A stretch of 64,000 nucleotides of DNA from an uncultured Bacteroidales bacterium. Lineage in GTDB: Bacteria; Bacteroidota; Bacteroidia; Bacteroidales; UBA4417. Below are positions 1 to 64,000 of this stretch, one piece after another. The stretch lies in the NCBI GenBank assembly GCA_903879715.1, contig CAIRMR010000209.1, positions 1-64,000 on the forward strand. The letters run 5' to 3'. Numbering within the stretch: position 1 is the stretch's first letter; each line of letters starts with the position of its first letter. The notes under the pieces are model-generated. The model was not told the DNA's origin. It was given only the letters and a program-made list of their open reading frames with translations, and ran no database searches. The position numbers and the translations under genes were made by a program.

Positions 1-174
1 GCTCAGCTTCCTCCCTTACCAGGCGACGTACCTCCAGAGGGAACTGAGGTTGGCGGAACCGGGGCAGGCGCCCCTGTTGGCAACGGCACCTTTATATTGC
101 TAACCCTGGCAGCAGCGTTTGCTATACGGAAGACCTATTTATTGCGGGACGTAAAAGAAGAAGAACAGGAATAG
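1..174 (+). CDS. C-terminal end of a surface/secreted protein (5' truncated by window edge)
   Basis: Frame 1 is open from the first base to a TAG at 172-174, giving 57 residues. The piece has a Pro/Gly/Glu-rich linker, then GAPVGNG, a hydrophobic stretch (FILLTLAAAFAI) and a charged tail (RKTYLLRDVKEEEQE). A short GAPxGNG motif, one membrane-length hydrophobic segment and a basic/acidic end is a tail I associate with large Bacteroidales surface proteins; that assignment is from memory of the family. The bulk of the protein lies outside the window, so its function cannot be told. A strong terminator follows at 213-252. Confidence 0.6.
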   Translation, partial: AQLPPLPGDVPPEGTEVGGTGAGAPVGNGTFILLTLAAAFAIRKTYLLRDVKEEEQE

Positions 175-212
175 CATTAGGCTATCCCGTCTTTTAAAGG
201 GAAACTACCGGT

Positions 213-252
213 AACACAGCTATGCGCTCCAGGGCGGATAGCTGTGTTTTTT
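213..252 (+). terminator. Rho-independent terminator after the truncated gene
   Basis: An 11-bp perfect stem AACACAGCTAT / ATAGCTGTGTT (213-223 and 238-248) with a 14-nt loop is followed by a run of T. It lies 39 bp after the stop codon of the preceding gene. Confidence 0.8.
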
Positions 253-337
253 GTTGTGCTGGATAAAAACAATCTCCATAGCAGGTGTCCTCCCTTAGGT
301 GCTTTTATTAATCATTTTGCACCCTTTTTGTTAGCAC

Positions 338-456
338 GTGTCCCCCTTTTTTTTCAAAAGGGGGAACAAGGGGGATTCTTTTTTAAAATCTAAACGCAAA
401 TTATTACCCGGATAGCATTCAATCCCCCTGTGGTCCCCCTTCGCCAAGGGGGACAG
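338..456. repeat. Pair of C-run/G-run inverted repeats
   Basis: Two hairpin-like blocks of the form TCCCCCTT...AAGGGGGA occur at 341-376 and 421-456, about 45 bp apart and in opposite arrangement, so they can also pair with each other. No coding sequence is visible between the terminators at 213-252 and 506-555; this block is the only structure there. Confidence 0.5.
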
Positions 457-505
457 GGCTTGCAGTGTACGCCTTTGGGTGCCTTTATTGGGTATCATTC
501 AGTTA

Positions 506-555
506 TAAAAAAAAACACCTCAAAATAAAATCTGAAGATATTATCTTGAGGTGTT
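506..555 (-). terminator. Terminator of the ilv-leu operon
   Basis: Read on the minus strand, the stem AACACCTCAA / TTGAGGTGTT (555-546 and 523-514) is followed by eight T (513-506). It lies about 40 bp beyond the leuA stop and marks the end of the operon. leuB, leuC and leuD are not in this transcript. Confidence 0.8.
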
Positions 556-597
556 GGTTAAAAATCATGGCATTCTGATTAACCAAATGTAAATCCG

Positions 598-2094
598 CTA
601 TCCTATCTTCGAAAGCGCGTCAATAAACGCCTCAACCGATGCGGTTACTATATCCGTATTCGCTGAGAAACCATAATAAAGTGTTCCTTTGTTCTCAAGC
701 TGAACATGTACTTTACCAATATCATCCGAGCCACGTGTAATGGCCTGGATAAGGAATTCCTCCAGGGTAACTGTTTTGCGGATAATCTGTTTTACCGCGT
801 TAAAGGCCGCGTCAACAGGTCCATTACCAGGTGAGGTGGCTGAATATTCCTCCCCATCCACACTGATCACCACGGAAGCTACTGGCTGAGTAGAGGAACC
901 ACATATTACTTGCAGATGTTTTAACTGGATACGCCTTGAGTGTTCCGACTGTTCTACACCTACCAATACAAAAAGGTCTTCATCTTTGATTTCCTTTTTC
1001 TTATCCGCCAGTTCGATGAATTTATCATACATATCGTTCAAATCCTCAACAGAGAGAGTGAACCCAAGCACTTCAAGACGATGCTTCAATGCAGCACGGC
1101 CCGAACGGGCGGTTAACACAATGCTCGATTCGCGGATTCCTACATCCTGCGGATCAATGATCTCGTAGTTTTCGCGGTTTTTCAATACGCCATCCTGGTG
1201 AATCCCCGATGAATGCGCAAAAGCATTCCGGCCAACAATGGCTTTATTCGGCTGAACCGGCATACGCATAAAAGTGGAAACCATACGGCTGGTTTCATAT
1301 ATCATTTGGGTATTAATACCTGTGATCAGCCCCATATTTGGTCTTGTTCTCAGGGTCATCACAACCTCTTCGAGGGAAGTATTACCGGCACGTTCGCCGA
1401 TACCGTTAATGGTAACTTCTACCTGGCGGGCGCCGTTCATGATTCCGGAAATAGAGTTGGCTGTTGCCATACCCAAATCGTTATGGCAGTGGGTGGAAAG
1501 AATTGCTCTGTCTACATTCTTAACATGATCAACCAGGTATTTGATTTTTTCGCCGTACTCATAGGGCAGGCAATATCCCGTTGTATCCGGAATATTAACA
1601 ACAGTTGCTCCGGCTTTGATAACGGCTTCCACTACCCGTGCCAGATATTCATTTTCGGTGCGACCGGCATCCTCGCAGTAGAATTCTACATCGTCGACGA
1701 AGTTACGGGCATATTTCACGGCAGCGATAGCCCGCTCAATGATTTCGTCCTGGTTCGATTTTAATTTATGCGTGATATGGTAATACGAAGTGCCAATGCC
1801 GGTGTGAATACGTTTACGCCTGGCATATTTAAGGGCATCGGCTGCCACTTCAATATCCTTTTCAACGGCGCGGGTAAGCGCGCAGATAATTGGCTCATGA
1901 ACCGCTTTCGAAATTTCGACCACCGATTTAAAATCGCCGGGACTCGAAATCGGGAAACCGGCCTCAATAACATCAACGCCTAAAGCTTCCAGCTGCTTGG
2001 CAACTTCAATTTTTTCAAGTGTGTTCAGCTGGCATCCGGGAACCTGTTCGCCATCCCGCAGCGTTGTATCAAAAACATAAACTTTATCGCTCAT
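598..2094 (-). CDS. leuA: 2-isopropylmalate synthase
   Basis: Condenses acetyl-CoA with 2-oxoisovalerate, the first committed step of leucine synthesis, in the cytoplasm. The 498-residue protein opens with [14 protein letters not shown] (Arg13, Asp14), the substrate/metal-binding signature of the HMGL-like TIM barrel, and has the metal-ligand motif HCHND at 202-206 followed by NGIGERAGN. The last ~130 residues form the LeuA regulatory (leucine-sensing) domain, with GPVDAAFNA near its start. I chose Met at 2094 (MSDKVYVFD) over an in-frame ATG 60 bases upstream because family members begin right at this strand. It is the last gene of the ilvD-ilvB-ilvN-ilvN-ilvC-leuA operon, 337 bp after ilvC. 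Citramalate synthase is a less likely reading given the LeuA-type C-terminus. Confidence 0.95.
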
Positions 2095-2431
2095 TTTTAT
2101 TTGTTTTAATGAAGCATTCTTTTTTATATGACAAGGCGAGGGGTGATTGGGCAAGGGGATAAAGGGAGAGGGGTGACAGGGAGAGGGGCGATGGGGCGAG
2201 AGGCGAGAGGCGAGGGGCGACAGGGAGACCGAAGCCGGAACAATTGAACATTTTAACTACAGAACAATTGACCTTTGAACCTTTGAACCTTTAAATGCCG
2301 CAGGCATTTACACTTTGTCTTGTTTCGGGGGTTTGGCTCCGCTCACCCGCCTTCAACAACCTGCGTTTAGCGCCTTTGAACATTAGAGCTTTTAAACCCC
2401 TAAACCCCAACCCCTAAATCCTAACACCTTT
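2095..2431. other. Intergenic spacer ilvC-leuA with low-complexity GAGGCGAGAGGCGA-type repeats
   Basis: The 337-bp gap holds an imperfect GAGGGGCGA/GAGGCGA array (about 2150-2225), then TTGAACCTTTGAACC words (2268-2292) and a short palindrome TGCCGCAGGCA. No ORF or terminator is convincing, so leuA is probably still co-transcribed with ilvC. Confidence 0.5.
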
Positions 2432-3478
2432 CTAATTATTCTCCGGCCTCAATTTGCGTACAGCAGCCCCGGCCACCCACATTTCCGAATCGCGGAGTTC
2501 TTTCAGCTCAACTTCGAGTTTTTCGCGGTAATCAGGCTTGCTGTTGGAGTCAATCGAAAGCTGGGCTTCGTTGCCGCTGGCTACTTCGTTGTATAATTCT
2601 TCAAAAACAGGTTTGGTAGCATCACGGAACTTCTTCCACCAGTCGAGAGCGCCACGCTGCGCTGTGGTTGAACAGTTGGCGTACATCCAGTCCATCCCGT
2701 TTTCGGCTACAAGCGGCATAAGGCTTTGTGTAAGTTCTTCAACGGTTTCGTTAAAAGCTTCGGAAGGACTGTGTCCTTTGCTGCGTAAAACATCGTACTG
2801 TGCGGCAAAAATCCCCTGTATAGCTCCCATCAGAGTACCACGTTCGCCGGTAAGGTCGGAGAAAACTTCTTTTTTGAAATCGGTTTCGAAAAGGTAGCCT
2901 GATCCAACCCCAATTCCCAAAGCAACAACGCGGTCGAAAGCACGGCCTGTGGCATCCTGGAAAATAGCATAACTCGAATTGAGACCCCTGCCTTGCAGAA
3001 ACATTCTCCTGAGGCTGGTTCCTGAACCTTTTGGCGCAACCAGGATTACATCAACATCAGCAGGAGGAATAATGCCTGTGCGTTCCTTGTAGGTAATTCC
3101 AAAGCCGTGTGAAAAATACAGAGCTTTTCCGGGAGTCAGGTTTTTTTTGATGGTTGGCCATAATGCGATCTGGCCGGCATCGGACAACAGGAACTGTAAG
3201 ATTGTACCTTTCTGGCAGGCTTCTTCAATTTCGAAAAGTGTAACGCCCGGCTCCCAGCCGTCTTTAACTGCCTTGTCCCATGATTTGGAGTTTGACCGCT
3301 GACCAATGATCACGTTAAAACCATTGTCACGGAGGTTGAGCGACTGACCCGGGCCCTGAACGCCATACCCTATAATTGCTATAGTTTCATCTTTAAGGGT
3401 TTCGATAGCTTTTGCCAAAGGAAACTCTTCGCGGGTTACTACATTTTCTTCAGTTGATCCAAATTTGATTTTTGCCAT
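2432..3478 (-). CDS. ilvC: Ketol-acid reductoisomerase (NADP+)
   Basis: Catalyses the Mg-dependent alkyl migration and NADPH reduction of acetolactate/acetohydroxybutyrate in Ile/Val synthesis. The 348-residue protein has the Rossmann motif GYGVQGPG at 37-44 and the cofactor loop GQRSNSKSWDKA after it, where the Arg and Ser residues favour NADPH. The C-terminal knotted helical domain carries acidic metal ligands (DLTGERGTLMG region). Its length fits class I enzymes. It is fourth-type gene in the operon, after the two ilvN copies and separated from them by a 587-bp repeat-filled gap, and before leuA. Confidence 0.95.
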   Translation of the reverse strand: MAKIKFGSTEENVVTREEFPLAKAIETLKDETIAIIGYGVQGPGQSLNLRDNGFNVIIGQRSNSKSWDKAVKDGWEPGVTLFEIEEACQKGTILQFLLSDAGQIALWPTIKKNLTPGKALYFSHGFGITYKERTGIIPPADVDVILVAPKGSGTSLRRMFLQGRGLNSSYAIFQDATGRAFDRVVALGIGVGSGYLFETDFKKEVFSDLTGERGTLMGAIQGIFAAQYDVLRSKGHSPSEAFNETVEELTQSLMPLVAENGMDWMYANCSTTAQRGALDWWKKFRDATKPVFEELYNEVASGNEAQLSIDSNSKPDYREKLEVELKELRDSEMWVAGAAVRKLRPENN

Positions 3479-3528
3479 TGTTTTTGAATGTTATTAGTTA
3501 ATCGTTATTAGTAATTCGTTTATAAATA

Positions 3529-3834
3529 GTCGGAAGTCGGAAGTCGGGAGTCGGAAGTGTTTCAACCGACATAAATCTTCGTTTCGTTTAAGTTTTTTAT
3601 TCATTTATTTTGTGATAGGCTTTTATGGAAGTGATTTGTCGGAAGTCGGGAGTCGGAAGTCGGAAGGGTTTCAACCGATATAAATCTTCGTTCCGTTTAA
3701 GTTTTTTATTCATTGATCTTGTGATAGGCTTTTATGGAAGTGATTTGTCGGAAGTCAGAAGTCGGGAGTCGGAAGGGTTTCAACCGATATAAATCTTCGT
3801 TCCGTTTAAGTTTTTTATTCATTGATCTTGTGAT
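3529..3834. repeat. 109-bp tandem repeat, about 2.8 copies
   Basis: Units begin at 3529, 3638 and 3747, an exact 109-bp period. Each unit has a GTCGGAAGTCGGGAGTCGG block, then TTTCAACCGAYATAAATCTTCG and an AT-rich tail ending TTGTGATAGGC. The units differ by a few substitutions and by rearrangement of the heptamer block. The array sits between ilvC and the second ilvN, inside the operon. Confidence 0.9.
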
Positions 3835-3884
3835 TTTTATTCTTTTGAATTTATTCCATTTTATTAGCTTTTCAAAGATTCCAG

Positions 3885-4055
3885 TTTCGGTCTTCCGTCT
3901 TCGGACTCCCAGCTTCCGACTTCCGACTTCCGTCTTCCAGCTTCTTACTTCCGTCTTCTGTCTTCCGACTTCCGTCTTCCGACTTCCGACTTCCGACTTC
4001 CAGCTTCTTACTTCCGTCTTCCGATTTCCGTCTTCCGACTTCCAACCCCTTTTCC
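3885..4055. repeat. Heptamer array CTTCCGN / complement of GTCGGAAG
   Basis: About 170 bp of loosely tandem 7-bp units (CTTCCGA, CTTCCGT, CTTCCAG). This is the reverse complement of the heptamers that begin each 109-bp unit at 3529-3834, so the gap can fold into a long imperfect hairpin. The same words recur at 31904-32043, 44018-44040, 53972-54030 and 54128-54320. Open frames through it are repeat translations and were not called as genes. Confidence 0.85.
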
Positions 4056-4065
4056 CAACCCCTTC

Positions 4066-4635
4066 TCAATTCGCCTTTCTCAGTTTCCTCCTTGTCTCAA
4101 CTCTCTCCAGCAGTTCATCCCTTTCTTTTAGAAATTCCGATAATTTTTCAATCGGCGAACGGGTCAAAGCAATCCTTCCTGAACGGATAAACTGCAACAC
4201 TCCAAACTTGTTCAGTCCCTGGAAAAGATCCTGGGTTTCTTCTTTATGACCGGTTTTTTCGATAACGGTGTATTCAGGGGTAATTTCCAGAATCCGGGCG
4301 TTGTGACTCCGGATGAGTTTCTCAATGTCATCGCTTTCCATCAACGACTTTGTAAGTACTTTATACAAAGCTATTTCCTGGTAAATCATTTCCTCGTTGG
4401 TATGATAAAAGGCTTTAAGAACATCCACAATTTTATCAATCTGTTTTACAATGTTTTTGACTTTCTCTTCTTCTTCGTTGATAACAATTGTGATCTTATG
4501 AATTCCGGGCAGTGCTGATTCAGAGCCCGTGAGGCTTTCGATATTTACTTGCCGGCGGGTGAGTATTATAGTAATGCGGTTGGTCAAACCGATATGGTTC
4601 TCGCTGTAAGTAGTGATTATAAATTCTTTTTTCAT
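4066..4635 (-). CDS. ilvN: Acetolactate synthase regulatory (small) subunit, second copy
   Basis: A 189-residue protein with an N-terminal ACT domain (about residues 4-75, beginning EFIITTYSENHIGLTNRI) and the second ALS small-subunit domain (about 85-160, with NARILEITPEYTVIEKTGH). It would bind valine and modulate IlvB. Start taken at 4635 (MKKEFIITTYS), which aligns with the paralogue; 19 more codons are open upstream but have no family counterpart. By my count about four residues in five match the upstream copy, so this is a tandem duplication. The main differences are at the C-terminal tail (RRKLRKAN), in the ACT loop (NEEEEKVKN) and in the mid-region VLTKS. Twenty-five bases separate the two genes. 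Confidence 0.9.
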   Translation of the reverse strand: MKKEFIITTYSENHIGLTNRITIILTRRQVNIESLTGSESALPGIHKITIVINEEEEKVKNIVKQIDKIVDVLKAFYHTNEEMIYQEIALYKVLTKSLMESDDIEKLIRSHNARILEITPEYTVIEKTGHKEETQDLFQGLNKFGVLQFIRSGRIALTRSPIEKLSEFLKERDELLERVETRRKLRKAN

Positions 4636-4660
4636 TTCAATCGTCTTCAAAAACCAGTTG

Positions 4661-5227
4661 TTACACCTTGGCAATTTTGCCTTTGGATTCAATTTTTGCC
4701 AGCAGCGCGTCTCTTTCTTTCAGGAATTCCGAAAGTTTTTCGATAGGCGAACGGGTAATTGCTATTCTGCCTGAGCGTATAAACTGCAGTACACCAAACG
4801 GATTTAATCCGTTGAATAATTCCTGGGTTTCTTCCTTATGCCCTGTTTTTTCGATAACCGTGTACTCCGGTGTGATTTCAAGTATCCTGGCATTGTGCTT
4901 GCGGATAAGTTTTTCAATCTGGTCGCTCTCCATAAGTGGCGCTGTAGGCACTTTATACAAGGCAATTTCCTGGAAGATCATTTCCTCGTTAGTATGGTAA
5001 AACGCCTTGAGGACTTCAATCTGCTTGTCGATCTGCTTAACGATATTGCTGACTTTATCCCTGGTTTCGTTTACTACTATGGTAAATTTCGAAATGCCTT
5101 TCAGCGCAGATTCAGAAACAGTAAGGCTCTCGATGTTTACTTTGCGACGGGTAAATATGATTGTAATGCGGTTCAGCAAACCGATATGGTTTTCGCTGTA
5201 TGCGGATATGATATATTCTTGTTTCAT
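4661..5227 (-). CDS. ilvN: Acetolactate synthase regulatory (small) subunit, first copy
   Basis: A 188-residue ALS small subunit following ilvB. It has an ACT domain at about 4-75 (EYIISAYSENHIGLLNRI), the conserved AFYHTNEEMI segment, and a C-terminal domain with NARILEITPEYTVIEKTGHKEET. It should activate IlvB and confer feedback inhibition by branched-chain amino acids. The gene lies 195 bp downstream of ilvB, the gap being partly a hexamer repeat, and 25 bp upstream of its tandem paralogue at 4066-4635. Confidence 0.93.
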   Translation of the reverse strand: MKQEYIISAYSENHIGLLNRITIIFTRRKVNIESLTVSESALKGISKFTIVVNETRDKVSNIVKQIDKQIEVLKAFYHTNEEMIFQEIALYKVPTAPLMESDQIEKLIRKHNARILEITPEYTVIEKTGHKEETQELFNGLNPFGVLQFIRSGRIAITRSPIEKLSEFLKERDALLAKIESKGKIAKV

Positions 5228-5269
5228 TTTGTCAGAAGTTAAACTGTTTAACTATTCTTGTGATACTTT

Positions 5270-5348
5270 GGTTCTGATTGAGGTTGAGGTTGAGGTTCAG
5301 GTTCAGGTTGAGATTGAGGTTGAGGCTGAGGTTGAGGCTGAGGCTGCA
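5270..5348. repeat. GAGGTT/GAGGCT/CAGGTT hexamer repeat
   Basis: About 13 imperfect 6-bp units (GAGGTT, CAGGTT, GAGGCT, GAGATT) lie in the gap between ilvB and ilvN. Six-base periodicity keeps a Val/Glu-type frame open on the plus strand, but no gene is supported. Confidence 0.85.
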
Positions 5349-5422
5349 GGATTTATCTTAGAACTATCTTAACCTCTACCTTAACCTTTTCCTTAACCAT
5401 ATTTAAATAGCTGCCATAGGCC

Positions 5423-7171
5423 CTATTTTACCGCATCTTCAGGACTCAACAGAATATCGGAAACGGATGCTCCTGCAGGAACCATGGGGAAGACATTATC
5501 GTCCTTTTCAATATTAACCTCAAGCAGATAGGGGCCTTCGGTCTCGAACATAACTTTGATGGCATCATCAAGTTTATCGCGGTCCGTAACATGGTTGCCC
5601 GGAATGCCATACGCATCAGCTACTTTTACAAAGTCGGGACTTAAAATTTCAGTAAAAGAGTATCTTTTTTCAAAGAAAAGCTCCTGCCACTGACGAACCA
5701 TTCCCAGGAAATGGTTGTTAAGGATCACCATTTTTACACCCAGTTTTTCCTGGGCAATGGTACCCAGTTCCTGGATGGTCATCTGGAAACCGCCATCACC
5801 GGCAAACACTACAACTTCGCGGTTGGGTTCGCCTAATTTGGCGCCGATGGCTGCTGGCAATCCAAAACCCATTGTTCCCAGACCACCTGAAGTGATATGG
5901 CTTCGTGGCTGTGTGAACCTGGAATAACGCGCCGTAGCCATTTGATGCTGACCCACATCCGAAACAATTACGGCCTTATTTTTAGTGTATTCCGAAACCC
6001 TGCGTACTACTTCTCCCATTGTTAAACCAGGTTTTGTAGGATATACATCAGAATGAATAACCTTTTTTACTTCAATAGCCATGGCTTGTTTGAATTCTTT
6101 CACCCATTCCTTATGCTTGTTCGGACTAACGATATGGGTCAACAAACGAAGTATTTTCTTGGCATCGCCCAATAAGGCCACATCCGTTTTTACATTTTTA
6201 TTGATTTCGGCAGGATCAATTTCGATATGAATGATTTTTGCCTGCTTGGCATAGGTTTTCAGCGTACCGGTTACGCGGTCGTCGAAGCGCATTCCAACGG
6301 CAATCAGCAAATCACATTCATTGGTTTTAATATTCGGACCATAGTTGCCGTGCATTCCCAGCATTCCTACGTTTAAAGGGTGATCGCTGTTTAAAGCTGA
6401 TAAGCCCAGGAGTGTCCATGCTGCGGGGATACCGGTTTTATCTATAAAACTTTTCAGTTCCCGTTCCGCTTCTCCAAGCATAATTCCCTGCCCGAAAACC
6501 AGGAAAGGTTTCTTTGCCCCGTTTATTAAGGTTGCTGCTTCAGCTAATTTCTCTTTATTTACAGGATATTCGGGAACATAACTCCTGATTTTATGGCATT
6601 TGGCATATTTGTATTTCAACTTGCCAAACTGTGCGTCTTTGGTAATATCCAGCAAAACCGGTCCCGGCCTGCCTGAGGCGGCAATATAAAAAGCCTTGGC
6701 AATGGCTTCAGGAATATCTTCCGGAGTTGTAATCTGGAAATTCCATTTGGTAACCGGCATCGAAAGGCCGACCACATCTGATTCCTGGAAAGCGTCGGTG
6801 CCAAGTAAACCCGAAGTAACCTGGCCGGTGATACAGACCAAAGGTGTGGAATCAATCTGCGCATCGGCAATACCGGTCATAAGATTGGTAGCACCGGGAC
6901 CTGAGGTGGCAATACATACACCTACTTTTCCCGTTACGCGGGCATATCCCTGTGCGGCATGTACAGCGCCCTGTTCGTGGCGGGTAAGAATATGCCTGAG
7001 TGCATTGCGATAATCGTACAATGCATCGTAAACCGGCATAATGGCTCCGCCGGGATAACCGAAAATAACTTCCGCACCTTCAGCAATTAAGGAACGGATA
7101 ACAGCTTCGCTACCGGTAATTTCAACATCCTGCTGCTGTGACCTACGGGTTTCTTTTTCTTTAGTCGTCAT
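5423..7171 (-). CDS. ilvB: Acetolactate synthase catalytic (large) subunit
   Basis: ThDP-dependent condensation of two pyruvates, or of pyruvate with 2-oxobutyrate, the first common step for Val/Leu and Ile. The 582-residue protein has the three ThDP-enzyme domains: an N-terminal Pyr domain with catalytic Glu66 in RHEQGAVHAA, a central domain (around GMLGMHGNYGPN), and a C-terminal PP domain with GDGGFQMT from residue 458 and NN at about 485, the Mg-ThDP motif. The length is typical. It is the second gene of the operon, 88 bp downstream of ilvD; the two small subunits follow. Confidence 0.96.
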   Translation of the reverse strand: MTTKEKETRRSQQQDVEITGSEAVIRSLIAEGAEVIFGYPGGAIMPVYDALYDYRNALRHILTRHEQGAVHAAQGYARVTGKVGVCIATSGPGATNLMTGIADAQIDSTPLVCITGQVTSGLLGTDAFQESDVVGLSMPVTKWNFQITTPEDIPEAIAKAFYIAASGRPGPVLLDITKDAQFGKLKYKYAKCHKIRSYVPEYPVNKEKLAEAATLINGAKKPFLVFGQGIMLGEAERELKSFIDKTGIPAAWTLLGLSALNSDHPLNVGMLGMHGNYGPNIKTNECDLLIAVGMRFDDRVTGTLKTYAKQAKIIHIEIDPAEINKNVKTDVALLGDAKKILRLLTHIVSPNKHKEWVKEFKQAMAIEVKKVIHSDVYPTKPGLTMGEVVRRVSEYTKNKAVIVSDVGQHQMATARYSRFTQPRSHITSGGLGTMGFGLPAAIGAKLGEPNREVVVFAGDGGFQMTIQELGTIAQEKLGVKMVILNNHFLGMVRQWQELFFEKRYSFTEILSPDFVKVADAYGIPGNHVTDRDKLDDAIKVMFETEGPYLLEVNIEKDDNVFPMVPAGASVSDILLSPEDAVK

Positions 7172-7259
7172 AATTATCTCTGTTGGTTATTTATCAATAG
7201 TAAATCTTTAAGTGCCGGAATCCTGTCAGATTCAACTTCAGGCATTATAATTTTTTGTT

Positions 7260-9089
7260 TTACTCAATCATACGCACGGCACCTTTATCGGCCGATGAAA
7301 CATGCATGGCGTAAATTTTAAGCGCATCCGAAATATTTCTCTTCCTGGTTTGCGGTGTATAAGCAGCTTTTGCACGTGAGGTTTCATTGTCCTTTCTGCG
7401 TTTCAGTTCTTCCTCACTTACATTCAGATTGATTGCGCGTGTGGCAATATCAATTACTATGGTATCGTTATCTTTTATCAGGGCAATTTCACCGCCAGCT
7501 GCTGCTTCGGGGGAAACATGGCCGATGGAAAGCCCTGAAGTGCCTCCAGAAAAGCGACCATCAGTTATCAACGCACAAACCTTATCAAGTTTCAGGGTTT
7601 TAAGGTAGGAAGTCGGGTAAAGCATTTCCTGCATCCCGGGACCGCCTTTGGGGCCTTCGTAACGGATAACCACAACATCACCGGCATTTACCTTTCCACT
7701 CAATATTCCATGAACAGCTTCATCCTGCGATTCAAAAACCCTTGCTGTTCCTTCGAAATGAAACAGAGCGGGATCGATTCCGGCGGTTTTTACGATACTG
7801 CCTTTTGTGGCAATGTTTCCGTATAAAACGGCAAGTCCGCCATCCTGGAAATAGGCATGTTCAACATCACGGATACATCCCGAAACACGGTTATCATCCA
7901 GTTTTGTATAACGGGTATCCTGCGATCCCATTACCAGGTTTATTTTATGAGCCGGCGCGCTGCTGAATATCTGCATGGCTTCGGCAGTAACATCGGTACT
8001 TAGAATATCAAAAGCATTTATTGCCTGTCCCAGGTTTAACCCATCAACACGGTAAGCTGAAGTGTCCATAAGGCCGGCACGGTTCAATTCGCCAAGCAGC
8101 GACAGGATTCCTCCCGCGCGGTTAACATCCTCGACATGGTACTGTGAGCTAGGCGAAACTTTGCAAAGGCAAGGCGTTTTCCGCGAAAGCTCATCGATAT
8201 CCTTCATCGTGAAATCAACGCCGGCTTCGTGAGCAACGGCAAGTAAGTGTAGAACTGTATTGGTTGATCCTCCCATGGCAATATCCAATGTCATGGCATT
8301 TGTAAATGCTTTTTTGGATGCAACCTGCCTTGGAAGTACAGTTTCGTTTCCTTTATCATAATATTCGCGGGCCATTTCAACAATACGGCCGGCAGCTTTT
8401 TCGAAAAGTTTCAGCCTGTTGACATGCGTTGCGACAACAGTTCCGTTTCCGGGAAGTGACAAGCCCAAAGCTTCGGTAAGGCAGTTCATGCTGTTGGCGG
8501 TAAACATTCCGGAGCAGGAACCACAGGTCGGGCAAGCGGATTGCTCAACTTTGGCAAGATCAGTATCGCTAACGCTATCGTCGGCACCCATAACCATGGC
8601 ATCAACCAGGTCGAGTTTGCGATCGCCCATAATGCCGGCTTCCATTGGTCCGCCGGAAACAAAAATGGTTGGAACGTTCAGCCTCATGGCAGCCATCAGC
8701 ATGCCGGGAGTAATTTTGTCGCAATTGCTGATGCAGATAAGCGCATCGGCTTTATGAGCATTCACCATGTATTCAACACTGTCGGCAATCAGGTCGCGCG
8801 ATGGAAGTGAATACAACATACCGTCGTGGCCCATGGCAATACCGTCGTCAATGGCAATGGTATTGAACTCGGCGGCAAAACATCCTTGCGCTTCGATCAG
8901 TCCTTTAACATACTGCCCGATAGAATGCAGATGCGCGTGCCCGGGAACAAACTGGGTGAACGAATTGGCAATGGCGATAAGCGGTTTGCCAAACTGCTCT
9001 TCTTTCATTCCGTTTGCACGCCAGAGGCTTCGGGCTCCTGCCATTTTACGGCCTTTGGTTGATGTATCGCTGCGAAGTGGGATCTGCAT
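7260..9089 (-). CDS. ilvD: Dihydroxy-acid dehydratase
   Basis: Dehydrates 2,3-dihydroxy-isovalerate and -methylvalerate to the 2-oxo acids. The 609-residue protein follows the E. coli IlvD pattern closely (HGRxMAGAR-like [29 protein letters not shown]). Cluster cysteines are visible in NCDK (Cys123) and in CPTCGSC (186, 189, 192), fitting the oxygen-sensitive [4Fe-4S] type. Start placed at 9089 ([13 protein letters not shown]) rather than 27 bases upstream, because relatives begin here. It is the first structural gene of the operon. The leader peptide and attenuator lie at 9362-9497, about 275 bp upstream. Confidence 0.95.
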
Positions 9090-9229
9090 TATGATTTTAT
9101 TAGATTTTAATTGCAATTCAGTGGTTAAAATTCATTTATCTGAGGGTAAACATTTAAAAAAGCAAAGGCACTATTCATAAACAGTTTTGCTTTCAAAATG
9201 ATTTTTAGTTTTGGTTTAAAACTCTTCTT

Positions 9230-9303
9230 TGCCACAGATTTCACAGATTTTCGCAGATTAATTTTTTAATTTCTATGCTTATCTGCGAAATCTGTGGCTA
9301 TAC
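9230..9303. repeat. Palindrome of CCACAGATTTC words
   Basis: GCCACAGATTTCACAGATTT (9230-9249) is mirrored by ATCTGCGAAATCTGTGGC (9281-9298) around an AT-rich loop, so the RNA can fold into a long imperfect hairpin. It lies in the ilvD 5' untranslated region. The same words recur at 29590-29700 and in part at 57590-57660. Confidence 0.75.
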
Positions 9304-9361
9304 TTTTATTTTTTCAAACTAAGAACTTCATTATCAGTGCTAATTCAGACAATTCTTTTAC

Positions 9362-9400
9362 ATCAAAAAGCCCCTCTCAGTTCAAGTGAGAGAGGCTTCT
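9362..9400 (-). terminator. Attenuator terminator of the ilv-leu operon
   Basis: On the minus strand AAGCCTCTCTCA (9398-9387) pairs with TGAGAGGGGCTT (9379-9368), 12 bp with one G-U, followed directly by T residues. It begins 27 nt after the stop codon of the leader peptide and precedes ilvD. That is the arrangement expected for transcription attenuation. I could not settle a competing antiterminator by eye. Confidence 0.85.
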
Positions 9401-9425
9401 GTTTATATTTTGTTAAACAACATTC

Positions 9426-9497
9426 CTAACCCACCTGGATTTTCCAGAGGACGAGGAGGAGGAGGCTAATAATGCTGTTTGAAAAAATGACTGACAT
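9426..9497 (-). CDS. ilv operon leader peptide (23 residues)
   Basis: ATG at 9497 to TAG at 9428-9426 encodes 23 residues. The core, read from residue 9, is IISLLLLVL, so nine consecutive codons hold two Ile, five Leu and one Val. Four of the Leu codons are consecutive CTC. A run of regulatory codons in a tiny ORF just before a terminator, upstream of ilvD, is the textbook form of an ilv/leu leader. Ribosome stalling at scarce charged Leu/Ile/Val tRNA would prevent the hairpin at 9362-9400. A consensus promoter lies immediately upstream, leaving a 5' leader of roughly 14 nt. Function is inferred from position and codon content. Confidence 0.85.
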   Translation of the reverse strand: MSVIFSNSIISLLLLVLWKIQVG

Positions 9498-9517
9498 ACA
9501 AATTGTGTTTGTGGCTA

Positions 9518-9548
9518 CAAAAATACGGCCTATTTTTACATGCCCAAC
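9518..9548 (-). promoter_or_regulatory. Bacteroidetes-type promoter of the ilv-leu operon
   Basis: On the minus strand TGTTG (-33 element, TTG at 9547-9545) is separated by exactly 19 bp from TATTTTTG (9525-9518), matching the Bacteroidetes sigma consensus TTG-N19-TAnnTTTG. The predicted start of transcription is about 14 nt before the leader-peptide ATG. Confidence 0.8.
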
Positions 9549-9785
9549 ATTTTATACAGGTTTTCAACGCGTTTTCCTATTTTTTAAGTAAATTACTGAG
9601 CGAAAGAAGGTGGGGTCAAAATACATATATAATTGAACCTCTGTGGTTTAATACAATTTTATTGAAACTGAGCCCTTGACAATTATATGACTGATTTTAG
9701 ATAAATGTATATTTATTCAAACTTCCGGTATAAATCTATATGAACTAAAAACTGGAAGGTATGATGATTGAGTATTTAAAAACAA
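9549..9785. other. Intergenic spacer, nothing recognised
   Basis: AT-rich sequence between the divergent-side ilv promoter and the 3' end of the methyltransferase gene. I found no ORF, clear hairpin or repeat. Confidence 0.5.
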
Positions 9786-10619
9786 TTAAATTTTCTTATA
9801 AATCCCGCTTTGAAGAACGATTTTATTCTCCTTCAGGCCTTTAAGTAAATTGCCGGATTTTTCCAGGGTGGAATCACCCATTAAAATATCCAGGCCCAGT
9901 TTTTTAGGTCCACTCTTATTGTTTCTTTCAAACATGCCAGAGAAAAACTCTATTGCGTTATCCGTCTGGTCAGTAGTTTGAACTAAGGTAAGTCCAAGAT
10001 TTTTAAGGATAGTATTCATATTTAGAATGGTTCCCAAAAAACTGATGGAAGGATCGTTCGCCCAGGGAACAGGAAAATCCAATTCTGATGAATTCTTCCT
10101 GAATATGTCATAGTAAATAAATATTCCTTTATCGGTTAACACTCTTGCAATTTCAGAATAAAATCCGGCTTTATCGCTGATGTTCATTTGCACATGCTGG
10201 GTCCATACTACATCAAAAGATCCGTTTTCGAAAGGTAATTCGAGTGCATCGCCTTGTATGAATTCAGTTTTATCATTTAGTCCGACAAGGGTGGTCAATT
10301 TGCGCGCAGTGAGAATAAACTCATGGCTCATATCAATGCCCGTAACTTCACAGTTAAATTCATCGGCGAGCATCCTGGCAGGCCCTCCTATTCCGCAACC
10401 TACATCCAAGACCCTGCTTCCAACCAGGTTTATTTCCTTTGCAATTTCCCTGGAAACTTCGGCTCCCCGTACATGAAACTCATCCACTATGCTAAGATCA
10501 GTCCGGGTTATATTTTCCGGATCAATTCCGTGCAACTTTAGCCGTTCAACAATTTCCTCGAAAAGCTTAGCTTTGTTGTAGTGATTTTTAATAAAGGTGT
10601 TAATATGGACTTTGTGCAT
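9786..10619 (-). CDS. Class I SAM-dependent methyltransferase
   Basis: A 277-residue protein with a Rossmann-type SAM-binding core. Motif I is VLDVGCGIGGPAR (about residues 90-102), the acidic strand-2 end is VTGIDMS, motif post-I is FIQGDALELPF and motif IV is FDVVWTQHVQMNI. The GCGIGGPAR version of motif I and the pattern that follows resemble sarcosine/dimethylglycine and related small-molecule methyltransferases, but the substrate cannot be read from the sequence. The C-terminal third is cap-like and family-specific. It stands alone, with a MITE-like element about 70 bp upstream of its start and no operon partner. Confidence 0.8.
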   Translation of the reverse strand: MHKVHINTFIKNHYNKAKLFEEIVERLKLHGIDPENITRTDLSIVDEFHVRGAEVSREIAKEINLVGSRVLDVGCGIGGPARMLADEFNCEVTGIDMSHEFILTARKLTTLVGLNDKTEFIQGDALELPFENGSFDVVWTQHVQMNISDKAGFYSEIARVLTDKGIFIYYDIFRKNSSELDFPVPWANDPSISFLGTILNMNTILKNLGLTLVQTTDQTDNAIEFFSGMFERNNKSGPKKLGLDILMGDSTLEKSGNLLKGLKENKIVLQSGIYKKI

Positions 10620-10690
10620 TTTCGTGCTTATTTAGAAAAGAGTGAAGACCTGATCCTTCAAAAAAACAAAGCGGATTTTTTTGCTGGTAT

Positions 10691-10828
10691 TTAACCTGGA
10701 CTATTCACGAAATGGCCCGACTTAATATTATCTTAGCGATTCTTAGTGATTTCGTGACTTAGTGGCAAATTTTAAGTGCGCCACCAAGGCTCCAGGAGTT
10801 CACTAAGTTTGTGAATAGTCCAGGTTAA
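10691..10828. mobile_element. MITE-like element, 130 bp, TTAA-flanked terminal inverted repeats
   Basis: CCTGGACTATTCAC at 10695-10708 is perfectly inverted at 10811-10824 (GTGAATAGTCCAGG), and TTAA lies immediately outside both ends (10691-10694, 10825-10828). The inverted similarity extends a little further outward (GGTATT...AATACC). The 100-bp interior has no ORF. Small size, perfect terminal inverted repeats and a candidate 4-bp target duplication make a non-autonomous transposon remnant likely. Ends starting CC with a 4-5 bp duplication are a trait of IS1380-type elements, but that family link is only a suggestion. Confidence 0.75.
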
Positions 10829-10834
10829 AATACC

Positions 10835-11141
10835 ATGTAACTGCCATTCTGATTACTTCACCAATTTTCATATAATCAATACCAACAGCATATTGCCTTA
10901 CACTTGGGTATTTGCATATAAGTGATCTCCAATTGTTAGTAATACAAAATGGAGTGATGAAGAAAATTTTCTGAACAATTGTAGTGTTTACTAACAGTTA
11001 ATGCTGGCAAATTGTTCGGCAGCAGAGGGTTTAAATAGCTGCCCAAATACGATGAATTAAAGTTTCCGGGAATTTTTAAAAGTGCAAATTGTTCAATGTA
11101 CAGGGATAAATCAGTACTATCCTGCTTGTAGTATCCTGGTG
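10835..11141. other. Intergenic spacer, nothing recognised
   Basis: About 300 bp of AT-rich sequence between the MITE-like element and the 3' end of the MocA-like gene. No ORF, repeat or terminator with a T-run was recognised. Confidence 0.4.
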
Positions 11142-11738
11142 TTAAATACAGTTTGAATAATCTTCAGGGGAATTAATATTCAGCAGGATTTTGGGATCAG
11201 GAACCTCGATTTTCTTTTCGGTAAACTGATTTAAAAAAGTATCAATTCTTATTTTATAATCAGTACCTTCAAATATTCTCTTCACTACCAACGGACTGAT
11301 TAACACCGGATGCCCAGATTTTTTATTAAAGGTCGGTATTATTACTCCGGCTTTGGCTTTATGAAGAATCATTTCTTTAAGCAGTTCTTCAGAGGTAAAA
11401 GGATTGTCGATATTCTGAAAAAAACAGTAATTGCCTGTGGGAATCAGCTTTACTCCAGTTTGTAAGGAATAAAAACGGCCCAGTTCCGGTTTGTCGTTAA
11501 CAACCAATTTCACTTTACCCGAAAGTGCCAGGCTGCTTTCACTGATCAGTTTAAACAATTCTGAATTTACAACCACAATAACCTGTTCAATTCCGGCCAG
11601 CAAATAGGTTTCTGTAAGTTTCTGAATAAAATTCCTGTCTGAATCAAATTTGAGCAACGCTTTATGCTCACCCATTCTCACTGAATTTCCTGCCGCAAGG
11701 ATGATACATGATGTTTGTGCAAATAAAGCAACCTCCAT
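11142..11738 (-). CDS. mocA: MocA-like molybdenum cofactor nucleotidyltransferase (YgfJ type)
   Basis: A 198-residue NTP_transf_3 (MobA/MocA) family protein. The N-terminal nucleotide-binding loop is IILAAGNSVRMGEHKALL (about residues 12-29), with the signature AAGxSxRMG-xxKxLL. NIDNPF (about 110) is in the position of the metal-binding motif, normally xxDxP, and GHPVLIS is the conserved substrate segment. The family adds CMP (MocA) or GMP (MobA) to molybdopterin. The xanthine-dehydrogenase-type Mo enzyme and ygfK nearby favour CMP transfer and a YgfJ/MocA role, though this gene is on the opposite strand to them. The gene symbol is inferred from family and context. Confidence 0.75.
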   Translation of the reverse strand: MEVALFAQTSCIILAAGNSVRMGEHKALLKFDSDRNFIQKLTETYLLAGIEQVIVVVNSELFKLISESSLALSGKVKLVVNDKPELGRFYSLQTGVKLIPTGNYCFFQNIDNPFTSEELLKEMILHKAKAGVIIPTFNKKSGHPVLISPLVVKRIFEGTDYKIRIDTFLNQFTEKKIEVPDPKILLNINSPEDYSNCI

Positions 11739-11768
11739 ACTGTTTATTTTCTAATTTTACAAAAGTAG

Positions 11769-11935
11769 AAAAAAGTGCCTAGAGTGCACTAAAATGCGCT
11801 AAAGTGCCTAGAGTTAAAAACCATACAACGATTAATAATGATACTGAGAGAATCTCAAATAGCTCGGTTACTCTAATCACTCTAAACTTTAGGCACTCTA
11901 AGTACTCTAGGTACTTTAAGTACTAAAGGCGCTCC
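11769..11935. repeat. Long palindromic repeat, left copy (AGTGCCTAAAGTGC family)
   Basis: A roughly 165-bp element: AAGTGCCTAGAGTGCACTAA words at the left end, a central TTAATAATGATACT, and the inverted words TTTAGGCACTCTAAGTACT at the right end. It could fold into one long stem. It is matched in the same orientation by the copy at 12357-12505, so the two flank the small four-helix-bundle gene as direct repeats. A half copy occurs at 23784-23818. Confidence 0.85.
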
Positions 11936-11968
11936 CCTTTTCATCAATAAGGATTTAAAATTCTACTC

Positions 11969-12328
11969 ATTGAAAATAAAGAATTTGCAAAACAACTAGA
12001 AATCAGGACCAAACAGTTTGCTATTCGCATCATCCGGCTTTGTACTACTTTACCAAGCACTCAGGAAGGAAGAGTAATTAGGAATCAGTTAACAAAATCA
12101 GGAACCAGCATAGGCGCAAATTACCGCGAAGCAAACCGGGCAAGAAGTAAAGCTGATTTTTACAACAAAATACAGATTTGTGAAAGCGAATCAAGTGAAA
12201 CTGTATATTGGCTTGAAATAGTTTTGGATATGAACTGGCTAGATTCTATAGAAGTAAATTTGATGTTGACTGAAGCAAATGAGTTACTTGCTATATTTAC
12301 TTCGGTGAGTGATAAGTTGAAACCTTAG
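11969..12328 (+). CDS. Four-helix-bundle (S23 / 23S rRNA intervening-sequence type) protein without a normal start codon
   Basis: A 119-codon frame to TAG at 12326-12328 gives a protein with the family pattern: EFAKQLEIRTKQFAIRIIRLC, then GRVIRNQLTKSGTSIGANYREA and FYNKIQICESESSETVYWLEI. That is the four-helix-bundle family (TIGR02436/S23) often annotated as an intervening-sequence protein. An in-frame TAA at 11948-11950 bounds the frame, and no ATG, GTG or TTG lies between it and the conserved helix. The nearest possible initiators are ATT at 11960 or 11969. It is either an ATT-initiated gene or one that has lost its start. It lies between two direct copies of a long palindrome (11769-11935 and 12357-12505). 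Confidence 0.75.
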   Translation: MENKEFAKQLEIRTKQFAIRIIRLCTTLPSTQEGRVIRNQLTKSGTSIGANYREANRARSKADFYNKIQICESESSETVYWLEIVLDMNWLDSIEVNLMLTEANELLAIFTSVSDKLKP

Positions 12329-12356
12329 CCATCTTTAGCGGCTATTCTACATGTTA

Positions 12357-12505
12357 CATCAAGTGCCTAAAGTGCACTAAAGTGTGCTAGAGTGAATAAA
12401 GTTGAAAACGAAAAAACAATTAATAATGATACTAAAAGATTTCTATGTATTATAGCACTCCAATCATTTTAAGTACTTTAGGCACTCTAAGTACTTTAGG
12501 CACTT
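12357..12505. repeat. Long palindromic repeat, right copy (AGTGCCTAAAGTGC family)
   Basis: Same order as the left copy: AAGTGCCTAAAGTGCACTAA, central TTAATAATGATACTAAAAG, then TTTAGGCACTCTAAGTACTT. It ends 17 bp before the ygfK start codon, so ygfK's upstream region is made of this repeat. Confidence 0.85.
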
Positions 12506-12522
12506 ATTTTAAACTCTAATCA

Positions 12523-15500
12523 ATGATCCATTCCACCGCATTTTCTCCTGTTTCCGCAGGAAAACTTTTTACCCTGATCGAAACTGAATATTTGACCCGG
12601 AAAGAAATTTTTGGCATACCCGAAAAATTATTCTTCAATCCCGAAAAGCACGAAGGCCTTTCGATGGAAATTTTCGGGCAAAACCTGAAAACTCCTCTGG
12701 GTGTAGCCGCCGGTCCGCATACACAAATGGCTCAGAATATTATTTCAGCCTGGTTGTGCGGAGCAAGCTATATTGAGCTGAAAACCATTCAGACCCTCGA
12801 CGAACTCGAAATCTCAAAGCCTTGCATCGATATGCAGGACGAAGGATACAACTGCGAATGGTCGCAGGAACTTCGGATACCTGAGTCTTTCGAAGAATAC
12901 CTGAAAGCCTGGATACTGATTCATATGCTTCAGCATAAATTCGGTTGGGATAAGCTGCAAAAACGCGGCTTCATTTTAAATATGAGCATTGGCTACAATT
13001 TCGAAGGCATTCAGAATAAGAACATGCAATGGTTTCTGAAAAGCATGTCGGATTGCGGCGAAGCCAAAAAGAAGATGATAGCCGAATTGCTTCCTTTCTA
13101 TCCTGAACTGGCTGGTATTGAGATTCCAGACCGTATTTCCGACAATATTACGCTAAGTACCATGCATGGTTGCCCGCCTGACGAAATTGAGAAAATCGGG
13201 CATTACCTTTTAAAAGAAAAGAAGTTGCACACGCTGGTTAAACTTAATCCAACACTGCTTGGCAAAGACGAACTCCGCGATATTTTAAACAACAAGCTTC
13301 AGTTTAAAAATACCATTCCGGATATCGCCTTTGAGCACGATTTAAAATATCCTGATGCCATTGGAATTATTCAGCGATTGCAGCAAACAGCTGATGCTGA
13401 AGGGTTATTTTTTGGCGTAAAGCTTACTAACACCCTTGAAAGCGTAAATCACAAAAACGTTTTTCCGGCTCACGAGCAGATGATGTATATGAGCGGTCGT
13501 GCCTTGCATCCGATCAGTGTTAACGTTGTCAGGAAATTACAGAACGAATTCAAGGGAAAACTGAATGTTTCTTTTTCAGCCGGTGCCGATTGTTTCAATA
13601 TCAACGACCTGATCGAAAGCGGATTGAAACCGGTTACTGTTTGTTCCGATATTCTGAAACCAGGTGGTTACGGCCGCTTAGCTCAGTATATTTCAACTCT
13701 TTCGGAAAAGAAGAATAAAGAAACCAGGTCCCCACTCGATAAACTGAACGCATACGCTGACGAAGTTGTAATGAACGATGATTACAAACGCGATCCGTTT
13801 GTAACTAAAAGCATCAAAACCAGTCGTTCATTAGGTTTTTTCGACTGTATACATGCGCCTTGCGTAGATGAATGCCCGACAAACCAGGATATTCCGGAAT
13901 ACCTGTATTACACCTCGCAGGGTGATTTTCAGAAAGCCTTTGATGTGATCATGATTAAAAATCCATTCCCGAATGTGCTGGGAGTGGCTTGCGATCATTT
14001 GTGCCAGACCAAATGCACGCGGATCAACTACGAGCAGGCGCTGAAAATTAAAGAAGTGAAACGCTTTGTGGCCGAGAAGGGGTTTGAAGCTGATATCAGC
14101 ATTTCCCCGTCAAACGGTAAGAAAGTAGCTATTATAGGTGCGGGTCCTTCGGGATTAAGTTGTGCTTACTTTTTACGAATGGGCGGTTTTGAAGTTGAAA
14201 TTTTCGAAACAAAATCCATTCCCGGTGGCATGGTTTCCGAAGCCATTCCTGAGTTCAGGCTGAAAATGGAATCTTTGCAAAAAGATATTGAACGTATTGA
14301 AAAGCTTGGAGTAAAAATTCAGTATAATACAAAAATAGACAGCCAGCTTTTTGCCCGCCTGCGGTCGGAATATGATTCTGTTTATATCGCAGCCGGAGCG
14401 CAGCGTTTTAAAACCCTTCAAATGGAAGGTGAAAATGCAGCCGGAATTCTGAACGCATTCGAATTTTTAAAATCCTCCAAACAAGGAAAGGAACCCGATT
14501 TGGAAAAAAATATTATTATCATCGGTGGTGGAAATACCGCTATGGATGTTGCCCGAACAGCTAAACGTTTTTCAAAACCAGGAAGTTCTGTTAAAGTTCT
14601 GTATCGTAGAACCCGAACCGAAATGCCTGCCGATGTAGATGAAATCAAAGCGTTACTTGCCGAAGGAATTGAATTAATTGAATTGGTTGCGCCCGAAAAA
14701 CTTGTAGTCAAAGGCGGTCGCATTTCGTCCATTGTTTGCGCTAAAATGGAACTGGTAAAATCGCCAACGGATTCCCGCCTGACACCGGTAAAAATTAAAG
14801 GTGAATTTATTGAATTCCAGGTTGATTCACTTATTCCGGCACTTGGACAGGATATCGATATTGATTTCATCACGTATGGAGAACTTCAGACCTTAAAAGG
14901 CTCTTACGAAACCTCGGTTCCCGGTGTGTTTGTAGGCGGTGATGCTATGCGTGGAGCGGCTACCATTGTGAAGGCCGTTGGCGATGGTCGTAAAGCAGCC
15001 ATCCAGATCGCTGCAAAAGCAGGAATTGTCCTTCCTTCCGAAAAACTTTCTTCGGATAAAAAAATGTCGCACAGCGATTTTATTGTTCGCAAGTCGAAGA
15101 GGGGAAAAATAGACGCCTCTATTGCTGGTGATCATCCTGTATTCACTGCGGAATCAGCCATCCGTGAAGCCTCACGATGCCTGCAATGCGGCGATGTATG
15201 CAGTGTCTGCGTTACGGTTTGTCCGAATCGTGCCAACAATTATTATCTTACCGAGGCGGCTGATGTTCCTGTTTGGAAAGTTGATTTCAGTAGTAAAGAA
15301 GCTTCTTTTGAAATTGAAAGTCATTTAAAAATCCAGCAAAAATACCAGGTGCTGAATGTGGCTGATTTCTGTAACGAATGCGGAAACTGTACCACTTTTT
15401 GTCCGACCAAAGGATCGCCGTTCAGCGATAAGCCCCGTTTTTGCCTGACGGATAAGAGCTTCAACCAGACTGAAAATGGATTTTTCCTTCAAAAAAATGG

Positions 15501-15726
15501 CGCAATTGCCACTTTGCTGCACCGGGATGCTGACAAGGTAATGAAATTGACCAAAGGTAAAGATGCCTATAAATTTTCTGATGAAGAAATCTCGGTTAGT
15601 TTTGATCTGGTTGATTTTCACATCATTCACATACTAAAATTGAAAGCGGGTAATTCGGGAATCACATTAAATAAAGCGGCAGAGATGAAAGTGTTGATTG
15701 ATTCGGTTACAACGGTTGGATTATAA
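12523..15726 (+). CDS. ygfK: YgfK-type putative selenate reductase / oxidoreductase subunit
   Basis: A 1067-residue multidomain iron-sulfur flavoprotein. Residues 1-410 form a dihydroorotate-dehydrogenase-like barrel (LKTPLGVAAGPHTQMAQNI near 45). Cys-rich GltD-type sequence begins near 445 (HAPCVDECPTNQDIPEY). An FAD-binding GAGPSGLS lies near 536 and an NAD(P)-binding GGGNTAMD near 666. Two ferredoxin-like [4Fe-4S] motifs follow, near 885 (CLQCGDVCSVCVTVCP) and 949 (CNECGNCTTFCP). This is the YgfK architecture found with selenium-dependent molybdenum hydroxylases and in anaerobic purine/uric acid gene sets. It likely moves electrons between NAD(P)H and the Mo enzyme or another purine-ring reductant, but its substrate is not proven. 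It is the first gene of the plus-strand cluster. Confidence 0.88.
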   Translation: MIHSTAFSPVSAGKLFTLIETEYLTRKEIFGIPEKLFFNPEKHEGLSMEIFGQNLKTPLGVAAGPHTQMAQNIISAWLCGASYIELKTIQTLDELEISKPCIDMQDEGYNCEWSQELRIPESFEEYLKAWILIHMLQHKFGWDKLQKRGFILNMSIGYNFEGIQNKNMQWFLKSMSDCGEAKKKMIAELLPFYPELAGIEIPDRISDNITLSTMHGCPPDEIEKIGHYLLKEKKLHTLVKLNPTLLGKDELRDILNNKLQFKNTIPDIAFEHDLKYPDAIGIIQRLQQTADAEGLFFGVKLTNTLESVNHKNVFPAHEQMMYMSGRALHPISVNVVRKLQNEFKGKLNVSFSAGADCFNINDLIESGLKPVTVCSDILKPGGYGRLAQYISTLSEKKNKETRSPLDKLNAYADEVVMNDDYKRDPFVTKSIKTSRSLGFFDCIHAPCVDECPTNQDIPEYLYYTSQGDFQKAFDVIMIKNPFPNVLGVACDHLCQTKCTRINYEQALKIKEVKRFVAEKGFEADISISPSNGKKVAIIGAGPSGLSCAYFLRMGGFEVEIFETKSIPGGMVSEAIPEFRLKMESLQKDIERIEKLGVKIQYNTKIDSQLFARLRSEYDSVYIAAGAQRFKTLQMEGENAAGILNAFEFLKSSKQGKEPDLEKNIIIIGGGNTAMDVARTAKRFSKPGSSVKVLYRRTRTEMPADVDEIKALLAEGIELIELVAPEKLVVKGGRISSIVCAKMELVKSPTDSRLTPVKIKGEFIEFQVDSLIPALGQDIDIDFITYGELQTLKGSYETSVPGVFVGGDAMRGAATIVKAVGDGRKAAIQIAAKAGIVLPSEKLSSDKKMSHSDFIVRKSKRGKIDASIAGDHPVFTAESAIREASRCLQCGDVCSVCVTVCPNRANNYYLTEAADVPVWKVDFSSKEASFEIESHLKIQQKYQVLNVADFCNECGNCTTFCPTKGSPFSDKPRFCLTDKSFNQTENGFFLQKNGAIATLLHRDADKVMKLTKGKDAYKFSDEEISVSFDLVDFHIIHILKLKAGNSGITLNKAAEMKVLIDSVTTVGL

Positions 15727-15781
15727 ATCCAGACAAAAGCAGTAAACTACAACAGGCATATCAGGACACAATAGAAAGGAA

Positions 15782-15885
15782 TTCATGTGTTATTATTTAT
15801 TTTTTACGGGTCACATGGAACTCCATGACAAAATAATATCATCCGCCTGTGAGTCAAAATTGGCTGATTTTGTCATGTTCGTTTC
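15782..15885. repeat. Double-hairpin dispersed repeat, copy 1
   Basis: First hairpin CATGTG...CACATG (15784-15816), second hairpin CATGACAAAAT / ATTTTGTCATG (15824-15834 and 15866-15876), an 11-bp perfect stem. A nearly identical copy is at 47092-47216, and partial relatives lie at 37235-37380 and 47226-47332. There is no ORF. It fills most of the 327-bp gap between ygfK and the PLP enzyme gene. Confidence 0.85.
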
Positions 15886-16026
15886 ATCAAAATAAATGGC
15901 AAATCTTCTTTCTGGACTAATGGCAATAATTCAATCAATACATACTCTCTGGCATATTCAAAAACCATTAATGTGACCTATTGTGTCTATTGTGGTAAAT
16001 TATAACAGAATCAACATTTACATTCA

Positions 16027-16034
16027 TAACTTTG
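16027..16034 (+). promoter_or_regulatory. Candidate -7 element (TAACTTTG)
   Basis: TAACTTTG matches TAnnTTTG and lies 19 nt upstream of the ATG at 16054. No TTG at the right distance was found, so this promoter is tentative. Confidence 0.4.
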
Positions 16035-16053
16035 CAGCGTAAAAGCTTAAAAA

Positions 16054-17532
16054 ATGATTAAACTCACAGACAAAATCGTAAACCCGGCAGCCCGGCAAAA
16101 AGCCATAGAGCGCTTCCGCGAAAAAGGCATCGTCCTACCTACATTTGCGCAGATGCGCAACCCGGAACTTGTTCCCGGAAAAATTAAAGAACAACTGAAA
16201 AACATTGGATTATGGGATCTTCATCCGGCCAACCTTTTCAGGATTACCTGGAAAAACCAGCCTGTTCCTCAAGGAGGCCTATACGGCGGTGTAAACTATC
16301 TTGAAATCCCTTCGGAAATTACCGGTGTAAAAACCCGTATCATTCTCCTTGTGGGAAAATACTTCCCTACAGGCGCACATAAAGTAGGCGCTGCTTACGG
16401 ATGCCTTGCTCCGCGAATCCTCACCGGCGAATTCGATCCTACCTACCATAAAGCTGTATGGCCATCGACCGGAAACTATTGCCGCGGTGGTGCTTTCGAC
16501 TCGCACCTGATGGACGTTACGGCTGTTGCCATCCTTCCCGAAGAAATGAGCAAAGAACGGTTTTCCTGGCTCAAAGAAATCGGTGCCGAAGTAATTGCTA
16601 CTCCCGGCTGCGAATCAAATGTTAAAGAGATTTATGATAAATGCTGGGATATCCGGCGCAATCGTCCTGATTGTGTGATATTCAATCAGTTCGACGAATT
16701 CGGAAATCCTGCGTGGCATTATAATGTAACCGCACCGGCAGTTGAAGAGGTTTTTAATTCGGTAAAATCTGCGAATGGACAATTGGCTGCTTATGTTTCA
16801 GCAACGGGTTCGGCTGGTACTATCGGTGCCGGCGACTACCTGAAAAAGCATTTTCCACACATGAAAATTGTAGCTTCTGAAGCACTGCAATGCCCAACTT
16901 TGCTCAATAATGGCTTTGGCGGTCACCGCATCGAAGGAATCGGCGACAAGCATGTTCCATGGGTTCATAATGCAAAAAATACCGATATGGTAACTGCCAT
17001 TGACGATGAAGATTGCATGCGACTGTTCAGGCTGTTTAACGAACCGGTAGGAAAAAGCTATTTGAAATCTATTGGAATTGATTCTGAACTTGTTGAAAAG
17101 CTTGAGCTGATTGGTATTTCAGGAATTGCAAATATTTTATCGGCAATTAAAACTGCCAGATATTATGAAATGAACGGTGACGATGTAATTATCAGCCTCG
17201 CGACCGATGCAGCCGAAATGTATACCTCGCGTTTGGAAGAGTTAAATACAGAAAAGGGAGCATACACCACCCTGCAAGCCGCAAAGGATATGGAAAAATG
17301 CCTTTTCGGACAGGGAACGGATCACCTGAAAGAACTTACTTATTACGACCGCAAAGCCATTCATAATCTCAAGTATTTTACCTGGATCGAACAGCAGGAA
17401 AAAGAACTCGAAGATCTGAACCAACTCTGGAACGACCGCGATGTGTGGGATCAGCAATTTCAGCAGGCTGAACGCTGGGACGAAATGATAAATGATTTTA
17501 ATGAAGAAACTGGAGTGTTGAAGAGAATGTAG
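16054..17532 (+). CDS. TrpB-like PLP-dependent (fold type II) enzyme of the purine/SDMH cluster
   Basis: A 492-residue PLP enzyme. The Schiff-base lysine is Lys110 in FPTGAHKVGAA, very like the TGAHK of TrpB. WPSTGNYCRGGAF and SATGSAGTIGAGDYLKKHFP supply the Asn and glycine-rich phosphate-binding loops. The C-terminal ~80 residues (from about 410) are charged and helical. It is clearly a beta-family lyase/synthase but not TrpB itself, which is present at 52787. Position after ygfK and before the Mo hydroxylase suggests it acts on an amino acid from ring breakdown. The diaminopropionate ammonia-lyase step of YgeX is a candidate role, purely by analogy. It has its own candidate -7 box. Confidence 0.75.
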   Translation: MIKLTDKIVNPAARQKAIERFREKGIVLPTFAQMRNPELVPGKIKEQLKNIGLWDLHPANLFRITWKNQPVPQGGLYGGVNYLEIPSEITGVKTRIILLVGKYFPTGAHKVGAAYGCLAPRILTGEFDPTYHKAVWPSTGNYCRGGAFDSHLMDVTAVAILPEEMSKERFSWLKEIGAEVIATPGCESNVKEIYDKCWDIRRNRPDCVIFNQFDEFGNPAWHYNVTAPAVEEVFNSVKSANGQLAAYVSATGSAGTIGAGDYLKKHFPHMKIVASEALQCPTLLNNGFGGHRIEGIGDKHVPWVHNAKNTDMVTAIDDEDCMRLFRLFNEPVGKSYLKSIGIDSELVEKLELIGISGIANILSAIKTARYYEMNGDDVIISLATDAAEMYTSRLEELNTEKGAYTTLQAAKDMEKCLFGQGTDHLKELTYYDRKAIHNLKYFTWIEQQEKELEDLNQLWNDRDVWDQQFQQAERWDEMINDFNEETGVLKRM

Positions 17533-17536
17533 TCAG

Positions 17537-17690
17537 TGTCTGCACACCCCCTTCCGGGTGTCTTCATCGTGTCTGCACACCTTTTTCAGGTGTCTGACAC
17601 GGAAAATGCTCAATTGTTAAGTGTCAGACAGCCCAAAAGCTGTACAGACACTTAACAAGCCTGAGCGTCTGACATTTTATTCAGTATCTA
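17537..17690. repeat. GTGTCTGCACACC / GTGTCTGACAC palindromic repeat, copy 1
   Basis: Multiple short inverted units (GTGTCTGCACACC, GGTGTCTGACACGG, AAGTGTCAGACA, CAGACACTTAA) fill the gap before the threonine-synthase-like gene. A related block of the same words is at 24448-24576, also directly upstream of a cluster gene. The unit could form several alternative hairpins. Confidence 0.75.
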
Positions 17691-17709
17691 ACTCATAACT
17701 TTCAATATA

Positions 17710-18948
17710 ATGACTTCCAAATTCACTTACCAGTGTTCCGATTGCGGCAAGCTGATTCCTGCCGGAGAAATCGTATATCTCTGCCCCGATTGCAGCGCAA
17801 AGCAAAGCCCGGACCAGCCTCCGCTCGGAGTGCTGAAAGTGATTTACGATTACAGAACATTGAGTGAATTATCATTCCGGGAACTGGAGGAAAACAATTT
17901 CCTTCACTTACTGCCAGTGAACGACAGGAAAAGTTTTCCTAACCTTCGCGTAGGTCAAACTCCACTCTATAAAATCAATTCCATCAATGGCCAGTCCAAT
18001 GATTTTGAACTTTACCTGAAAGACGACTCTCAAAATCCAAGCTTTTCTTTTAAGGACAGGGCTTCGGCAGTGGTTTCAGCTTTCGCGAAAGAAAATGGAA
18101 TTGACACTATTGTTGCCGCTTCTACCGGAAATGCAGGCTCATCCTTAGCCGGAATGTGCGCGGCACAAGGTCAGAAAGCTGTGATTTTCGTTCCGTCAAC
18201 GGCACCGAAAGCCAAGCTTACTCAGATTATGATGTATGGAGCCACGCTAGTTCCGGTTGCCGGAAATTATGATAAAGCTTTCGACCTTAGTATTGAAGCT
18301 ACCAAACGTTTTGGCTGGTACAACCGTAATACAGCCTTTAATCCGTTTACAATTGAAGGTAAGAAAACTGTTTCGTTTGAACTTTACAGCCAACTGAAAG
18401 AACAAATTCCTGACTATGTTTTTGTGCCAGTTGGCGATGGTGTAATAATTTCAGGTGTTTACAAAGGATTCGAAGATTTGCTGGAGTTGGGTATAATCGA
18501 AAAAATGCCCATCATTATTGCGGTTCAGGCTGCGCGTAGCTCCAACCTGGTTGACAATATTGGTAAAGAGGAGTTTGTTTCAACACCATCAAATACCATA
18601 GCCGACAGCATTTCGGTAGATATTCCCAGGAATTTCCATATGGCAGCCGGATACATCACTAAATATCACGGACAAACTATCACAGTATCTGACGATGATA
18701 TTCTGACTGCTTCATCCATTCTGGCTAAAAACACCGGTATTTTCACCGAGCCGGCTGCTGCTGCGGCCTTTGCAGGATTCCTCGATTACAAAAACAGGTA
18801 TTTGATTCCGAAGGCATCCACCAATGTGGTTCTACTTACGGGTAGTGGCCTGAAAGATTTAAATGCAGTACAATCTCTTTTTGAAATTCCTCTACCGGTT
18901 TCGCCGGATATGCATTCCGTTGAACAATTCTTAAACGGTAAAATCTGA
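17710..18948 (+). CDS. Threonine-synthase-like PLP enzyme with zinc-ribbon N-terminus
   Basis: A 412-residue fold type II PLP enzyme. Residues 9-28 hold a CxxC...CxxC ribbon (Cys9, 12, 25, 28). The PLP lysine is Lys115 in SFSFKDRAS, the cofactor loop is ASTGNAGSSLAG, and GSG (LLTGSGLKD) near 372 anchors the phosphate end. This is the ThrC-family pattern, but its place is 8 bp upstream of the Mo hydroxylase start, and I see no homoserine kinase or aspartate kinase nearby. A catabolic role on a purine-derived amino acid (threonine, serine or diaminopropionate elimination) is as plausible as threonine synthesis. Function is inferred from family plus context. Confidence 0.75.
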   Translation: MTSKFTYQCSDCGKLIPAGEIVYLCPDCSAKQSPDQPPLGVLKVIYDYRTLSELSFRELEENNFLHLLPVNDRKSFPNLRVGQTPLYKINSINGQSNDFELYLKDDSQNPSFSFKDRASAVVSAFAKENGIDTIVAASTGNAGSSLAGMCAAQGQKAVIFVPSTAPKAKLTQIMMYGATLVPVAGNYDKAFDLSIEATKRFGWYNRNTAFNPFTIEGKKTVSFELYSQLKEQIPDYVFVPVGDGVIISGVYKGFEDLLELGIIEKMPIIIAVQAARSSNLVDNIGKEEFVSTPSNTIADSISVDIPRNFHMAAGYITKYHGQTITVSDDDILTASSILAKNTGIFTEPAAAAAFAGFLDYKNRYLIPKASTNVVLLTGSGLKDLNAVQSLFEIPLPVSPDMHSVEQFLNGKI

Positions 18949-18955
18949 GTATTTT

Positions 18956-21517
18956 ATGGTACAATTTGAACTAAATGGCAAGACCGAAATGTTCGGTGGC
19001 AATCCCGACACCACCTTGCTTAAATATTTGCGCCTTGAGAAAAATATAACTTCCGTAAAAGACGGTTGTTCCTGCCAGGGAGCATGTGGCGCATGCATGG
19101 TTGAGATTAATGGCGAAGCAAAACTTTCGTGCCTCACTCCGCTGAAAAAACTTGAAAACGCAAAAGTCAATACGTTGGAAGGATTGCCTGAAGATGTCAG
19201 GGATATAATGGCAAAAGCATTTGTTGAGAAAGGAGCCGTTCAGTGTGGGTTTTGCACTCCCGGTTTCCTGATGCGCACAAATATTCTTCTGCAGAAAAAT
19301 CCAACGCCAAACCGGGATGAAATAAAACAAGCCCTGACGCTGAACCTTTGCCGTTGCACCGGTTATGTGAAAATTATAGATGCCATTCACGAAGCAGCTC
19401 AACGAATTCAACAGTACCAACCTTCAACAAGTACAACTCTTTCCGGCAATGTCGGTACTTCGTATCCAAAATACGAAGCGTATGAAATGGCTGTCGGCAA
19501 ACGCTTGTTCGTAAATGACCTGAAGTTTGAAGGAATGCTGTACGGAGCCTTATATTTTTCGGATCATGCCAAAGCAACGGTTCTTGAAATTGATATTTCT
19601 GAAGCATTAAAAGTAAAAGGTGTAGTCCAAATAATCACCGCTGAGGATATTCCCGGCAACCGTTTTGTCGGACTGATTTTCAAAGACTGGCCTCTTATGA
19701 TCAAACCCGGTGAAACAACCCGGTATATCGGCGATGTGTTGGCCGGTGTGGTTGCCGAAACCGAAGAGATTGCGCGTGAAACTGTTAAATTGATAAAGGT
19801 AACTTATGAGGTTCTCAAACCGGTTACCGATCCGCACGAAGCCATAAAACCCCGAGCGTTGAAGGTCCATCCCGACAGGGATAATCTTTTAGAAACCTGC
19901 CGTGTATACCGTGGCGGAATCGCGGATGAAATTCTTGCCGGTTCCGATTTTGTTGCCAAAGGCATTTACCAGACCCAGCGCATTGAGCATGCTTTCCTCG
20001 AAACAGAAGGCGCCGTGGCTATGCCTTTTGAAGATGGTATTCACTTGTATTCAAATGGTCAGGGAATTTATGAAGACCGGAAACAGGTAGCCGCCATATT
20101 AAATTTACCGGTCGAAAAAGTTCGGGTTACACTCGTTTCCACAGGCGGCGGCTTTGGCGGAAAAGAAGATATGACCGTCCAGGGACATACTTCCTTGTTT
20201 GCCTGGCTTCTGAAAAGGCCTGTGAAAGTGGTGCTCTCGCGGGATGAATCCATCCGAATGCATCCCAAACGGCATCCGGTTTATATGGATATGGAGGTTG
20301 GATGTGATAAGGATGGAAAGCTAACCGGGCTTAAACTTTATGCCGTTGGCGACAGCGGGGCGTACGCTTCAGTTGGAACCAAAGTAATGGAACGCGTGGC
20401 CGGTCATGCCAGCGGAGCCTATCATTTTCCTTGCGTAAACCTCGAAGCACTCACTGTTTATACCAACAATATTCCGAGCGGCGCCATGCGCGGTTTTGGC
20501 GCCAACCAGGTTGCTTTTGCCCTCGAAGGTTGCATTGATGATCTTTGCAAGCAAGGTGGTTTCGATCGCTGGCAGTTTCGCTATGACAATGCACTTTGCG
20601 AAGGAAAAATGACAGCAACCGGGCAGGTTTTGCATAAAGGTGTTGGTGTTCGGGAAACCTTACTTGCTGTAAAACCATATTACGATAAAGCCCGTTTCAA
20701 AGGATTGGCGTGTGGAATAAAAAACAGCGGAGTCGGTAACGGCATGGCCGATTTCAGCGATGTGATTATCGAAATAAAATCAGAAAAGCAAGTTGTTCTG
20801 CATCATGGCTGGACGGAAATGGGCCAGGGTGTGCATACGGTTGCCACGCAGGTTTTGTGCGAAGAAACAGGAATTCCGCCCGGAATTGTTGAAGTAATCG
20901 TTGATTCAATTGCCGGCATTCCTACCGGGATGACTACTTCATCACGGGCAACAGCACTGCTTGGGAATGCAATTCTCGATGCATCAATGCAAATCCGTGA
21001 AGATCTTAAACATCAAAGTTTACAGGAACTTTCAGGAAAAACCTATAAAGGAAATTACACCTGCGACTGGACTACCAAACCCGGTGCTGATGTGAAAGAA
21101 ATTATTACACATTTTGCCTACGGTTATGCGACGCAATTAGTTGTCCTTGACGAAAATGGTAAAATCGAAACCGTTTATGCCGCTCACGATGCCGGTAAAA
21201 TCATGAATCCAGTCATGTTCGAAGGGCAGATTGAAGGCGCTGTTCACATGGGATTGGGCTATGCGTTAACTGAAGATTTACCCATGATCGATGGTCAACT
21301 TGTTTCCACAAAAATGCGTGACTTAAAAATCCTGAGGGCAAAAGATATGCCGGAGATTGTAGTCTTAGGTGTGGAAGTTAAAGATCCGGTTGGTCCATAT
21401 GGTGCAAAAGGGCTGGGTGAAATCGGACTCGTACCGACGGCGGCGGCAGTTGCAAATGCGTTGTGTGATTTTGATGGTGTCAGAAGGTATTCATTACCAA
21501 TGAAGAAATTGGTTTAG
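18956..21517 (+). CDS. Fused [2Fe-2S]-molybdenum hydroxylase (selenium-dependent xanthine dehydrogenase type)
   Basis: An 853-residue xanthine-dehydrogenase-family enzyme. The N-terminal two [2Fe-2S] clusters have Cys38, 40, 44, 47 and 59, then Cys97, 100, 132 and 134 (VQCGFCTPG, LCRCTGY). The rest is the molybdopterin domain: GGGFGGKEDMT, GAMRGFGANQ, GWTEMGQGVHT, TTSSRAT, and the catalytic Glu822 in GAKGLGEIGL. An FAD domain is absent; the same two-domain fusion is the layout of selenium-dependent xanthine dehydrogenases (TIGR03311). It would hydroxylate a purine such as hypoxanthine, xanthine or a relative. The molybdenum ligand and selenium need cannot be read directly. Its partners ygfK, ssnA and a MocA-like gene are within 10 kb. 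It starts 8 bp after the preceding gene. Confidence 0.85.
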   Translation: MVQFELNGKTEMFGGNPDTTLLKYLRLEKNITSVKDGCSCQGACGACMVEINGEAKLSCLTPLKKLENAKVNTLEGLPEDVRDIMAKAFVEKGAVQCGFCTPGFLMRTNILLQKNPTPNRDEIKQALTLNLCRCTGYVKIIDAIHEAAQRIQQYQPSTSTTLSGNVGTSYPKYEAYEMAVGKRLFVNDLKFEGMLYGALYFSDHAKATVLEIDISEALKVKGVVQIITAEDIPGNRFVGLIFKDWPLMIKPGETTRYIGDVLAGVVAETEEIARETVKLIKVTYEVLKPVTDPHEAIKPRALKVHPDRDNLLETCRVYRGGIADEILAGSDFVAKGIYQTQRIEHAFLETEGAVAMPFEDGIHLYSNGQGIYEDRKQVAAILNLPVEKVRVTLVSTGGGFGGKEDMTVQGHTSLFAWLLKRPVKVVLSRDESIRMHPKRHPVYMDMEVGCDKDGKLTGLKLYAVGDSGAYASVGTKVMERVAGHASGAYHFPCVNLEALTVYTNNIPSGAMRGFGANQVAFALEGCIDDLCKQGGFDRWQFRYDNALCEGKMTATGQVLHKGVGVRETLLAVKPYYDKARFKGLACGIKNSGVGNGMADFSDVIIEIKSEKQVVLHHGWTEMGQGVHTVATQVLCEETGIPPGIVEVIVDSIAGIPTGMTTSSRATALLGNAILDASMQIREDLKHQSLQELSGKTYKGNYTCDWTTKPGADVKEIITHFAYGYATQLVVLDENGKIETVYAAHDAGKIMNPVMFEGQIEGAVHMGLGYALTEDLPMIDGQLVSTKMRDLKILRAKDMPEIVVLGVEVKDPVGPYGAKGLGEIGLVPTAAAVANALCDFDGVRRYSLPMKKLV

Positions 21518-21562
21518 TGTAATTTACAATATCTAAAACTATTCATTTTAAATAATTTGGAT

Positions 21563-22390
21563 ATGGTACCAATAAAGTTATTTGAACAAAAGAAAGTACG
21601 CACTCATTTCGATAATGAGAAGGAAATCTGGTATTTTTCTGTTATTGATGTTATTGAGATTCTGACGGATAGTACTATTCCTAAACGGTATTGGAGTGAT
21701 TTAAAGAAGAAGCTGACGAAAGAGGGAAGTGAAGTGTACGAAAAAATCGTACGGTTGAAAATGAAAGCTGAAGATGGGAAAAGCAGAGAAACAGATGTTG
21801 CTGACACAGAGACTCTATTAAGACTTATACAATCTATTCCTTCTCCCAAAGCAGAACCCTTCAAACAGTGGTTAGCAAAAACCGGCTACGAACGAATGCA
21901 GGAAATCTCTGATCCTTCCCAAAGCATTGACCGCGCTAGAGAAAACTGGCAGAAACTCGGCCGTAGCGAAAAGTGGATTCAACAACGGATGACGGGACAG
22001 GAAACACGGAATAAACTAACTGATTACTGGAAAGACAGCGGAATAGAAAAATCTGATGAATTTGCTTTTCTTACCAATATTATTCATCAGGAATGGACCG
22101 GACTCACTGTTAAAAAGCACAAAGACCTGAAAGGATTGAAATCCCAAAACCTTAGGGACCATATGAGCGAAGCCGAATTGATTTTTACAGCATTGGCAGA
22201 ACTCTCAACCCGGCAAATAGCCGAAAGCGAAGAAGCTAAAGGTTTGATTCAAAATACTAAAGCAGGTAAAAAAGGCGGAGCTGTCGCAAAAAATGCCCGT
22301 AAAGAATTAGAATCCAAAACGGGTAAAAGTGTTGTTACAGGTGAGAATTTTTTACCACCGAAAAAAGAAAACAGAAGACTGGAAGAATAG
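21563..22390 (+). CDS. BRO-N / DinD-like DNA damage-inducible-type protein
   Basis: A 275-residue protein with an N-terminal BRO (phage antirepressor-like) domain (KLFEQKKVRTHFDNEKEIWYFSVIDVIEILTDS). The middle and C-terminus (EWTGLTVKKHKDLKGLKSQNLRDHMSEAELIFTALAE) match the DinD pattern known from E. coli DinD and Bacteroidetes relatives. Start set at ATG 21563; a TTG two codons earlier is less likely. It lies between the Mo hydroxylase and ssnA and has no evident metabolic link to them, so it looks like an insertion of a stress- or phage-related gene into the cluster. Confidence 0.8.
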   Translation: MVPIKLFEQKKVRTHFDNEKEIWYFSVIDVIEILTDSTIPKRYWSDLKKKLTKEGSEVYEKIVRLKMKAEDGKSRETDVADTETLLRLIQSIPSPKAEPFKQWLAKTGYERMQEISDPSQSIDRARENWQKLGRSEKWIQQRMTGQETRNKLTDYWKDSGIEKSDEFAFLTNIIHQEWTGLTVKKHKDLKGLKSQNLRDHMSEAELIFTALAELSTRQIAESEEAKGLIQNTKAGKKGGAVAKNARKELESKTGKSVVTGENFLPPKKENRRLEE

Positions 22391-22451
22391 AAAATAGTAT
22401 AATTCCCTAAGACATACTTCAAAATAATACTCATTAAATTTCAAATATTCA

Positions 22452-23720
22452 ATGTCATTACTACTTAAAAACGGAACTTATATTCATCCTGAAACCCTTG
22501 AATTCACTGCTTCTCATATTCTAGTTGAGGAAGGTGTAAACGGGAAAATCAGTTTCCTTCATGATATCCCTCATGATAACAATTATCAGATAATTGAATG
22601 CACTGGTAAATACATCACCCAATCCTTTGTTTGCGGACATCACCATGTTTATTCTGCACTTGCAAGGGGAATGGGCGCACCTAAGAAAAATCCTGAAAAT
22701 TTCAACGAAATCCTGGAATACGTCTGGTGGACACTCGACAAATGCCTCGATGCTGAAATGATCGAAGCCAGCGCGCTTTATACTGCAATGGCTAGCATTA
22801 AAAACGGGGTTACTTTCGTGATTGATCACCATGCTTCGCCAAATGCCATTACAGGTTCGCTGGAAATTATAGCAAAAGCGTTCGAAAGAGTAGGCGCGTC
22901 GCATTTACTGTGCTATGAAATTTCCGACCGCGATGGATTGGATAAAGCTGAGGAAGGTCTGAACGAGACTGCTGAATATATGAAAAACCACCAGGGGCTT
23001 GTTGGACTGCATGCTTCTTTTACAGTTTCTGACGATACCTTGAAAAAAGCCGTTGAACTTGCAAAACAATCTGATAGCGGAATCCACATCCATGTTGCAG
23101 AAGCTGAAAGTGACCAGGATCATTGTGTCTCAACCTATGGCATGCGTGTTATTGAGCGTATGCAGAAATTTGGCGCTCTCGAATCGGGCAAGACCATTCT
23201 GGGCCATTGTCTTCATCTGAGTGAAAATGAAAAGAAACTCATCAGCAACAGCCATGCCTGGGTGGTTCAGAATACCGAAAGCAACCTGAATAACAGGGTT
23301 GGCTATTTTAATGCCGAAGGACTTAGCGAAAACATTATGATGGGCACCGATGGCATGCACAGCGATATGCTCCGAAGTGCCAAAGCCGCATTTTTTGTTG
23401 GTCAGAATTTCGATACCATTGGCTACGACAGTGTTTACCAGCGTTTCCGTAATGCAGATAAATACCTGCAAAGTAACGGTTTCACAGGTCATGGGCCCAA
23501 CAACCTGGTTGTACTCGGTTATGATACGCCTACGCCTTTCAACACCGGCAATTTCTATGGCCATTTTGTATTCGGAATCGAATCGCAGCATGTACAACAC
23601 GTGATTTCAAATGGCAGGCTGATAGTTGAAAACAGGAAAATACTCACTGTTGACGAAGATAAAATTTTAGCCAATGCACGCATCCAGGCGGAGAGACTTT
23701 GGTCGGAAATGAAAAAATAG
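22452..23720 (+). CDS. ssnA: SsnA-type amidohydrolase
   Basis: A 422-residue metal-dependent amidohydrolase. Metal-site motifs are GHHHVYSALARGMG (about residues 61-74), HIHVAEAESD (about 215) and GTDGMHSD (about 298), which are the family's HxH, His, His and Asp ligands. The pattern ARGMGAP...FNEILEYVWW is that of SsnA (chlorohydrolase/guanine-deaminase-like), a marker of the selenium-dependent molybdenum hydroxylase and uric-acid gene sets. It likely deaminates or opens a purine-derived ring; the substrate is uncertain. The gene is separated from the hydroxylase only by the BRO-like gene and is followed by a half copy of the AGTGCCTAAAGTGC repeat. Confidence 0.85.
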   Translation: MSLLLKNGTYIHPETLEFTASHILVEEGVNGKISFLHDIPHDNNYQIIECTGKYITQSFVCGHHHVYSALARGMGAPKKNPENFNEILEYVWWTLDKCLDAEMIEASALYTAMASIKNGVTFVIDHHASPNAITGSLEIIAKAFERVGASHLLCYEISDRDGLDKAEEGLNETAEYMKNHQGLVGLHASFTVSDDTLKKAVELAKQSDSGIHIHVAEAESDQDHCVSTYGMRVIERMQKFGALESGKTILGHCLHLSENEKKLISNSHAWVVQNTESNLNNRVGYFNAEGLSENIMMGTDGMHSDMLRSAKAAFFVGQNFDTIGYDSVYQRFRNADKYLQSNGFTGHGPNNLVVLGYDTPTPFNTGNFYGHFVFGIESQHVQHVISNGRLIVENRKILTVDEDKILANARIQAERLWSEMKK

Positions 23721-23783
23721 CGTTTTTTAGATTAATTTTGCCACTTATAGGCTGTTAGGTTATAGGGGTTAAGGCTGTTAGCA

Positions 23784-23818
23784 TATAACACTTTAGGCAC
23801 TCTAAGTACTTTAGGCAC
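23784..23818. repeat. Half copy of the AGTGCCTAAAGTGC-family palindrome
   Basis: ACTTTAGGCACTCTAAGTAC and a second TTTAGGCACTC match the right arm of the elements at 11769-11935 and 12357-12505; the left arm is absent here. Confidence 0.75.
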
Positions 23819-23831
23819 TCAAAACATTTTT

Positions 23832-24476
23832 ATGGAAATATCTCTTTTACAATGGATTGGCTATCTTGCTTCAATAGCCATCGCACTTTCAATGACCATG
23901 AGTTCTATCCTGAAATTCAGATGGATCAATCTTTTTGGCGCACTTACCTTTTCAACATATGGCTTCCTCATTGGCGCATGGCCGGTTGGATTTCTCAATG
24001 CCTTTATCGCTCTGGTTGACATTTACTATCTGAATTCGATCTACTCAAAAAAGGAAGTCTTTGAAATACTGGAATTACGGCCCGAAAACCGATACCTGAT
24101 CCGGTTCCTGGAGTTTCATAAAAAAGATATAGACAAATTCTTTCCCGGATTTATATATAAACCTGAGATGAACACCGTTAGTTTCTTCGTTTTGAGAAAT
24201 ATGGCTGTTGCCGGAGTATTCCTGGCGCACCGCGATCAGAACCACTGTCTTTCAGTCGGACTAGATTTTGTATTACCTGAATACCGTGATTTTAAAAACG
24301 GAAAATATATCTACCTTCGTCTTCGGGATCGCTTTATAAATGAAGGTTTTACAAAAATTGTGGCCGAAGGCAATAGTGAAAAGTATTCACAATACCTTTC
24401 AAAATTAGGTTTTCAGAAAAATGCCGAAGGTCTTTTTGAAAAATCACTAGTGTCTGCACACCCAACGGGTGTCTGA
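23832..24476 (+). CDS. YgjV-family membrane protein with C-terminal GNAT-like domain
   Basis: A 214-residue protein. The first ~75 residues hold about three hydrophobic segments (WIGYLASIAIALSMTMSSIL, INLFGALTFSTYGFLIG, VGFLNAFIALVDIYYL), as in YgjV family inner-membrane proteins. The rest (about 95-205) looks like an acetyltransferase fold, with conserved FIKIVAEGNSEKYSQYLSKLGF-type ending: here TKIVAEGNSEKYSQYLSKLGF. The function is unknown. Its last ten or so codons and stop are contributed by the GTGTCTGCACACC repeat at 24448-24576, giving the tail VSAHPTGV, so the original end of the gene may have been replaced. Confidence 0.7.
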   Translation: MEISLLQWIGYLASIAIALSMTMSSILKFRWINLFGALTFSTYGFLIGAWPVGFLNAFIALVDIYYLNSIYSKKEVFEILELRPENRYLIRFLEFHKKDIDKFFPGFIYKPEMNTVSFFVLRNMAVAGVFLAHRDQNHCLSVGLDFVLPEYRDFKNGKYIYLRLRDRFINEGFTKIVAEGNSEKYSQYLSKLGFQKNAEGLFEKSLVSAHPTGV

Positions 24477-24576
24477 CACTGGAAAAACACTCAGAAGTGT
24501 CAGACCCCCTGCGGGCAAACTACAAATACACTCTTTCACCTATTGAATAAAATGCCCTTCAGGTGTGCAGACACTT
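24448..24576. repeat. GTGTCTGCACACC / GTGTCTGACAC palindromic repeat, copy 2
   Basis: AGTGTCTGCACACC...GGGTGTCTGACACT forms a hairpin (24450-24479). A second GTGTCAGACCCC and a final CAGGTGTGCAGACACTTAA complete the block. It shares words with 17537-17690, overlaps the 3' end of the YgjV-type gene and ends 15 bp before the next start codon. Confidence 0.75.
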
Positions 24577-24590
24577 AAATAACTCTCAAC

Positions 24591-25910
24591 ATGAACCAGC
24601 TCCTGATAATCAACGGAACCATTATTAACTCTGATTCTACTTCTAATTCTGATATTGCAGTTAGTGAAGGTCTGATTACAGAAATTGGCATACTAAATCC
24701 ATCAGAATTTCCAGATTACAAAATCATCGACGCCAAAGGAAAATACATTTTCCCCGGAGGAATCGATCCACATGTGCATCTGGAATTACCCACGCCTGCT
24801 GGTCCATCCTGCGATGATTTCCTGAGTGGCAGCAAAGCTGCAATTTCCGGAGGAACTACTTTTCTTATTGATTTTGTTACTCCTTCGCGCGGACAATCCT
24901 TGATGAAAGCCCTGGCATTTCGCCTGAAGGAATCCAATAAATGCCTGGTGGATTATACCTTGCATATGGGAATCACCTGGTACGACGAAGCCATTCCGGA
25001 GCAAATGGAATGGTGCGTGAATGAAGTAGGAATTAAATCCTTCAAAGCATACCTGGCTTACAAAGGCAGCATAGGAATTGAATACCGGGAGCTTGAACAG
25101 GTAATGAAAAAAGCCGCTTCGCTAAACGCAATTGTGCTGGTGCATTGCGAAGAAGGTGATGTTATAGTGCAAAATCAAAAGCAATTTATCAGCGACGGAA
25201 AGACAGAACCTTTGTATCACGCCCTTTCCCGGCCTGCAGAAGTTGAATCCGAATCCGTCAGGAAAGTAATTGAACTCTGCCGAAAAACAAAGTGTAAAAC
25301 CTATATCGTTCATACTTCAACTGCTAAATCAATTGATTATATAAGGGCTGCAAAAAAGGAAGGCCTTCCGCTGTTTTGCGAAACCTGTCCCCAGTATTTA
25401 TTGCTCGACGAAAGTGTGTATTCAAAACCGCTACCCGATTCCTTAAAATATGTGATCAGTCCACCGATCCGCTCAAAATTGGACCAGGAATCACTTTGGC
25501 TTGCTTTAGCTGATGGCACCGTGGATGTAATCTCCACCGATCATTGCCCGTTTAATACAAAAGGTCAGAAAGATGTGGGTATAAATGATTTTACAAAAAT
25601 CCCCAACGGTGCAGGCGGCATCGAAAATAGGCTGGCACTGCTTTATACGTATGGCGTGTTAACTAAAAAAATCAGTTTGGAGCAATTTGTCGGATTAACC
25701 TCCACCAACGCTGCACGGATTTTTGAACTTTATCCTCAAAAAGGAGCTGTTGAAGTTGGTTCGGATGCTGACCTGTTGATCTTGAATCCTAAACCGAAAT
25801 CTGTTATTTCTCTTAAAACCCAGGTTCAGCAATGTGATTCAAATATATACGAAGGAATGTCAATTAATGGGAAAGCAGAATTTATAGTTAGGAATGGAGA
25901 AATCCTATAA
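24591..25910 (+). CDS. Dihydropyrimidinase / hydantoinase-like cyclic amidohydrolase (YgeZ/HyuA type)
   Basis: A 439-residue amidohydrolase with a binuclear metal site: DPHVHLELP (about residues 59-67), a carbamylated-Lys candidate in SFKAYLAYKG (about 150), HCEEGD (about 185), HTSTAKS (about 239) and the catalytic-Asp motif STDHCPFN (about 313). This is the D-hydantoinase/dihydropyrimidinase pattern. In anaerobic purine gene sets the equivalent gene (ygeZ/hyuA) is thought to open a ring intermediate. It is the last gene of the plus-strand cluster and faces the Rrf2 regulator. Allantoinase or dihydroorotase are alternatives, but sequence features favour the hydantoinase group. Confidence 0.82.
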   Translation: MNQLLIINGTIINSDSTSNSDIAVSEGLITEIGILNPSEFPDYKIIDAKGKYIFPGGIDPHVHLELPTPAGPSCDDFLSGSKAAISGGTTFLIDFVTPSRGQSLMKALAFRLKESNKCLVDYTLHMGITWYDEAIPEQMEWCVNEVGIKSFKAYLAYKGSIGIEYRELEQVMKKAASLNAIVLVHCEEGDVIVQNQKQFISDGKTEPLYHALSRPAEVESESVRKVIELCRKTKCKTYIVHTSTAKSIDYIRAAKKEGLPLFCETCPQYLLLDESVYSKPLPDSLKYVISPPIRSKLDQESLWLALADGTVDVISTDHCPFNTKGQKDVGINDFTKIPNGAGGIENRLALLYTYGVLTKKISLEQFVGLTSTNAARIFELYPQKGAVEVGSDADLLILNPKPKSVISLKTQVQQCDSNIYEGMSINGKAEFIVRNGEIL

Positions 25911-25983
25911 AATCTGTTTCTGATATTTACACTATTGAATTATCTGCAATTTGTGCATCGTGAATTAAATGGAGTTTTCAAAC

Positions 25984-26424
25984 TTACCTCAATCTCGGCG
26001 ATAGCATTTCTTCCCCTCTCTGTGTTTTTTGCGCCAGGCTCTGCACATTTTCTTCCGAAACTAACTTGTTCAGCGCATTTCGGATTTCAGCATATTTATC
26101 GTGCAAAGGGCAGGGATTATTTTCGTCGCATTGTTTCAAACCAAATCCGCATCCGCAAAATAAACTGTCGCCTTCGGTAGCTATAATTAATTGCTTGAGT
26201 GACAACTGAGGTTTTTTAGTATCAAAATAAAATCCGCCGCCTTTCCCTTTCAGCGACTCAACGAAGCCCTGCCTTACAAGTCGCTGTAGAATTTTAGCCG
26301 TATAAAAATGAGGTGCATCAATCTGCTTTGCAATTTCGGCTATTCCCGGACGCTTGCCTTCAAAATTCTGTAACTGAATGTAAACCAATCCCCTGATGGC
26401 ATATTCTGTTTCCTTATTGAACAT
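25984..26424 (-). CDS. Rrf2-family transcriptional regulator (NsrR-like)
   Basis: A 146-residue winged-helix Rrf2 protein. The HTH lies in FNKETEYAIRGLVYIQLQ...IAKQIDAPHFYTAKILQRLVRQGFVESLKGKGGGFYF. Cluster cysteines are CGCGFGLKQC and PCPLH near residues 89-105, so an Fe-S sensor is likely. It diverges from ric and the NO reductase gene, the usual setting for an NsrR-type nitric oxide repressor. Start placed at 26424 (MFNKETEYAIRG), twelve codons inside the longest frame, where relatives begin. An 8-bp inverted repeat at 26488-26509 is the candidate operator. Sensing of NO is inferred, not shown. Confidence 0.82.
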   Translation of the reverse strand: MFNKETEYAIRGLVYIQLQNFEGKRPGIAEIAKQIDAPHFYTAKILQRLVRQGFVESLKGKGGGFYFDTKKPQLSLKQLIIATEGDSLFCGCGFGLKQCDENNPCPLHDKYAEIRNALNKLVSEENVQSLAQKTQRGEEMLSPRLR

Positions 26425-26487
26425 ATTTTCTTGCCTTATATTAAAAATCTGACCGTACAAAGGTATAAATAAATATTAAATAAATAA

Positions 26488-26509
26488 TAAAAGACCTTTT
26501 TGTCTTTTA
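26488..26509. promoter_or_regulatory. Candidate operator, TAAAAGAC-N6-GTCTTTTA
   Basis: TAAAAGAC (26488-26495) and GTCTTTTA (26502-26509) are a perfect 8-bp inverted repeat with a 6-bp spacer. It overlaps the -33 region of the ric promoter in the gap between the Rrf2 regulator and ric, consistent with repression. Confidence 0.6.
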
Positions 26510-26531
26510 ATAGGTTTTATATATATCTTTG
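26500..26531 (+). promoter_or_regulatory. Promoter of ric
   Basis: TTG at 26500-26502 and TATCTTTG at 26524-26531, spaced 21 bp, resemble the Bacteroidetes consensus. The ATG of ric follows 22 bp after the -7 box. Confidence 0.6.
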
Positions 26532-26553
26532 TCGAAAATTAAATCAAATCGAT

Positions 26554-27255
26554 ATGTCAAATCAAATATATATAGAACCCACCATTGGCGAAATTGTAGC
26601 CAATGATTTCAGAGCAGCATCCATGTTTATGGACGCCGGGATCGATTTTTGCTGCGGTGGCAAAAAAAGCCTCACTGAAGCTTGCAAGGAAAAAGGAGTT
26701 AATGAATCCCATTTAATTCAGCAACTGGAAACGCTTGCACAAACGCCCGTAAGCGGTACAATGAATTTTAAAGAATGGGAACTCGGTTTTCTGAGCGATT
26801 TTATAATGAATACGCATCACAAATTTGTGTTAAAGAATTTACCCGAACTTGTTTTCTACACCCAAAAAATTGCAAAGGTTCATGGCGATCACCATCCTGA
26901 GCTTATTGAAGTAGCATCTTTGTTTGCCAAAATCAATGAAGAACTGCTGCAGCATTTGAAAAATGAAGAGGAAGTTCTGTTTCCTGCAATTAAAGAAGCT
27001 GAAAAGAATGCATCACCTGAAGTAAAAGCAACTATAATTTCCGAAATCACACGCATGCAAGGCGAACATGAGTTTGCAGGTGGCGCGATGGATAAAATTA
27101 ATGTTCTGACTAATAATTATTTTATTCCCGAAGATGCCTGTAATACCTACAAGGTTTCCCTTAAACTGCTGGAACAATTTGAGGATGATCTTCATATTCA
27201 TGTGCACCTTGAAAATAATATTCTTTACCCGAAATCGCTGAAACTGGCTAAATAA
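26554..27255 (+). CDS. ric: Iron-sulfur cluster repair di-iron protein (Ric / YtfE / ScdA)
   Basis: A 233-residue protein with the ScdA_N (DUF542) domain at about 1-60 (TIGEIVANDFRAASMFMDAGIDFCCGG), followed by a hemerythrin-like four-helix domain. Its His/Glu iron ligands are visible in NTHHKF, KVHGDHHPEL, LLQHLKNEEEVLFP, GEHEFAGGAM and HIHVHLENNILYP. The family repairs Fe-S clusters damaged by nitric oxide or peroxide. Start taken at 26554 (MSNQIYIEP), 54 bases inside the longest frame, because the upstream codons overlap the promoter. It is 55 bp upstream of the NO reductase gene, with which it probably forms an operon. Confidence 0.9.
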   Translation: MSNQIYIEPTIGEIVANDFRAASMFMDAGIDFCCGGKKSLTEACKEKGVNESHLIQQLETLAQTPVSGTMNFKEWELGFLSDFIMNTHHKFVLKNLPELVFYTQKIAKVHGDHHPELIEVASLFAKINEELLQHLKNEEEVLFPAIKEAEKNASPEVKATIISEITRMQGEHEFAGGAMDKINVLTNNYFIPEDACNTYKVSLKLLEQFEDDLHIHVHLENNILYPKSLKLAK

Positions 27256-27310
27256 TTAGTAAACATCAACTAACCTCAACAAACAAAGTAATTAACTAAA
27301 ACCAAAACTT

Positions 27311-29554
27311 ATGACAACAAAAAAACTCTGGATTGCTTTTGCTGCAGTCATTGTTATTTCTTTTTCCGTACTTGGATATTACGGCAGGGAAATATATCGT
27401 AAAGCACCGCCAATTCCGGCGCAGGTAGTAACTTCCGATGGCACTGTCCTGTTTACCGGGCAGGATATAAAAGATGGTCAGAATATCTGGCAATCGATAG
27501 GTGGACAGGAAGTTGGCACCATCTGGGGTCACGGCTCGTATGTTGCTCCCGACTGGTCGGCCGACTGGCTTCACCGCGAAGCGGAATTCATTTTAAATGA
27601 ATATGCCCGGGTTAACGACAGCATGGCATACAATGACCTACCAGCTGAAAAACAGGCCATGTACAAAGTGCGTTTGCAAAAGGAATTGCGCACCAATACT
27701 TACGATGAAGCGAGGAATGTATTTGTAGTTTCTCCTTTGCGTGCTAAAGCCATTGCGGCAGTAAGCAAACACTACGCCGGCTTGTTTATGAATGATCCCG
27801 CGCTCGAGCAACTACGAGGATACTATGCTGTTCCTCCAAATTCGGTTAAAACCATTGAGCGTATGGCACAGATGAATGCTTTCTTTTTCTGGACTTCCTG
27901 GGCATGCGTAACCAACCGTCCCGGCAGTGATATTTCCTATACCAATAATTGGCCTGCAGAAGAACTTGTTGCCAATAAACCAACCAGCGCACTGATTCTC
28001 TGGACAGGCTTCAGCGTTATTATGCTGCTTATTGGTATTGGATTGCTGGTTTGGTATTATGCCTCGAGCAAACACGATGAAAGCATAGAAATACTGAAAC
28101 AGGATCCCTTCTTCGGGTTGGTAATGACGCCTTCTATGAAAGCTACTCTGAAATATTTCTGGGTGGTAACTGGTCTCGTCCTTGTACAGGTAATAATGGG
28201 AATAGTCACTGCCCATTACGGCGTTGAGGGACAAGCCTTTTATGGAATTCCGCTGGCACAGTTCCTCCCCTACTCGCTTTCAAGAACCTGGCATGTGCAG
28301 ATTGCTATTTTCTGGATAGCTACTTCATGGCTTGCAACAGGACTTTATCTTGCACCCGCAGTTTCGGGTCACGAACCAAAATTTCAGCGTTTTGGCGTGA
28401 ATTTCCTTTTCCTCGCTTTGTTGGTAATCGTTGTTGGATCTCTAATCGGGCAATGGTTTGGCATTATGCAGAAACTTGGTTTGGTAACCAATTTCTATTT
28501 TGGTCACCAGGGTTACGAATATGTTGACCTGGGCCGTTTCTGGCAGGCATTCTTATTTATCGGACTTGTTCTTTGGCTTTTATTAATGGGGAGGGCAATC
28601 TGGCCAGCACTTATGAAAAAAGACGAAAGCAGGCATTTACTTGCCATGTTCCTTATTGCTTCCATAGCTATCGCGGCATTTTATGGCGCCGGTCTTATGT
28701 GGGGCAGACAGACAAACCTTGCCATTGCCGAATACTGGCGCTGGTGGGTTGTTCATCTCTGGGTAGAAGGATTCTTTGAAGTGTTCGCTACTGTGGCTAT
28801 TGCTTTCCTTTTTGTAAAACTCAACCTGATACGAGCAGCTACAGCAACTTCCAATGTATTATTCTCAACCGTTGTTTTCCTTTCGGGAGGTATATTGGGA
28901 ACGTTCCATCACCTGTATTTTTCAGGAACACCAACCGCGATTCTTGCTCTCGGAGCATCCTTCAGCGCACTCGAAGTTGCACCGCTGGTTTTGATCGGTT
29001 TCGAAGCGTATGGCACACTTAAGATTTCACGTACCAGCAACTGGATACAGAATTACAAATGGCCTATTTACAGTTTCCTCGCTGTTTCATTCTGGAACCT
29101 TGTCGGAGCCGGTATTTTCGGCTTCCTGATCAACCCACCGATTGCGTTGTATTATATGCAGGGACTTAATACTACAGCAGCACACGGTCATGCCGCACTC
29201 TTCGGTGTTTATGGTATGCTTGGAATCGGCCTTATGCTTTTTGTACTTCGCAGCATGGATGCAGGAGCAATCTGGAAAGAAAAATATATCCGCTTCGCTT
29301 TCTGGGCCATCAATATCGGACTTGCCCTGATGGTTTTACTCAGCGTGCTACCTGTAGGATTAGCCCAAACCTGGGTAAGTGTTAAATACGGATTATGGTA
29401 TGCCCGTTCGGCTGATTTTATGCAGGGTGATACATTATCATTCTTCCGCTGGCTTCGCGTAATCGGAGATACGATTTTTGCACTCGGAACTGTTTCACTT
29501 GCTTGGTTTATTGTAGGTTTGAAGACAGGGTGGAGTATTGAAAAGAGTAAATAG
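27311..29554 (+). CDS. norB: Quinol-dependent nitric oxide reductase (qNorB)
   Basis: A 747-residue single-subunit NO reductase of the heme-copper oxidase superfamily, reducing 2 NO to N2O at the inner membrane. There is an N-terminal helix, then a ~200-residue extracytoplasmic region (GQDIKDGQNIWQSIGGQEVGTIWGHGSY), then about twelve further membrane segments. Conserved His and Glu residues of the heme/FeB centre are visible in SRTWHVQIAIFW, WWVVHLWVEGFFEVFA, GTFHHLYFSGTP and AAHGHAALFG. The fused N-terminal domain marks qNor rather than the two-subunit cNor. It follows ric and likely serves NO detoxification under the Rrf2 regulator. Confidence 0.92.
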   Translation: MTTKKLWIAFAAVIVISFSVLGYYGREIYRKAPPIPAQVVTSDGTVLFTGQDIKDGQNIWQSIGGQEVGTIWGHGSYVAPDWSADWLHREAEFILNEYARVNDSMAYNDLPAEKQAMYKVRLQKELRTNTYDEARNVFVVSPLRAKAIAAVSKHYAGLFMNDPALEQLRGYYAVPPNSVKTIERMAQMNAFFFWTSWACVTNRPGSDISYTNNWPAEELVANKPTSALILWTGFSVIMLLIGIGLLVWYYASSKHDESIEILKQDPFFGLVMTPSMKATLKYFWVVTGLVLVQVIMGIVTAHYGVEGQAFYGIPLAQFLPYSLSRTWHVQIAIFWIATSWLATGLYLAPAVSGHEPKFQRFGVNFLFLALLVIVVGSLIGQWFGIMQKLGLVTNFYFGHQGYEYVDLGRFWQAFLFIGLVLWLLLMGRAIWPALMKKDESRHLLAMFLIASIAIAAFYGAGLMWGRQTNLAIAEYWRWWVVHLWVEGFFEVFATVAIAFLFVKLNLIRAATATSNVLFSTVVFLSGGILGTFHHLYFSGTPTAILALGASFSALEVAPLVLIGFEAYGTLKISRTSNWIQNYKWPIYSFLAVSFWNLVGAGIFGFLINPPIALYYMQGLNTTAAHGHAALFGVYGMLGIGLMLFVLRSMDAGAIWKEKYIRFAFWAINIGLALMVLLSVLPVGLAQTWVSVKYGLWYARSADFMQGDTLSFFRWLRVIGDTIFALGTVSLAWFIVGLKTGWSIEKSK

Positions 29555-29587
29555 ACTATTGATTAGTCCGCATTCTCAATTAATGCT

Positions 29588-29703
29588 TTAGCCGCAGATT
29601 TCGCAGATTACACAGATTTAAACTGCTTTTAACCGTGTTTAAATTTAATTCGAAAATAATTAATGTTTTTTTATCTGCGTAATTTGTGTAATCTGTGGCA
29701 AAT
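29588..29703. repeat. Palindrome of GCAGATTTCGCAGATT words
   Basis: GCCGCAGATTTCGCAGATTACACAG (29590-29614) is mirrored at 29671-29699 by CTGCGTAATTTGTGTAATCTGTGGCA-type sequence, leaving an AT-rich loop. It shares the CAGATT words with the element at 9230-9303. Confidence 0.75.
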
Positions 29704-29758
29704 ATTTCTACGTTAATGTTTTATTGCAGACATAAGTTACATAATTTAAATTTTAATA

Positions 29759-29797
29759 AAAAGCGTTCCATTGACAAATTTCAATGGAACGTTTTTC
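29759..29797. terminator. Bidirectional terminator between norB and atpC
   Basis: GCGTTCCATTGA / TCAATGGAACG stem (29763-29774 and 29781-29791) with T-run on the plus side and A-run on the left, so it can end norB and the minus-strand atp transcript. Confidence 0.75.
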
Positions 29798-29821
29798 ATT
29801 TCTATACAACTCTTTTTTTAA

Positions 29822-29850
29822 CAAAAAAAAAGGAGGACCAAAGCCCTCCA
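29822..29850 (-). terminator. Terminator of atpD-atpC
   Basis: On the minus strand GGAGG (29849-29845) pairs with CCTCC (29836-29832), followed by a run of nine T. It lies 26 bp past the atpC stop. Confidence 0.7.
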
Positions 29851-29875
29851 ATATCAATTAGTGCATCCTTAGATT

Positions 29876-30112
29876 TTACTCGGCAAGCACTTGAATTTTA
29901 TTTTTCAATATCTCCACAACACCACCTTTAATATCAAAAAACAAAGTAGCCTTCTTTGAATCAATAACCTTAATCTTGCCTTCTTTAAGTGCGGCAATCA
30001 TTGCAGCATGGTTGTTCAATACTTCGAAAGAACCATCCAATCCGGGAAACTGGACCAGCGAAACTTCACCTTCGTAAATTGTGGTATCGGGAGTTACTAT
30101 TTCTATTTTCAT
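29876..30112 (-). CDS. atpC: F1 ATP synthase epsilon subunit (short form)
   Basis: A 78-residue protein consisting only of the N-terminal beta-sandwich domain (KIEIVTPDTTIYEGEVSLVQFPGLDGSFEVLNNHAAMIAALKEGKI-like pattern, centred on LDGSFEVLNNHA). The C-terminal helical hairpin found in E. coli is missing, as is usual in Bacteroidetes. It sits in the F1 central stalk and couples rotation to catalysis. It is 165 bp downstream of atpD and followed by a terminator, so the rest of the ATP synthase is encoded elsewhere. Confidence 0.9.
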   Translation of the reverse strand: MKIEIVTPDTTIYEGEVSLVQFPGLDGSFEVLNNHAAMIAALKEGKIKVIDSKKATLFFDIKGGVVEILKNKIQVLAE

Positions 30113-30276
30113 TTTTTTTGAGGCTTTGGGGGTTAGGCTTTAGGGATTAAGGTGTTCAAAGATTCAAATGCCTGCGGCGTTCAAATGTTTAAAGTTTCAG
30201 GGTTTCAGTCGCCTTTTCACCCCTCGCCTTGTCGCCCCTAACTTTTCACTATTCACTTTTCTTTATTCACTCCCTT

Positions 30277-31809
<1,533 letters not shown>

Positions 31810-31903
31810 AAAACAAATTGTATAGTTCAGCATACTTTCTGATTAATAAATCTGCTGCTTTTGTTTATTTTGTTCTACTGTTAATTTGGTGGGTAAAATT
31901 ACA

Positions 31904-32043
31904 TAGTCGGAAGTTGGAAGACGGGAGAAGGAAGTAACACTAATATCTCTTTTCTCCAAAATAAGCGGATACCATTTGCCATTTTCTTCCGTCTTCCGTC
32001 TTCCGTCTTCTGACTTCTGACTTCCGTCTTCTGTCTTTTCGAA
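31904..32043. repeat. Heptamer words AGTCGGAAG / CTTCCGTCTT between lspA and atpD
   Basis: AGTCGGAAGTTGGAAGACGGGAG (31904-31929) and CTTCCGTCTTCCGTCTTCTGACTTC (31986-32022) face each other as an inverted pair. It is the same family as the arrays at 3529-4055 and 53972-54320. Confidence 0.75.
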
Positions 32044-32075
32044 ATCTAAACTCATTCAATTTGAAGCAGAAGCAT

Positions 32076-32762
32076 TTATTCGTCAGCTGCCAGTATGTTA
32101 TCCGACGGTTCTGAAGAAACATCCTCCTTATTCTCTTCTTTATTGTCCTCAGCCTTTTCCTTAGGTGTATTGAAAAACTGGCGTTGAAAGATCAATAAGC
32201 TTAAAACTCCTGTTGTGATTGCCGAATCGGCAACATTAAATACCGGGCGGAAAAAGATAAAATGATCACCACCCAGGATAGGGAGCCATTGCGGATAATT
32301 CCCCTCGAGTATCGGGAAATAGAACATATCTACAACTTTGCCGTGTAGGAAAGTACTGTAACCACCTTGCGTTGGTAAAAAACGGGCTACATCAAAATAG
32401 GTGCTTTCGCTGAATAGCATTCCATACAGAGCGCTGTCGATAATGTTGCCCATGGCTCCGGCCAGGATAAGCGAGAAACAGAAAATTACTCCAAACGCGG
32501 TTTTGGACTTAGCCAAACGGAAGATGTACCAGCCTAAAAAGCCAACAGCAAAAATGCGGAACAAACTCAGCGCGAGCTTTCCGTATCCGCCTGCGAACTG
32601 AAGTCCGAAGGCCATGCCGTTGTTTTCGGTGAAGTGAATGATGAACCAGTTGCCGGCCACATGAAATTCCTGGCCCAGTGTCATATTGGTCTTAATCCAT
32701 AACTTTAAAGCCTGATCGATGAACAGGACGATAAAAACTACTAAAAACGATTTCTTCAGCAC
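32076..32762 (-). CDS. lspA: Lipoprotein signal peptidase II
   Basis: A 228-residue inner-membrane aspartyl protease that cleaves prolipoprotein signal peptides. It has four hydrophobic segments (near residues 5-20, 60-80, 92-110 and 178-195), and the catalytic Asp pair sits in KVVDMFYFP and FNVADSAI; GAMGNIIDS is also conserved. The C-terminal ~30 residues are a charged, Asp/Glu/Lys-rich tail (AEDNKEENKEDVSSEPSD), an addition found in Bacteroidetes. The start codon is GTG (32762). It is the last gene of the ileS-dksA-like-lspA operon, 15 bp after the DksA-like gene. Confidence 0.92.
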   Translation of the reverse strand: MLKKSFLVVFIVLFIDQALKLWIKTNMTLGQEFHVAGNWFIIHFTENNGMAFGLQFAGGYGKLALSLFRIFAVGFLGWYIFRLAKSKTAFGVIFCFSLILAGAMGNIIDSALYGMLFSESTYFDVARFLPTQGGYSTFLHGKVVDMFYFPILEGNYPQWLPILGGDHFIFFRPVFNVADSAITTGVLSLLIFQRQFFNTPKEKAEDNKEENKEDVSSEPSDNILAADE

Positions 32763-32777
32763 GATATCCTGTTCCGC

Positions 32778-33179
32778 TTATTTCTGTTTCAGTTTGGCTT
32801 CCATGCTCAATGTAGCATGAGGAACACTACGCAACCGTTCTTTCGAAATCAGTTTACCTGTTTCACGGCAAATACCGTAGGTTTTGTTCTCGATGCGTAC
32901 CAAAGCATTTTCAAGGCTCTGGATAAATTTCTCCTGGCGGCCTGCCAAACGGGCATTTTCTTCTTTCGACATAACCTGGTAGCCTTCTTCCAAAACTTTA
33001 AAAGTAGGAGAAGTATCCATGGTATCGTTGTCGTTGCTGTTGGTATATGCTTCGGTGAGCAATTCCATATCGTGACGTGCCTTTGTAAGTTTGTCAACAA
33101 TAAGCTCGCGGAATTCAGCCAATTCCTCATCAGAGTAGTGGGTTCTTCCTTTTTCGTCTTTTACGTCTTCCGCTTTCAT
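32778..33179 (-). CDS. TraR/DksA-family protein with degenerate zinc finger
   Basis: A 133-residue protein. The N-terminal half is an acidic coiled-coil-like helical region (FRELIVDKLTKARHDMELL...TMDTSPTFKVLEEGYQVMSKEENARLAGRQEKFIQSLENAL), and the C-terminus has the DksA-type YGICRETGKLISKERLRSVPHATLS. Only one of the four expected zinc-ligand Cys is present; the others are Thr, Val/Pro and His/Thr. That is the usual state in Bacteroidetes homologues. DksA relatives bind RNA polymerase secondary channel; whether this one does is not known. It lies between ileS and lspA, transcribed with both. Confidence 0.82.
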   Translation of the reverse strand: MKAEDVKDEKGRTHYSDEELAEFRELIVDKLTKARHDMELLTEAYTNSNDNDTMDTSPTFKVLEEGYQVMSKEENARLAGRQEKFIQSLENALVRIENKTYGICRETGKLISKERLRSVPHATLSMEAKLKQK

Positions 33180-33225
33180 ATATTCAGGTATTAATGTGAT
33201 TCAGTTAAATTTAGTTTTTTTGTCG

Positions 33226-36200
33226 TTATATTTTGTCTACTCTTATTGCTATGCTTATCTCATCGGTCAGGTCAAGCATTTCAGAATTATGCAACATTCT
33301 GTCCGAAACAGTCAGTGATTCAGCCAATGTCTCAGAGCAAATATATGCATTAAAGTTACTGATTGCTTCTTCTATCTGATCATTTTTCTGTAAATCCAGG
33401 GTTATTTTGTCTGTTACATCGAAACCGCGGTCTTTACGGATATTTTGTATCCTGTTAACAAGTTCTCGGGCAATGCCTTCCTGCCAAAGGCCTTCGGTTA
33501 CAGTGATATCGAGTGCAACCGTTAATGAACCCTGGTTGGCAACAACCCATCCCGGAATATCTTCGGTAATTATATCCACATCAGTTAAGTACAGTTCAAC
33601 CGATTCGTCACCGATCTGCAGATTATACTGTCCTTCTGTTTCAATTTTACTTATTTCATCCTGGGTAAAAGCACCAACAGCGGCAGCAATTTCCTTCATC
33701 AGTTTGCCGTAGCGCGGGCCGAGTGTTTTAAAGTTCGGCTTTATCTTTTTGACCAGGAATCCTGTTGATTCATCCAGATATTCAAGTTCTTTTACATTGA
33801 CTTCGCTCAGAATAAGACTACTCACTTTTTCGAGTTGATCCTTGATATGCTCACCCGTAACCGGGATCAGGATTTTCTGTAACGGCTGGCGTACGCGAAG
33901 ATTTGTCTTTTTGCGTAAGCTCAGTGCCATACTCGAAACCTGTTGTGCCAGTTCCATGCGTTCTTCCAGCTGTTTGTCGATTTTACTTTCGTCGGCAACA
34001 GGGAAATCGGTAAGATGAACGGATTCGCTTTTATCCTTGCCCGAAACCTGGTTCAGATCGATAAATAGCCTGTCCATAAAGAACGGTGCAATCGGAGATG
34101 CCAGTTTAGCAACAATTTCCAGACAGTGGTACAAGGTCTGGTAAGCTGAAATCTTATCGCTTGTGTATTCTCCTTTCCAGAAACGGCGACGCGACAAACG
34201 CACGTACCAGTTGCTGAGGTGTTCATTTACAAAATCTGAAATCAAACGGCCGGCACGAGTAGGCTCATAATCAGCAAATGCTTCATCTACATTTAATATC
34301 AGGCTGTTGAGTTCCGACTGTATCCAGCGGTCAATCTCAGGACGTTCAGTAAAAGGAATTTCTGCCTCTTCGTAACTGAACCCGTCGATGTTGGCATACA
34401 ACGCGAAAAAGTTATAGGTATTATATAAAGTTCCGAAAAATTTACGTTGCACTTCGGTAACGCCTTCGAGGTCAAATTTAAGATTGTCCCAGGGCTGCGA
34501 ATTGGTGATCATATACCAGCGTAAAGCGTCGGGACCGTATTTTTCGAGGGCTGCAAAAGGCTCAACTGCATTGCCAAGGCGCTTCGACATTTTATTGCCG
34601 GATTTATCCAAAACAAGGCCGTTGGAAATTACATTTTTAAAGGCTACTGAATCAAACACAAGTGCTGCGATAGCATGCAAAGTATAAAACCATCCACGGG
34701 TCTGATCCACGCCTTCGGCTATTAAATCAGCAGGGAAATATTCCGGATGTCCGTCTTTCTGTTCAAATGGATAATGGAACTGGGCATAAGGCACAGCCCC
34801 AGAATCGAACCAAACATCGATAAGATCTGTTTCGCGGATAAGCTTTTTGCCTGTTGGCGAAACCAGGAAAATATCATCCACATACGGACGGTGAAGATCG
34901 AATAAATTGTAGTTTTCTTTTGAATTATTCCCTGGTTCAAAGCCTGCAAACGGATTTACAGTCATAAACCCGGCTTTGATTGATTTCTCAATTTCTGCCT
35001 GGAGTTCAGCTATTGATCCGATACAGATTTCTTCGCTACGGTCTTCACTAACCCAGATTGGAAGCGGAGTTCCCCAGTAACGTGAACGCGAAAGGTTCCA
35101 GTCTACAAGGTTTTCGAGCCAGTTACCGAAACGTCCTGTTCCGGTTGATTCAGGTTTCCAGTTAATAGTTTTGTTGAGTTCGATCATCCTGTCCTTGATA
35201 GCCGTGGTGCGTATAAACCACGAATCAAGCGGATAGTAAAGTATAGGTTTATCGGTACGCCAGCAGTGCGGGTAGGAATGTTCGTATTTTTCGGTTTTGA
35301 AAGCCCGGTTTTCTTTTTTAAGCTTGACGATAATGTCGACATCCACATTTTCATCCCTTTGCGGATCGCCATCCTGCGCATATTCGGCTTTAACGAAACG
35401 GCCGGCAAATTCGCCCATGCTATCCACGAAGCGGCCGGTTTTGTCAACCAGCGTAAGTGCGCCGATGCCGTATTGTTTTGCTACTTTAAAGTCATCCGCT
35501 CCGAAACTTGGCGCGATATGAACGATACCAGTACCGTCTTCGGTTGTAACAAAATCACCTAAGATTACCACGAAAGCATCGCCGGCTTCAGGCTGCTCGT
35601 AAGGTAAAAGCTGTTCGTAACGAAGTCCCGCAAGTTCAGCGCCGGTGAATGTGGCAAGTACTTCGAAAGGAATTGCTTTCTGTCCCGGAACGTATTCGCT
35701 CATAAGGATTTCGGCATTCTTTTCGTGGAAGTATTTTGCGAAAAGCGGTTTGCCTACAACTACTTTAATCGGCTCGTACGTGTATGGATTATACGTATTT
35801 ACCAACACATATTCGATATGCTTGCCTACTGCCAACGCGGTATTCGATGGCAAAGTCCATGGTGTGGTGGTCCATGCCAGGATGAAGACATCGGTTTTGT
35901 CGTTTCCGAAAAGAGTCGGAATAAGTTTATGTTCTGTATCCTTACGGACTTTAAACTGGGTAACAAGCGTATTGTCTTTTACATTGCGGTAGCTACCGGG
36001 TTGATTTAGCTCGTGTGTGCTGAGGCCGGTTCCGGCTGCGGGAGAATACGGCTGAATGGTGTAGCCTTTGTAAAGAAGACCTTTTTTATAAAGTTCGGAA
36101 AGCAGATACCAGCAGGTTTCGATATAGGTGTTTTCGAAAGTGATATACGGATTATCAAGATCAACCCAATAACCGATTTTCAACGTAAGTTCATCCCAGC

Positions 36201-36594
36201 GGTCCTTGTATTTCATTACTTCGCTGCGGCAGGCTTTGTTATAGTCGTCGACACTGATTTTTTTCCCGATGTCTTCCTTGGTGATTCCCAATGTTTTTTC
36301 AACGGCAATTTCGATGGGTAAGCCATGGGTATCCCAACCGGCTTTACGCTCAACGAAAAATCCTTTCAATGTTTTGTAACGGCAGAAAATATCTTTGATG
36401 GCGCGGGCCATAACATGGTGAATACCAGGCATGCCGTTTGCCGAAGGTGGTCCTTCGTAGAAAATATAAGGTGTACGCTCGCTGCGGTTTTCAAGGCTTT
36501 TCTCAAAAATACGGTTCTCGTTCCAGAAATCGAGAACTTCGTTTCCGATGCGTGTTAAGCTAAGTTGTTTGTATTCAGTATATTTAGTTCCCAT
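33226..36594 (-). CDS. ileS: Isoleucyl-tRNA synthetase
   Basis: A 1122-residue class Ia synthetase. The HIGH-type signature is PPSANGMPGIHHVMARAI (about residues 50-67) and the KMSKS motif is GNKMSKRLGN (about 690). The CP1 editing domain lies between, and the anticodon-binding domain with DALRWYM and a C-terminal extension follows. It charges tRNA-Ile in the cytoplasm. It heads the operon with the DksA-like and lspA genes, 47 and 15 bp spacings. The length matches the long (1,100-residue) type common in Bacteroidetes. Confidence 0.96.
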   Translation of the reverse strand: MGTKYTEYKQLSLTRIGNEVLDFWNENRIFEKSLENRSERTPYIFYEGPPSANGMPGIHHVMARAIKDIFCRYKTLKGFFVERKAGWDTHGLPIEIAVEKTLGITKEDIGKKISVDDYNKACRSEVMKYKDRWDELTLKIGYWVDLDNPYITFENTYIETCWYLLSELYKKGLLYKGYTIQPYSPAAGTGLSTHELNQPGSYRNVKDNTLVTQFKVRKDTEHKLIPTLFGNDKTDVFILAWTTTPWTLPSNTALAVGKHIEYVLVNTYNPYTYEPIKVVVGKPLFAKYFHEKNAEILMSEYVPGQKAIPFEVLATFTGAELAGLRYEQLLPYEQPEAGDAFVVILGDFVTTEDGTGIVHIAPSFGADDFKVAKQYGIGALTLVDKTGRFVDSMGEFAGRFVKAEYAQDGDPQRDENVDVDIIVKLKKENRAFKTEKYEHSYPHCWRTDKPILYYPLDSWFIRTTAIKDRMIELNKTINWKPESTGTGRFGNWLENLVDWNLSRSRYWGTPLPIWVSEDRSEEICIGSIAELQAEIEKSIKAGFMTVNPFAGFEPGNNSKENYNLFDLHRPYVDDIFLVSPTGKKLIRETDLIDVWFDSGAVPYAQFHYPFEQKDGHPEYFPADLIAEGVDQTRGWFYTLHAIAALVFDSVAFKNVISNGLVLDKSGNKMSKRLGNAVEPFAALEKYGPDALRWYMITNSQPWDNLKFDLEGVTEVQRKFFGTLYNTYNFFALYANIDGFSYEEAEIPFTERPEIDRWIQSELNSLILNVDEAFADYEPTRAGRLISDFVNEHLSNWYVRLSRRRFWKGEYTSDKISAYQTLYHCLEIVAKLASPIAPFFMDRLFIDLNQVSGKDKSESVHLTDFPVADESKIDKQLEERMELAQQVSSMALSLRKKTNLRVRQPLQKILIPVTGEHIKDQLEKVSSLILSEVNVKELEYLDESTGFLVKKIKPNFKTLGPRYGKLMKEIAAAVGAFTQDEISKIETEGQYNLQIGDESVELYLTDVDIITEDIPGWVVANQGSLTVALDITVTEGLWQEGIARELVNRIQNIRKDRGFDVTDKITLDLQKNDQIEEAISNFNAYICSETLAESLTVSDRMLHNSEMLDLTDEISIAIRVDKI

Positions 36595-36628
36595 GAGGAG
36601 GTAATTTTAAGCGAATTTTTTAAGGCTG

Positions 36629-36636
36629 CAAAGATA
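36629..36636 (-). promoter_or_regulatory. Candidate -7 element of ileS (TATCTTTG)
   Basis: TATCTTTG on the minus strand lies 35 bp upstream of the ileS ATG. No well-placed TTG was found upstream of it. Confidence 0.4.
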
Positions 36637-36639
36637 GTA

Positions 36640-37234
36640 TAAATTATAATATAAAAATTGATGGAGTATGTGGGATTGAAGGAGTTAAAATTCGATTTTG
36701 CCGGTGTTTTAGTCGGAGTGCGACTTTGAGTAGTTTACAAATTCAGCAACGATTTCTTTTGAAATTACATTACCTGAATTTTGAAATACACGATTCCAAT
36801 TTTGAAATTACATGACTTCAATTTTGAAAATGCATGAAATATTTTAAGACTTCTACCTCTAATTCATGACTTAACAAGTTATGTCAGCCATAAAAAAAAC
36901 CTATAATTTTTTACTTGAAGGGGCAACAACCTGAAATCCCCATCTGCTTTTTATGTAAATGGGACTTTGAATTGAAAAGATTATTTGGCTTTACTATAAA
37001 TCTAGCACAATAAACTGTAAGATTCTACTTGTAATTGAAGTTCTAAAGAAAAAAAGAAATAAAAATGTTTCACATCGGCAAACACCAGATTATTCAAAAT
37101 TCAGAACATTTGATTGCTGAGTAAACAAAAAAAATCAGATTCTTTCTAATTGTTGTAATACCTTTTTCAAACTATCATTTTCAACAATTCAGGAAGTTAA
37201 TAACAAACATGCAATCACAGATAGAACAATACAA
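36640..37234. other. Intergenic region, no gene recognised
   Basis: About 600 bp of AT-rich sequence. It has repeated TTTTGAAAWWCAYGA words at 36779-36840 (AATTTTGAAATACACGA, AATTTTGAAATTACATGA, AATTTTGAAAATGCATGA) and a short hairpin AGTCG...CGACT at 36711-36727. No convincing ORF, tRNA or riboswitch was seen. Confidence 0.4.
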
Positions 37235-37380
37235 CTTTCCATGTGTCTCTTTTTTAATTTTTACGGGTCACATGGAATTATTAACGTCTTGCTTATTTTT
37301 AAAGGTGTTAATGAGCTAAAGGTTCGCCATGAATAATCATCCCTCTGTATGGCAATTTATTGTCATGGCTCGTTTCATTT
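37235..37380. repeat. Partial copy of the double-hairpin dispersed repeat
   Basis: CCATGTG...TTTTTACGGGTCACATGG (37238-37275) and a second hairpin around GCCATGAATA...TTGTCATGGC (37328-37373) match the layout at 15782-15885. It ends at the stop codon of the membrane thioredoxin-like gene. Confidence 0.7.
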
Positions 37381-37383
37381 AAA

Positions 37384-38271
37384 TTAGTTTTTTAGTAATT
37401 CATTAATCAGTTTAACCCGTTCGTCAAAATATTTATCCGAAGCGCCCATCTGAAATCCCCAATACGTTGATACGATTTCGCCTTTTTTGTTTAAAACTAT
37501 ATCAACTGGCATGGACGTAATCCCTAATTCTTTTCTCAATTTTAAATCCTTATCAATATAGGTTTTAATCGTGACTTTATATTTTGCGAGGAATGCGGGT
37601 AATTCATTCATTGAATGGTCAACATCGCAATACACGCCTATAATCTCAACATCATTACGGTTGCTAAAGGCAGATTTTAATTTTTCGAGTGTCGGAAACT
37701 TCGCACGACAGGGCCGACAATTCATAAAATAGAAATCCAGTAACACCACTTTGCCATTGAAACGGCTTTGCTCAATGGTATCGCCGCTTTGGGTTCGTAG
37801 CAGGGAATAGTTCACTTGTTTTAGTTTCGGAACAAAAATATCAGCCTGATCTTTGTATTCACTTTTTGGAATAAATACCAGGTTTATATAAAGAAGTATT
37901 GGTATGCTCAGGGTTAAGGCAGCATAAAAACCCTTGTTCCGTACTAACACATTAAATCCAAGATAAAAGCCAACGATTTTAAGCAATGTATTCACCGGAA
38001 AAATTTCAGGGAAATTGAGGTGGTTTACATAACCACCCATTGAGTCCAGGAGAATCGCTTCAATGAGAAATAAAAATGCTATAAGATTTGATAGTGTTTT
38101 TGTTCTGCTCTTTATCAGGCACAATACTAATCCCGATAAAAAATAAATCCCGAATGATATGAGATTCCCGACTCGTAAATCCGATTTTCCAAAAACGATG
38201 TAATTATGAAGAGCATAAATGCCAAAACCTGATAAAATAACAAGTAAAATGGGAATTATTTTTTTTTTCAC
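37384..38271 (-). CDS. Membrane-anchored TlpA/thioredoxin-like protein
   Basis: A 295-residue protein. The first ~135 residues form four or five hydrophobic segments, and residues 150-295 are a thioredoxin-like fold with the active site CRPC (YFMNCRPCRAKFP, about 182-194), preceded by GKVVLLDFYF. The cis-Pro motif SMPVDIVLN follows. It would act on the periplasmic side as a disulfide reductase or oxidase. It starts with GTG, 48 bp after the fulvocin C-related gene, and is probably co-transcribed with it. The neighbour is Cys-rich, so a role in forming or editing its disulfides is a reasonable inference. Confidence 0.82.
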   Translation of the reverse strand: MKKKIIPILLVILSGFGIYALHNYIVFGKSDLRVGNLISFGIYFLSGLVLCLIKSRTKTLSNLIAFLFLIEAILLDSMGGYVNHLNFPEIFPVNTLLKIVGFYLGFNVLVRNKGFYAALTLSIPILLYINLVFIPKSEYKDQADIFVPKLKQVNYSLLRTQSGDTIEQSRFNGKVVLLDFYFMNCRPCRAKFPTLEKLKSAFSNRNDVEIIGVYCDVDHSMNELPAFLAKYKVTIKTYIDKDLKLRKELGITSMPVDIVLNKKGEIVSTYWGFQMGASDKYFDERVKLINELLKN

Positions 38272-38319
38272 CAGTAAAATATTAAGTGTTTATAGTCTTA
38301 GAAGAAAACAATATGTTCA

Positions 38320-38940
38320 TTACACTGCAAGCGAGCATCTCCCATCACAAACATACCACATCATAAATCCACAATCACGAACCTCATGACAAATTGCATT
38401 TGTATCGCAAGAATTACAGCTAAATGCGCTTGTGCTGCAACAATTACAGTTCTTCACGCCAGGATCAACATACGAAGGAGATATAGAAGAAGACTTGGCA
38501 ATATTATTTTTTGAGTTGAAACTGTTTATACTAAAGGCAATTTTTATAATTTCTTCTTTAGTAAAATAATTTAATCCTTCGATACACCAGTTTTTGGCGA
38601 AGGAAGTAAAAGATTTAGAGTCTTTATTAGAATCTTCAAATGTACTGATATTTATAAATGTATTTAATTTTTCTATATGATTGCGCTGTTCATCAGTAAG
38701 TGTATCGGATTTTATAAGTGCTGTAAACCTTTGTTTCCATAAGGTTGTTTTTTCTGCAGGAGATAAAAGATTATAAGCTAGTCGCTGATCGCTTTGGGAG
38801 GATAACTGTATAACTTCGTTTATTAGTTTTAAATTCACAGTATTATTGTTTGATGTTAAATCAACATTTGTTTCTTTTTCACATTGTGTGAAGGCGAAAA
38901 GCATTAAAATGCATGTCAAAAGTGCGAATTTCATTTTCAT
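38320..38940 (-). CDS. Fulvocin C-related Cys-rich lipoprotein (bacteriocin-like)
   Basis: A 206-residue protein. Residues 1-20 are a lipoprotein-type signal (ALLTCILMLFAFTQC, lipid Cys at 20), residues 21-155 are a helical, low-Cys region, and the last ~43 residues hold nine Cys. That tail (NCNCCSTSAFSCNSC...RDCGFMMWYVCDGRC) follows the pattern of fulvocin C, the disulfide-rich Myxococcus bacteriocin (NCSCSTASDYC...GCGTGWVYCAC), and of the Bacteroidetes fulvocin C-related family. Start set at ATG 38940. A longer frame begins inside the promoter's -7 box. It is preceded by three LytTR-like repeats and a consensus promoter, and followed by a membrane thioredoxin-like gene. Killing activity is not established. 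Confidence 0.75.
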   Translation of the reverse strand: MKMKFALLTCILMLFAFTQCEKETNVDLTSNNNTVNLKLINEVIQLSSQSDQRLAYNLLSPAEKTTLWKQRFTALIKSDTLTDEQRNHIEKLNTFINISTFEDSNKDSKSFTSFAKNWCIEGLNYFTKEEIIKIAFSINSFNSKNNIAKSSSISPSYVDPGVKNCNCCSTSAFSCNSCDTNAICHEVRDCGFMMWYVCDGRCSLAV

Positions 38941-38972
38941 AACAGAAAGTTTTTCAGGTGAATGTTTTTCAG

Positions 38973-39002
38973 CAAATATATAGTGCATTATTTAATTGTC
39001 AA
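38973..39002 (-). promoter_or_regulatory. Promoter of the fulvocin C-related operon
   Basis: TTG at 39002-39000, exactly 19 bp, TATATTTG at 38980-38973: a full match to the Bacteroidetes consensus and to the ilv and trp promoters here. Transcription would begin near 38966 and the ATG is at 38940. Confidence 0.8.
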
Positions 39003-39021
39003 CAAATTCTAATGCAAAAAA

Positions 39022-39072
39022 GCTAACTCCGGCGTTTTAGAAGCTAACTCCATTGTTCTGGCAGTTAACTCC
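39022..39072 (-). promoter_or_regulatory. Three 21-bp-spaced direct repeats, candidate LytTR binding sites
   Basis: On the minus strand GGAGTTAAC (39072-39064), GGAGTTAGC (39051-39043) and GGAGTTAGC (39030-39022) recur with an exact 21-bp period; a weaker fourth unit lies near 39085-39093. LytTR regulators bind direct 9-bp boxes with a GTT core separated by about 12 bp, that is a 21-bp period. The nearest unit is about 20 bp upstream of the -33 element, a place suited to activation. Confidence 0.75.
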
Positions 39073-39118
39073 GCTGTTACTGTGGTTATCCTTATTTTAA
39101 ATCTCCTTAATTTGTTCA

Positions 39119-39505
39119 TTATTCCCTTTGTTGATTTGCATATATTGGGGGGGGGGGGGGTAACATACTGTTTATTAGCTTATTAAATTTAACTTTCCTG
39201 TAACAAGCTACATTTACAGATAAATTGTTTGTTAATTCAATGATGCATGTCTTGTGGTTGTATTTTTTAACATGTCGAAGATTTATTAATCTTGCGGTGT
39301 GGCATCGATAGAAATGCATCTCTGATAAATAGGATTCTAGTTCAGTTAAAGTATGATAAACCCTGAATATAAGTCCCTCTACAAGTTGAGCGTTTACCTT
39401 GCTGTTTTCAATAAAAAAATAAATGATGTCAGATGATTCAATAAGTTCAAGGCCGAATTTGGTTTTGAGGGGAATACGGAACTGCTTCGCTATTATAATA
39501 TCCAT
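39119..39505 (-). CDS. LytTR-domain-only DNA-binding regulator
   Basis: A 128-residue protein that is essentially one LytTR domain (about residues 12-112). It has ESSDIIYFFIENSKV at the first strands, the signature FYRCHTARLINLRHVKKY near 63-80, and CYRKVKFNKLI at the end. There is no receiver or membrane part. Its last residues before the stop include a Pro run made by 14 consecutive C on the coding strand (39147-39160). It lies directly upstream of a promoter with three LytTR-type repeats, so it is the likely regulator of the fulvocin C-related operon. The input signal is unknown. Confidence 0.85.
   Translation of the reverse strand: MDIIIAKQFRIPLKTKFGLELIESSDIIYFFIENSKVNAQLVEGLIFRVYHTLTELESYLSEMHFYRCHTARLINLRHVKKYNHKTCIIELTNNLSVNVACYRKVKFNKLINSMLPPPPPIYANQQRE
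39147..39160. repeat. Homopolymer of 14 G within the LytTR gene
   Basis: A run of 14 G (C on the coding strand) codes for the Pro run at the LytTR C-terminus. The tract has a length that makes slipped-strand change likely. It may equally carry a sequencing or assembly length error. Confidence 0.95.
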
Positions 39506-39674
39506 TATAAAAGTTATTTATATTTAAAACAAATTATCTATAATAATTTTGGCAACTAAGATACATATTTATTGATAACCAAATCCTTTTTCCAATTGCA
39601 TTAATCTTTCCTAAAAGAAAAATCCCATTTACCTTTCCAAGCAAACGGGACTTAAGAATTCAAATAATCAATTT

Positions 39675-41054
39675 CTATTTGATTTCCACCACCTTATATC
39701 CCCAAGCCTCTAAATTCATAGGCTCTTTCTTTACAATTTTGGTTTCGGCTCCTGTAAAAGCATCTTTATAAGTTCCATTTACAACATCACCTTTCACTGC
39801 AACCGATACCGGAGCAGCAGATAAGTTGACTATGACCAGGACTTTTATATCGCCTTTTGCACGCATAAAGCTAAGCACCTTTGTTGGTTCGGTATTTTTT
39901 ACTTTTTCGAAAGTGCCGCCATAAGGAGGATTAAATAAGGCTTCATTGCCGTGTTTCAGTTTGTTCAGCGTCTGGTAAAAAAGAGTCAGCTCCAGGTTAG
40001 ACCAATTGATGGTGTCTTTAACAAAGAATTGAAGACGTTTTTTCAATCCGGCTTCCTGGCCGCTGTAGATCAAGGGCGTACCTGGAAGTGTGTAGCTAAG
40101 CACAGCAAACGCATTTTCGCCTGCTCCGAATTTTTCCTGTGCGGTTCCGTTCCATGAATTTTCGTCATGGTTGGTGATAAAATTCATTTGCATGGCGTAT
40201 TTCGGTAAAATGGAATCCATTTTTATTACCTGGCGAACAATCTGGTTAACTGAATCTTTTCCCTGGGCTACTTTATGCATTACACTATGCATGCCCCAGC
40301 CGTAATTGGCATCGAAAGCTTTTCTGCAGAGTTCGGGATGGTCTTCATTTTCGGCCAGCATAAACATGGGTTTTACTTTTTCGAGTTCTACCCGTGCAGT
40401 ATCCCAGAAATCTACCGGAACTTCTCCGGCTACATCGCAGCGGAAACCATCAATATCACAGTTGGTTACCCAGTATTTCATGGCATCGATCATAGCTGTG
40501 CGCATATCGTTGTTTGCATAATTAAGTTTGGCACAGTCGGTCCAATCGAAAGGAGTAATCATTTTCCCGGTGCTGTCCTTAATATACCAGTCGGGATGTT
40601 CGGTAATCCAGTTATTATCCCTGGCTGAATGGTTGGCTACCCAGTCGATGATGACTTTAAATCCCATTTCGTGCGCTTTGGTAACCAGCGCTTTAAAATC
40701 GGCTTCGGTCCCGAATTCAGGATTGACTCCTTTATAATCTTTTACTGAGTAATAGCTTCCAAGGCTGGTTTTGAATCCTGCAGGAACTTTACGGTCCACT
40801 ACACCGATAGGATGTATGGGCATAAACCACAGAATATCAACACCCAGTTCTTTCAGGCGCGGAAGGTTGGCTTCGAAGGCTTTGAAAGTACCTTCGGGTG
40901 TGTACTGGCGGACGTTAACTTCATAAATTACAGCGTTTTTAGCCCATTCGGGATAATTGGCTTTAACATCGGTAACAGCAGTTTTTGTTTTGCATGCCGT
41001 AAAAAGAAAGGAGATGCAGCAAAGCATAAAGATGGATTTGGTTAGGGTTTTCAT
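39675..41054 (-). CDS. GH13 alpha-amylase-family lipoprotein
   Basis: A 459-residue protein with a lipoprotein-type signal (FMLCCISFLFTACKTK), followed by a GH13 barrel. The active site residues are Asp in DGFRCDVAGEV, Glu in MLAENEDH and Asp in TNHDENSW, with IDWVANHSA as the conserved region I. It would hydrolyse alpha-1,4-glucans or maltodextrins at the cell surface or periplasm. It is the third gene of a minus-strand set with the GH31 and GH13 enzymes, 98 bp after GH31. No SusC/SusD pair lies in the window. Confidence 0.88.
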   Translation of the reverse strand: MKTLTKSIFMLCCISFLFTACKTKTAVTDVKANYPEWAKNAVIYEVNVRQYTPEGTFKAFEANLPRLKELGVDILWFMPIHPIGVVDRKVPAGFKTSLGSYYSVKDYKGVNPEFGTEADFKALVTKAHEMGFKVIIDWVANHSARDNNWITEHPDWYIKDSTGKMITPFDWTDCAKLNYANNDMRTAMIDAMKYWVTNCDIDGFRCDVAGEVPVDFWDTARVELEKVKPMFMLAENEDHPELCRKAFDANYGWGMHSVMHKVAQGKDSVNQIVRQVIKMDSILPKYAMQMNFITNHDENSWNGTAQEKFGAGENAFAVLSYTLPGTPLIYSGQEAGLKKRLQFFVKDTINWSNLELTLFYQTLNKLKHGNEALFNPPYGGTFEKVKNTEPTKVLSFMRAKGDIKVLVIVNLSAAPVSVAVKGDVVNGTYKDAFTGAETKIVKKEPMNLEAWGYKVVEIK

Positions 41055-41097
41055 ATGTTGTTTAATTTGGGGGTTTTAACGGTTTTTATTTTTGCCG

Positions 41098-41157
41098 CCG
41101 TAGAGACGCAATGCTTGCGTCTCTGTACGGCGGAGACGCGAGCATCGCGTCTTTACG
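41098..41157. repeat. GAGACGC hairpin pair between the GH31 and GH13 genes
   Basis: GAGACGCAATGCTTGCGTCTC and GAGACGCGAGCATCGCGTCTTTACG are two tandem hairpins. The second supplies the TAA stop of the GH31 gene (41153-41155). Confidence 0.8.
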
Positions 41158-43981
41158 GTCGTGCATTATCAAGGATATCTATCGTTATAGGTTTCCCATC
41201 CCAGGTGAAGTATACATACAGCCATTTTTCATCAAAGGTTGCTGTAGTTTTCTTTCCTGGGGATTTTCCTTTTTCGGCTTTGATTTTTATAGCCTTCCCA
41301 TTAACCAAAACCTTTGCAACATTTGAGCCGGTTCGTATTTCCAGTTTCATGGAGCGGCTGGCGGGCATTCCTTCCCAGGAACCGGTTTTGGAAATTGAAA
41401 CGGTGGTTTTCTGTAATTCTTTTGAACCTTTGTACGTGATCAGTTCATATTTATTCGCGGAAAGGGATTTGCTGTCAAGCCCATTATCTTCGTATTGTAC
41501 AAATTCCGATTTACCGGAAGGATAGTACCTCACCACATAATTTCCTCCGTCGTAGTAGTCGGTGGAGGTAACAGGTTTTGTCATCGGAATAAAACTACCA
41601 AATTTGGCAAAAACAGGAAGATTTTCGATTGTAAGTGGGAATTCAAAACGACTATTTCCATTGTATTCGTTTCCGGTAGTAAAATCATACCAATTCCCTT
41701 CAGGAAGATAAATGCTGCGGATGGTAAGTCCTTTTTTAATAACAGGAGCTACAAGCAGGTTTTCGCCCCACATATACTCATCTTCTACGTGGCAGGCGGC
41801 TGTATCATTAACAAACTGGTAAAAGAGCGGGCGCATCAGCGGAGAACCGGTGGTAGCATTCTGATAAGCCAAAGTGTAGTTGTAAGGTAACATAGCATAG
41901 CGAAGCTTCATATAAGTACGCACAATATCCTGCGTTTTTTCGCTCCAGTAAACCGGTTCGCTTGGAATAACCGATCCGTGAGGACGGAGAATTGGCGTGA
42001 AAACAGCAAATTGCAGCCAGCGTGTGTAAAGTTCATCATCCTTTACGCCCTGGGCAAAGCCACCGGCATCGGAATGGATATATCCCAGCCCGCTCATTCC
42101 CATAGTTAGCAATAGCGGCAGTTGTGCCTGCAATCCGCCCCAGCTGCGCGATACATCGCCTGTCCATGGAAAGGCGGCGTAACGCTGCGAACCTGCGAAT
42201 CCCGAACGCTGAAGGTGAAACAAACGCGTATTCGGGTAGTTTTCGGCATATTTCTCGAACAGCATTTTATCCCAGTAATGGCCATAAATATTATGAACCT
42301 GGTCGGCGGTGCCATTTACGTGCCGGATATCTGCCGGATGGCTTTCGGGTTCGCCGAGGTCGCCCCACCAGGCAGCTATGCCCATATCAATCTGCTTTTT
42401 GTATTTCTGCCAGAACCAGTCCCGGGCTTCGGGTTTAAAAATATCGATAAGGCTTCCGGCACCAAAATAGAACTGTTTGTCGATATAGGGTTTGCCGAGA
42501 CTGTCAGTAACAAAAACACCTTTGGCAGCCGCATCTTTGTAATTGGCGACTGTATCAATCACATAAGGTTCGGTAATAAGGATGGTTTTTATTCCTTGCT
42601 TCCTGAATTTTGCTACCATTCCAGCCGGATCAGGCCAGGCTTTTTTATACCAGTCGAGGTTGCCAAGATGTCCCTGAATGCTGTCGCCAAACCAATAGAA
42701 ATCGAGGATTACCGCATCAACCGGGAAATTGTTTTTCTGCATCAGCGTAACAATGCTGTCGGTTTCTTTCTGGTTGCGGTATGCCATGCGGCTTTGCAGG
42801 TTTCCCAGTACCCAACGCGGAGGCAAAGGCTGTCGGCCTGTAAGTTGTGAGTATGAACTTGAAATTTCAGTATATGTACTTCCCGCAATCAGGTAATAAC
42901 GTGCAGTTCCGCCCAATGCGCTCCATTCGGTAACTGCCGGTTCTGTGTTTCCAATATCCACATATCCTTTTTGAGGATTATCGAAAAGGATGGCATATTT
43001 CCGCGATGAAATAGTCAAAGGAAGTGAATAGTTAAGCTGGGGAGCACCAAATTCGTACCCATATGCCGGTCGGTTGTAAAGCACTAACTTCTTTCCACGA
43101 CGGTCCATTGCCATAGCTCTTTCGCCTGCGCCATATACTTTTTCCCCTGGTTTCAATGCTAAACGCACTCCGGAATTACCTGCTTTGTCGAAAAATCCAC
43201 TTTCTTCACTTAGCAAGGTGTCGCTTTTGTAAATGTAAGTAAGATAAAAAGGATCCGCATTTGCGGTTATGGTCATTTCACCATTACGAAGCAGATAACC
43301 GGATGGGATTTGCGCTGAAGTGAGTAAACTCTTTCCGGGTTGCATCACTACTGAATGTGAAGCGTCGGCTTTTGAAATTCCTTCAGGGAAATAAGTAACT
43401 TCAAGTAAGCTTTCAGAATAAGGCTTTACCGTTATTGTTCCTTTATCCGTAACAATATTCCACAGTGTCGGCAGCTGTTCAACCCGGATAAGTTTGTGTA
43501 TTTCCTTATTTCCGCCTTTTGTTTCCAGAACTTTCGGCTTATACCCGTTTACCGGAACAAGGATATCTTCATTATCCTTTGTTTTGCCCACAAGGCTTCC
43601 ATCTGTATTTCGGAAAACATAAACCAGTTGATTGGCAAAATCTTCCGGTTTCAGTTTATAAAAGCTTCTAATTACGAAACGAAACGAATACAGGTTTTTA
43701 CCTTCCCGTTTCATCAGCACATTTTTATCATCCTTGCCCCAATTGCCGACAGCGTATTTCCAGTCGTGGCCATCGATACTTTTACTGGTAATAACTCCTG
43801 AGTGGAGGTAAACATTGCCGGACTGATCAAGCAAAGCCTTATTGCCTTCGGCTGCGTTAAAATATAAAGTAACCGAATCGGTAACCGAAGGATTTTCAGG
43901 CTTCAGCCAGATTACCTGGGCAATGGTTGACTGGAATGCAAAAAGGAACAAGGTTATTCCCAGAATATTAATCAATTTCAT
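41153..43981 (-). CDS. GH31 alpha-glucosidase family protein
   Basis: A 942-residue secreted enzyme with an N-terminal signal (INILGITLFLFAFQSTIAQ). The N-terminal beta-sandwich (about 30-290) is followed by the catalytic barrel, with nucleophile Asp in WWGDLGEPE and acid/base Asp in FPWTGDVSRSW, both typical of GH31. C-terminal beta domains follow. It would release glucose or isomaltose units from alpha-glucans. The start is placed at ATG 43981 (a TTG two codons earlier is unlikely). It lies 181 bp after the GH13 enzyme at 44163, and its last codons and stop lie in a GAGACGC hairpin repeat. Confidence 0.9.
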   Translation of the reverse strand: MKLINILGITLFLFAFQSTIAQVIWLKPENPSVTDSVTLYFNAAEGNKALLDQSGNVYLHSGVITSKSIDGHDWKYAVGNWGKDDKNVLMKREGKNLYSFRFVIRSFYKLKPEDFANQLVYVFRNTDGSLVGKTKDNEDILVPVNGYKPKVLETKGGNKEIHKLIRVEQLPTLWNIVTDKGTITVKPYSESLLEVTYFPEGISKADASHSVVMQPGKSLLTSAQIPSGYLLRNGEMTITANADPFYLTYIYKSDTLLSEESGFFDKAGNSGVRLALKPGEKVYGAGERAMAMDRRGKKLVLYNRPAYGYEFGAPQLNYSLPLTISSRKYAILFDNPQKGYVDIGNTEPAVTEWSALGGTARYYLIAGSTYTEISSSYSQLTGRQPLPPRWVLGNLQSRMAYRNQKETDSIVTLMQKNNFPVDAVILDFYWFGDSIQGHLGNLDWYKKAWPDPAGMVAKFRKQGIKTILITEPYVIDTVANYKDAAAKGVFVTDSLGKPYIDKQFYFGAGSLIDIFKPEARDWFWQKYKKQIDMGIAAWWGDLGEPESHPADIRHVNGTADQVHNIYGHYWDKMLFEKYAENYPNTRLFHLQRSGFAGSQRYAAFPWTGDVSRSWGGLQAQLPLLLTMGMSGLGYIHSDAGGFAQGVKDDELYTRWLQFAVFTPILRPHGSVIPSEPVYWSEKTQDIVRTYMKLRYAMLPYNYTLAYQNATTGSPLMRPLFYQFVNDTAACHVEDEYMWGENLLVAPVIKKGLTIRSIYLPEGNWYDFTTGNEYNGNSRFEFPLTIENLPVFAKFGSFIPMTKPVTSTDYYDGGNYVVRYYPSGKSEFVQYEDNGLDSKSLSANKYELITYKGSKELQKTTVSISKTGSWEGMPASRSMKLEIRTGSNVAKVLVNGKAIKIKAEKGKSPGKKTTATFDEKWLYVYFTWDGKPITIDILDNARP

Positions 43982-44162
43982 TGTCAATAGTTTTGAGAAG
44001 TTAAGCAGGCCTGGAGTTGGAATACAGAAGTCGGAAGACTCATTACAACAAATTTGTGTTAGGTTAAATTCTTCATTGTCAGAATTTTCAGTAATTTATA
44101 TAAATTTACTCACTAAAATTACATTTAGCTCCCGACTTCTGACTCTTGTCTTATGACCACAT

Positions 44163-46007
44163 TTACTTCGATAATTCAATAATCTTAACGCTTTTTGCCG
44201 GTAATTCGATAGTGCTGAGGTCTTTAATCAGGTTGCCGCTGAAAATGTCTTTCCCGGTTTTAAATCCTTTCAGGTTTTCGTTATAACGAGCTGTCGAAAG
44301 CGTCTTCACATATTTTTCATTATTATTAATTATCACCATAACCGCAGATTTTTCTATAGTCCGGAAATAAACATAAATACCATCTTCGGGGATATAATGG
44401 GTAAGTTTCCCGTTCTGAACTGCTTTGTTACCCTTACGCCAGTTGAAAAGTGTTGATGAAAAATCGAGAATATCTTTCTGGTCGTTGCTAAGGTTTTCGA
44501 GCGAAAACATATTGGTAGTATCTCCTTGCCATCCGCCCGGGAAATCTTTACGTTTACCAGGATCACCCTGCAAGGCTCCGCGATCACTCAGCGCTTCGGT
44601 ACCATAATAAATCATTGGGAATCCTCGTGTTGTGGCAATAAAGGCCAGTGCCATTTTTACATTATCCACCGTTTTCAAAACAGGATACATGCGCTCAATA
44701 TCGTGGTTATCGACAAATGTGATCAACTTTGAAGGATCGCTGTACAGGAAATCCTGTGAAAGCAATTCATATAAGCGTGCCATGCCGGTATCCCAGCCTT
44801 CATTTTCGGTAAAAGCTTTCTGAATAGCGCCCATTAGGGGAAAATCAAAGACATGAGACAAATAAGAGCGATATCCATCTTTATTGGTTTTATTATCCAT
44901 CCAGTACGAAACCTGGGCAGAATAATTGATCCAGGCCTCACCAACGGTATTCAAATTAGGATATTCCTCACGAACGGTTTTCATCCATTCAGCCATAAAA
45001 TCCTTGTCGGAATAGGGATACGTATCCTGTCGGATACCATCCAGGCCCGCGAACTCAATCCACCATATACTGTTTTGAATCAGGTATTTGGCAACATAAG
45101 GATTCTTCTGATTAAAATCAGCCATGCTGTGATCGAACCATCCGTCCGACATTTTCTTCTGATCATACTGTGAACGGTAAGGGTCTGAAATTACACCTCC
45201 TCGGTAGTTGGAACGCGTATATTCAGGCCATTGGTTCACCCAGTCTTTTTGAGGCAGATCTTTCATCCAGTACGAATTGGTTCCGAAATGATTGAAAACC
45301 ATATCCATAACTACTTTAATTCCTCTTTTGTGAGCAGCGTCTATCATTTCGCGGTAACTGTCGTTGGTGCCGAAACGGGGATCAATTTTATAGAGATCCG
45401 TTGTTGCATACCCGTGGTAGGTGTGCGACGGCAAATTGTTTTCGAGCAAGGGGGTGCACCACAAGGTTGTAACTCCAAGTTTCTGCAGGTAATCCAGGTG
45501 ATCCGAAATTCCTCTTATATCGCCGCCATGCCGGCCATTCGGGTTGGTGCGGTCGGCCTTTTCGAGCATACCTGGCATATCGTCGTTATTCGGATCGCCA
45601 TTGGCAAACCTATCGGGCATAATAAGATACATCATATCCGATGTGTTGAATCCCTGCCGCCTGGCTGATTCTCTGGCGCGGGCTTTCAATTCGTATTTAT
45701 AAGTAATTAATAAGCTGTCCTTTTCTTTAAACGAAATGGTAATAGTACCGGGTTTTGCAAAACTGCCGATTGAAAGATCGACAAATAAATAATCGGCGCC
45801 GGTACTTGCAGAGCCCTTCAGGCTAACACCTTTATACTCGAACGAAGGCTTTGTTTTACCAATATCTTTCCCATGGATCATCAGTTGCAGGGAATTGTTT
45901 CGCATGTCGGTCCACCAGCAGGGAGGCTCCACATGATCGATGGCTACCTGTGGAAAGGCAGCGCGGAGTATAAATAAGCAGATAATAAGCAGCGGGATCT
46001 TTTTCAT
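44163..46007 (-). CDS. GH13 neopullulanase/cyclomaltodextrinase-type alpha-amylase
   Basis: A 614-residue secreted enzyme with a signal peptide (IPLLIICLFILRAAFPQ), an N-terminal beta-sandwich (about 20-110) of the cyclomaltodextrinase type, and a GH13 barrel with MDMVFNHFG, catalytic Asp in GLDGIRQDTYPY, Glu in NTVGEAW and Asp in FVDNHDIER. The C-terminal beta domain ends at the stop. This layout fits SusA-like neopullulanases that act on maltodextrins in the periplasm. It heads the alpha-glucan gene set; a -7 box lies 23 bp upstream at 46030. Confidence 0.88.
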   Translation of the reverse strand: MKKIPLLIICLFILRAAFPQVAIDHVEPPCWWTDMRNNSLQLMIHGKDIGKTKPSFEYKGVSLKGSASTGADYLFVDLSIGSFAKPGTITISFKEKDSLLITYKYELKARARESARRQGFNTSDMMYLIMPDRFANGDPNNDDMPGMLEKADRTNPNGRHGGDIRGISDHLDYLQKLGVTTLWCTPLLENNLPSHTYHGYATTDLYKIDPRFGTNDSYREMIDAAHKRGIKVVMDMVFNHFGTNSYWMKDLPQKDWVNQWPEYTRSNYRGGVISDPYRSQYDQKKMSDGWFDHSMADFNQKNPYVAKYLIQNSIWWIEFAGLDGIRQDTYPYSDKDFMAEWMKTVREEYPNLNTVGEAWINYSAQVSYWMDNKTNKDGYRSYLSHVFDFPLMGAIQKAFTENEGWDTGMARLYELLSQDFLYSDPSKLITFVDNHDIERMYPVLKTVDNVKMALAFIATTRGFPMIYYGTEALSDRGALQGDPGKRKDFPGGWQGDTTNMFSLENLSNDQKDILDFSSTLFNWRKGNKAVQNGKLTHYIPEDGIYVYFRTIEKSAVMVIINNNEKYVKTLSTARYNENLKGFKTGKDIFSGNLIKDLSTIELPAKSVKIIELSK

Positions 46008-46029
46008 TGGTTTGGAGGATTTTGTTTCG

Positions 46030-46037
46030 CAAAGATA
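46030..46037 (-). promoter_or_regulatory. Candidate -7 element of the alpha-glucan gene set (TATCTTTG)
   Basis: TATCTTTG on the minus strand is 23 bp upstream of the GH13 ATG at 46007. A properly spaced TTG is not evident, so this is tentative. Confidence 0.4.
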
Positions 46038-46259
46038 TAAGAAAATTATCCAGATAAAATACTGGATTTCAGCGCAACCGTTTGCGGAACAGAAAATTAT
46101 ACAAAATAATTAAAACAGCCTATCCCGCAGAAAAAGATCGGGCATTGAAACTGAAGTTTATCCTGCAAAGAATTGCGTTTTGACTAATTTGAATATTAAT
46201 GTTACAGGGAAATGTTTCTGGCATGCGTCAAGAAAGAAGACTTGCCCCCAATGTCGTTT
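46038..46259. other. Intergenic spacer, nothing recognised
   Basis: AT-rich sequence upstream of the glucan operon, with a short hairpin CCAGATAAAATACTGG at 46050-46065; no gene is seen. Confidence 0.4.
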
Positions 46260-46395
46260 AGTTAAGGATATTGCTTTTAAATATCGAACAAGGAACATCG
46301 ATTTTTGATCTGCGAAGTTACACTACATCAACGATTTCCATATTAAATCGCAAATCGTTAATCCTTGTTCTTAAATCAGTTGATGTTTAACTTAA
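46260..46395. repeat. Palindromic repeat with AATCGTTAATCCTTGTTCTTAAATCA
   Basis: The right end (TCGTTAATCCTTGTTCTT, 46355-46373) is identical to part of the element at 58020-58180, and its left part (GAACAAGGAACATCGATTT) is the inverse form. Long imperfect hairpin; no ORF. Confidence 0.7.
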
Positions 46396-46520
46396 TAGCA
46401 TTGGACGTGCGCCAACCGGGGTGAAAACTATTTTATCGATTTGATCTAATTCTGATGTAAAAATCGTAAAATTGCATAGAAAATAAGCAAAATGCTATCA
46501 ACTTATTAAATATTATTAAA

Positions 46521-47039
46521 ATGAACAGACTTGTTTTAATGGCTTTACTGCTTTGTGGCACAACCTTTTGTTCGCACGAGGCTGACACTGGTTATATTGT
46601 AAAAACAGGGCAAACTGCACCGGATTTTACACTTACCACAACAGAAGGCAAAATATTCAAGCTTTCTGAGAACAGGGGCAAGGTAATAATGCTTCAGTTT
46701 ACTGCCAGCTGGTGCGGTGTGTGCCGAAAGGAAATGCCTCATATTGAAAACGAAATCTGGCAACCTCTGAAGGGAAAGGATTTTGTTCTGGTCGGGATTG
46801 ATAGGGATGAACCTCTGGCTGTTGTAAGGGCATTTGCAAAAAAAATGAACATTTCCTATCCTTTGGCTCCGGATTCGGCGGCCAGGGTTTTTTCGATGTA
46901 TGCCAAAAAAGAAGCTGGTATCACCCGCAATGTGATTATAGATGAGAATGGCAAAATTGTTTTCCTTACCCGGCTGTATGATGAAAATGAATTCAATGAT
47001 ATGAAGGATGTTATCAACAGGCTGATTGAAAAACAATAA
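46521..47039 (+). CDS. TlpA/ResA-like thioredoxin-family protein
   Basis: A 172-residue exported protein with an N-terminal hydrophobic segment (LVLMALLLCGTTFC) followed by a thioredoxin-like fold: TGQTAPDFTLTTTEGK, active site CGVC (ASWCGVCRKEMPH, about residues 67-73), and a cis-Pro-like region replaced by GITRNVIIDENG. It would act in the periplasm as a thiol-disulfide reductase, as in cytochrome c maturation or redox defence. It stands alone with no operon partner. The signal could be a lipobox, but the residues before Cys17 (GTTF) fit poorly. Confidence 0.82.
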   Translation: MNRLVLMALLLCGTTFCSHEADTGYIVKTGQTAPDFTLTTTEGKIFKLSENRGKVIMLQFTASWCGVCRKEMPHIENEIWQPLKGKDFVLVGIDRDEPLAVVRAFAKKMNISYPLAPDSAARVFSMYAKKEAGITRNVIIDENGKIVFLTRLYDENEFNDMKDVINRLIEKQ

Positions 47040-47091
47040 ATCAAGCAACACAATAAATCATTTCAATGTCTCCTCCCTGGTAAATTTCTGT

Positions 47092-47216
47092 TTCATGTGT
47101 TATTATTTATTTAGTTCGGCAGGCTCACTATAAATTTTACGGGTCACATGGAACTCAATGACAAAATAATATCATCCGCCTGTGAGTCAAAATTGGTTGA
47201 TTTTGTCATGTTCGTT
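47092..47216. repeat. Double-hairpin dispersed repeat, copy 2
   Basis: Identical to 15782-15885 over nearly all positions, with a 25-bp insertion in the first loop (AGTTCGGCAGGCTCACT) and two or three substitutions. Stems CATGTG/CACATG and TGACAAAAT/ATTTTGTCA are kept. Confidence 0.85.
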
Positions 47217-47670
47217 TGATCTGTATATTTTTTAATTTTTTACGGGTCAGATGGAAGTATTAACAGCTTGCTTATTTTTACGGGTGTTAATGAGATCGCT
47301 TCGCTAGTTATTAACGTCTTAATTGATTTCAAAGGTGTTAATGAAATCGCTATGTTATTCGCTTCGCTTCCCGCAAAAAGCGGGACAAGCTATGAGACCG
47401 CTATGTTATTCGCTTCGCTCATGAGATCGCTTCGCTAAGTTCGCTAAGTTCGCCAGGTTACTCATGTATTGCTTATTTTTAAAGGGGCTCACTTCGGCCG
47501 GCTCAGTGCATCGCATGAGTCGCTGCGCTTAGTTTTTTTTTGATCAAAAAGTACGAGAACAAATATATCCTATCCGATTTTAACGAGCACAATCTATGCC
47601 TTTTTAAAATTCCATAAATCCCGATTTGTTTCCAGCACATCAAAATATTATGTAACAAAAACTTGCCTTT
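47217..47670. other. Repeat-rich intergenic region upstream of the trp leader
   Basis: A partial copy of the double-hairpin family (47226-47332: TTTTTACGGGTCAGATGGAA, TATTAACAGCTTGCTTATTTTTA, GGTGTTAATGAG) is followed by reiterated ATCGCTTCGCT / GCTATGTTATTCGCTTCGCT words (47285-47460). No ORF was supported. Confidence 0.6.
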
Positions 47671-47673
47671 TTG

Positions 47674-47703
47674 TTGATCCCATTAAATTATGTATTATTT
47701 TTG
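47674..47703 (+). promoter_or_regulatory. Promoter of the trp operon
   Basis: TTG at 47674-47676, exactly 19 bp, TATTTTTG at 47696-47703. Same octamer and spacing as the ilv-leu promoter. Transcription would start near 47710, about 23 nt before the leader ATG. Confidence 0.8.
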
Positions 47704-47732
47704 CAACACAAATGAGAACTCAATCCGCAAAT

Positions 47733-47774
47733 ATGAATTGGTGGCACTTTACGACAAACGTTGTGGACAGCTAA
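47733..47774 (+). CDS. trpL: trp operon leader peptide
   Basis: MNWWHFTTNVVDS, 13 residues, with two consecutive Trp codons at positions 3-4 and a TAA at 47772-47774. Adjacent Trp codons followed 27 nt later by a perfect terminator is the classical trp attenuator design. An earlier in-frame ATG at 47712 would give 20 residues, but it lies about 2 nt from the predicted transcript start, so 47733 is preferred. Stalling at the Trp codons when charged tRNA-Trp is scarce would favour readthrough into trpE. Confidence 0.88.
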   Translation: MNWWHFTTNVVDS

Positions 47775-47801
47775 TTTATTTGCGTTAACTTATACTAAGA
47801 T

Positions 47802-47836
47802 AACCCGCTGTTTACATCAAACAGCGGGTTTTTTAT
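47802..47836 (+). terminator. trp attenuator terminator
   Basis: AACCCGCTGTTT (47802-47813) and AAACAGCGGGTT (47819-47830) form a perfect 12-bp stem with a 5-nt loop, followed by T residues to 47834. It lies between the leader peptide and trpE. Confidence 0.9.
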
Positions 47837-47860
47837 TTCCTGACATTTAACAACAGTATT

Positions 47861-49294
47861 ATGAAAATTCACACTAAAACATACCAGATCCTTTCCGACA
47901 CTAAAACGCCGGTAAGCTTATTCCTTGCTTTGCGCGATGAATACAGCGCGCCGATGTTACTCGAAAGTTCAGACTATAACAGCAAAAGCAACCATTATTC
48001 GTTTTTATGTTTCGAGCCGATAGCAACCATCAGCATTCATAATAAAGTGTCGAAAACAAAGATCAATGGTGAAGTTGCGAGAGAAACCTTGTCGGCGGAT
48101 GCTCAATCACTGAATACTGCTTTTACTAATTTCATAACCAGATTTGAATTCGACGAGGAATTGCCGGAACACTTCAAAGGCGTATACGGGTATTGCTCAT
48201 TCAATATTGTTGAATATACGCATGAATTGAAGCTGAGAAATAACGCAAACGAAATCCCGGAACTGCTGTACCATCTGTATTCACTGGTTTTGATGTTTAA
48301 CCATGCTACCAACGAACTTAGCATGTATTCGCATGCTTATTCCGAGAACGATGCCATTGAAAACCTGGAACTACTGATTGAACGGATTGATCTGCACAAG
48401 CATAATAATTACTCTTTTGAACTTATCGGAGGCGAAACCAGCAATTGCACGGATGAGGACTTTATGCTTAAAGTTACCAGGGCAAAGAAACACTGCAAAC
48501 TGGGCGATGTTTTCCAGTTGGTTGTTTCACGCAGGTTCTATCAAAGTTTTAAAGGCGATGATTTTAATGTTTACAGAGCTTTGAAAAAAATAAATCCTTC
48601 GCCTTACCTGTTTTATTTTGATACCGGAAATTTCAGGATTTTCGGTTCATCGCCCGAAGCGCAGTTGAAAATCACCAAGGGCGTTACTGAAATTCACCCG
48701 ATTGCCGGCACTTACAAACGCACCGGGGATGATGCTTTCGACATTGTAAAATCAGCCGAATTGCTGAACGATGCCAAGGAAAATGCGGAACATGTGATGC
48801 TTGTCGACCTGGCCCGGAACGACCTGAGCAAATACTCGAAAAACGTTCATGTGAGATCGTATAAACAGATTCAGTTCTATTCCCATGTAATTCATATGGT
48901 GAGCAATGTGTGCGGCGAATTGCGTCCCGAGTTCAACTCCTTCGAAACTTTGAGCGGTACATTTCCGGCGGGAACCTTATCGGGAGCGCCCAAACACCGC
49001 GCCATACAGCTTATTGATGAGCTCGAAAACGATGCCCGCGGATTTTATGGAGGAACCATCGGCTTTGTGGGTCAGAAGAGTGAACTCAACCAGGCAATCA
49101 TCATCCGTTCCTTTTTAAGCAAAAACAACCAGCTTGTGTACCAGGCCGGTGCCGGAATTGTTCAAAGCAGTCAGGAAGTTAATGAACTGAATGAAGTATT
49201 TAACAAAATAAATGGATTGCGTAATGCCTTGAAAGAAGCAAATACGCTTTTTAAAACCAAAGCCAGGACGGAAGAAGTCGCTTCGAAACTATAA
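47861..49294 (+). CDS. trpE: Anthranilate synthase component I
   Basis: A 477-residue chorismate-using subunit. The N-terminal LLESSDY motif (residues 33-39) is where tryptophan feedback binds, and the chorismate-binding core has FGSSPEAQLK, HPIAGTYKRTGD, the DLARNDLSKYSK segment, HMVSNVCGELRPE, and TFPAGTLSGAPK toward the end. Together with TrpG it makes anthranilate. It starts 26 bp after the attenuator hairpin and is the first structural gene of trpEGDCFBA. Feedback inhibition by Trp is expected from the LLES motif. Confidence 0.95.
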   Translation: MKIHTKTYQILSDTKTPVSLFLALRDEYSAPMLLESSDYNSKSNHYSFLCFEPIATISIHNKVSKTKINGEVARETLSADAQSLNTAFTNFITRFEFDEELPEHFKGVYGYCSFNIVEYTHELKLRNNANEIPELLYHLYSLVLMFNHATNELSMYSHAYSENDAIENLELLIERIDLHKHNNYSFELIGGETSNCTDEDFMLKVTRAKKHCKLGDVFQLVVSRRFYQSFKGDDFNVYRALKKINPSPYLFYFDTGNFRIFGSSPEAQLKITKGVTEIHPIAGTYKRTGDDAFDIVKSAELLNDAKENAEHVMLVDLARNDLSKYSKNVHVRSYKQIQFYSHVIHMVSNVCGELRPEFNSFETLSGTFPAGTLSGAPKHRAIQLIDELENDARGFYGGTIGFVGQKSELNQAIIIRSFLSKNNQLVYQAGAGIVQSSQEVNELNEVFNKINGLRNALKEANTLFKTKARTEEVASKL

Positions 49295-49341
49295 AAGGAA
49301 ACAAGCTAACTGTCGCGAAAAAACTTAAAAGAAACTACAAA

Positions 49342-49908
49342 ATGAAATTACTGGTACTTGATAATTACGACAGCTTCACATACAACCTTGTTCAGTTAAT
49401 TGAAAAAACAAGTGATATTGAATATGAAGTCTTTAAAAATGATAAGATTACGCTGGAACAGGTGAATGAATTTGATAAAATACTCCTTTCGCCCGGACCC
49501 GGAATTCCTGTGAACGCGGGCATTATGAATGACCTCATCCGGATGTATGCTTCAAAAAAGTCCATATTGGGTGTTTGCCTGGGTTTGCAGGCAATTGGTG
49601 AAGTATTCGGGGCTAAACTTATAAACCTCGATACCGTTTATCATGGAGTTGCAACTGATATTGAAATCATTGCCGAAGATCCTTTGTTTGACCATTGCCC
49701 GAAAAAATTTATTGCCGGTCGCTATCATTCCTGGGCTGTGGATTACAAAAGCGTTACCGATGACCTGATTGTAACTGCATTGGATGTGGAAGAATGTGTG
49801 ATGGCTTTAAGGCATAAAAGTTATGATGTAAAAGGAGTGCAGTTCCATCCGGAATCGATACTAACCGAGTATGGTGAGCAGATTATTAAGAACTGGATTA
49901 ATAGTTAA
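49342..49908 (+). CDS. trpG: Anthranilate synthase component II (glutamine amidotransferase)
   Basis: A 188-residue class I glutamine amidotransferase. The nucleophile is Cys79 in ILGVCLGLQAIG, and the catalytic His169-Glu171 pair lies in VQFHPES. It supplies ammonia to TrpE. LSPGPGIP near 49-56 is the oxyanion-side motif. It is 47 bp after trpE; a repeat-bearing gap of 186 bp separates it from trpD. Confidence 0.93.
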   Translation: MKLLVLDNYDSFTYNLVQLIEKTSDIEYEVFKNDKITLEQVNEFDKILLSPGPGIPVNAGIMNDLIRMYASKKSILGVCLGLQAIGEVFGAKLINLDTVYHGVATDIEIIAEDPLFDHCPKKFIAGRYHSWAVDYKSVTDDLIVTALDVEECVMALRHKSYDVKGVQFHPESILTEYGEQIIKNWINS

Positions 49909-49949
49909 TGGAAAATGGTTAATAGAAAATGGTGAGTTTTCTGAAAAGT

Positions 49950-50062
49950 AAGAGATGCCACAAAGACACGAAAGCACTAAGACTCACAAAGACTCACAAA
50001 GCTGTCATAAATTGAAAATATTTTTAGTGAACCTTTGCGTCTTTGTGCCTTCGTGGCAAAAA
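49950..50062. repeat. Palindrome of GCCACAAAGACACGAAAGC words in the trpG-trpD gap
   Basis: GCCACAAAGACACGAAAGCAC (49956-49976) is mirrored by CTTTGTGCCTTCGTGGCA (50041-50058), an imperfect inverted repeat with an AT-rich loop. Related words occur at 52510-52735 and 55140-55245. Confidence 0.75.
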
Positions 50063-50094
50063 AAATAATACTACAGATTAAAATAAGAGATACA

Positions 50095-51084
50095 ATGATC
50101 GAAATATATTTAAAACTCAGCGCAGGACATCACCTCCCGGTATCAGAAGCGGAACTTTTGATGAAAGGCTTATGCGAACAACAGTATAATGATCACCAGG
50201 TTGCGTTTATTTTGGGCCTTTTCAAAACCCGGATCATGGATCTGAACGAACTCACCGGTTTTCGTAATGCGCTGATGAACCTTTGCATCCCTGTTAAACT
50301 TCAAAAACCAACAATAGATGTATGCGGCACCGGAGGTGACAATAAAAACACGTTTAATATTTCGACGCTTTCGGCTTTTGTTTTGGCAGCTTCGGGTGTA
50401 CCTGTTGCCAAGCATGGAAACTTTGCCGCTACTTCCGTATCGGGTTCTTCGGATATTCTGAAACATTTTGGATATACCTTTAAAACCACTGAACAGGAAT
50501 TGCAGGATGACCTTGAAAAGAACAACCTTTGCTTTATCCATGCGCCTAATTTTCACCCGGCACTTAAAAATGTCGGACCAGTGCGGAGAGGACTGAAAAC
50601 AAACACCCTCTTTAACCTGATGGGACCGCTTGTAAACCCGGCAGAAACCGAGTTTAAATATGTTGGAGTTTATAACCGCTCAGTTGCACGACTTTATAAT
50701 TTCTTCCTGCAAACCGGAACCACTCACTATTATCTTGTCAATTCGCTGGATGGTTACGATGAAATCAGTTTAACATCGGATGTTTTGATTACTTCCGGAA
50801 ACGGCGAACAGGTTATCCCAATTGATGAACTTCCTTTCAAAACTATAAAACCTGAGGAAATCAGTGCAGGGAACAGCATTGAAGATGCAGCGAAAATATT
50901 CAGTGCCGTGTTGAAAAACGAAGCTTCGGAGGCACAAAAAAACGTTGTTATCGTTAACAGCGCATTCGCATTGCAATGCTATTCCAGTAAACCATTGGAT
51001 GAATGCATTGCACTTTGTACGGAAAGTATTGAATCAAAAAAAGCGTTTAAGTTGTTTAACCGGATTATGCAGAATCAGTCATGA
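50095..51084 (+). CDS. trpD: Anthranilate phosphoribosyltransferase
   Basis: A 329-residue enzyme that transfers phosphoribose from PRPP to anthranilate. The PRPP-binding motif is CGTGGDNKNTFNIST, followed by VAKHGNFAATSVSGSSDIL. The magnesium motif (DGYDEI-like, near SLDGYDEISLT) and RRGLKTNTLFNLMGPLVNPA are conserved. Start placed at 50095 (MIEIYLKLSAGHHL); twenty further codons upstream are open but contain repeat sequence and no family counterpart. The stop overlaps the trpC start in ATGA (51081-51084). Confidence 0.93.
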   Translation: MIEIYLKLSAGHHLPVSEAELLMKGLCEQQYNDHQVAFILGLFKTRIMDLNELTGFRNALMNLCIPVKLQKPTIDVCGTGGDNKNTFNISTLSAFVLAASGVPVAKHGNFAATSVSGSSDILKHFGYTFKTTEQELQDDLEKNNLCFIHAPNFHPALKNVGPVRRGLKTNTLFNLMGPLVNPAETEFKYVGVYNRSVARLYNFFLQTGTTHYYLVNSLDGYDEISLTSDVLITSGNGEQVIPIDELPFKTIKPEEISAGNSIEDAAKIFSAVLKNEASEAQKNVVIVNSAFALQCYSSKPLDECIALCTESIESKKAFKLFNRIMQNQS

Positions 51085-51875
51085 ACAAACTTCAAGAAAT
51101 TGTCCTGGAAAAGCGTAAACAGGTAGGAGAAGATAAGCAACTGGTTTCGGTGGAATTGCTTAAAAAGTCCAACTATTTCAAAAGGGAATGTGCGTCGTTA
51201 AAGGAATACATTTTAAGGAAGGATAAAAGCGGTATTATTACCGAAATAAAGAAAAAATCGCCTGCTTTAGGCGCTATTAATCCTGACGTCAATGTAGAAA
51301 ACCTTGCAGCAGCGTACACCCTGGCAGGAGCAAGTGCGTTATCGGTGCTTACGGATAATAAGTTTTTTGGTGGCTGTAACGCAGATCTGACCGCTGCAAG
51401 GGGAAATACAACCATCCCGATTCTGCGCAAGGATTTTGTGATCGATGAATACCAGGTTATTGAAGCTAAATCCATTGGTGCCGATATTATTCTGTTGATT
51501 GCGGCCATTTTAACAAAAGAAGAAATTGCCAGGTTTACAGATTTGACGCACAAACTTGGAATGGAAGTTATTCTGGAAGTTCACGCCATGCACGAACTGG
51601 AAAAAGTTTATGAAAAAGTGGATGTAATTGGCATTAACAACCGCAATCTCGAAACCATGCAGATTGATATTGCTACATCAAAAACAATGTCAAAGCTTAT
51701 TCCTGCAGGTTTTATTAAAATATCGGAAAGTGGAATCGAGAATCCTGAAATTGTGCTCGAACTTAAGAAATTCGGATACGATGGGTTTTTGATCGGATCG
51801 TATTTTATGAAACATGCCGATCCTGGAAAAGCTTGCACAGAATTCATTCAGCAAATTAACAAACAAGAGGAATAA
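51081..51875 (+). CDS. trpC: Indole-3-glycerol phosphate synthase
   Basis: A 264-residue TIM-barrel enzyme closing the ring of CdRP. Catalytic-lysine region is TEIKKKSPALG (about 52-62), LRKDFVIDEYQ carries the second Lys, and SVLTDNKFFGG, INNRNL and ISESGIENPE are the phosphate-site loops. It starts within the trpD stop (4-bp overlap), implying translational coupling, and ends 4 bp before trpF. Confidence 0.94.
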   Translation: MNKLQEIVLEKRKQVGEDKQLVSVELLKKSNYFKRECASLKEYILRKDKSGIITEIKKKSPALGAINPDVNVENLAAAYTLAGASALSVLTDNKFFGGCNADLTAARGNTTIPILRKDFVIDEYQVIEAKSIGADIILLIAAILTKEEIARFTDLTHKLGMEVILEVHAMHELEKVYEKVDVIGINNRNLETMQIDIATSKTMSKLIPAGFIKISESGIENPEIVLELKKFGYDGFLIGSYFMKHADPGKACTEFIQQINKQEE

Positions 51876-51879
51876 CCCC

Positions 51880-52506
51880 ATGGAGTTAAAAGTATGCGGA
51901 ATAACCACCACTGAAGATATCCTGGCCCTCATCACCCTGAAAATTGATCGTTTGGGATTTATCTTCTATCACATATCGAAACGCTTTGTGTATGGAAAAC
52001 TGATTGAAGACGGGCTGAAAGCAATTCCGAATCACATCAAAAAAACCGGTGTTTTCGTAAATGCCGAAATCGCCGAAATTGAACAGATTATTGACCAATA
52101 TCATCTTGACAGCATACAGTTGCATGGAGATGAATCGCCTGAGTTTTGTAATCATTTCAGGGGAAAAGCAGAAGTAATCAAAACTATTTCCATCAGGGAT
52201 AAAAGTTCGTTTGAAACAGCAAAATTATACGACAACTCCTGCGATCTCTTTCTGTTTGACACACAAAGTGTACATTACGGCGGAACCGGCAAAACCTTCG
52301 ACTGGAAATGGCTGGAGGAATATACTCTGGATAAACCATTCTATTTGAGCGGAGGAATCAGCCTGGAAAACTTTGAAGAAATCAAAAAGATAAAACACGG
52401 GAAATTGATCGGAATCGATATCAACTCAAAGTTTGAAATCCGGCCAGGAATAAAAGATCTAAAAAAAATAAGACAGCTAATTAAATTAATGAATGGCGGA
52501 CAATAG
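51880..52506 (+). CDS. trpF: Phosphoribosylanthranilate isomerase
   Basis: A 208-residue TIM-barrel isomerase. KVCGITTTEDI at 4-14 contains the general-base Cys, VFVNA and LDSIQLHGDES the mid-barrel strands, and SGGISLEN plus FEIRPGIKD the C-terminal phosphate-binding and acid motif. Start at 51880 (MELKVCGIT); upstream in-frame codons overlap trpC. It is the separate bacterial TrpF, not fused to trpC. A 280-bp repeat gap follows before trpB. Confidence 0.92.
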   Translation: MELKVCGITTTEDILALITLKIDRLGFIFYHISKRFVYGKLIEDGLKAIPNHIKKTGVFVNAEIAEIEQIIDQYHLDSIQLHGDESPEFCNHFRGKAEVIKTISIRDKSSFETAKLYDNSCDLFLFDTQSVHYGGTGKTFDWKWLEEYTLDKPFYLSGGISLENFEEIKKIKHGKLIGIDINSKFEIRPGIKDLKKIRQLIKLMNGGQ

Positions 52507-52786
52507 TGAAAAAACAGTTAACCACATAGACAAGATTACACGGATTATCACAGAGTATTACTAAGTGTTTCTTTGTGTCCTCCGCGCCTTCGTGGTAAAA
52601 ACAAATTCATTCACCCCAGTAAAGTATAATCAGGAAACTACAAATGAAAAACAAAACCACAAAACCACAGATTACACGGATTTTCATGGAGATTTACTCC
52701 GTGTTTCTTCGTGCTCTCCGTGCCTCCGTGGTAAAAATAAAAATTAAGATAAATCACCTCGTTAAAGTATAATCAGGAAACTTCAT
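52507..52786. repeat. Tandem duplicated unit in the trpF-trpB gap, including the trpB start region
   Basis: Two consecutive ~140-bp units share CCACA...GATTACACGGATT, GTGTTTCTTYGTG, CTCCGYGCCTYCGTGGTAAAAA and AAAGTATAATCAGGAAACT. The first unit ends with AGGAAACTACAAATGAAA (its ATG at 52644), and the second with AGGAAACTTCATATGAAA, the trpB start. So the translation-initiation region of trpB has been duplicated, leaving a decoy 42-codon ORF at 52644-52772. Confidence 0.85.
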
Positions 52787-53968
52787 ATGAAATCTAATTC
52801 TCAATCAAAACCAGGATACTACGGGAAATTTGGCGGCGCTTATATCCCCGAATTACTATTTAATAACGTGGACGAACTGCAGAAAAACTATGAAAGAATA
52901 ATCCGGACCACCGAATTCCAGAAACAGTTTAAAACACTGCTTAAGGATTATGTCGGGCGACCAACGCCACTCTATTTTTCAGATGCTCTATCTGCTAAGT
53001 ACAAAGCCAAGATCTTTCTGAAACGCGAAGACCTTAACCATACGGGCGCACACAAGATCAACAATGCCTTGGGACAGGCTTTGCTTGCCAAAATGATGGG
53101 CAAGCAGAAAATTGTAGCCGAAACCGGTGCCGGTCAGCACGGTGTAGCAGTTGCAACGGCCTGCACTTTACTCGGTTTATCCTGCGTGGTTTTTATGGGC
53201 GAAACTGATATCGCAAGGCAGGCACCCAATGTAGCACGAATGAAAATGCTGGGAGCCACGGTTATTCCTTCGCTTAGCGGAACCAAAACGCTGAAAGATG
53301 CCACCAATGATGCCATCCGGTATTGGATAAATCATGCAGATGATACACATTACATTATTGGTTCGGTTGTAGGCCCGCACCCGTATCCGGATATTGTAGC
53401 CAAATTTCAATCTGTTATCAGCAAGGAAATCAAAATCCAGTTGAAGAAACAAACCGGCGATGCCGAACCGGATTATGTTATCGCTTGCGTAGGTGGAGGA
53501 AGTAATGCCGCCGGTGCATTCTATCATTTCCTGGGTTCAAAAAAGACTAAACTCATCGGTGCCGAAGCAGCTGGAATGGGCATTCATTCCCACGAAACAG
53601 CGGCTACTTTAATGGTTGGTTCTGTGGGGATAATTCACGGTGCGAAAACCTACCTGATGCAAAACAAGGATGGCCAGATAACTGAACCATACAGCATTTC
53701 CGCCGGTTTGGATTATCCTGGAATCGGCCCTTTACATGCTTATCTTCATGAAACAAAGCAAGCTACTTATTATGCCGTTACCGACCGCGAAGCACTGGAT
53801 GCGGCTAAAGAACTGATTCACCTGGATGGAATTATTCCCGCGCTCGAATCGGCTCACGCCTTTGCATTATTGCCAAAAATGAAGTTCAAGCCAAGCGATG
53901 TAGTTGTGATCAATCTTTCGGGAAGAGGCGATAAAGATATGGAGACGTATCTGAAGTTCATTTTGTAG
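52787..53968 (+). CDS. trpB: Tryptophan synthase beta chain
   Basis: A 393-residue PLP enzyme. The Schiff-base lysine is Lys90 in NHTGAHKINNALGQ, and the phosphate loop is VGGGSNAAGAF. KFGGAYIPELL opens the protein and EHLDYPGIGP-like SAGLDYPGIGP carries the conserved communication region; NLSGRGDKD is at the end. It condenses indole with serine. Its start lies in the second copy of a duplicated initiation region. Confidence 0.96.
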   Translation: MKSNSQSKPGYYGKFGGAYIPELLFNNVDELQKNYERIIRTTEFQKQFKTLLKDYVGRPTPLYFSDALSAKYKAKIFLKREDLNHTGAHKINNALGQALLAKMMGKQKIVAETGAGQHGVAVATACTLLGLSCVVFMGETDIARQAPNVARMKMLGATVIPSLSGTKTLKDATNDAIRYWINHADDTHYIIGSVVGPHPYPDIVAKFQSVISKEIKIQLKKQTGDAEPDYVIACVGGGSNAAGAFYHFLGSKKTKLIGAEAAGMGIHSHETAATLMVGSVGIIHGAKTYLMQNKDGQITEPYSISAGLDYPGIGPLHAYLHETKQATYYAVTDREALDAAKELIHLDGIIPALESAHAFALLPKMKFKPSDVVVINLSGRGDKDMETYLKFIL

Positions 53969-54352
53969 ATGGAAGACCGAGGACCGAAGTCGGAAGACGG
54001 AAGACGGAAGTCAGAAGACGGAAGAAAGAATTCGGAGTAGATAGAGTAATTAAGCATTTGCACACAATTAAATCATTCTAAAATTTAAAAGATAAGAAAC
54101 AACTGGTTAAGATGTCAGCAGGATCAGCTTCCGACTTCGGACTCCCATCTTCCAGCCTTTTTAACCATCCCCGGATAAAGATGAATTAAGAATTACGTGG
54201 GATTGGCTTCCGACTTCGGACTCCTGTCTTCCAGCCTTTTTAACCATCCCCGGATAAAGATGAATTAAGAATTACGTGGGATTGGCTTCCGACTTCGGAC
54301 TCCTGTCTTCCAGCCTTTTTAACCATACCTTCAACCATAAAACACACAAACC
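53969..54352. repeat. trpB-trpA gap: GACGGAAG heptamers and a 79-bp tandem repeat
   Basis: Heptamer words (GGAAGACGGAAG, GTCAGAAG) fill 53972-54030. From 54128 a 79-bp unit (CTTCCGACTTCGGACTCC, CTTCCAGCCTTTTTAACCAT, CGGATAAAGATGAATTAAG) repeats with starts at 54128, 54207 and 54286. The last unit is truncated at AACCATACC, near 54330. No gene or promoter was recognised. Confidence 0.9.
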
Positions 54353-55117
54353 ATGAGCACTTTACAGCAAACCATACTCAACAATAAAAACAACAACTTA
54401 TCCGTCTTTTTTACGGCAGGATTTCCGAAAATGGAAAGCACAAAGGAGATACTGGCAATTTTGAATACTTCAAATGTCGATTTCATTGAAATTGGCATTC
54501 CTTTTTCCGATCCTTTGGCCGACGGACCGGTTATTCAGCACTCAAGCACCATTGCGCTTAATAATGGGATGACGCTGGAGCTTTTATTTGCCCAGTTAAA
54601 AGAAGTCAAGGATAAGATCACGAAACCTTATTTGCTGATGGGCTATCTGAACAGCCTGTTGGCTTGTGGCATTGAGACTTTTTACAGGAAATGCAGCGAA
54701 GGCGGCGTTCATCATATAATTATTCCCGATCTTCCGGTAAACGAATACCTGGAGGAGCACAAATCAATTGCCGATAAATTCGATGTATCGCCTGTATTTC
54801 TAATCACACCAAGCACTTCGGAAGCGCGTATCAAAGAAATCGACCAAATCAGCAAAGCCTTTATTTATTTGGTTTCAGGAAATACCACAACCGGCAACGA
54901 TTCATCCATTCAAACCGAAGCGATAAAGAAAATTCAGAGCCTGAATCTGAAGAATCCATTAATTATCGGATTTGGGATTAAAAACAAAGCTGATTATTCA
55001 GCTGCCTGCAAACTGGGAAACGGGGCTATTATCGGGAGTGCTTTTATCAACATGATTTCAGGAAGTTCTGATTTACAGAAGGATATTCTGAGTTTTATTG
55101 GGCAGATTAAGGATTAA
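54353..55117 (+). CDS. trpA: Tryptophan synthase alpha chain
   Basis: A 254-residue TIM-barrel enzyme cleaving indole-3-glycerol phosphate. The catalytic Glu lies in VDFIEIGIPFSDPLADGP (about residues 43-60), the catalytic Asp in the same segment (PLADGP), and the phosphate-binding motifs GFGIK and GAIIGSAF near the end. It is the last gene of trpEGDCFBA, 384 bp after trpB. Confidence 0.94.
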   Translation: MSTLQQTILNNKNNNLSVFFTAGFPKMESTKEILAILNTSNVDFIEIGIPFSDPLADGPVIQHSSTIALNNGMTLELLFAQLKEVKDKITKPYLLMGYLNSLLACGIETFYRKCSEGGVHHIIIPDLPVNEYLEEHKSIADKFDVSPVFLITPSTSEARIKEIDQISKAFIYLVSGNTTTGNDSSIQTEAIKKIQSLNLKNPLIIGFGIKNKADYSAACKLGNGAIIGSAFINMISGSSDLQKDILSFIGQIKD

Positions 55118-55139
55118 TTTCCTTGGCTAAAATGAAATT

Positions 55140-55245
55140 TTATTTTTACTGCAAAGACGCAAAGGGTTAAACAATAAGAACGCAAATCAAGTCATTGTGA
55201 TTCATCGCGTTCTTTGCGAAATTTTCTTTGCGCCTTTGCGGTGAA
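55140..55245. repeat. Palindrome of GCAAAGACGCAAAGG words
   Basis: GCAAAGACGCAAAGG (55150-55164) is mirrored by CTTTGCGCCTTTGCGGTGAA (55227-55246). It may act as a structured end of the trp transcript, but there is no T-run after it. Confidence 0.65.
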
Positions 55246-55263
55246 TTTTTAAATCATATTCCC

Positions 55264-55841
55264 TTACTTCACCATCTTCCCGTTCGCCATCAGGTGTACA
55301 ATCTTAAAATCAGCATCCAGGATCAGTATATCAGCACCAAGATTTTCCCGGAAATATCCTTTGCCAGTCAGTTTCAAAATATCGGCCGGGTTCGATGTAG
55401 CAACCCGTAATGCAATTTCCAAAGGAATTCCATCTTCGGTAACGGCTTCTTTAATTTTCCTGAGAATAGAATCAGGCAAGCCCATTTCAATCCTGATCAG
55501 CTTGCCGGATTCCGGATCAAATCCCGAAAATGAGCCGCAGACATCCGAAGTAAATGTAATATGCTTGATTGGAACTCCGCTTTCGAGCAGAAGTTTTAAA
55601 GCCACAGAGGGCTTAATTTCTTCATCCATATAATAGGGATGCGAACTGGTAGTAATATCCAGATATCCTTTTTGCCATATTCCTTGGTATACTGTAAAAT
55701 ATAGTCGTTGCGGTTGCAATGTGTTGGAACAAACTGTTTGTATCCCATCCGGCTGTTTGCAACAATGTCATGTAAAGGGTGGAAAGGATCGCGGGCATCA
55801 CCTATATGCATATTGATAATTCCGGCTTTGCCGCCAATCAT
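55264..55841 (-). pseudogene. iadA: Isoaspartyl dipeptidase (IadA-like) remnant, truncated and frameshifted
   Basis: Two overlapping frames together resemble the C-terminal ~190 residues of isoaspartyl (beta-aspartyl) dipeptidase. The upstream frame holds IINMHIGDARDPFHPLHDI and QFVPTHCNRN, with the metal-binding His motifs. The downstream frame continues as YLDITTSSHPYYMDEE, then TFTSDVCGSFSGFD (the catalytic Asp) and TGKGYFRENLGADILIL. The switch lies in a run of five T (A on the coding strand) at 55669-55673. About 200 N-terminal residues, with the first metal ligands, are absent. A sequencing error could explain the frameshift but not the missing half. Confidence 0.75.
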
Positions 55842-55844
55842 TAG

Positions 55845-56245
55845 TATATGCAGAATTCAATCCAATCACTGTAATTCATGAGTTTGGTGTCTGTTCGTAT
55901 CCCACATTTCCAAATATGGATAAAGATGGTAACCTGGAACATTGGGCATCAGACAGGGTTTGTAACTTATCCGTATGGAAATATGGCTTGTCTGCCATTA
56001 ATGTGTCAGCCCTTCAGGGTATTAACAGAATAGCATCATACCCTAATCCTGAAACTGACTATATTCCCTTTGGAAAGGCGAACTCCCTCACTACAATGAA
56101 AATATATAATTCTCAGGGGGAAATGATGGCTGATTTTTCTGATGTTGTTGGACGATTAAATGTATCGAACCTGAAACGTGGTATGTATGTTGGTGAAATT
56201 AATGACGGAACAAAATCGTTCACACAAAAACTTGTGAAAAAATAA
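55845..56245 (+). pseudogene. Fragment of a T9SS-sorted protein (C-terminal domain only)
   Basis: A frame ending at 56245 has ASYPNPETDYIPF, MKIYNSQGEMM, VGRLNVSNLKRGMYVGEI and TKSFTQKLVKK, the type A T9SS sorting domain, preceded by about 65 residues with no recognised domain (VIHEFGVCSYPTF...SVWKYGLSAINVS). The first ATG in frame is at 55916, but the frame is open to the iadA remnant and has no signal peptide. It is most likely the tail of a larger secreted protein left by recombination. An intact gene would have a signal and a passenger domain. Confidence 0.65.
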
Positions 56246-56326
56246 TTCGGTAAGGGAATAGTTTATTGTGGTGCGAGTCCCACAACTTTCCTTTGGATAC
56301 AACTCTTTTATTCTATTATCACAAAA

Positions 56327-56358
56327 AACAGGCTGCTTGGTTGAGCAGCCTGTTTTTT
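56327..56358. terminator. Bidirectional terminator
   Basis: AACAGGCTGCT / AGCAGCCTGTT stem (56327-56337 and 56344-56354), with T6 on the plus side and A-run on the other. It lies 10 bp past the stop of the minus-strand gene at 56368 and also closes the T9SS fragment. Confidence 0.85.
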
Positions 56359-56367
56359 GGATATTTA

Positions 56368-57195
56368 TCAGTGTGAAATAGTGACTTTCTTTATTGTAAT
56401 TCCTTTATGTGAGTTAATCTTCAGGATATACAAACCGTTTTCCAAACGCGAAACATTAATATTGGTTAGTTTCGTTTCGTTAGCTGATTGGTATACCAGT
56501 CGTCCCTCAGCTGTATACAATTGTACCTGAGCATTTACAAAAGCTCCCGTTACTTTAATCTTATCGGTTGCAGGATTCGGAATGATAGTTACATCGGAAT
56601 GTTCGCGATCAGCAATGTTGACCACAGGAGCGTTTAATACCTGCACTGAGTCGAGATAAATCCTGTACATATCCGTACAATTGAAATGGCAGAAAGTCAG
56701 ATAAATACTTTGACCAATAAATGGTGTAAGGTCAACAGTTCTTTTATGCCAAAAAGGGGCTACATTATAAAAATCTTCCGCAACACAGGTTTCTTCCTTC
56801 ACAATATCGGAAAAGTCCGCAACTTCCTTACCTGTAGTTGATACTGCAACTTTATAATGTTCCGCAAAGTTATTTGCATCTCCAACTTGTAGTGTGTACC
56901 GCAGTTGAACTGTTCCTGTAAGCCCGGTCAGGTTAATTTGCGGAGAGACAAGGTAATTCTCAGGTGTCAGCGGGCTGGGATCTATCCAGGATTCGGAAAT
57001 AACAAAACTTTCCGTAAAACCTAAGGGATTATCCCAGGTATCAGCAAACCAGTTATAGGTATCACCATCCTGATCAATAGTTGCCCAGGAAGCAGGTATA
57101 ACTCCTCTGTCAAAATACTCCTCAAAAATAGTGGTTTGGCAGAAAGCGAAAATACTGACTGACAATAAAAAGACTAAAAGCAGGGATTTTTTCAC
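56368..57195 (-). CDS. Secreted protein with cleaved-adhesin-like domain and T9SS sorting domain
   Basis: A 275-residue protein with a signal peptide (SLLLVFLLSVSIFAFCQ), then an adhesin/choice-of-anchor J-like jelly-roll (about 20-190: FEEYFDRGVIPASWATIDQDGD, ENYLVSPQINLTG, FGHFNCTDMY-like FCHFNCTDMYRIYLDSVQV), and a type A T9SS sorting domain (IIPNPATDKIKV, VQLYTAEGRLVYQ, LENGLYILKI, about 205-275). It would be exported by Sec, then by T9SS to the surface. The start codon is GTG. Its ligand is unknown. No T9SS machinery lies in the window. Confidence 0.85.
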   Translation of the reverse strand: MKKSLLLVFLLSVSIFAFCQTTIFEEYFDRGVIPASWATIDQDGDTYNWFADTWDNPLGFTESFVISESWIDPSPLTPENYLVSPQINLTGLTGTVQLRYTLQVGDANNFAEHYKVAVSTTGKEVADFSDIVKEETCVAEDFYNVAPFWHKRTVDLTPFIGQSIYLTFCHFNCTDMYRIYLDSVQVLNAPVVNIADREHSDVTIIPNPATDKIKVTGAFVNAQVQLYTAEGRLVYQSANETKLTNINVSRLENGLYILKINSHKGITIKKVTISH

Positions 57196-57732
57196 AAGTA
57201 AATTTTTTATCAGGTTTAAAAGTGGAATTGCGAAGTTACAGAATTTATGAAGGCACGATTGCCATGGCAGGGAACCTTTTGTATTGCTTATCGGGAAGAT
57301 ATCATATATCTAATGCCGCTTTAGGTGTAACGAACACCTTTTTCTTTGAAAACAATCTGCAACATCACAAATAGTTTTATCTCCTGTGCAGTACTGATTT
57401 TTGTAAAGCCCCATACCCTCAATATAATAATCTGATGATTCCAGCAAGGTGTGTTTTTAAAGTTGACATAATTTATCAAAATGTTAAAAAGCGGATAAGC
57501 AATTGATTATCAATAAATATATTAATTGTGAATTCGGAGTTTCGTAACTGATTAGTTCGTTCAAATTTTGGCTATCAATAACATGCCACAGATTTTACAG
57601 ATAAAAAGTACGTGTTAATCCATAGATTTAAATTATTTAATCTGTAACAGCAGATTAAACCTGATACGTACAACACTTTTACCAAATGACCTCTAATTTC
57701 TTTTTTATTGAGGTTATCCAAAAATATTTCTT
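57196..57732. other. Intergenic region with a partial CCACAGATTTTACAGAT element
   Basis: AT-rich sequence between a T9SS gene and the small Lys-rich gene. A diverged copy of the CAGATT palindrome family lies at 57580-57660 (GCCACAGATTTTACAGAT and ATCTGTAACAGCAGATTAAA). No other structure was recognised. Confidence 0.45.
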
Positions 57733-57763
57733 TTGCTTTGCAATAAATTATAGCCTAAATTTG
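57733..57763 (+). promoter_or_regulatory. Promoter of the 35-residue Lys-rich gene
   Basis: TTG at 57733-57735, N20, TAAATTTG at 57756-57763. Matches the Bacteroidetes consensus within one base of the spacing. The ATG follows 31 bp after the -7 box. Confidence 0.65.
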
Positions 57764-57793
57764 TTACTTGTTTAACCAATAAAATTTTGAGCT

Positions 57794-57901
57794 ATGGGAA
57801 AGTCTAAGGATAAAGAAAACAAAGAGGTTAAGAAACCTGCTGCCAAATCTTTAAAAGAAAAAAGACTTGAAAAAAAAGAGAAGAAAGCCGGTAAGGTATA
57901 A
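57794..57901 (+). CDS. Small Lys-rich protein, 35 residues
   Basis: ATG at 57794 to TAA at 57899-57901. The protein starts MGKSKDKENKEVKKPAAK and ends EKKEKKAGKV, with 15 Lys and 6 Glu in 35 residues, no hydrophobic core, and no recognised fold. It has a promoter match upstream and a strong terminator 36 bp downstream, so it forms a complete transcription unit. Similar small Lys/Glu-rich proteins occur in Bacteroidetes. A nucleic-acid-binding or disordered role is a guess only. Confidence 0.65.
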   Translation: MGKSKDKENKEVKKPAAKSLKEKRLEKKEKKAGKV

Positions 57902-57936
57902 TTCTCCTATATTGTTACACCTTCAACACTACTTGC

Positions 57937-57966
57937 ACCCGGGGCTAATCTCTCCCCGGTTTTTTT
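57937..57966 (+). terminator. Terminator of the small Lys-rich gene
   Basis: CCGGGG / CCCCGG stem (57939-57944 and 57954-57959), followed by TTTTTTT to 57966. Confidence 0.85.
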
Positions 57967-58019
57967 ATGCTGTAATTGAAACATCTTTATCCGTGTACAG
58001 AGTTTTTGTTCTCTAAAAA

Positions 58020-58180
58020 AACAAAAGATTAAAAAGATATGAGAACAAGGATTAACGATTTCTAATTTCAGATGTTTAATTTTGGCTCCAAAAATCACTG
58101 ATTTTGGAAGTATTCAAGAATTCATCAGATTACAGATACTTCTTAAATCGCTATTCGTTAATCCTTGTTCTTAAATCAAT
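58020..58180. repeat. Long palindrome GAACAAGGATTAACGATTT
   Basis: GAACAAGGATTAACGATTT (58040-58058) is inverted at 58145-58172 (AAATCGCTATTCGTTAATCCTTGTTC). The family member at 46260-46395 shares TCGTTAATCCTTGTTCTTAAATC. It lies upstream of the radical SAM gene. Confidence 0.8.
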
Positions 58181-58231
58181 AAACAGTATTAGTGACAATA
58201 ATTGTCGCATTTATGCTTAGTTCTATAATCA

Positions 58232-59242
58232 ATGAGAGTACGACACTTTACAATCCCTGTATTTATTCCGGAAGAAGCTTGCCCTAACCGCTGCGTTTTC
58301 TGCAACCAGCATCGTATTGCCGGGGCTGAATGTGCGCCTTCGGTTGATGAGGTAGTTGCTAAAGTCGACGAACACCTGCTAACTATACCTGATGGCAACG
58401 ATGTGGAAATAGGATTTTTCGGAGGAAATTTCACAGGAATCCAGGTTGAAGAACAGAAAGCTTACCTAAATTCTGTTCAGCCCTATTTTGAATCAGGCCG
58501 GATAAATGGAATCCGGATTTCTACACGTCCGGATTATATCAGCACGGAAATTCTATTGATGCTGAAACAATACCATGTTTCAACTATTGAACTTGGAGCT
58601 CAATCATTGGATGAGGAAATACTAAAACTCTCTGGTCGTGGTCATAGCGCCGCACAGGTTCATAAGGCTTCGCAAATGATCAGGGAAAATGGATTCAGCC
58701 TTGGCTTACAGATGATGATCGGATTGCCGGGGGATACTGCTGAAAGGTCCATTTATACGGCAAAGGAAATTATCCGGCTTGGTGCCGAATGCACGCGTAT
58801 TTACCCGACTTTGGTTATTAAAGAAACAGAACTTGAACAACTTTATCTCGAAGGGAAATATCAACCACTTTCGCAGGAAGAAGCCATTTCGAGGGTGGCT
58901 GATATTGTGCCTCTGTTTATTGAAGCTAACGTTAAAATCCTGCGTATCGGCCTCCATCCCTCCGAAGGACTGCTCGATAACACAAGTCTTGTAGCTGGCC
59001 CCTTTCATGTAGCCTTTGGGGAACTTGTTTTTTCGGAAATCTGGCGAAGGCTTCTATCTAATATGGTATTCGAAAACATGAAAAGGAATATCCTCACACT
59101 AACAGTTGCTGCGGGAATGCGTAATGCCGCTATCGGTCACAAGGCTATGAATAAAGCCATTCTTTTGGAAAGCTTCAGGAAAGTAGTATTTGAAGAAAGC
59201 GCTGAATTAAAAGGATTTGAATATCATGCTGATACTGCTTGA
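58232..59242 (+). CDS. Radical SAM protein
   Basis: A 336-residue radical SAM enzyme. The [4Fe-4S] motif is CPNRCVFC at 18-25, FFGGNFTG at about 64 and the SAM-binding GISTRPDYI-like RISTRPDYI are in place. The pattern ELGAQSLDEEILKLSGRGHSAAQVHKA matches Elp3/HemN-type proteins, but no auxiliary domain identifies a substrate. It overlaps the next gene by 17 bp and is likely translated with it. HemN itself is larger. The role could be tRNA or cofactor modification. Confidence 0.8.
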   Translation: MRVRHFTIPVFIPEEACPNRCVFCNQHRIAGAECAPSVDEVVAKVDEHLLTIPDGNDVEIGFFGGNFTGIQVEEQKAYLNSVQPYFESGRINGIRISTRPDYISTEILLMLKQYHVSTIELGAQSLDEEILKLSGRGHSAAQVHKASQMIRENGFSLGLQMMIGLPGDTAERSIYTAKEIIRLGAECTRIYPTLVIKETELEQLYLEGKYQPLSQEEAISRVADIVPLFIEANVKILRIGLHPSEGLLDNTSLVAGPFHVAFGELVFSEIWRRLLSNMVFENMKRNILTLTVAAGMRNAAIGHKAMNKAILLESFRKVVFEESAELKGFEYHADTA

Positions 59243-59921
59243 CCGAAAAATGCCCGTAGCTGCCAAAAAAAAACTGACAGCCTTTGGCGATATTGTGGAA
59301 TTTGCAAGCGAAGGCATCACATACGAGGCTATATCAGGGCATCCTGATATTTTTTTCTGTCCCACTCCTTCCGGGTTACTTGTTGCACCTAACCTGCCGG
59401 AAAAGTATTTTACAATTCTGAATCATTACAAAATCCATTATAGAAAAGGTTCCTTGCCTGTAGGGCAGGAATATCCAGAAACAGCGCGGTTTAATTCGCT
59501 GGTTACAGAAAAGTATATAATTCAAAATCCAGCCTGCAGCACCCCGGAAATCCAAAATCTAAATAAGGATCTTGAAATAATTCAAACAAAACAAGGGTAT
59601 GTTCGCTGCAATCTGATCGCCTTGCCCAACGAAACTTTTATTACTTCTGATCGCGGAATTGAGAAATCACTGAAACCGCTCAACCTTGAAGTCCTTTTTG
59701 TTGATCCAGCTTATGTTCAACTTGAGGGATTTAAACAAGGCTTTTTCGGCGGTGCCTGTGGATTGAATGAAAATATGCTTTTTATTTGCGGAAGCACGAA
59801 ATACTTTAAAGAACAAGCTATTATCCAGTCGTTCGCAGAGCGTGCCGGAGTATCAATTATTGAGTTGTACGATGGGCCGCCGGTAGATGTTGGAACGATG
59901 TTGTTTTTAATCACAAGGTGA
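59226..59921 (+). CDS. DUF6873-like (GME-fold) protein
   Basis: A 231-residue protein of unknown function with repeated short motifs typical of guanidino-modifying-enzyme-like folds: CPTPSGLL, YVRCNLIALPNETFITSD, GFKQGFFGGACG and YDGPPVDVGTMLFLITR. The start is ATG 59226; a TTG nine bases earlier is less likely. It overlaps the radical SAM gene by 17 bp, so the two probably work together; I know no described partner function. The assignment to the DUF6873 group is from memory of the motif set. Confidence 0.55.
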   Translation: MLILLDRKMPVAAKKKLTAFGDIVEFASEGITYEAISGHPDIFFCPTPSGLLVAPNLPEKYFTILNHYKIHYRKGSLPVGQEYPETARFNSLVTEKYIIQNPACSTPEIQNLNKDLEIIQTKQGYVRCNLIALPNETFITSDRGIEKSLKPLNLEVLFVDPAYVQLEGFKQGFFGGACGLNENMLFICGSTKYFKEQAIIQSFAERAGVSIIELYDGPPVDVGTMLFLITR

Positions 59922-60012
59922 CTTCAATCCACCCCGTGATTAAAACATTACAATCACTCCCTTTCAACCCTTTTTTTCCGTTATTTTGCATTACCCAAAC
60001 AATCCCTGAATT

Positions 60013-61974
60013 TTGATTCCTCACGATACCATATCGCAGATTTTTGATGCCGCCCGTGTGGAGGAAGTTGTCGCTGATTTCGTGGCACTGAAACGTCGCG
60101 GAGGCAATTTTACAGGTTTGTGCCCTTTTCATAATGAGCGAACACCTTCGTTTCATGTGTCGCCAACCAAGGGAATTTACAAATGCTTTGGATGCGGGAA
60201 AGCTGGCAATTCAGTGAATTTCGTGATGGAACACGAAAAATTTACCTACCCTGAAGCACTCCGTTACCTCGCAAAAAAATACAATATCGAAATACAGGAA
60301 GAAGCAGAAACCGCCGAACAGCTTGCTGAAAAATCAGCCCGCGAAGGATTGATGGCTATAGTTGATTTTGCAGCCAAATTCTTTGCCGATCAGCTTTTTA
60401 ATACTGATGAAGGACTTTCCGTCGGCTTATCGTACTTCCATGGCCGAAGTTTCAGCGATGAGACTATCCGTGAATTCCAGTTGGGTTACAGTCCTGAAGT
60501 ATGGGATTCCTTGAGCAAAGAAGCTCTTAAAAATGGCTTCAGCGCTGATATGCTCGAAAAATCAGGCCTGAGTATTAAAAAAGATGACCGCCTTTATGAT
60601 CGCTTTCGTGGACGTGTGATGTTCCCCATTCACAGCCAGGCCGGGCGTGTAATTGGTTTTGGCGGACGTATTATGACTTCGGATAAAACCCGGCCGAAAT
60701 ACGTCAATTCCCCTGAAAGCGAGATTTACAACAAGAGTAAGGTTCTCTACGGAATTTCTTTCGCCAAACATGCCATTGCCGCCAACGACATGTGTTTCCT
60801 TGTCGAAGGATATACCGATGTAATTTCGATGTACCGCGCCGGGGTGCAGAATGTGGTTTCCTCTTCAGGCACTTCGCTTACCGTTGATCAGATCAGGCTG
60901 ATAAAACGTTACACCCCCAATATCACTATACTTTACGATGGCGATCCTGCCGGAATAAAGGCTTCGTTTCGCGGAATTGATATGATCCTGGAACAGGGAA
61001 TGAATGTGAAAGTCGTTCTGTTTCCAGATGGCGAAGATCCTGATTCATACGCACGAACTCGCCGTGGTGCCGAAGTACAGGAGTTTATCCAGCAGAATGC
61101 CAAGGATTTTATTCATTTCAAAATAGACCTGCTGCTAAGTGAAACCGGTCGTGATCCTTTAAAAAGGGTTGCAGTACTAAAAGATTTTATCGAGAGCATT
61201 TCGCTTATCCCCGATCAGCTTACACGCCTTGCATACGTAAAGGAAAGTGCCGACCGCATGCAGATGGACGAACGTGCTATTCTGAATGAACTTAACAAAC
61301 TGCTCAGGAAGAAATTCACACAGAAATCCGGTGTCGCCCCTACAGAAGCCGAAGAACTCGACAACCTTTTTGCTCCGGAGCCAGCCGAACAGCAGCAGGA
61401 ATCGTTTGATGAACTCAGTACTGATGATATAGAGCGGGAAATTATCCGTCAGTTGTTGCTTTTTGGTGATGTTGAAATAGAAACTAATTATCCGGACCCT
61501 GAAACCGGCGAACCAGTGAAAAATAAGGTAAAAGCTGCCAGCTTTATTATTAACGATATTACCGCAGATGAACTTGATTTCAGCAATGCGCAGTATCAGC
61601 AAATTTTTAATACCTGTGTAACTGAACTCAAGAACAACCCGGATATTGATTACCGCAAGCTTACCAACCATCCTGATAATACGATTTCAGGTCCGGTGAT
61701 TGACCTTATTGCTACAAAATACACCTTCAGTCCAAACTGGGAAAAACGTAAAATACGTTTGTTGCAGGAGCATGAAGTTCTTGATTTTCTGATTCCGAAT
61801 TCTATATTATCGTTTAAATCGAAACGTGTTCGTCAAATCCTGAAAGAGTTGCTCGAAAAGATTAAAACGGCTGAAACGGATGATATTTCCATCGATCTAC
61901 AGAAACAGTTTATGAATGCCAAACGTATCGCCAATTTGATTGATGGCGGGCAATTGGGGAGGACGATTGTCTAA
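60013..61974 (+). CDS. dnaG: DNA primase
   Basis: A 653-residue primase. The N-terminal zinc ribbon has CPFHNERTPSFHVSPTKGIYKCFGCGKAG (Cys, His, Cys, Cys; about residues 37-65), followed by the RNA-polymerase-like TOPRIM core with FLVEGYTDVISM (about 258-269), ILYDGDPAGIKA, and PDGEDPDSY. The C-terminal region (from about 440) is a DnaB-interacting helical domain. The start is TTG (60013), because an in-frame TGA stands two codons upstream and family members begin MIP. It synthesises primers for replication. Confidence 0.94.
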   Translation: MIPHDTISQIFDAARVEEVVADFVALKRRGGNFTGLCPFHNERTPSFHVSPTKGIYKCFGCGKAGNSVNFVMEHEKFTYPEALRYLAKKYNIEIQEEAETAEQLAEKSAREGLMAIVDFAAKFFADQLFNTDEGLSVGLSYFHGRSFSDETIREFQLGYSPEVWDSLSKEALKNGFSADMLEKSGLSIKKDDRLYDRFRGRVMFPIHSQAGRVIGFGGRIMTSDKTRPKYVNSPESEIYNKSKVLYGISFAKHAIAANDMCFLVEGYTDVISMYRAGVQNVVSSSGTSLTVDQIRLIKRYTPNITILYDGDPAGIKASFRGIDMILEQGMNVKVVLFPDGEDPDSYARTRRGAEVQEFIQQNAKDFIHFKIDLLLSETGRDPLKRVAVLKDFIESISLIPDQLTRLAYVKESADRMQMDERAILNELNKLLRKKFTQKSGVAPTEAEELDNLFAPEPAEQQQESFDELSTDDIEREIIRQLLLFGDVEIETNYPDPETGEPVKNKVKAASFIINDITADELDFSNAQYQQIFNTCVTELKNNPDIDYRKLTNHPDNTISGPVIDLIATKYTFSPNWEKRKIRLLQEHEVLDFLIPNSILSFKSKRVRQILKELLEKIKTAETDDISIDLQKQFMNAKRIANLIDGGQLGRTIV

Positions 61975-62471
61975 TTCCCCTTTTATACAAATTCGCCGAT
62001 TTTTTGAATTTCCATCTTTTAATCATACAACTGGAATTATTTATATCACCCCTTCGGGGTTTGTTTGAATAATGATTTTTTTGGCTAAAATCATTTCACC
62101 CCTTCGGGGTTAACTTTAAAACGATCAATCTACCATGAAATCTTTGAAATCTGTGGAATATATCTGTTTTCCAATTCTTCAATTGAACGGATTAGATACA
62201 ATCCCTTAGTATTCTATAATGATAAAACTGTTTTAAACCCAAAGATGTGAGATAATACTGTGCTCAAGTGGTTTGCATAACAAAATGCCACCAATCAGAG
62301 ACTTCGGGGTATTACTTGAAAACTAATTTTCACGCAGCAAACCTGCGTGGAACTAACCGCTAAGAGATTAGAAAATTTCTATCCTTCTAATCCCGAAGGG
62401 ATGACATAATTCTGGAAATCCCGTTTTAAAAGGGATTTTAACCCGAAGGGGTGACATGATCATTTGGAAAA
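61975..62471. repeat. Intergenic region with REP-like CCCCTTCGGGG hairpins
   Basis: TCACCCCTTCGGGGTTT at 62046-62062 and 62096-62112, and the inverse forms AATCCCGAAGGGATGACAT (62387-62406) and AACCCGAAGGGGTGACAT (62440-62458). Between the first pair is an AATGATTTT hairpin (62070-62095). GACTTCGGGGTATTA at 62316-62330 is a degenerate copy. They are clustered immediately downstream of the Y1 transposase gene. Confidence 0.8.
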
Positions 62472-62933
62472 TCAATCTATCCATTCAAACAGATATTTTT
62501 CATCATGTTCAATTTCAAGTTTTTCGAGGTATTCAAGATATTCAGCTTTAAAGGTTTGCTTCCTATGATGTTCTTCCTGGTTCAAAATATATTTATAAAC
62601 ATTATCAATATGCGAATGCGAATATGAAAAAGCGCCAAAACCTTCCTGCCAGAAGAACTTCTTTTTAGTCAGCTTTTTATCATTAATAAAATTAGTTGTG
62701 TTGTTTTTAACATCTCTTACCAGGTCCGAAAGACACATGGAAGGCTTTAATCCAATAAACAAATGAACATGGTCTTCCACACCGTTAACAATGATTGGCT
62801 TTTGTCCCTTCTCTTTGATTATTCCTGACATATATTTGAAAACCTCATCCCTCCATGGTTTCTGCAAAAGATTTTCCCGCCCTTTTACTGCAAATACAAC
62901 CTGAATGTAAATTTGCGAAAATGTTCCAGCCAT
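62472..62933 (-). CDS. IS200/IS605-family (Y1, REP-associated type) transposase
   Basis: A 153-residue Y1 HUH enzyme. The HUH pair is His55-His57 in EDHVHLFIGL, and the catalytic tyrosine is probably Tyr115 in YKYILNQEEHHRK. The pattern MAGTFSQIYIQVVFAV...FFWQEGFGAFSYSHS is that of Bacteroidetes IS200-like and REP-associated transposases. No TnpB is present. REP-like hairpins occupy the 430 bp downstream of it, so it may mobilise or maintain them. All catalytic residues are present, so it may still be active. Confidence 0.85.
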   Translation of the reverse strand: MAGTFSQIYIQVVFAVKGRENLLQKPWRDEVFKYMSGIIKEKGQKPIIVNGVEDHVHLFIGLKPSMCLSDLVRDVKNNTTNFINDKKLTKKKFFWQEGFGAFSYSHSHIDNVYKYILNQEEHHRKQTFKAEYLEYLEKLEIEHDEKYLFEWID

Positions 62934-63061
62934 AATTTTAATGTTTTAGAATTTTACATTTACACATTATTAGAGTCATTTTAACCATTAAAGTAATATT
63001 CAAGATATGATAATAAAAATGCTTTTCCGAAATCAAATATCGGGAAAATTCATTTAATAAA

Positions 63062-63105
63062 ACAAAAATCAGGCTAACAGTACAAAATGTATTGAAAGCC
63101 TGATT
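63062..63105 (-). terminator. Terminator of the DUF3857-like gene
   Basis: On the minus strand AATCAGGCT / AGCCTGATT stem (63105-63097 and 63075-63067) is followed by TTTTTG. It lies 28 bp beyond the stop at 63133. Confidence 0.75.
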
Positions 63106-63132
63106 GATTTGTCAGCGGGTAAGGACGATTGT

Positions 63133-64000
63133 TTAATTCCCTTTCTTCAACACCACCTCCCTGTACTTTTTACTATTCCAGGTATTGATCATCGACCGGA
63201 ATGCTTCGTATTTATCAACCGGAACCGTTGTATTCGTGATATTGATCTTCTTCACGATATGTAATTGCCTTCCTTCGGCCGAAATTGACATCTCAATACT
63301 GCCAGCATCGTTATTCAATTTGACTGAGGCGGCCGGCGAAGCTAATTCCATTCCTTCCGGAAGAGTTATAAAAAGATCATACGATTCAATGACAGTGAAA
63401 GGGATTTCAAGTGGTTCAACGCGGCTGCTCACCAGCTCAGTCATATGCCAGCTATCGGAACCGGTTGGCAAAGCAGGTAATTTCAAAAACACATGTCCTG
63501 CTTTTTCAGTGGCAAAAGACCCTGAAGTAGCCTGGAAGCTGAACGACGACAAATCAATATCTGTTTTACCTTTTACAATATCTGTCACTATTCCATTTCC
63601 AAATGCTCCTGAAACCATAGTTACAGCATGGGCTGTGTCCCTTTGCAATTTTAGCCATGGATTTAGTCTTCCTCCAAGTTCAAGGCTAAGTTTACCATTC
63701 AGGCTAAGATTTGCATCAAGTTCGAGGTTCCCTGAAAGTGAAAGCAGATTTCTAGGTTCGCCGATAACCTCCGAAGGTTGAATTTTACCAGGAACTAATG
63801 AAACTATCCTTTTCCCGGCCAGTGTATATCTGAGATCCTGTTGATCCGATTGGATTGGTGAAAGAAAAACCGGCTCCATTCCGGACAGGCTCACTTTAAC
63901 CAGAAATCGTTCAAACAAAGAAGGATTTACTGTTTTTGGGGAATAAAATCTTTCTGCAACCACGGCAACAGGTTCAGCCTGGATATTCTGCGAACGGAGC
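63133..64000 (-). CDS. Transglutaminase/DUF3857-like protein, C-terminal part (truncated by window edge)
   Basis: The frame is open from the right edge of the window to the stop at 63133, about 289 residues. It begins LRSQNIQAEPVAVVAERF, which fits the end of a transglutaminase-like core, followed by about 250 residues of beta-rich sequence (FLVKVSLSG, IGEPRNLLSLSGNLELDANLSLNGKLSLELGG, FVIESYDLFITLPEG-like TVIESYDLFITLPEGMELA) as in DUF3857/DUF3858 C-termini. The N-terminal signal peptide and the rest of the protein are outside. The function of this family is unknown; a cell-envelope protein is likely. Confidence 0.7.
   Translation of the reverse strand, partial: LRSQNIQAEPVAVVAERFYSPKTVNPSLFERFLVKVSLSGMEPVFLSPIQSDQQDLRYTLAGKRIVSLVPGKIQPSEVIGEPRNLLSLSGNLELDANLSLNGKLSLELGGRLNPWLKLQRDTAHAVTMVSGAFGNGIVTDIVKGKTDIDLSSFSFQATSGSFATEKAGHVFLKLPALPTGSDSWHMTELVSSRVEPLEIPFTVIESYDLFITLPEGMELASPAASVKLNNDAGSIEMSISAEGRQLHIVKKINITNTTVPVDKYEAFRSMINTWNSKKYREVVLKKGN

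Follow-up and report, generated by a model that had tools for sequence, protein, structure and literature searches.

Leader-peptide attenuation is a classical mode of control, long known in other bacteria. In the 64,000-nucleotide stretch of DNA from an uncultured Bacteroidales bacterium analyzed here (the window), a short open reading frame dense in codons for isoleucine, leucine, and valine, followed by a hairpin, lies ahead of ilvD. Is this locus an attenuator of the type established for the ilv and leu operons of enterobacteria, as an earlier note made from the sequence alone had proposed, and if so, how widely is the device kept among relatives?

Genes downstream of the leader

The genes that follow the leader encode the cognate pathway, that of Ile and Val together with the first step of Leu synthesis, in the order ilvD-ilvB-ilvN-ilvN-ilvC-leuA, and all six would lie on one transcript:

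7260-9089, minus strand: ilvD, dihydroxy-acid dehydratase, the first structural gene (NCBIfam TIGR00110, NF009103)
5423-7171, minus strand: ilvB, acetolactate synthase large subunit (TIGR00118)
4661-5227, minus strand: ilvN-like acetolactate synthase small subunit, first copy (TIGR00119)
4066-4692, minus strand: ilvN-like acetolactate synthase small subunit, second copy (TIGR00119)
2432-3478, minus strand: ilvC, ketol-acid reductoisomerase (TIGR00465)
598-2154, minus strand: leuA, 2-isopropylmalate synthase, the true start of which is probably internal (TIGR00973)

The gene group carries two similar small-subunit genes in tandem (4066-5227, minus strand) and about 590 nt without a recognized gene ahead of ilvC. 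The start of ilvD is about 280 nt downstream of the leader terminator, and the intervening DNA contains a palindromic repeat of about 70 bp (CCACAGATTTCGCAGAT..., 9232-9303), the half-site of which has 86 matches dispersed genome-wide, versus none for a reversed control pattern.

Architecture of the leader

Direct reading of the minus strand bore out the elements from which the earlier note had argued: a promoter of the form TTG-N19-TATTTTTG (9547-9518), a 23-codon open reading frame with two Ile, five Leu, and one Val codons within nine, and a 12-bp terminator stem (9398-9368) beginning 27 nt beyond the leader stop codon. Folding gave two further structures absent from that list, an antiterminator formed by pairing of the stop-codon region with the 5' arm of the terminator and a protector hairpin, so that the window has all three hairpins. 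The parts are as follows:

9545-9547, minus strand: TTG, the -33 element of the predicted Bacteroidota promoter, read from the sequence; TTG-N19-TAYTTTTG-like sites recur in same-genus loci
9544-9526, minus strand: promoter spacer of 19 nt, read from the sequence
9518-9525, minus strand: -7 element TATTTTTG, supported by enrichment of TAnnTTTG upstream of leaders
9426-9497, minus strand: leader reading frame, 23 codons from ATG to TAG, MSVIFSNSIISLLLLVLWKIQVG, with length and frame shared by all seven same-genus loci
9447-9473, minus strand: control codons 9-17 (Ile Ile Ser Leu Leu Leu Leu Val Leu), kept in relatives as the I/L/V class
9463-9480, minus strand: segment 1, the partner of segment 2 in the protector hairpin (1:2), by folding (duplex -20.7 kcal/mol)
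9415-9434, minus strand: segment 2, running from the last leader codons through the stop codon, with segment 1 or 3 as partner, by folding and alignment
9386-9434, minus strand: antiterminator hairpin (2:3), GTGGG/AGG/TTGTTTA with TAAACAG/CCT/CTCAC (duplex -16.8 kcal/mol), supported by covariation
9368-9398, minus strand: intrinsic terminator hairpin (3:4), with a 12-bp stem and a T run that extends to 9365 (-21.3 kcal/mol), supported by covariation

Transcription is predicted to start near 9511. The control codons read ATT ATT AGC CTC CTC CTC CTC GTC CTC (2 Ile, 5 Leu, 1 Val, and 1 Ser), that is, eight of nine consecutive codons are of the I/L/V class, which makes up 12 of the 23 codons of the leader. 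The terminator stem is formed by AAGCCTCTCTCA (9398-9387) and TGAGAGGGGCTT (9379-9368), and the whole leader fold was more stable than each of 200 dinucleotide shuffles (z -3.5). A scan for sigma-70 promoters, a promoter type wrong for this phylum, did no better than on shuffled sequences, and the terminator scan run with it overlooked the 9368-9398 hairpin.

Conservation of the leader ahead of ilvD

The ilvD genes compared, each taken with its upstream flank, came from members of the host genus and the order and from 80 named genome contigs; reading frames of 8-50 codons were sought in as much as 600 nt of this flank, and I/L/V codons were counted per 10-codon window. At least seven such codons in ten were found at 69 of the 109 ilvD loci, versus nine of 109 when the opposite strand was scanned and a rate of about 12% in dinucleotide shuffles; at a threshold of at least eight in ten the counts were 54 and one of 109, with 18 of about 1090 dinucleotide shuffles (<2%). 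Judged by these sequence comparisons, the leader reading frame of the window is not a product of chance. At each of the seven same-genus loci the leader is 23 codons long, lies in the same frame, and ends in ...V(G/S)-TAG (that of L014 counted from an internal ATG), and the search of relatives found an I/L/V-rich leader in 18 of the 22 other families sampled from the order. Similar leaders with terminators precede ilvD in several other families of the wider phylum (L124, L130, L134-L136, L151, L153, L155, L156, and L158). The 600-nt scan of the 109 loci detected no leader at some Bacteroidales loci, and no leader with a plausible terminator was found at the clearly non-Bacteroidota loci of the set (Desulfobulbaceae, Spirochaetes, Fibrobacter, and Acidobacteria). 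The putative -7 element is likewise recurrent: TAnnTTTG was present upstream of the leader at 51 of 63 loci, mostly 18-37 nt before the start codon, versus 5% of shuffles. The search for leader codons in related genomes, which the earlier note had put forward as a check, thus found them conserved as a class; the hairpin is kept along with them, as is an antiterminator that covaries, so the case that the note had named as refuting its proposal, a conserved hairpin with leader codons that are not, did not arise.

At three loci (L092, L099, and L110; Labilibaculum, Marinifilaceae, and Marinifilum) two complete I/L/V leader-plus-terminator units stand in series within the 600 nt before ilvD. The second leader begins about 17 nt past the first T run, leaving no space for a promoter of its own. 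Such tandem leader-peptide attenuators appear to have been little reported.

Segment 3 keeps two pairing partners

A hairpin with a T run followed the leader stop codon in 64 of the 69 leader loci, nearly always 20-53 nt downstream, and in 50 of these 64 the stop-codon region was complementary to the 5' arm of the terminator at p<=0.05, where mononucleotide shuffles gave an expectation of about three. Each stop-codon region bound the arm of its own locus better than arms swapped in from other loci (sum -943 versus -711 +/- 19, a difference of 12 standard deviations not reached in any of 20,000 permutations). As the loci are related rather than independent, the permutation and shuffle figures somewhat overstate the certainty.

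Covariation was assessed on a MAFFT alignment of 61 loci built without reference to structure. In the terminator (3:4) 91.5% of cells were paired, and all 12 pairs had changes on both sides; in the antiterminator (2:3) 82.7% were paired, with compensatory double changes in nine of ten pairs, and sliding the partner lowered 2:3 pairing to 45-59%. Two dissimilar loci, L018 (AATCGGTATGT with ACATGCCGATT) and L070 (GAGAAAGG with CCTTTCTC), still have all three segments matched, and hence segment 3 has kept both partners through sequence change. On this comparative evidence, retention of both partners marks an attenuator, and another explanation is difficult to find. Compared with those of other loci, the antiterminator of the window ranks toward the weak end: it is interrupted by two internal loops and reached p = 0.065 in the simple duplex test. 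The protector hairpin (1:2), which is strong in the window, was significant in 15 of 60 loci, and as a universal feature it is unsupported beyond near relatives.

Ribosome position and the choice of hairpin

The consequence of ribosome position was modeled by equilibrium folding of the RNA left free by the ribosome up to the end of segment 3, with a ribosome shadow of 12 nt starting at the first A-site base. With the A site of the ribosome at any of codons 3-18 of the window leader the antiterminator formed (-14.7 to -20 kcal/mol), at codons 19-20 its pairing was partial, and from the end of the reading frame there was none; with no ribosome present segments 1 and 2 paired. Across 60 loci the antiterminator formed in 56 with the ribosome at the first control codon, in 56 with it at the last, and in 12 once the ribosome had reached the end of the reading frame. 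Such folding models show that the design is workable and are not proof that stalling occurs.

The conserved leader, the terminator, the covarying antiterminator, and the stall folding together argue that the locus is very probably a classical ribosome-mediated transcription attenuator, one that would control the whole ilvD-ilvB-ilvN-ilvN-ilvC-leuA group. The proposal of enterobacterial-type control is thereby supported by conservation of the leader codon class and of the hairpin as well as by the antiterminator. In the proposed mechanism, transcription would begin near 9511 and a ribosome trailing the polymerase would translate the leader. With ample charged tRNAs for Ile, Leu, and Val the ribosome would reach the stop codon at 9426 and cover segment 2, which would leave segments 3 and 4 to pair as the terminator and end transcription near 9365. 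When any of these charged tRNAs is scarce the ribosome would stall on codons 3-17, leaving segment 2 free to pair with segment 3, and the polymerase would read through into ilvD. On a leader without a ribosome segments 1 and 2 would pair and the terminator would form as well.

Amino acids probably sensed by the leader

The earlier note had held that the leader senses mostly Leu, with Ile and Val. The Leu weighting stands for this species (5 Leu, 4 Ile, and 3 Val in the whole leader) and for its two closest relatives (L010 and L011), but other members of the genus (L012, L014, and L015) are Ile-rich at the same place and, in the folding model, a stall at any of codons 3-18 (Val3, Ile4, Ile9-10, the Leu/Val run, or Trp18) gives the antiterminator. 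Many families are Val-rich: Val alone was the commonest of the three in 25 of 61 leaders, and all three amino acids occurred in 55 of the 61. A safer wording is that Ile, Leu, and Val would be sensed together, with a Leu weighting in this species.

Codon choice in the 61 leaders also differed from that of the ilvD genes (Val GTC 48% versus 14%, Leu CTA 20% versus 3%, and Ile ATT 69% versus 45%). This bias perhaps reflects isoacceptors that lose their charge sooner, and it may offer a test of whether leaders use the codons of starvation-sensitive tRNA isoacceptors.

Trp and His leaders in the same genome

A leader of similar design with tandem Trp codons (WW) is present elsewhere in the window: its reading frame, MRTQSANMNWWHFTTNVVDS, lies at 47712-47774 on the plus strand within an attenuator spanning 47712-47837, in which a terminator (ACCCGCTGTTT...AAACAGCGGGT) with a T run is followed by trpE at 47861. 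On another contig of the same genome (C154; L119:1186-1242) a His leader, MNFNQLHHHHLHTISGME (HHHH), is followed by a terminator and then hisG. Folding with the ribosome halted on the Trp or His codons gave the antiterminator in both. Given the match among the ilv, trp, and his leaders, the organism appears to use leader-peptide attenuation for at least three pathways. No threonine-type leader was seen in the flanks examined of the homoserine dehydrogenase loci of this genome.

Alternative readings of the leader

Three other explanations of the locus were weighed. The leader could act by a route other than intrinsic termination, such as Rho or translational coupling to ilvD. At three more distant loci of the phylum (L145, L148, and L149) an I/L/V-rich reading frame is indeed followed by a conserved GGTCAA-CCC...GGG-TTGACC hairpin lacking a T run; a variant of this control that acts through Rho or on translation is suggested there. 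However, the window and nearly all Bacteroidales loci have a good T run at the hairpin and ilvD well downstream (in the window by the distance given above), and we consider this explanation improbable for them.

Alternatively, the leader RNA could be read by a protein or by an uncharged tRNA, in the manner of TRAP or a T-box, and the reading frame be incidental. An antiterminator/terminator pair is in itself compatible with this, as T-boxes and protein-controlled leaders have such pairs too. However, the most constant feature of the loci is the in-frame I/L/V codons, the identities of which are free to vary, and in the same genome the leader before hisG has His codons and that before trpE Trp codons. 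Rfam searches of the whole window at gathering and permissive thresholds matched neither the T-box model nor any other leader family (Thr_leader reached 16.1 bits, versus 55 needed). We put the chance of such a reader even lower. Just as improbable is that the hairpin merely terminates the methyltransferase gene upstream on the same strand (9786-10619, ending about 390 nt before the hairpin) and that the short reading frame is a chance occurrence, a reading rejected on grounds of conservation: a promoter-like site and the leader intervene between that gene and the hairpin, and leader, terminator spacing, and antiterminator are kept before ilvD in many families.

Relation to known attenuators

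The attenuator favored here resembles those of enterobacterial ilvGMEDA, ilvB, and leu in having a short Ile/Leu/Val-rich reading frame and, by folding, protector, antiterminator, and terminator hairpins before genes of Ile, Val, and Leu synthesis. It differs from them in having no recognizable sequence relation (no Rfam match), in its position before ilvD, in its Bacteroidota promoter (TTG-N19-TAnnTTTG), and in belonging to a phylum whose ribosomes disregard Shine-Dalgarno sites (PMC9976891, PMC6847099). In Staphylococcus aureus a Leu-rich attenuator peptide with terminator and antiterminator, backed by mutants, likewise lies directly upstream of ilvD (PMC5794164); that leader belongs to another phylum and is also under CodY, and the likeness noted here is one of layout. 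The Bacteroid-trp RNA motif (RF01692; PMC2864571) is also a cis-regulatory motif of Bacteroidetes in Rfam, by its name for trp rather than ilv, and it had no match anywhere in the window, including the trp leader there.

As late as 2010 it could be said that, until a Firmicutes example, leader peptides were known from Proteobacteria and Actinobacteria only (PMC2965389). Within Bacteroidota, but in another order, mapped transcripts of Flavobacterium psychrophilum gave "strong clues" for leader-peptide attenuation before amino-acid biosynthesis operons, the main text of that report mentioning no ilv leader (PMC9723704). In the literature searched we found no description of a Bacteroidales ilvD leader, and the 2010 survey by Lopatovskaya et al. 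(cited in PMC4833913) may already list one. Hence the mechanism is known and earlier reports from Bacteroidetes exist; the present comparison of loci indicates that it is widespread and conserved in Bacteroidales.

Implications

The Bacteroidales set shows how common leader-peptide attenuation is. We lean, if only slightly, toward a broader reading in which classical attenuators operate across the phylum on ribosomes that do not use Shine-Dalgarno pairing, the amino acid sensed being quickly re-tuned on a fixed chassis (Leu- or Ile-rich within one genus, Val-rich in many families) and two units being stacked in series in Marinifilaceae. If true, phylum-wide attenuators of this kind would imply coupling of leader translation to transcription. 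For classical attenuation to work, the polymerase must be followed closely by a ribosome, and conservation of the mechanism across Bacteroidales, which initiate translation without Shine-Dalgarno pairing, provides indirect evidence for such coupling in a phylum that is central to the gut microbiome. The attenuator may also serve as a ready amino-acid-responsive control element for Bacteroidota.

Follow-up and report, generated by a model that had tools for sequence, protein, structure and literature searches.

A putative LytTR-switched cassette for a fulvocin-related, disulfide-rich lipoprotein and a membrane oxidoreductase in an uncultured Bacteroidales bacterium

Three neighbouring genes of an uncultured Bacteroidales bacterium encode a LytTR-only regulator, a lipoprotein with a Cys-rich C-terminus and a polytopic TlpA-like protein (pTlpA). 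Do they form a switchable system for an exported, disulfide-rich peptide, and is that peptide a weapon? We addressed this question in the 64,000-nt stretch of DNA that was analysed (the window) and in related loci of other genomes. The initial annotation had described three ORFs in a row, and the ORF list of the window places all three there as consecutive genes on the minus strand. The features of the locus are:

39119–39505, minus strand: LytTR-only transcription regulator gene, 128 aa, without a receiver domain (PF04397, E 4.7e-13)
39147–39160, no strand: 14-base G:C homopolymer at the 3' end of the LytTR gene, the longest homopolymer of the window and a candidate phase-variable tract
39063–39072, minus strand: putative LytTR operator repeat 1, GGAGTTAACT (repeat scan)
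39042–39051, minus strand: putative LytTR operator repeat 2, GGAGTTAGCT, 21 bp from repeat 1 (repeat scan)
39021–39030, minus strand: putative LytTR operator repeat 3, GGAGTTAGCT, 21 bp from repeat 2 (repeat scan)
38973–39002, minus strand: inferred Bacteroidota-type promoter of the lipoprotein gene, TTG-N19-TATATTTG (consensus match)
38320–38940, minus strand: fulvocin_rel lipoprotein gene, 206 aa, with a signal peptide, a lipobox-like site at Cys20, a helical carrier and a nine-Cys C-terminal domain (NF033852; alignment)
38323–38451, minus strand: disulfide-rich C-terminal domain of the lipoprotein, residues 164–206 (eight canonical Cys invariant, 21 copies)
37384–38271, minus strand: polytopic ResA/TlpA-like thiol-disulfide oxidoreductase gene, 295 aa, five predicted helices, CRPC at residues 185–188 (PF00578, E 4.8e-13)
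37135–37378, minus strand: DUF1573 lipoprotein pseudogene with an internal deletion of ~318 bp and a 134-bp insertion (37239–37372), by comparison with the intact gene of a sister species

The window lipoprotein is a member of NCBIfam family NF033852 (fulvocin_rel), scoring 90.8 bits over profile positions 1–150 of 150 against a curated cut-off of 35 bits. Its last 43 residues hold nine Cys, eight canonical and one extra beside C2. In an alignment of 14 members (window included) the only invariant residues are eight Cys and one Gly, and all eight canonical Cys are kept in 21 of 21 copies checked. These copies share a C-x-C ... C-x7-C-x3-C frame in which C6-x7-C7 and, apart from one copy with a C7–C8 spacing of 4, C7-x3-C8 are fixed and the remaining loops vary. 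Such invariance in relatives argues that the Cys framework is not a product of chance, and together with the family model it backs the fulvocin C-related domain that had been proposed. The lipoprotein ORF has a second in-frame ATG at 38988; because this codon falls inside the inferred promoter, the 206-residue start (ATG 38940) is likelier. Bacteroidota members with a complete N-terminus carry a lipobox-like Cys. The surface anchoring that the initial annotation drew from the lipobox is thus plausible in this phylum but does not extend to the Gemmatimonadota relatives, which lack a lipobox.

Fulvocin C of Myxococcus fulvus was reportedly sequenced in 1981, and the mature peptide has 45 residues. 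Fulvocin C and NF033852 share with the window protein a small C-terminal domain with eight Cys in a C-x-C ... CG-x6-C-x3-C arrangement; the window differs in its predicted 206-residue, lipid-anchored precursor, its ninth Cys, its LytTR switch and its polytopic oxidoreductase. BLAST of the window Cys domain or whole protein against fulvocin C gave no match, and the fulvocin C sequence aligned with relatives, reaching 42 bits to L027; the comparison serves as a lead only. The Cys domains of this family are mostly acidic or neutral, in contrast to many cationic bacteriocins. We found no paper in the open-access literature that describes the genetics of the fulvocin family. A Pfam Rubicon-homology match lay below its cut-off and was attributed to chance from Cys content; the best PDB profile matches of the lipoprotein, to designed helical repeats and unrelated proteins, were likewise taken as chance. 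Its AlphaFold model (mean pLDDT 47, about 30 in the Cys domain) was too weak for a fold search.

Family-model searches of whole genomes found fulvocin_rel in 2 of 60 relatives, with none in 15 congeners. The family model also detected it in 8 of 393 genomes of the host's own order, 1 of 129 in the order of G345, 4 of 395 across the phylum, 13 of 397 of one Flavobacteriaceae-like family and 13 of 395 Gemmatimonadota. Its occurrence is sporadic, at about 1–3% of genomes in most samples. A related-locus search with the window lipoprotein as query, and a plasmid search with one relative as query, returned no match. The full family alignment was too divergent to yield search patterns; a narrower alignment led to three loci, among them an informative Gemmatimonadota contig. 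PADLOC run on the three window proteins gave nothing relevant. Variants of the gene were also encountered. The fulvocin_rel carrier is joined to a different C-terminal Cys pattern at L036 and L037 (G503, three related copies) and at L038 (G663, a single copy). Carrier-only paralogues without a Cys domain occur at L056 (6529–6975), L060 (3189–3623) and L061 (6469–6915); one of them adjoins a full-length gene, and at L061 the adjacent gene is shortened to the carrier and a final CDGIC.

Comparison with congeners indicates that the cassette is accessory. The ileS gene of congener G003 is 98% identical to that of the window, and at the site between the amylase gene and ileS an intact DUF1573 gene accompanies a pTlpA gene (90% identical); the DNA that runs from the start of LytTR through the stop of the lipoprotein is missing. 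At the corresponding site of G005, free of the cassette, the amylase gene adjoins ileS. The GC content of the cassette is 32–35%, versus 43–44% in its neighbours. The DUF1573 lipoprotein, overlooked in the initial annotation, emerged as a third conserved partner that is a pseudogene in the window, where its deletion of about 318 bp is shared with G009 and its 134-bp insertion is a repeat with further copies in the window. Taken with the site comparison, the pseudogene suggests that the three-gene cassette is a remodelled form of the lipoprotein-pTlpA-DUF1573 set of Flavobacteriaceae-like genomes. The inserted element (37239–37372) starts with a CCATGTG...CACATGG hairpin and has partial copies at 47219–47344 and 15784–15820. 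Gene content upstream of ileS varies in almost every congener examined (L065–L075).

The LytTR regulator is a stand-alone protein in which PF04397 is the only domain. Upstream of the lipoprotein gene, the minus strand reads GGAGTTAACT-N11-GGAGTTAGCT-N11-GGAGTTAGCT from 39072 to 39021, that is, three perfect 10-bp repeats (consensus GGAGTTARCT) with 11-bp spacers and a period of 21 bp. Downstream of the repeats lies TTG-N19-TATATTTG (39002 to 38973), followed by the ATG at 38940; the Bacteroidota promoter consensus is TTG / TAnnTTTG. Even when three mismatches are allowed, the expected number of paired repeats in the window is 0.01; a search of the 6.07-Mb genome that tolerated up to two mismatches found the pair at this site alone. 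LytTR sites consist of repeats of 9–11 bp separated by 11–13 bp (PMC4847170), triple LytTR repeats are known (PMC11347149), and LytTR regulatory systems of Streptococcus mutans switch on bacteriocin genes through such repeats (PMC6193735). Since its spacing matches published sites (PMC4847170, PMC6193735), the triple repeat fits a LytTR operator. The operator-promoter architecture provides strong sequence evidence for LytTR control, and we infer that LytTR binds here. The link from regulator to peptide, a guess in the initial annotation, thereby gains a specific site. A CTTCCG heptad array with a 21-bp period (3880–4060) was a candidate for a second operator that we discarded as simple-repeat DNA; a long intergenic array of CTTCCG(A/T/G) heptad-like simple repeats spans 3640–4060 of the window.

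The closest likeness is to the HdrRM and BrsRM systems of Streptococcus mutans (PMC6193735), which also pair a stand-alone LytTR protein lacking a receiver with direct repeats upstream of a promoter, in their case two repeats of 9–10 bp with an 11–12 bp spacer rather than the three of the window. The window departs from them in two further ways. Upstream of the LytTR gene itself, where autoactivation would act, we found no repeat, the paired repeat lying only downstream of that gene and before the lipoprotein; directly after the LytTR gene no dedicated membrane inhibitor gene was found, the next genes being those for the lipoprotein and then pTlpA, the only polytopic protein. The regulator is peculiar to this locus. 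Among 19 Bacteroidota fulvocin_rel loci LytTR is present solely in the window, so that a conserved three-gene order finds no support, LytTR being absent from all 18 others, and the repeat array is absent upstream of 19 other loci scanned.

pTlpA contains a ResA/TlpA-type thioredoxin domain, as judged by PF00578, PF13905, a ResA profile and similarity to the PDB entries of ResA and TlpA. It has the CxxC thioredoxin-fold domain in common with ResA, TlpA and StoA oxidoreductases and differs from them in the fusion of this domain to a five-helix membrane part, for which no family match was found. An odd number of predicted helices precedes the thioredoxin domain (at low model confidence), which would leave the CRPC motif facing the periplasm; the AlphaFold model (pLDDT 45) was too weak for a fold search, and only helix counts were taken from the models.

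A polytopic TlpA-like gene adjoins the eight-Cys lipoprotein gene at 13 of 19 Bacteroidota loci, which agrees with the earlier proposal that the peptide has its own oxidoreductase. Four of the 19 loci have neither this TlpA nor DUF1573; at one of these, an ABC transporter and two further TlpA genes lie nearby. In 199 Flavobacteriaceae-like genomes, all polytopic TlpA proteins with E<1e-70 (7 genes, 6 genomes) adjoin the lipoprotein and the next-best, at 5e-33, is located elsewhere; since linked copies were the source of the profile, what this comparison can tell is just that unlinked high scorers are absent. The window pTlpA, not used in building the profile, scores 68 bits, versus 94–98 for generic polytopic TlpA proteins, and falls outside the main lipoprotein-linked clade in the tree. 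A single pTlpA clade exclusive to the lipoprotein was rejected, being true of the main Flavobacteriaceae-like clade and failing for the window protein. From this placement, the lipoprotein seems to have been partnered with various polytopic TlpA proteins. Between the window and G003, dN/dS is 0.25 for pTlpA and 0.07 for its thioredoxin domain, indicating purifying selection. Since pTlpA is constrained even though G003 lacks the lipoprotein, it may protect, or may have another role besides lipoprotein maturation.

A DUF1573 lipoprotein with a CxC motif is encoded at 7 of the 19 Bacteroidota eight-Cys loci. Elsewhere, DUF1573 proteins occur as UGC selenoproteins (PMC9312934; PMC13188914), and by this analogy the CGC/CxC motif is plausibly redox-active here. 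We found no open-access paper that treats DUF1573 together with bacteriocins. Other neighbours include ABC transporter genes beside several relatives, of a kind used for export or self-protection. The Gemmatimonadota loci L127, L128, L131 and L046 have a beta-propeller-like gene, not TlpA or DUF1573, beside the fulvocin_rel gene, and L128 and L131 have an ABC ATPase and permease as well. No immunity protein had been obvious initially, and no clear immunity gene came to light at the locus; candidates for this function are the membrane part of pTlpA, the carrier-only paralogues of L056, L060 and L061, and the ABC transporters of some relatives.

Carrier and Cys domain diverge at different rates in Gemmatimonadota. 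In 21 of 21 pairs among seven members, three of them copies in one genome (on a 4.47-Mb contig), carriers are 43–95% identical versus 15–41% for the Cys domains with Cys excluded. At L046, an exact 525-bp repeat (848–1372 and 4506–5030) covers the promoter and carrier of two fulvocin_rel genes; the identity stops just before the Cys domain and the DNA beyond is unrelated, with the caveat of an assembly from short reads. A conserved carrier with a diverging Cys domain in Gemmatimonadota suggests antagonism. Among close Bacteroidota pairs, the carrier is more conserved in one, and in another the order is reversed, the Cys domain being better conserved than the carrier.

Simple repeats near gene starts are a second feature suggestive of antagonism. 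At four Bacteroidota loci, the lipoprotein start has a repeat of the phase-variation type no more than 350 bp away; none occurs elsewhere in the 282 kb of the 19 loci or in 78 kb of control loci, a contrast that is only indicative because the thresholds were chosen after some tracts had been seen. The four tracts are (AACA)17 in G508, (GTT)9, T14 and the C14 within the window LytTR gene; one Gemmatimonadota member has C17 at the gene start. In G508 (L030, 260–330), (AACA)17 directly follows the start codon, the 17 units of the assembly corresponding to OFF, whereas 16 or 19 would give an in-frame gene; at L059 (6631), a short AAAC run follows the ATG of a second fulvocin_rel gene, which is out of frame. 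These start-codon runs are candidate translational ON/OFF switches, and expression across the wider family also appears to be phase-variable through gene-start simple repeats. Slippage in the 14-base tract of the window would give LytTR products of 128, 136 or 165 aa, with the LytTR domain kept and the C-terminal tail alone changed.

On balance we somewhat favour reading the locus as an accessory cassette that can be switched and that supplies a fulvocin-type effector, exported and rich in disulfides, together with dedicated disulfide machinery. The LytTR protein would bind the three 21-bp-spaced repeats and activate the promoter for the lipoprotein and pTlpA genes. On sequence evidence the lipoprotein is exported, lipid-anchored through Cys20 and made up of the helical carrier and the eight-Cys C-terminal domain; the periplasmic CRPC thioredoxin domain of pTlpA would form or isomerise its four disulfides; in many relatives, linkage and motifs suggest that the CxC-bearing DUF1573 lipoprotein assists in disulfide handling. 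We hypothesise that, once folded, the Cys domain has an antibacterial effect on neighbouring cells, exerted by contact or after cleavage in the linker. The effector reading is favoured by sporadic occurrence, presence or absence at one site, low GC, divergence of the Cys domain and gene-start repeats. It is weakened by the lack of a BLAST match to fulvocin C and of a clear immunity gene, by a LytTR partner that is not conserved, by a pTlpA that is kept without the lipoprotein and lies outside the main clade in the window, by acidic or neutral domains and by the reversed Bacteroidota pair.

Lipid anchoring raises the less probable alternative of a contact-dependent toxin like SitA, held in the outer membrane and reaching neighbours by membrane contact or vesicles, with the carrier as escort and the Cys domain as effector. 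The polymorphic SitA lipoprotein toxins likewise combine a lipoprotein carrier with a diversified C-terminal module (PMC5562445, PMC8546572), and the same carrier/effector logic in myxobacterial SitA (PMC8546572) matches both the lipobox-like Cys of the complete Bacteroidota members and the conserved carrier with its polymorphic module. SitA effectors, however, are nucleases with adjacent SitI immunity genes, whereas here a Cys knot of 43–70 residues is accompanied by redox partners; neither a nuclease domain nor an adjacent dedicated immunity gene was found at the window locus, and the lipobox is missing in Gemmatimonadota.

An equally improbable explanation dispenses with killing: the protein could be a periplasmic or surface redox or sensor lipoprotein, its Cys domain maintained by pTlpA and DUF1573 for a function such as metal binding or oxidant sensing. 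Rarity, presence/absence, low GC, carrier-only paralogues, phase-variation tracts and loops that are hypervariable around a constant Cys frame are what antagonism or surface antigens typically show, not housekeeping redox, even if two redox-type partners, the retention of pTlpA (under constraint) and DUF1573 without the lipoprotein, and mostly acidic domains would suit such a role. Least likely is a phase-variable module serving as surface antigen or adhesin, which grazing, phage or immune-like selection would keep variable and which would have no part in killing, since the relation to a known bacteriocin family and the export- or self-protection-type ABC transporter genes beside several relatives oppose what gene-start repeats, a hypervariable Cys domain and lipoprotein anchoring would otherwise offer it.

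The effector reading makes the cassette look like a little-studied bacterial weapon. Within the fulvocin-related kind, its regulatory signature is unusually clear and its redox neighbourhood is conserved. More tentatively, the family could represent a class of its own in Bacteroidota and Gemmatimonadota: antibacterial effectors that are phase-variable, carried on a lipoprotein and built around a disulfide knot, with a conserved helical carrier and a polymorphic eight-Cys domain whose maturation would depend on a dedicated membrane TlpA and on a DUF1573 protein with CxC, and with a LytTR switch in the window. The analysis defines a testable module of carrier and variable Cys domain, membrane oxidoreductase, CxC DUF1573 partner and switching by LytTR or repeat slippage. 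It names a specific promoter and operator for testing, offers disulfide handling as a concrete hypothesis for DUF1573, and draws attention to diversified disulfide peptide families in two phyla with few characterised bacteriocins.

Follow-up and report, generated by a model that had tools for sequence, protein, structure and literature searches.

Sites bound by LytTR domains, as summarized in PMC4847170, consist of two direct or inverse repeats of 9–11 nt with spacers of 11–13 nt and do not share a consensus. Direct repeats are also read by the LytTR domains of SilA, AgrA and YpdB, which are two-component response regulators, each with two repeats and with box sequences other than those described below (PMC2766830, PMC4227749, PMC4847170); SilA sites comprise 10-bp repeats with an 11-bp spacer (PMC2766830). 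In Streptococcus mutans, the stand-alone LytTR proteins HdrR and BrsR activate bacteriocin genes through such repeats, and for HdrRM and BrsRM PMC6193735 places 9-bp direct repeats 12 bp apart before the promoter. There, the next gene encodes an inhibitor membrane protein and the repeats stand at the system's own operon promoter, mostly 10 bp from the −35 element; for the systems tabulated in that paper, the gap from repeat to −35 element is mostly 10–11 bp. Table 3 of PMC6193735 also contains LRS-like operons of Bacteroides (B. thetaiotaomicron and B. ovatus), which have 11-bp repeats with 11-bp spacers, set 11 bp from a downstream N19-TATCTTTG promoter, and according to the same source their regulators carry transmembrane segments and have an NfeD/DUF2154 membrane partner.

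We analysed a locus in an uncultured Bacteroidales bacterium that resembles these systems in several respects. In the window (the whole 64,000-nt stretch of DNA under analysis), an array of three GGAGTTARCT copies lies on the minus strand, within the 178 bp between the stop codon of a LytTR gene and the ATG of a fulvocin-C-related gene. The features of the locus, in the direction of transcription, are as follows.

39119..39505, minus strand: stand-alone LytTR protein, the candidate regulator (128 aa, without receiver domain; assigned from Pfam, fold model and Foldseek)
39147..39160, minus strand (G run on the plus strand): run of 14 C, a possible slippage site, beyond the domain in the 3'-terminal part of the LytTR gene
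39009..39119, minus strand: 36-aa ORF running through all three boxes, its ATG sharing one base with the stop of LytTR; contains TAELTAR / TMELASK / TPELAFL
39064..39072, minus strand: box 1, GGAGTTAAC, promoter-distal, with one mismatch; as a 10-mer it starts at 39072
39043..39051, minus strand: box 2, GGAGTTAGC, 21 bp from box 1; 10-mer start 39051
39022..39030, minus strand: box 3, GGAGTTAGC, promoter-proximal, 21 bp from box 2; 10-mer start 39030
38973..39002, minus strand: promoter match TTG-N19-TATATTTG (TTG at 39002–39000, 19 bp, TATATTTG at 38980–38973)
38320..38940, minus strand: fulvocin-C-related protein, 206 aa from the ATG at 38940, downstream of the promoter
37384..38271, minus strand: TlpA/ResA-like thioredoxin-fold protein, the probable second gene of the operon (Pfam AhpC-TSA 49.6 bits, Thioredoxin_8 47.2 bits)

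Start-to-start steps between the boxes are 21 and 21 bp, with no deviation. At the level of 9-mers, boxes 2 and 3 are identical and box 1 departs from them; the tenth base is common to all, and GGAGTTARCT is matched perfectly by three of three copies. Three 10-mers with 11-bp spacers, ending 18 bp from the TTG, have the layout of a LytTR operator. Across the three units, 12 of 21 columns are identical and nine of these fall inside the 10-bp core, so that the core is kept and the spacers have diverged. An earlier, sequence-only reading had placed boxes at 39022, 39043 and 39064, which is correct, with their minus-strand orientation missing; its description of them as exact 21-bp-spaced repeats holds for the spacing, but only two of the three 9-mers are identical. 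It had also set them some 20 bp ahead of a promoter, and they do precede it, by a measured 19 bp when 9-mers are counted or 18 bp when 10-mers are. Compared by eye with a 9-bp LytTR consensus, [TA][AC][CA]GTTN[AG][TG], the box GGAGTTARC fits at A3, GTT and R8 and does not at positions 1, 2 and 9. The promoter is the sole TTG-N17-21-TAnnTTTG match in the three stretches scanned (38900–39120, 39480–39700 and 37300–38400), and we take its TTG-N19-TATATTTG motif to be what is called a Bacteroidota-type promoter. The Bacteroides rows in table 3 of PMC6193735 have the 19-bp promoter layout likewise.

The protein encoded upstream of the array scores 49.6 bits against Pfam LytTR (PF04397; cut-off 22.6, E 4.7e-13), the match ending at residue 111 of 128. 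Its AlphaFold2 model has a mean pLDDT of 89, with low confidence in the stretch after the C run, and a Foldseek search with this model matched 3d6w (E 3.4e-8) and the LytTR domains of AgrA (4g4k, E 2.4e-7) and ComE. Within the FhRhHRS motif, R67 and H69 are kept, and T70 and A71 replace the AgrA DNA-contact residues N201 and S202. The bacterium's own genome holds 12 LytTR frames, among which only the one adjacent to the array is shorter than 240 aa, the other 11 measuring 241–417 aa. No membrane inhibitor gene lies next to the LytTR gene, whose neighbours are the fulvocin-related gene and, upstream, an amylase-like ORF (named by eye). Of 392 further genomes in the order, 4 have a match to the LytTR protein at E <= 1e-10 (best 46.9 bits), and the best match in 15 other genomes of the genus reaches E 8.7e-8 at 29% identity; because the matches in order and genus are few and weak, the gene looks accessory. 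Its own promoter region (39490–39700) contains no boxes, the best matches there carrying 3 mismatches in 10, and the best pair of 9-mers spaced by 20–22 bp does not exceed shuffled sequence (72 of 300 shuffles). The absence of boxes from this region means that there is no sign of autoregulation as in LytTR regulatory systems.

Downstream, the fulvocin-C-related protein scores 90.8 bits against NF033852 (curated cut-off 35), as computed on a 222-aa ORF. That ORF begins at 38988, upstream of the transcript start inferred from the promoter position, and we therefore prefer the 206-aa start. The fold model of this protein (pLDDT 55) is too poor for use. The TlpA-like protein has, as read by eye, a hydrophobic N-terminal part and a CRPC motif. 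Its gene begins with GTG, and a run of 10 T on the plus strand (an A run in the gene) lies at its start, at 38259–38268. From these families, the operon would encode a disulfide-rich, bacteriocin-like product together with its own thiol oxidoreductase, the bacteriocin label being taken from the family name. G+C content over the LytTR, fulvocin and TlpA-like genes is 0.335, versus 0.415 for the window, and the low value suggests that the three may have arrived together. Both gene assignments made from sequence alone, a LytTR protein adjacent to the array and a fulvocin-type gene downstream of it, are thus borne out by these domain scores and, for the LytTR protein, by the model and its structural matches.

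The most likely reading, to which we assign a probability of about 0.5, is that the three boxes form a putative operator array through which the upstream stand-alone LytTR protein controls the fulvocin-C-related operon. The LytTR protein would bind along a single face of the DNA to the 10-bp direct repeats, which recur every two helical turns; once bound, it would activate the promoter of the fulvocin-C-related and TlpA-like genes, with the third box possibly adding cooperativity. We infer the binding, activation rather than repression, and the identity of the regulator. Such an operator is plausible in view of the position of the array just upstream of the promoter match, in the 178-bp gap between the LytTR and fulvocin genes, and of dimensions like those given for SilA (PMC2766830). 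In its favour, too, are exact 21-bp steps that shuffled sequence does not reproduce, the kept core with diverged spacers, the low G+C shared by the three genes and the accessory look of the LytTR gene. The expectation that the repeats would have LytTR-like length and spacing likewise agrees with the published sites (PMC4847170, PMC2766830, PMC6193735). With HdrRM and BrsRM the locus shares a stand-alone LytTR protein, direct repeats before a promoter and a bacteriocin-like target; it differs in that the next gene is fulvocin-related, that the promoter region of the LytTR gene lacks boxes, that the repeats number three and that the gap measures 18–19 bp. It resembles the Bacteroides operons of table 3 in belonging to the Bacteroidia, in its 11-bp spacers and in the promoter type downstream, and differs from them in box length, box sequence and distance to the promoter, and in the transmembrane segments and membrane partner of their regulators (PMC6193735). 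What is established is the non-random array, the match to a promoter, the order of the genes and the LytTR fold of the upstream protein.

The distribution of fulvocin-related genes is sporadic (among relatives 3 of 99, among phylum genomes 4 of 395 and among class genomes 6 of 287, the own genome counted in each), and a scan of a collection of genome contigs with a two-sequence fulvocin alignment returned three loci. At the 11 other fulvocin loci (L016, L017/L018, L043, L044, L045, L080, L081 and L116–L119), profiles found no LytTR gene in any of the flanks examined, which extended from about 0.1 kb upstream (L043) up to several kb. The pairing of LytTR and fulvocin genes as a conserved module was accordingly rejected, as it occurs at one of 12 loci (the window and the 11 others) within these flanks. 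Several other NF033852 members adjoin DUF1573-like or TlpA-like genes (by eye), also without LytTR in the flanks examined. Eight regions upstream of fulvocin-related genes at other loci (two at L013 and one each at L014, L015, L016, L017, L044 and L045) showed no repeats spaced by 20–22 bp beyond shuffled sequence, the lowest value being 52 of 300. In one of these genomes (G127), a run of Val codons appears at L015 ~1303–1340, in the longest reading directly before the fulvocin-related gene; in another (G229, L017/L018) the fulvocin-related gene appears broken, with two pieces in separate matches, one of them with an internal stop.

The sequence-only reading had proposed that further 21-bp-spaced boxes be sought in the genome, and this search gave no second site. 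With up to 3 mismatches, the box pair has 11 matches in the own genome, two of them perfect (the array) and nine with 3 mismatches, one of which overlaps the array; a reversed-pattern control gave 38 matches. A regulon defined by repeated boxes was thereby rejected, since the box pair occurs once, and with a single site no regulon supports the LytTR reading. Near two other stand-alone LytTR genes (L041 and L078), repeats did not exceed shuffled sequence, two cases being too few for a conclusion. Plasmid records gave no LytTR or fulvocin match, viral contigs gave no match at the protein level, and none of the defence families was matched. The literature searched, judged by title and the start of the abstract, contained nothing on the regulation of fulvocin-type operons.

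Several results thus speak against an operator: the other fulvocin loci are without LytTR in the flanks examined, the site is single, and the LytTR promoter region has no boxes. The gap of 18–19 bp also compares with mostly 10–11 bp in the published systems (table of PMC6193735), two AgrA contact positions are changed, the word and period recur in three genomes without LytTR in the stretches examined, and one frame is open through the array. Activation of the operon by the adjacent LytTR protein, as first predicted, stands as to the LytTR domain, the fulvocin match and the dimensions of the repeats; it is weakened by the missing pairing in the flanks examined at 11 of 11 loci, by the lack of a second site, by a partial consensus fit and by the occurrence of the word elsewhere without LytTR.

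An alternative that we consider unlikely is that the array arose as a 21-bp tandem duplication without selective effect, like many intergenic repeats of this genome, and stands before a promoter by chance. The single 9-mer is not enriched, with 9 matches at up to one mismatch versus 8.0 expected in the window. The spaced triple has a pairwise score of 28/30, which none of 200 Markov-simulated 64-kb sequences attained at any period between 15 and 44; nor did any of 500 shuffles of the 178 intergenic bp, where the maximum was 25. The best box pair alone is weaker: as a 9-mer in 350 bp it was equalled by 7 of 300 shuffles, as a 10-mer in 178 bp by 1 of 300. The abundance of tandem repeats in the own genome makes shuffling a weak null and is also what favours a neutral origin: Tandem Repeats Finder reports 67 rows for the window, heptamer arrays and a 22-bp array among them, and a 459-kb sample (the window and 20 stretches of the own genome) contains 15 triple arrays of period 16–27 scoring at least 28, eight of them at period 21. 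Moreover, no orthologous locus was found that could show the array to be conserved. Against neutrality, the other seven period-21 arrays have subperiods, with short-period self-identities of 0.59–0.95 (at 7 or 12 bp) versus 0.29 for the box array, which is set apart by its kept core, diverged spacers and lack of a shorter subperiod. A neutral origin also makes both the position between LytTR gene and promoter and the LytTR-site period coincidences.

Repeats of other kinds were noted in the course of these searches. Degenerate GTCGGAA/CTTCCGA-type heptamer arrays lie at window positions 3528–4043, 31985–32037 and 53967–54326, some inside tandem units of 79–109 bp, and the 22-bp array (3.7 copies, 36757–36837) lies between TlpA-like and ileS-like genes. 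Telomere-word-like repeats resembling GGGGTTAGG, on contigs C164, C186 and C214 of the own genome (L007, L008 and L011), surfaced as 3-mismatch box matches.

A protein-coding array, which we judge distinctly unlikely, would be either a 36-aa ORF with three seven-residue repeats or the tail of the LytTR protein itself, read in a different frame as determined by the 14-C run. No stop codon interrupts the frame along the array, and its ATG overlaps the stop of the LytTR gene by a single base, as happens at 6 of 183 long ORFs. The box word also recurs elsewhere, in part within open frames that lend weight to coding. The 10-mer pair at 21 bp, with at most one mismatch, is present in 4 of 384 genomes of the order, the own genome included (reversed control, none): one contig of G514 has some ten degenerate units of 21 bp at its end, G558 has a short array, and G526 (L114) has the repeat inside a 364-aa ORF taken, by eye, for a REP-associated transposase. 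The word at its 21-bp period lies in an open reading of 375 codons in L114, and the repeats of L113, read by eye, give AELS heptads in which the Ser and Leu codons are synonymous variants. The stretches examined around these three arrays (L113–L115) contain no LytTR gene. As an order-wide conserved feature the array was rejected and these cases were not counted as support, since the other three have no LytTR in those stretches and at least two look coding. At L114 ~8100–8280, the transposase-like ORF of G526 carries C-terminal ELTASP repeats made from the box word.

Among viral contigs, the exact pair occurs in seven stretches, six of them (all except L121) in open frames of 287–1298 codons on either strand: those of 287 and 405 codons run on the same strand and those of 919 to 1298 codons on the opposite one. 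The seven sites are not independent, L122, L124 and L126 sharing one sequence context and L120 and L125 another. With six of seven sites in open frames, GAG-TTA-RCT at 21-bp steps is evidently also a product of seven-residue protein repeats. What counts against coding at our locus is the distribution of its identical columns over codon positions 1, 2 and 3 (3, 4 and 5 of 7), a third-position excess opposite to that expected from selection on protein. In addition, the 36-aa ORF has no family match, and its codon score of −0.127 bits per codon is lower than that of 99.8% of 915 equally long pieces cut from long ORFs; this score is not decisive, because the LytTR (−0.063) and fulvocin (0.015) genes are also low.

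The C run that could set the frame of such a tail is the longest G/C run of the genome; over 6.07 Mb just two more reach a length of 10, and neither exceeds it. In the one assembly at hand it is a long simple repeat of the kind that marks phase-variable (contingency) loci; with one assembly, its length of 14 could be an assembly error. Beyond the run, the assembled frame ends after 8 residues and the second after 15; the third, which contains the 36-aa ORF, continues for 45 residues and spans all boxes. As the run follows the LytTR domain, a slip would alter the tail and not the domain. We can imagine, as a long shot, that the run switches the form of the regulator: slippage into the frame given by 12 or 15 C would append to LytTR 45 residues read from the operator array, making the same DNA both docking site and tail and yielding within-clone on/off variation of the bacteriocin-like operon. 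If the operator reading is right, the 14-C run might in this way also let individual cells differ in the operon.

That the boxes serve another regulator, such as a longer LytTR-domain protein encoded elsewhere in the genome, is improbable: the 11 further LytTR frames (241–417 aa) could bind 21-bp-spaced repeats and fulvocin loci elsewhere are without a LytTR neighbour in the flanks examined, but an unlinked regulator should have several sites and the box pair is single in the genome.

Should an operator for the stand-alone LytTR protein prove to be the wrong reading, the locus would serve as a warning that seven-residue protein repeats also yield a 21-bp period and a GTT word. If it is the right one, the mechanism would be of a known kind, and new would be the combination: a Bacteroidales host, three boxes, no adjacent membrane inhibitor, a target of the fulvocin type and a regulator gene with a possible slippage site. 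The bacterium would then have a small LytTR activator without the membrane inhibitor that defines LRS. It would be a Bacteroidales example of such an activator, acting on a bacteriocin-like target through a compact operator, whereas systems of this type were characterised in streptococci.

Follow-up and report, generated by a model that had tools for sequence, protein, structure and literature searches.

Gene content of the locus

The window, i.e., the whole 64-kb stretch of DNA that was analyzed, carries on its reverse strand a gene for a standalone LytTR regulator with a long G/C homopolymer at its 3' end. It is followed by an operator-like repeat array, a predicted promoter and a gene for a bacteriocin-like protein. 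The features of the locus are, in the direction of transcription:

39620..39653, reverse strand: terminator-like hairpin after the amylase gene; the hairpin region is also found in two near species (G003 and G009)
39119..39505, reverse strand: lytTR, standalone LytTR DNA-binding protein of 128 aa, with the domain at residues ~10-113 and a tail at 114-128 (Pfam, AlphaFold2, PDB, alignment)
39147..39160, forward strand: G14 homopolymer at the 3' end of lytTR, read directly from the sequence; the only run longer than 10 in the genome
39020..39093, no strand assigned: operator-like array of 9-bp direct repeats GYTAACTCC with 12-bp spacers (tandem repeat, lag-21 self-match, unique exact pair)
38973..39002, reverse strand: predicted promoter of the fulvocin-related gene, TTGACA-16-TATATT, also TTG-N19-TATATTTG (consensus match only)
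38320..38934, reverse strand: fulvocin-C-related (bacteriocin-like) protein of 204 aa, ATG at 38934 (NCBIfam NF033852)
37384..38271, reverse strand: probable membrane protein whose C-terminal part carries a thioredoxin/redoxin domain (residues 158-267; Pfam AhpC-TSA and Thioredoxin_8)

The lytTR product matched the Pfam family PF04397 (LytTR) over residues 20-111 with 49.6 bits (gathering cut-off 22.6), and this score and the fold together place it in the LytTR family. An AlphaFold2 model, built with 30 relatives and covering the C14 version of the protein alone, had a mean pLDDT of 92; its last helix stops at residue 113, beyond which the tail is looser. The best PDB matches of the model were a LytTR domain from Bacillus cereus and AgrA. 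The AgrA-like LytTR fold is complete, and a receiver domain is absent from the product. In sequence, its nearest relatives (~30-38% identity) are for the most part the output domains of full-length response regulators. The single locus recovered by a scan of the contigs of the genome (L038) was discarded as an ordinary full-length response regulator. The terminator-like hairpin separates lytTR from the upstream amylase gene.

The fulvocin-related protein matched NF033852 with 91.1 bits (curated cut-off 35) over model positions 1-150 of 150 and is thus a member of this family, with a Cys-rich C-terminus. A longer version of its ORF, starting at 38988, would overlap the predicted promoter. The gene of the membrane thioredoxin is the next one in the same direction, and a redoxin-domain gene also lies directly behind another fulvocin-related gene (L134).

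Both lytTR and the fulvocin gene are absent from the two near species G003, the nearest species compared, and G009, in which the amylase is 96% and 91% identical to that of the source genome, respectively. In these species the thioredoxin gene is kept and comes right next to the amylase gene, ~114 bp away, and the segment corresponding to 38271-39613 of the window, which holds the two genes, is missing. Within the 114-bp gap, one part shows weak similarity to window sequence lying upstream of lytTR. These arrangements are consistent with a two-gene block that may have been gained or lost between an old promoter and the thioredoxin gene. Compared with L115 and L116, segment 38271-39613 is a clean presence/absence polymorphism of the two-gene block. 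A LytTR-like fragment in G003 (L127) was dismissed as a short remnant lacking a long G run, and the tract was seen in no second genome among those compared. No plasmid or viral relatives of the LytTR or fulvocin-related proteins were found.

Repeat array and predicted promoter

Three clear copies of GYTAACTCC are present at 39022-39030, 39043-39051 and 39064-39072, with a weak and perhaps fourth one at 39085-39093; on the sense strand of the downstream gene the repeat reads GGAGTTARC. The self-match of the array at lag 21 exceeded that of all 1000 shuffles. Its exact paired motif (zero mismatches) occurs nowhere else in the genome, and the array was therefore rejected as a common genomic repeat. 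It lies 19 bp upstream of the -35 element of the predicted promoter, which had 11 of 12 matches in a sigma-70 scan. This promoter also fits TTG-N19-TAnnTTTG, the promoter pattern of Bacteroidota.

The binding sites of LytTR regulators are 9-bp direct repeats separated by 12-bp spacers and located upstream of promoters, bacteriocin promoters among them (PMC6193735). The candidate array has the layout expected for the repeats of LytTR regulatory systems (9-bp direct repeats, spacers of 11-13 bp, position upstream of a promoter), and array and promoter together show the typical arrangement of a LytTR operator, which makes the array a predicted operator. No such repeats were found upstream of lytTR itself. 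With this array, the predicted promoter and the fulvocin-related gene beside it, lytTR is a well-motivated candidate for the regulator of the bacteriocin-like gene. The original prediction had already called it so: its protein and the fulvocin-C-related gene are real, an operator-like array and a predicted promoter lie between them, and the regulatory link stays a predicted one. The pairing of lytTR with a fulvocin gene was seen in none of the other fulvocin loci examined in the order, the phylum and two further samples of the order, and the 21-bp array was not seen upstream of other fulvocin genes among the loci examined. A literature search for fulvocin together with LytTR returned no paper.

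Other repeats are present in the window. At 36757-36837, upstream of ileS, is a degenerate 22-bp tandem array (TTTTGAAAATACATGACTTCAA, 3.7 copies), to which G003, G010 and G015 have similar sequence, and heptad-based intergenic arrays (AGTCGGA / TCTTCCG) recur at 3529-4043, 31985-32037 and 53967-54036.

The G14 tract and its reading frames

The 14 consecutive G at 39147-39160 of the forward strand correspond to C14 on the coding strand of the ORF at 39119-39505. Tract lengths of 11-18 were each translated to compare the frames. As assembled (C14), the protein ends in INSML-PPPPP-IYANQQRE, with 8 residues beyond the prolines and 128 aa in total. With C13 the end becomes PPPP-QYMQINKGNNEQIKEI (16 residues beyond the proline run, 135 aa), and with C15 it becomes PPPPP-NICKSTKGIMNKLRRFKIRITTVTAELTARTMELASKTPELAFLH (45 residues, 165 aa). 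Counted with their prolines, the tails have 13 (C14), 20 (C13) and 50 (C15) residues. The C15 frame crosses the 21-bp repeat array downstream of lytTR. Run, position, C14 terminus and both alternative tails are thus as originally predicted from the letters.

The three tails bear no likeness to one another or to the ends of related proteins. The length of the 45-residue tail is unremarkable, as 5% of shuffles of the downstream sequence give a frame open for at least as long. Since 21 is a multiple of three, the array encodes a tail of 7-residue repeats within the ~45 residues added in this frame. We regard it as very improbable that the operator doubles as coding sequence of the regulator, with a slipping tract toggling between a plain and a long-tailed form.

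Residue 113 is the last of the folded domain, and the proline run starts at 116. Several relatives stop at the counterpart of residue 114, at which the tract begins in lytTR, indicating that the tract sits at the natural end of lytTR; others stop 2-6 residues further on, with no tail sequence in common. As the fold ends before the tract and several relatives end at its start, the DNA-binding domain is intact at every tract length. On/off phase variation by truncation was accordingly rejected, and the earlier label of a "switch" was too strong in this respect.

How unusual the run is

Run lengths were counted in the 64-kb window, and genome-wide counts were obtained by pattern search. The window has 17 G/C runs of length 5 and a single one of 6; lengths of 7-13 are absent, and the only longer run has 14. 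By geometric extrapolation, ~7e-7 such runs are expected in the window and ~7e-5 in the 6.07-Mb genome. For runs of at least 10 the expectation per genome is 0.13 against three seen, so that the extrapolation understates long runs somewhat. The G14 run is nevertheless far beyond chance and a clear outlier: the remaining two G10+ runs of the genome are both exactly 10 long and both intergenic.

Among the other G10+ runs listed for 16 genomes of the genus, lengths were 10-12 except for one of 27, which ends a contig and looks artefactual. In the order, 29 of 267 genomes carry a run of 14 or more; of the runs listed, about half were at contig ends, and the internal ones were mostly intergenic. 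In three genus members, a G10-G12 run follows the shared sequence CACGCGAAAGGATTCGCGCGG(T/C)A(G/A)C (L070:1501-1511, L073:1079-1090 and L074:1501-1510), resembling a dispersed repeat element with poly-G at its end. A mobile repeat of this type was rejected as the source of G14, as CACGCGAAAGGATTCGCGCGG is absent beside the tract. Runs of C15-C17 occur ~50-160 bp ahead of an ORF in four further genomes of the order (L141:1501-1517, L142:1501-1517, L155:1501-1515 and L157:1501-1517), a placement at which tract length could affect a promoter.

The assembled tract length might itself be wrong, with a true run that is shorter or different and a tail that is partly artefact. The assembly is a draft of 223 contigs, long G runs at contig ends of sister genomes look artefactual, and the part of the literature consulted documents an artefact of two-color Illumina chemistry. 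Here, however, the run lies 39 kb into its contig; the coding sequence that precedes it is intact, as are the promoter and gene that follow, and it is therefore not a contig-end artefact. We consider an error in tract length improbable.

Does the tract slip, and does tail length matter?

In Helicobacter canadensis, eight genes have G10-G14 tracts at their 3' ends, with ranges of tract length observed in reads (PMC2823697), and slippage of a G14 run is therefore to be expected. The tract is long enough for this, in line with the earlier point that long poly-G tracts slip. We thus propose that the G14 run probably slips in the population. Slippage would swap a short unstructured tail of 13, 20 or 50 residues, and the product of every frame would contain the whole DNA-binding domain. 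This standalone regulator probably binds the three to four 21-bp-spaced repeats just 3' of its own gene, and such binding would activate the fulvocin-C-related gene, perhaps together with the membrane thioredoxin gene that follows. The tract would persist because it lies outside the part of the protein that matters. On balance we lean, with about even confidence, towards a slippery but nearly neutral tract that has a small effect or none on expression of the bacteriocin-like gene.

This near-neutrality is argued from the position of the tract. It agrees with the mostly intergenic location of the other long internal G runs of the order, as if they were tolerated where little is done. Against it, so long a run is very unlikely to arise without a cause, it lies at the candidate regulator of a competition-type gene, the kind of place where contingency tracts are found, and under neutrality one might expect the tract to become shorter or broken up over time.

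In a refined form of the original prediction, functional C-terminal phase variation, the tails would alter stability, dimerization or affinity of the regulator and thereby tune the bacteriocin-like gene in a subpopulation. The length of the tract and its 3' position fit that known class, it is the only run longer than 10 in the genome, it lies in a regulator beside a likely operator and a bacteriocin-like target, and the C15 tail is long, giving a protein of 165 aa. However, the DNA-binding domain is complete before the tract, relatives work without such a tail, and the open +1 frame is within chance. We judge functional tuning to be rather unlikely. The earlier proposal that tract length tunes the regulator is weakened by the end of the fold before the tract and by related LytTR proteins that have no comparable tail.

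The tract could also act on DNA or RNA, its length or structure altering downstream transcription or the stability of the lytTR transcript. Downstream of it, the most distal weak repeat is ~54 bp and the predicted promoter ~145 bp away, several genomes of the order have long C runs at ~50-160 bp upstream of ORFs, and promoter-acting tract mechanisms are described for nadA and sabA in the portion of the literature consulted. Yet the tract is outside the interval between operator and promoter, so that changes in its length leave their spacing unaltered, and no further binding site was found upstream of the tract, nor a terminator-like hairpin there. Such an action has a slim chance of being correct.

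If the preferred reading of a nearly neutral tract is right, what remains is a compact LytTR/operator/fulvocin unit that allows regulator, binding site and target to be tested jointly. If instead the tract slips and the tails differ in activity, the locus would represent C-terminal phase variation of a transcription factor in a member of the Bacteroidota, and bacteriocin-like production would be under stochastic control.

Comparison with known systems

The LytTR protein resembles the regulators of the HdrRM and BrsRM systems of Streptococcus mutans (PMC6193735), which are likewise soluble, standalone and without a receiver domain; there, too, 9-bp direct repeats spaced by 12 bp precede a promoter, and the target gene is bacteriocin-like. 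In contrast to these systems, the repeats here are at the downstream gene, number three or four instead of two, and lie 19 bp from the -35 element (4-11 in the published set). A paired membrane inhibitor gene is also missing: the neighbors (fulvocin-related protein, membrane thioredoxin and amylase) gave no match to DUF3021 or DUF2154. As no membrane inhibitor is paired with lytTR, the locus falls outside the definition of a LytTR regulatory system.

The LytTR domain of AgrA (PDB 3bs1, 4g4k and 4xqj) has the same fold, with a TM-score of 0.80-0.84 by target length at ~22% identity, but the LytTR protein here lacks the receiver domain and the upstream sensor kinase that AgrA has. The fulvocin-related protein is like other NF033852 proteins in its match to the whole model and, as in L134, in the redoxin-domain gene behind it; its locus differs from the other fulvocin-related loci examined by the adjoining LytTR gene and the upstream 21-bp array.

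Tracts at the 3' end of genes that change the C-terminus alone are an established class, known from H. canadensis and from four genes of Neisseria gonorrhoeae with C-terminal phase variation (PMC5320596). Unlike in these two species, the tract here has C on the coding strand, not G, and belongs to a DNA-binding regulator in Bacteroidota; length variation was seen in reads there, and here a single consensus assembly gives the length. The likenesses are a poly-G/C tract of at least 10 (here 14) near the 3' end of the coding sequence, three frames that lead to different tails of a few to some tens of residues (here 8, 16 and 45), and a main domain that is made in all frames. By its sequence the locus is therefore a candidate member of the C-terminal phase-variable genes, and it is a believable, if unproven, example of this already described kind of switch.
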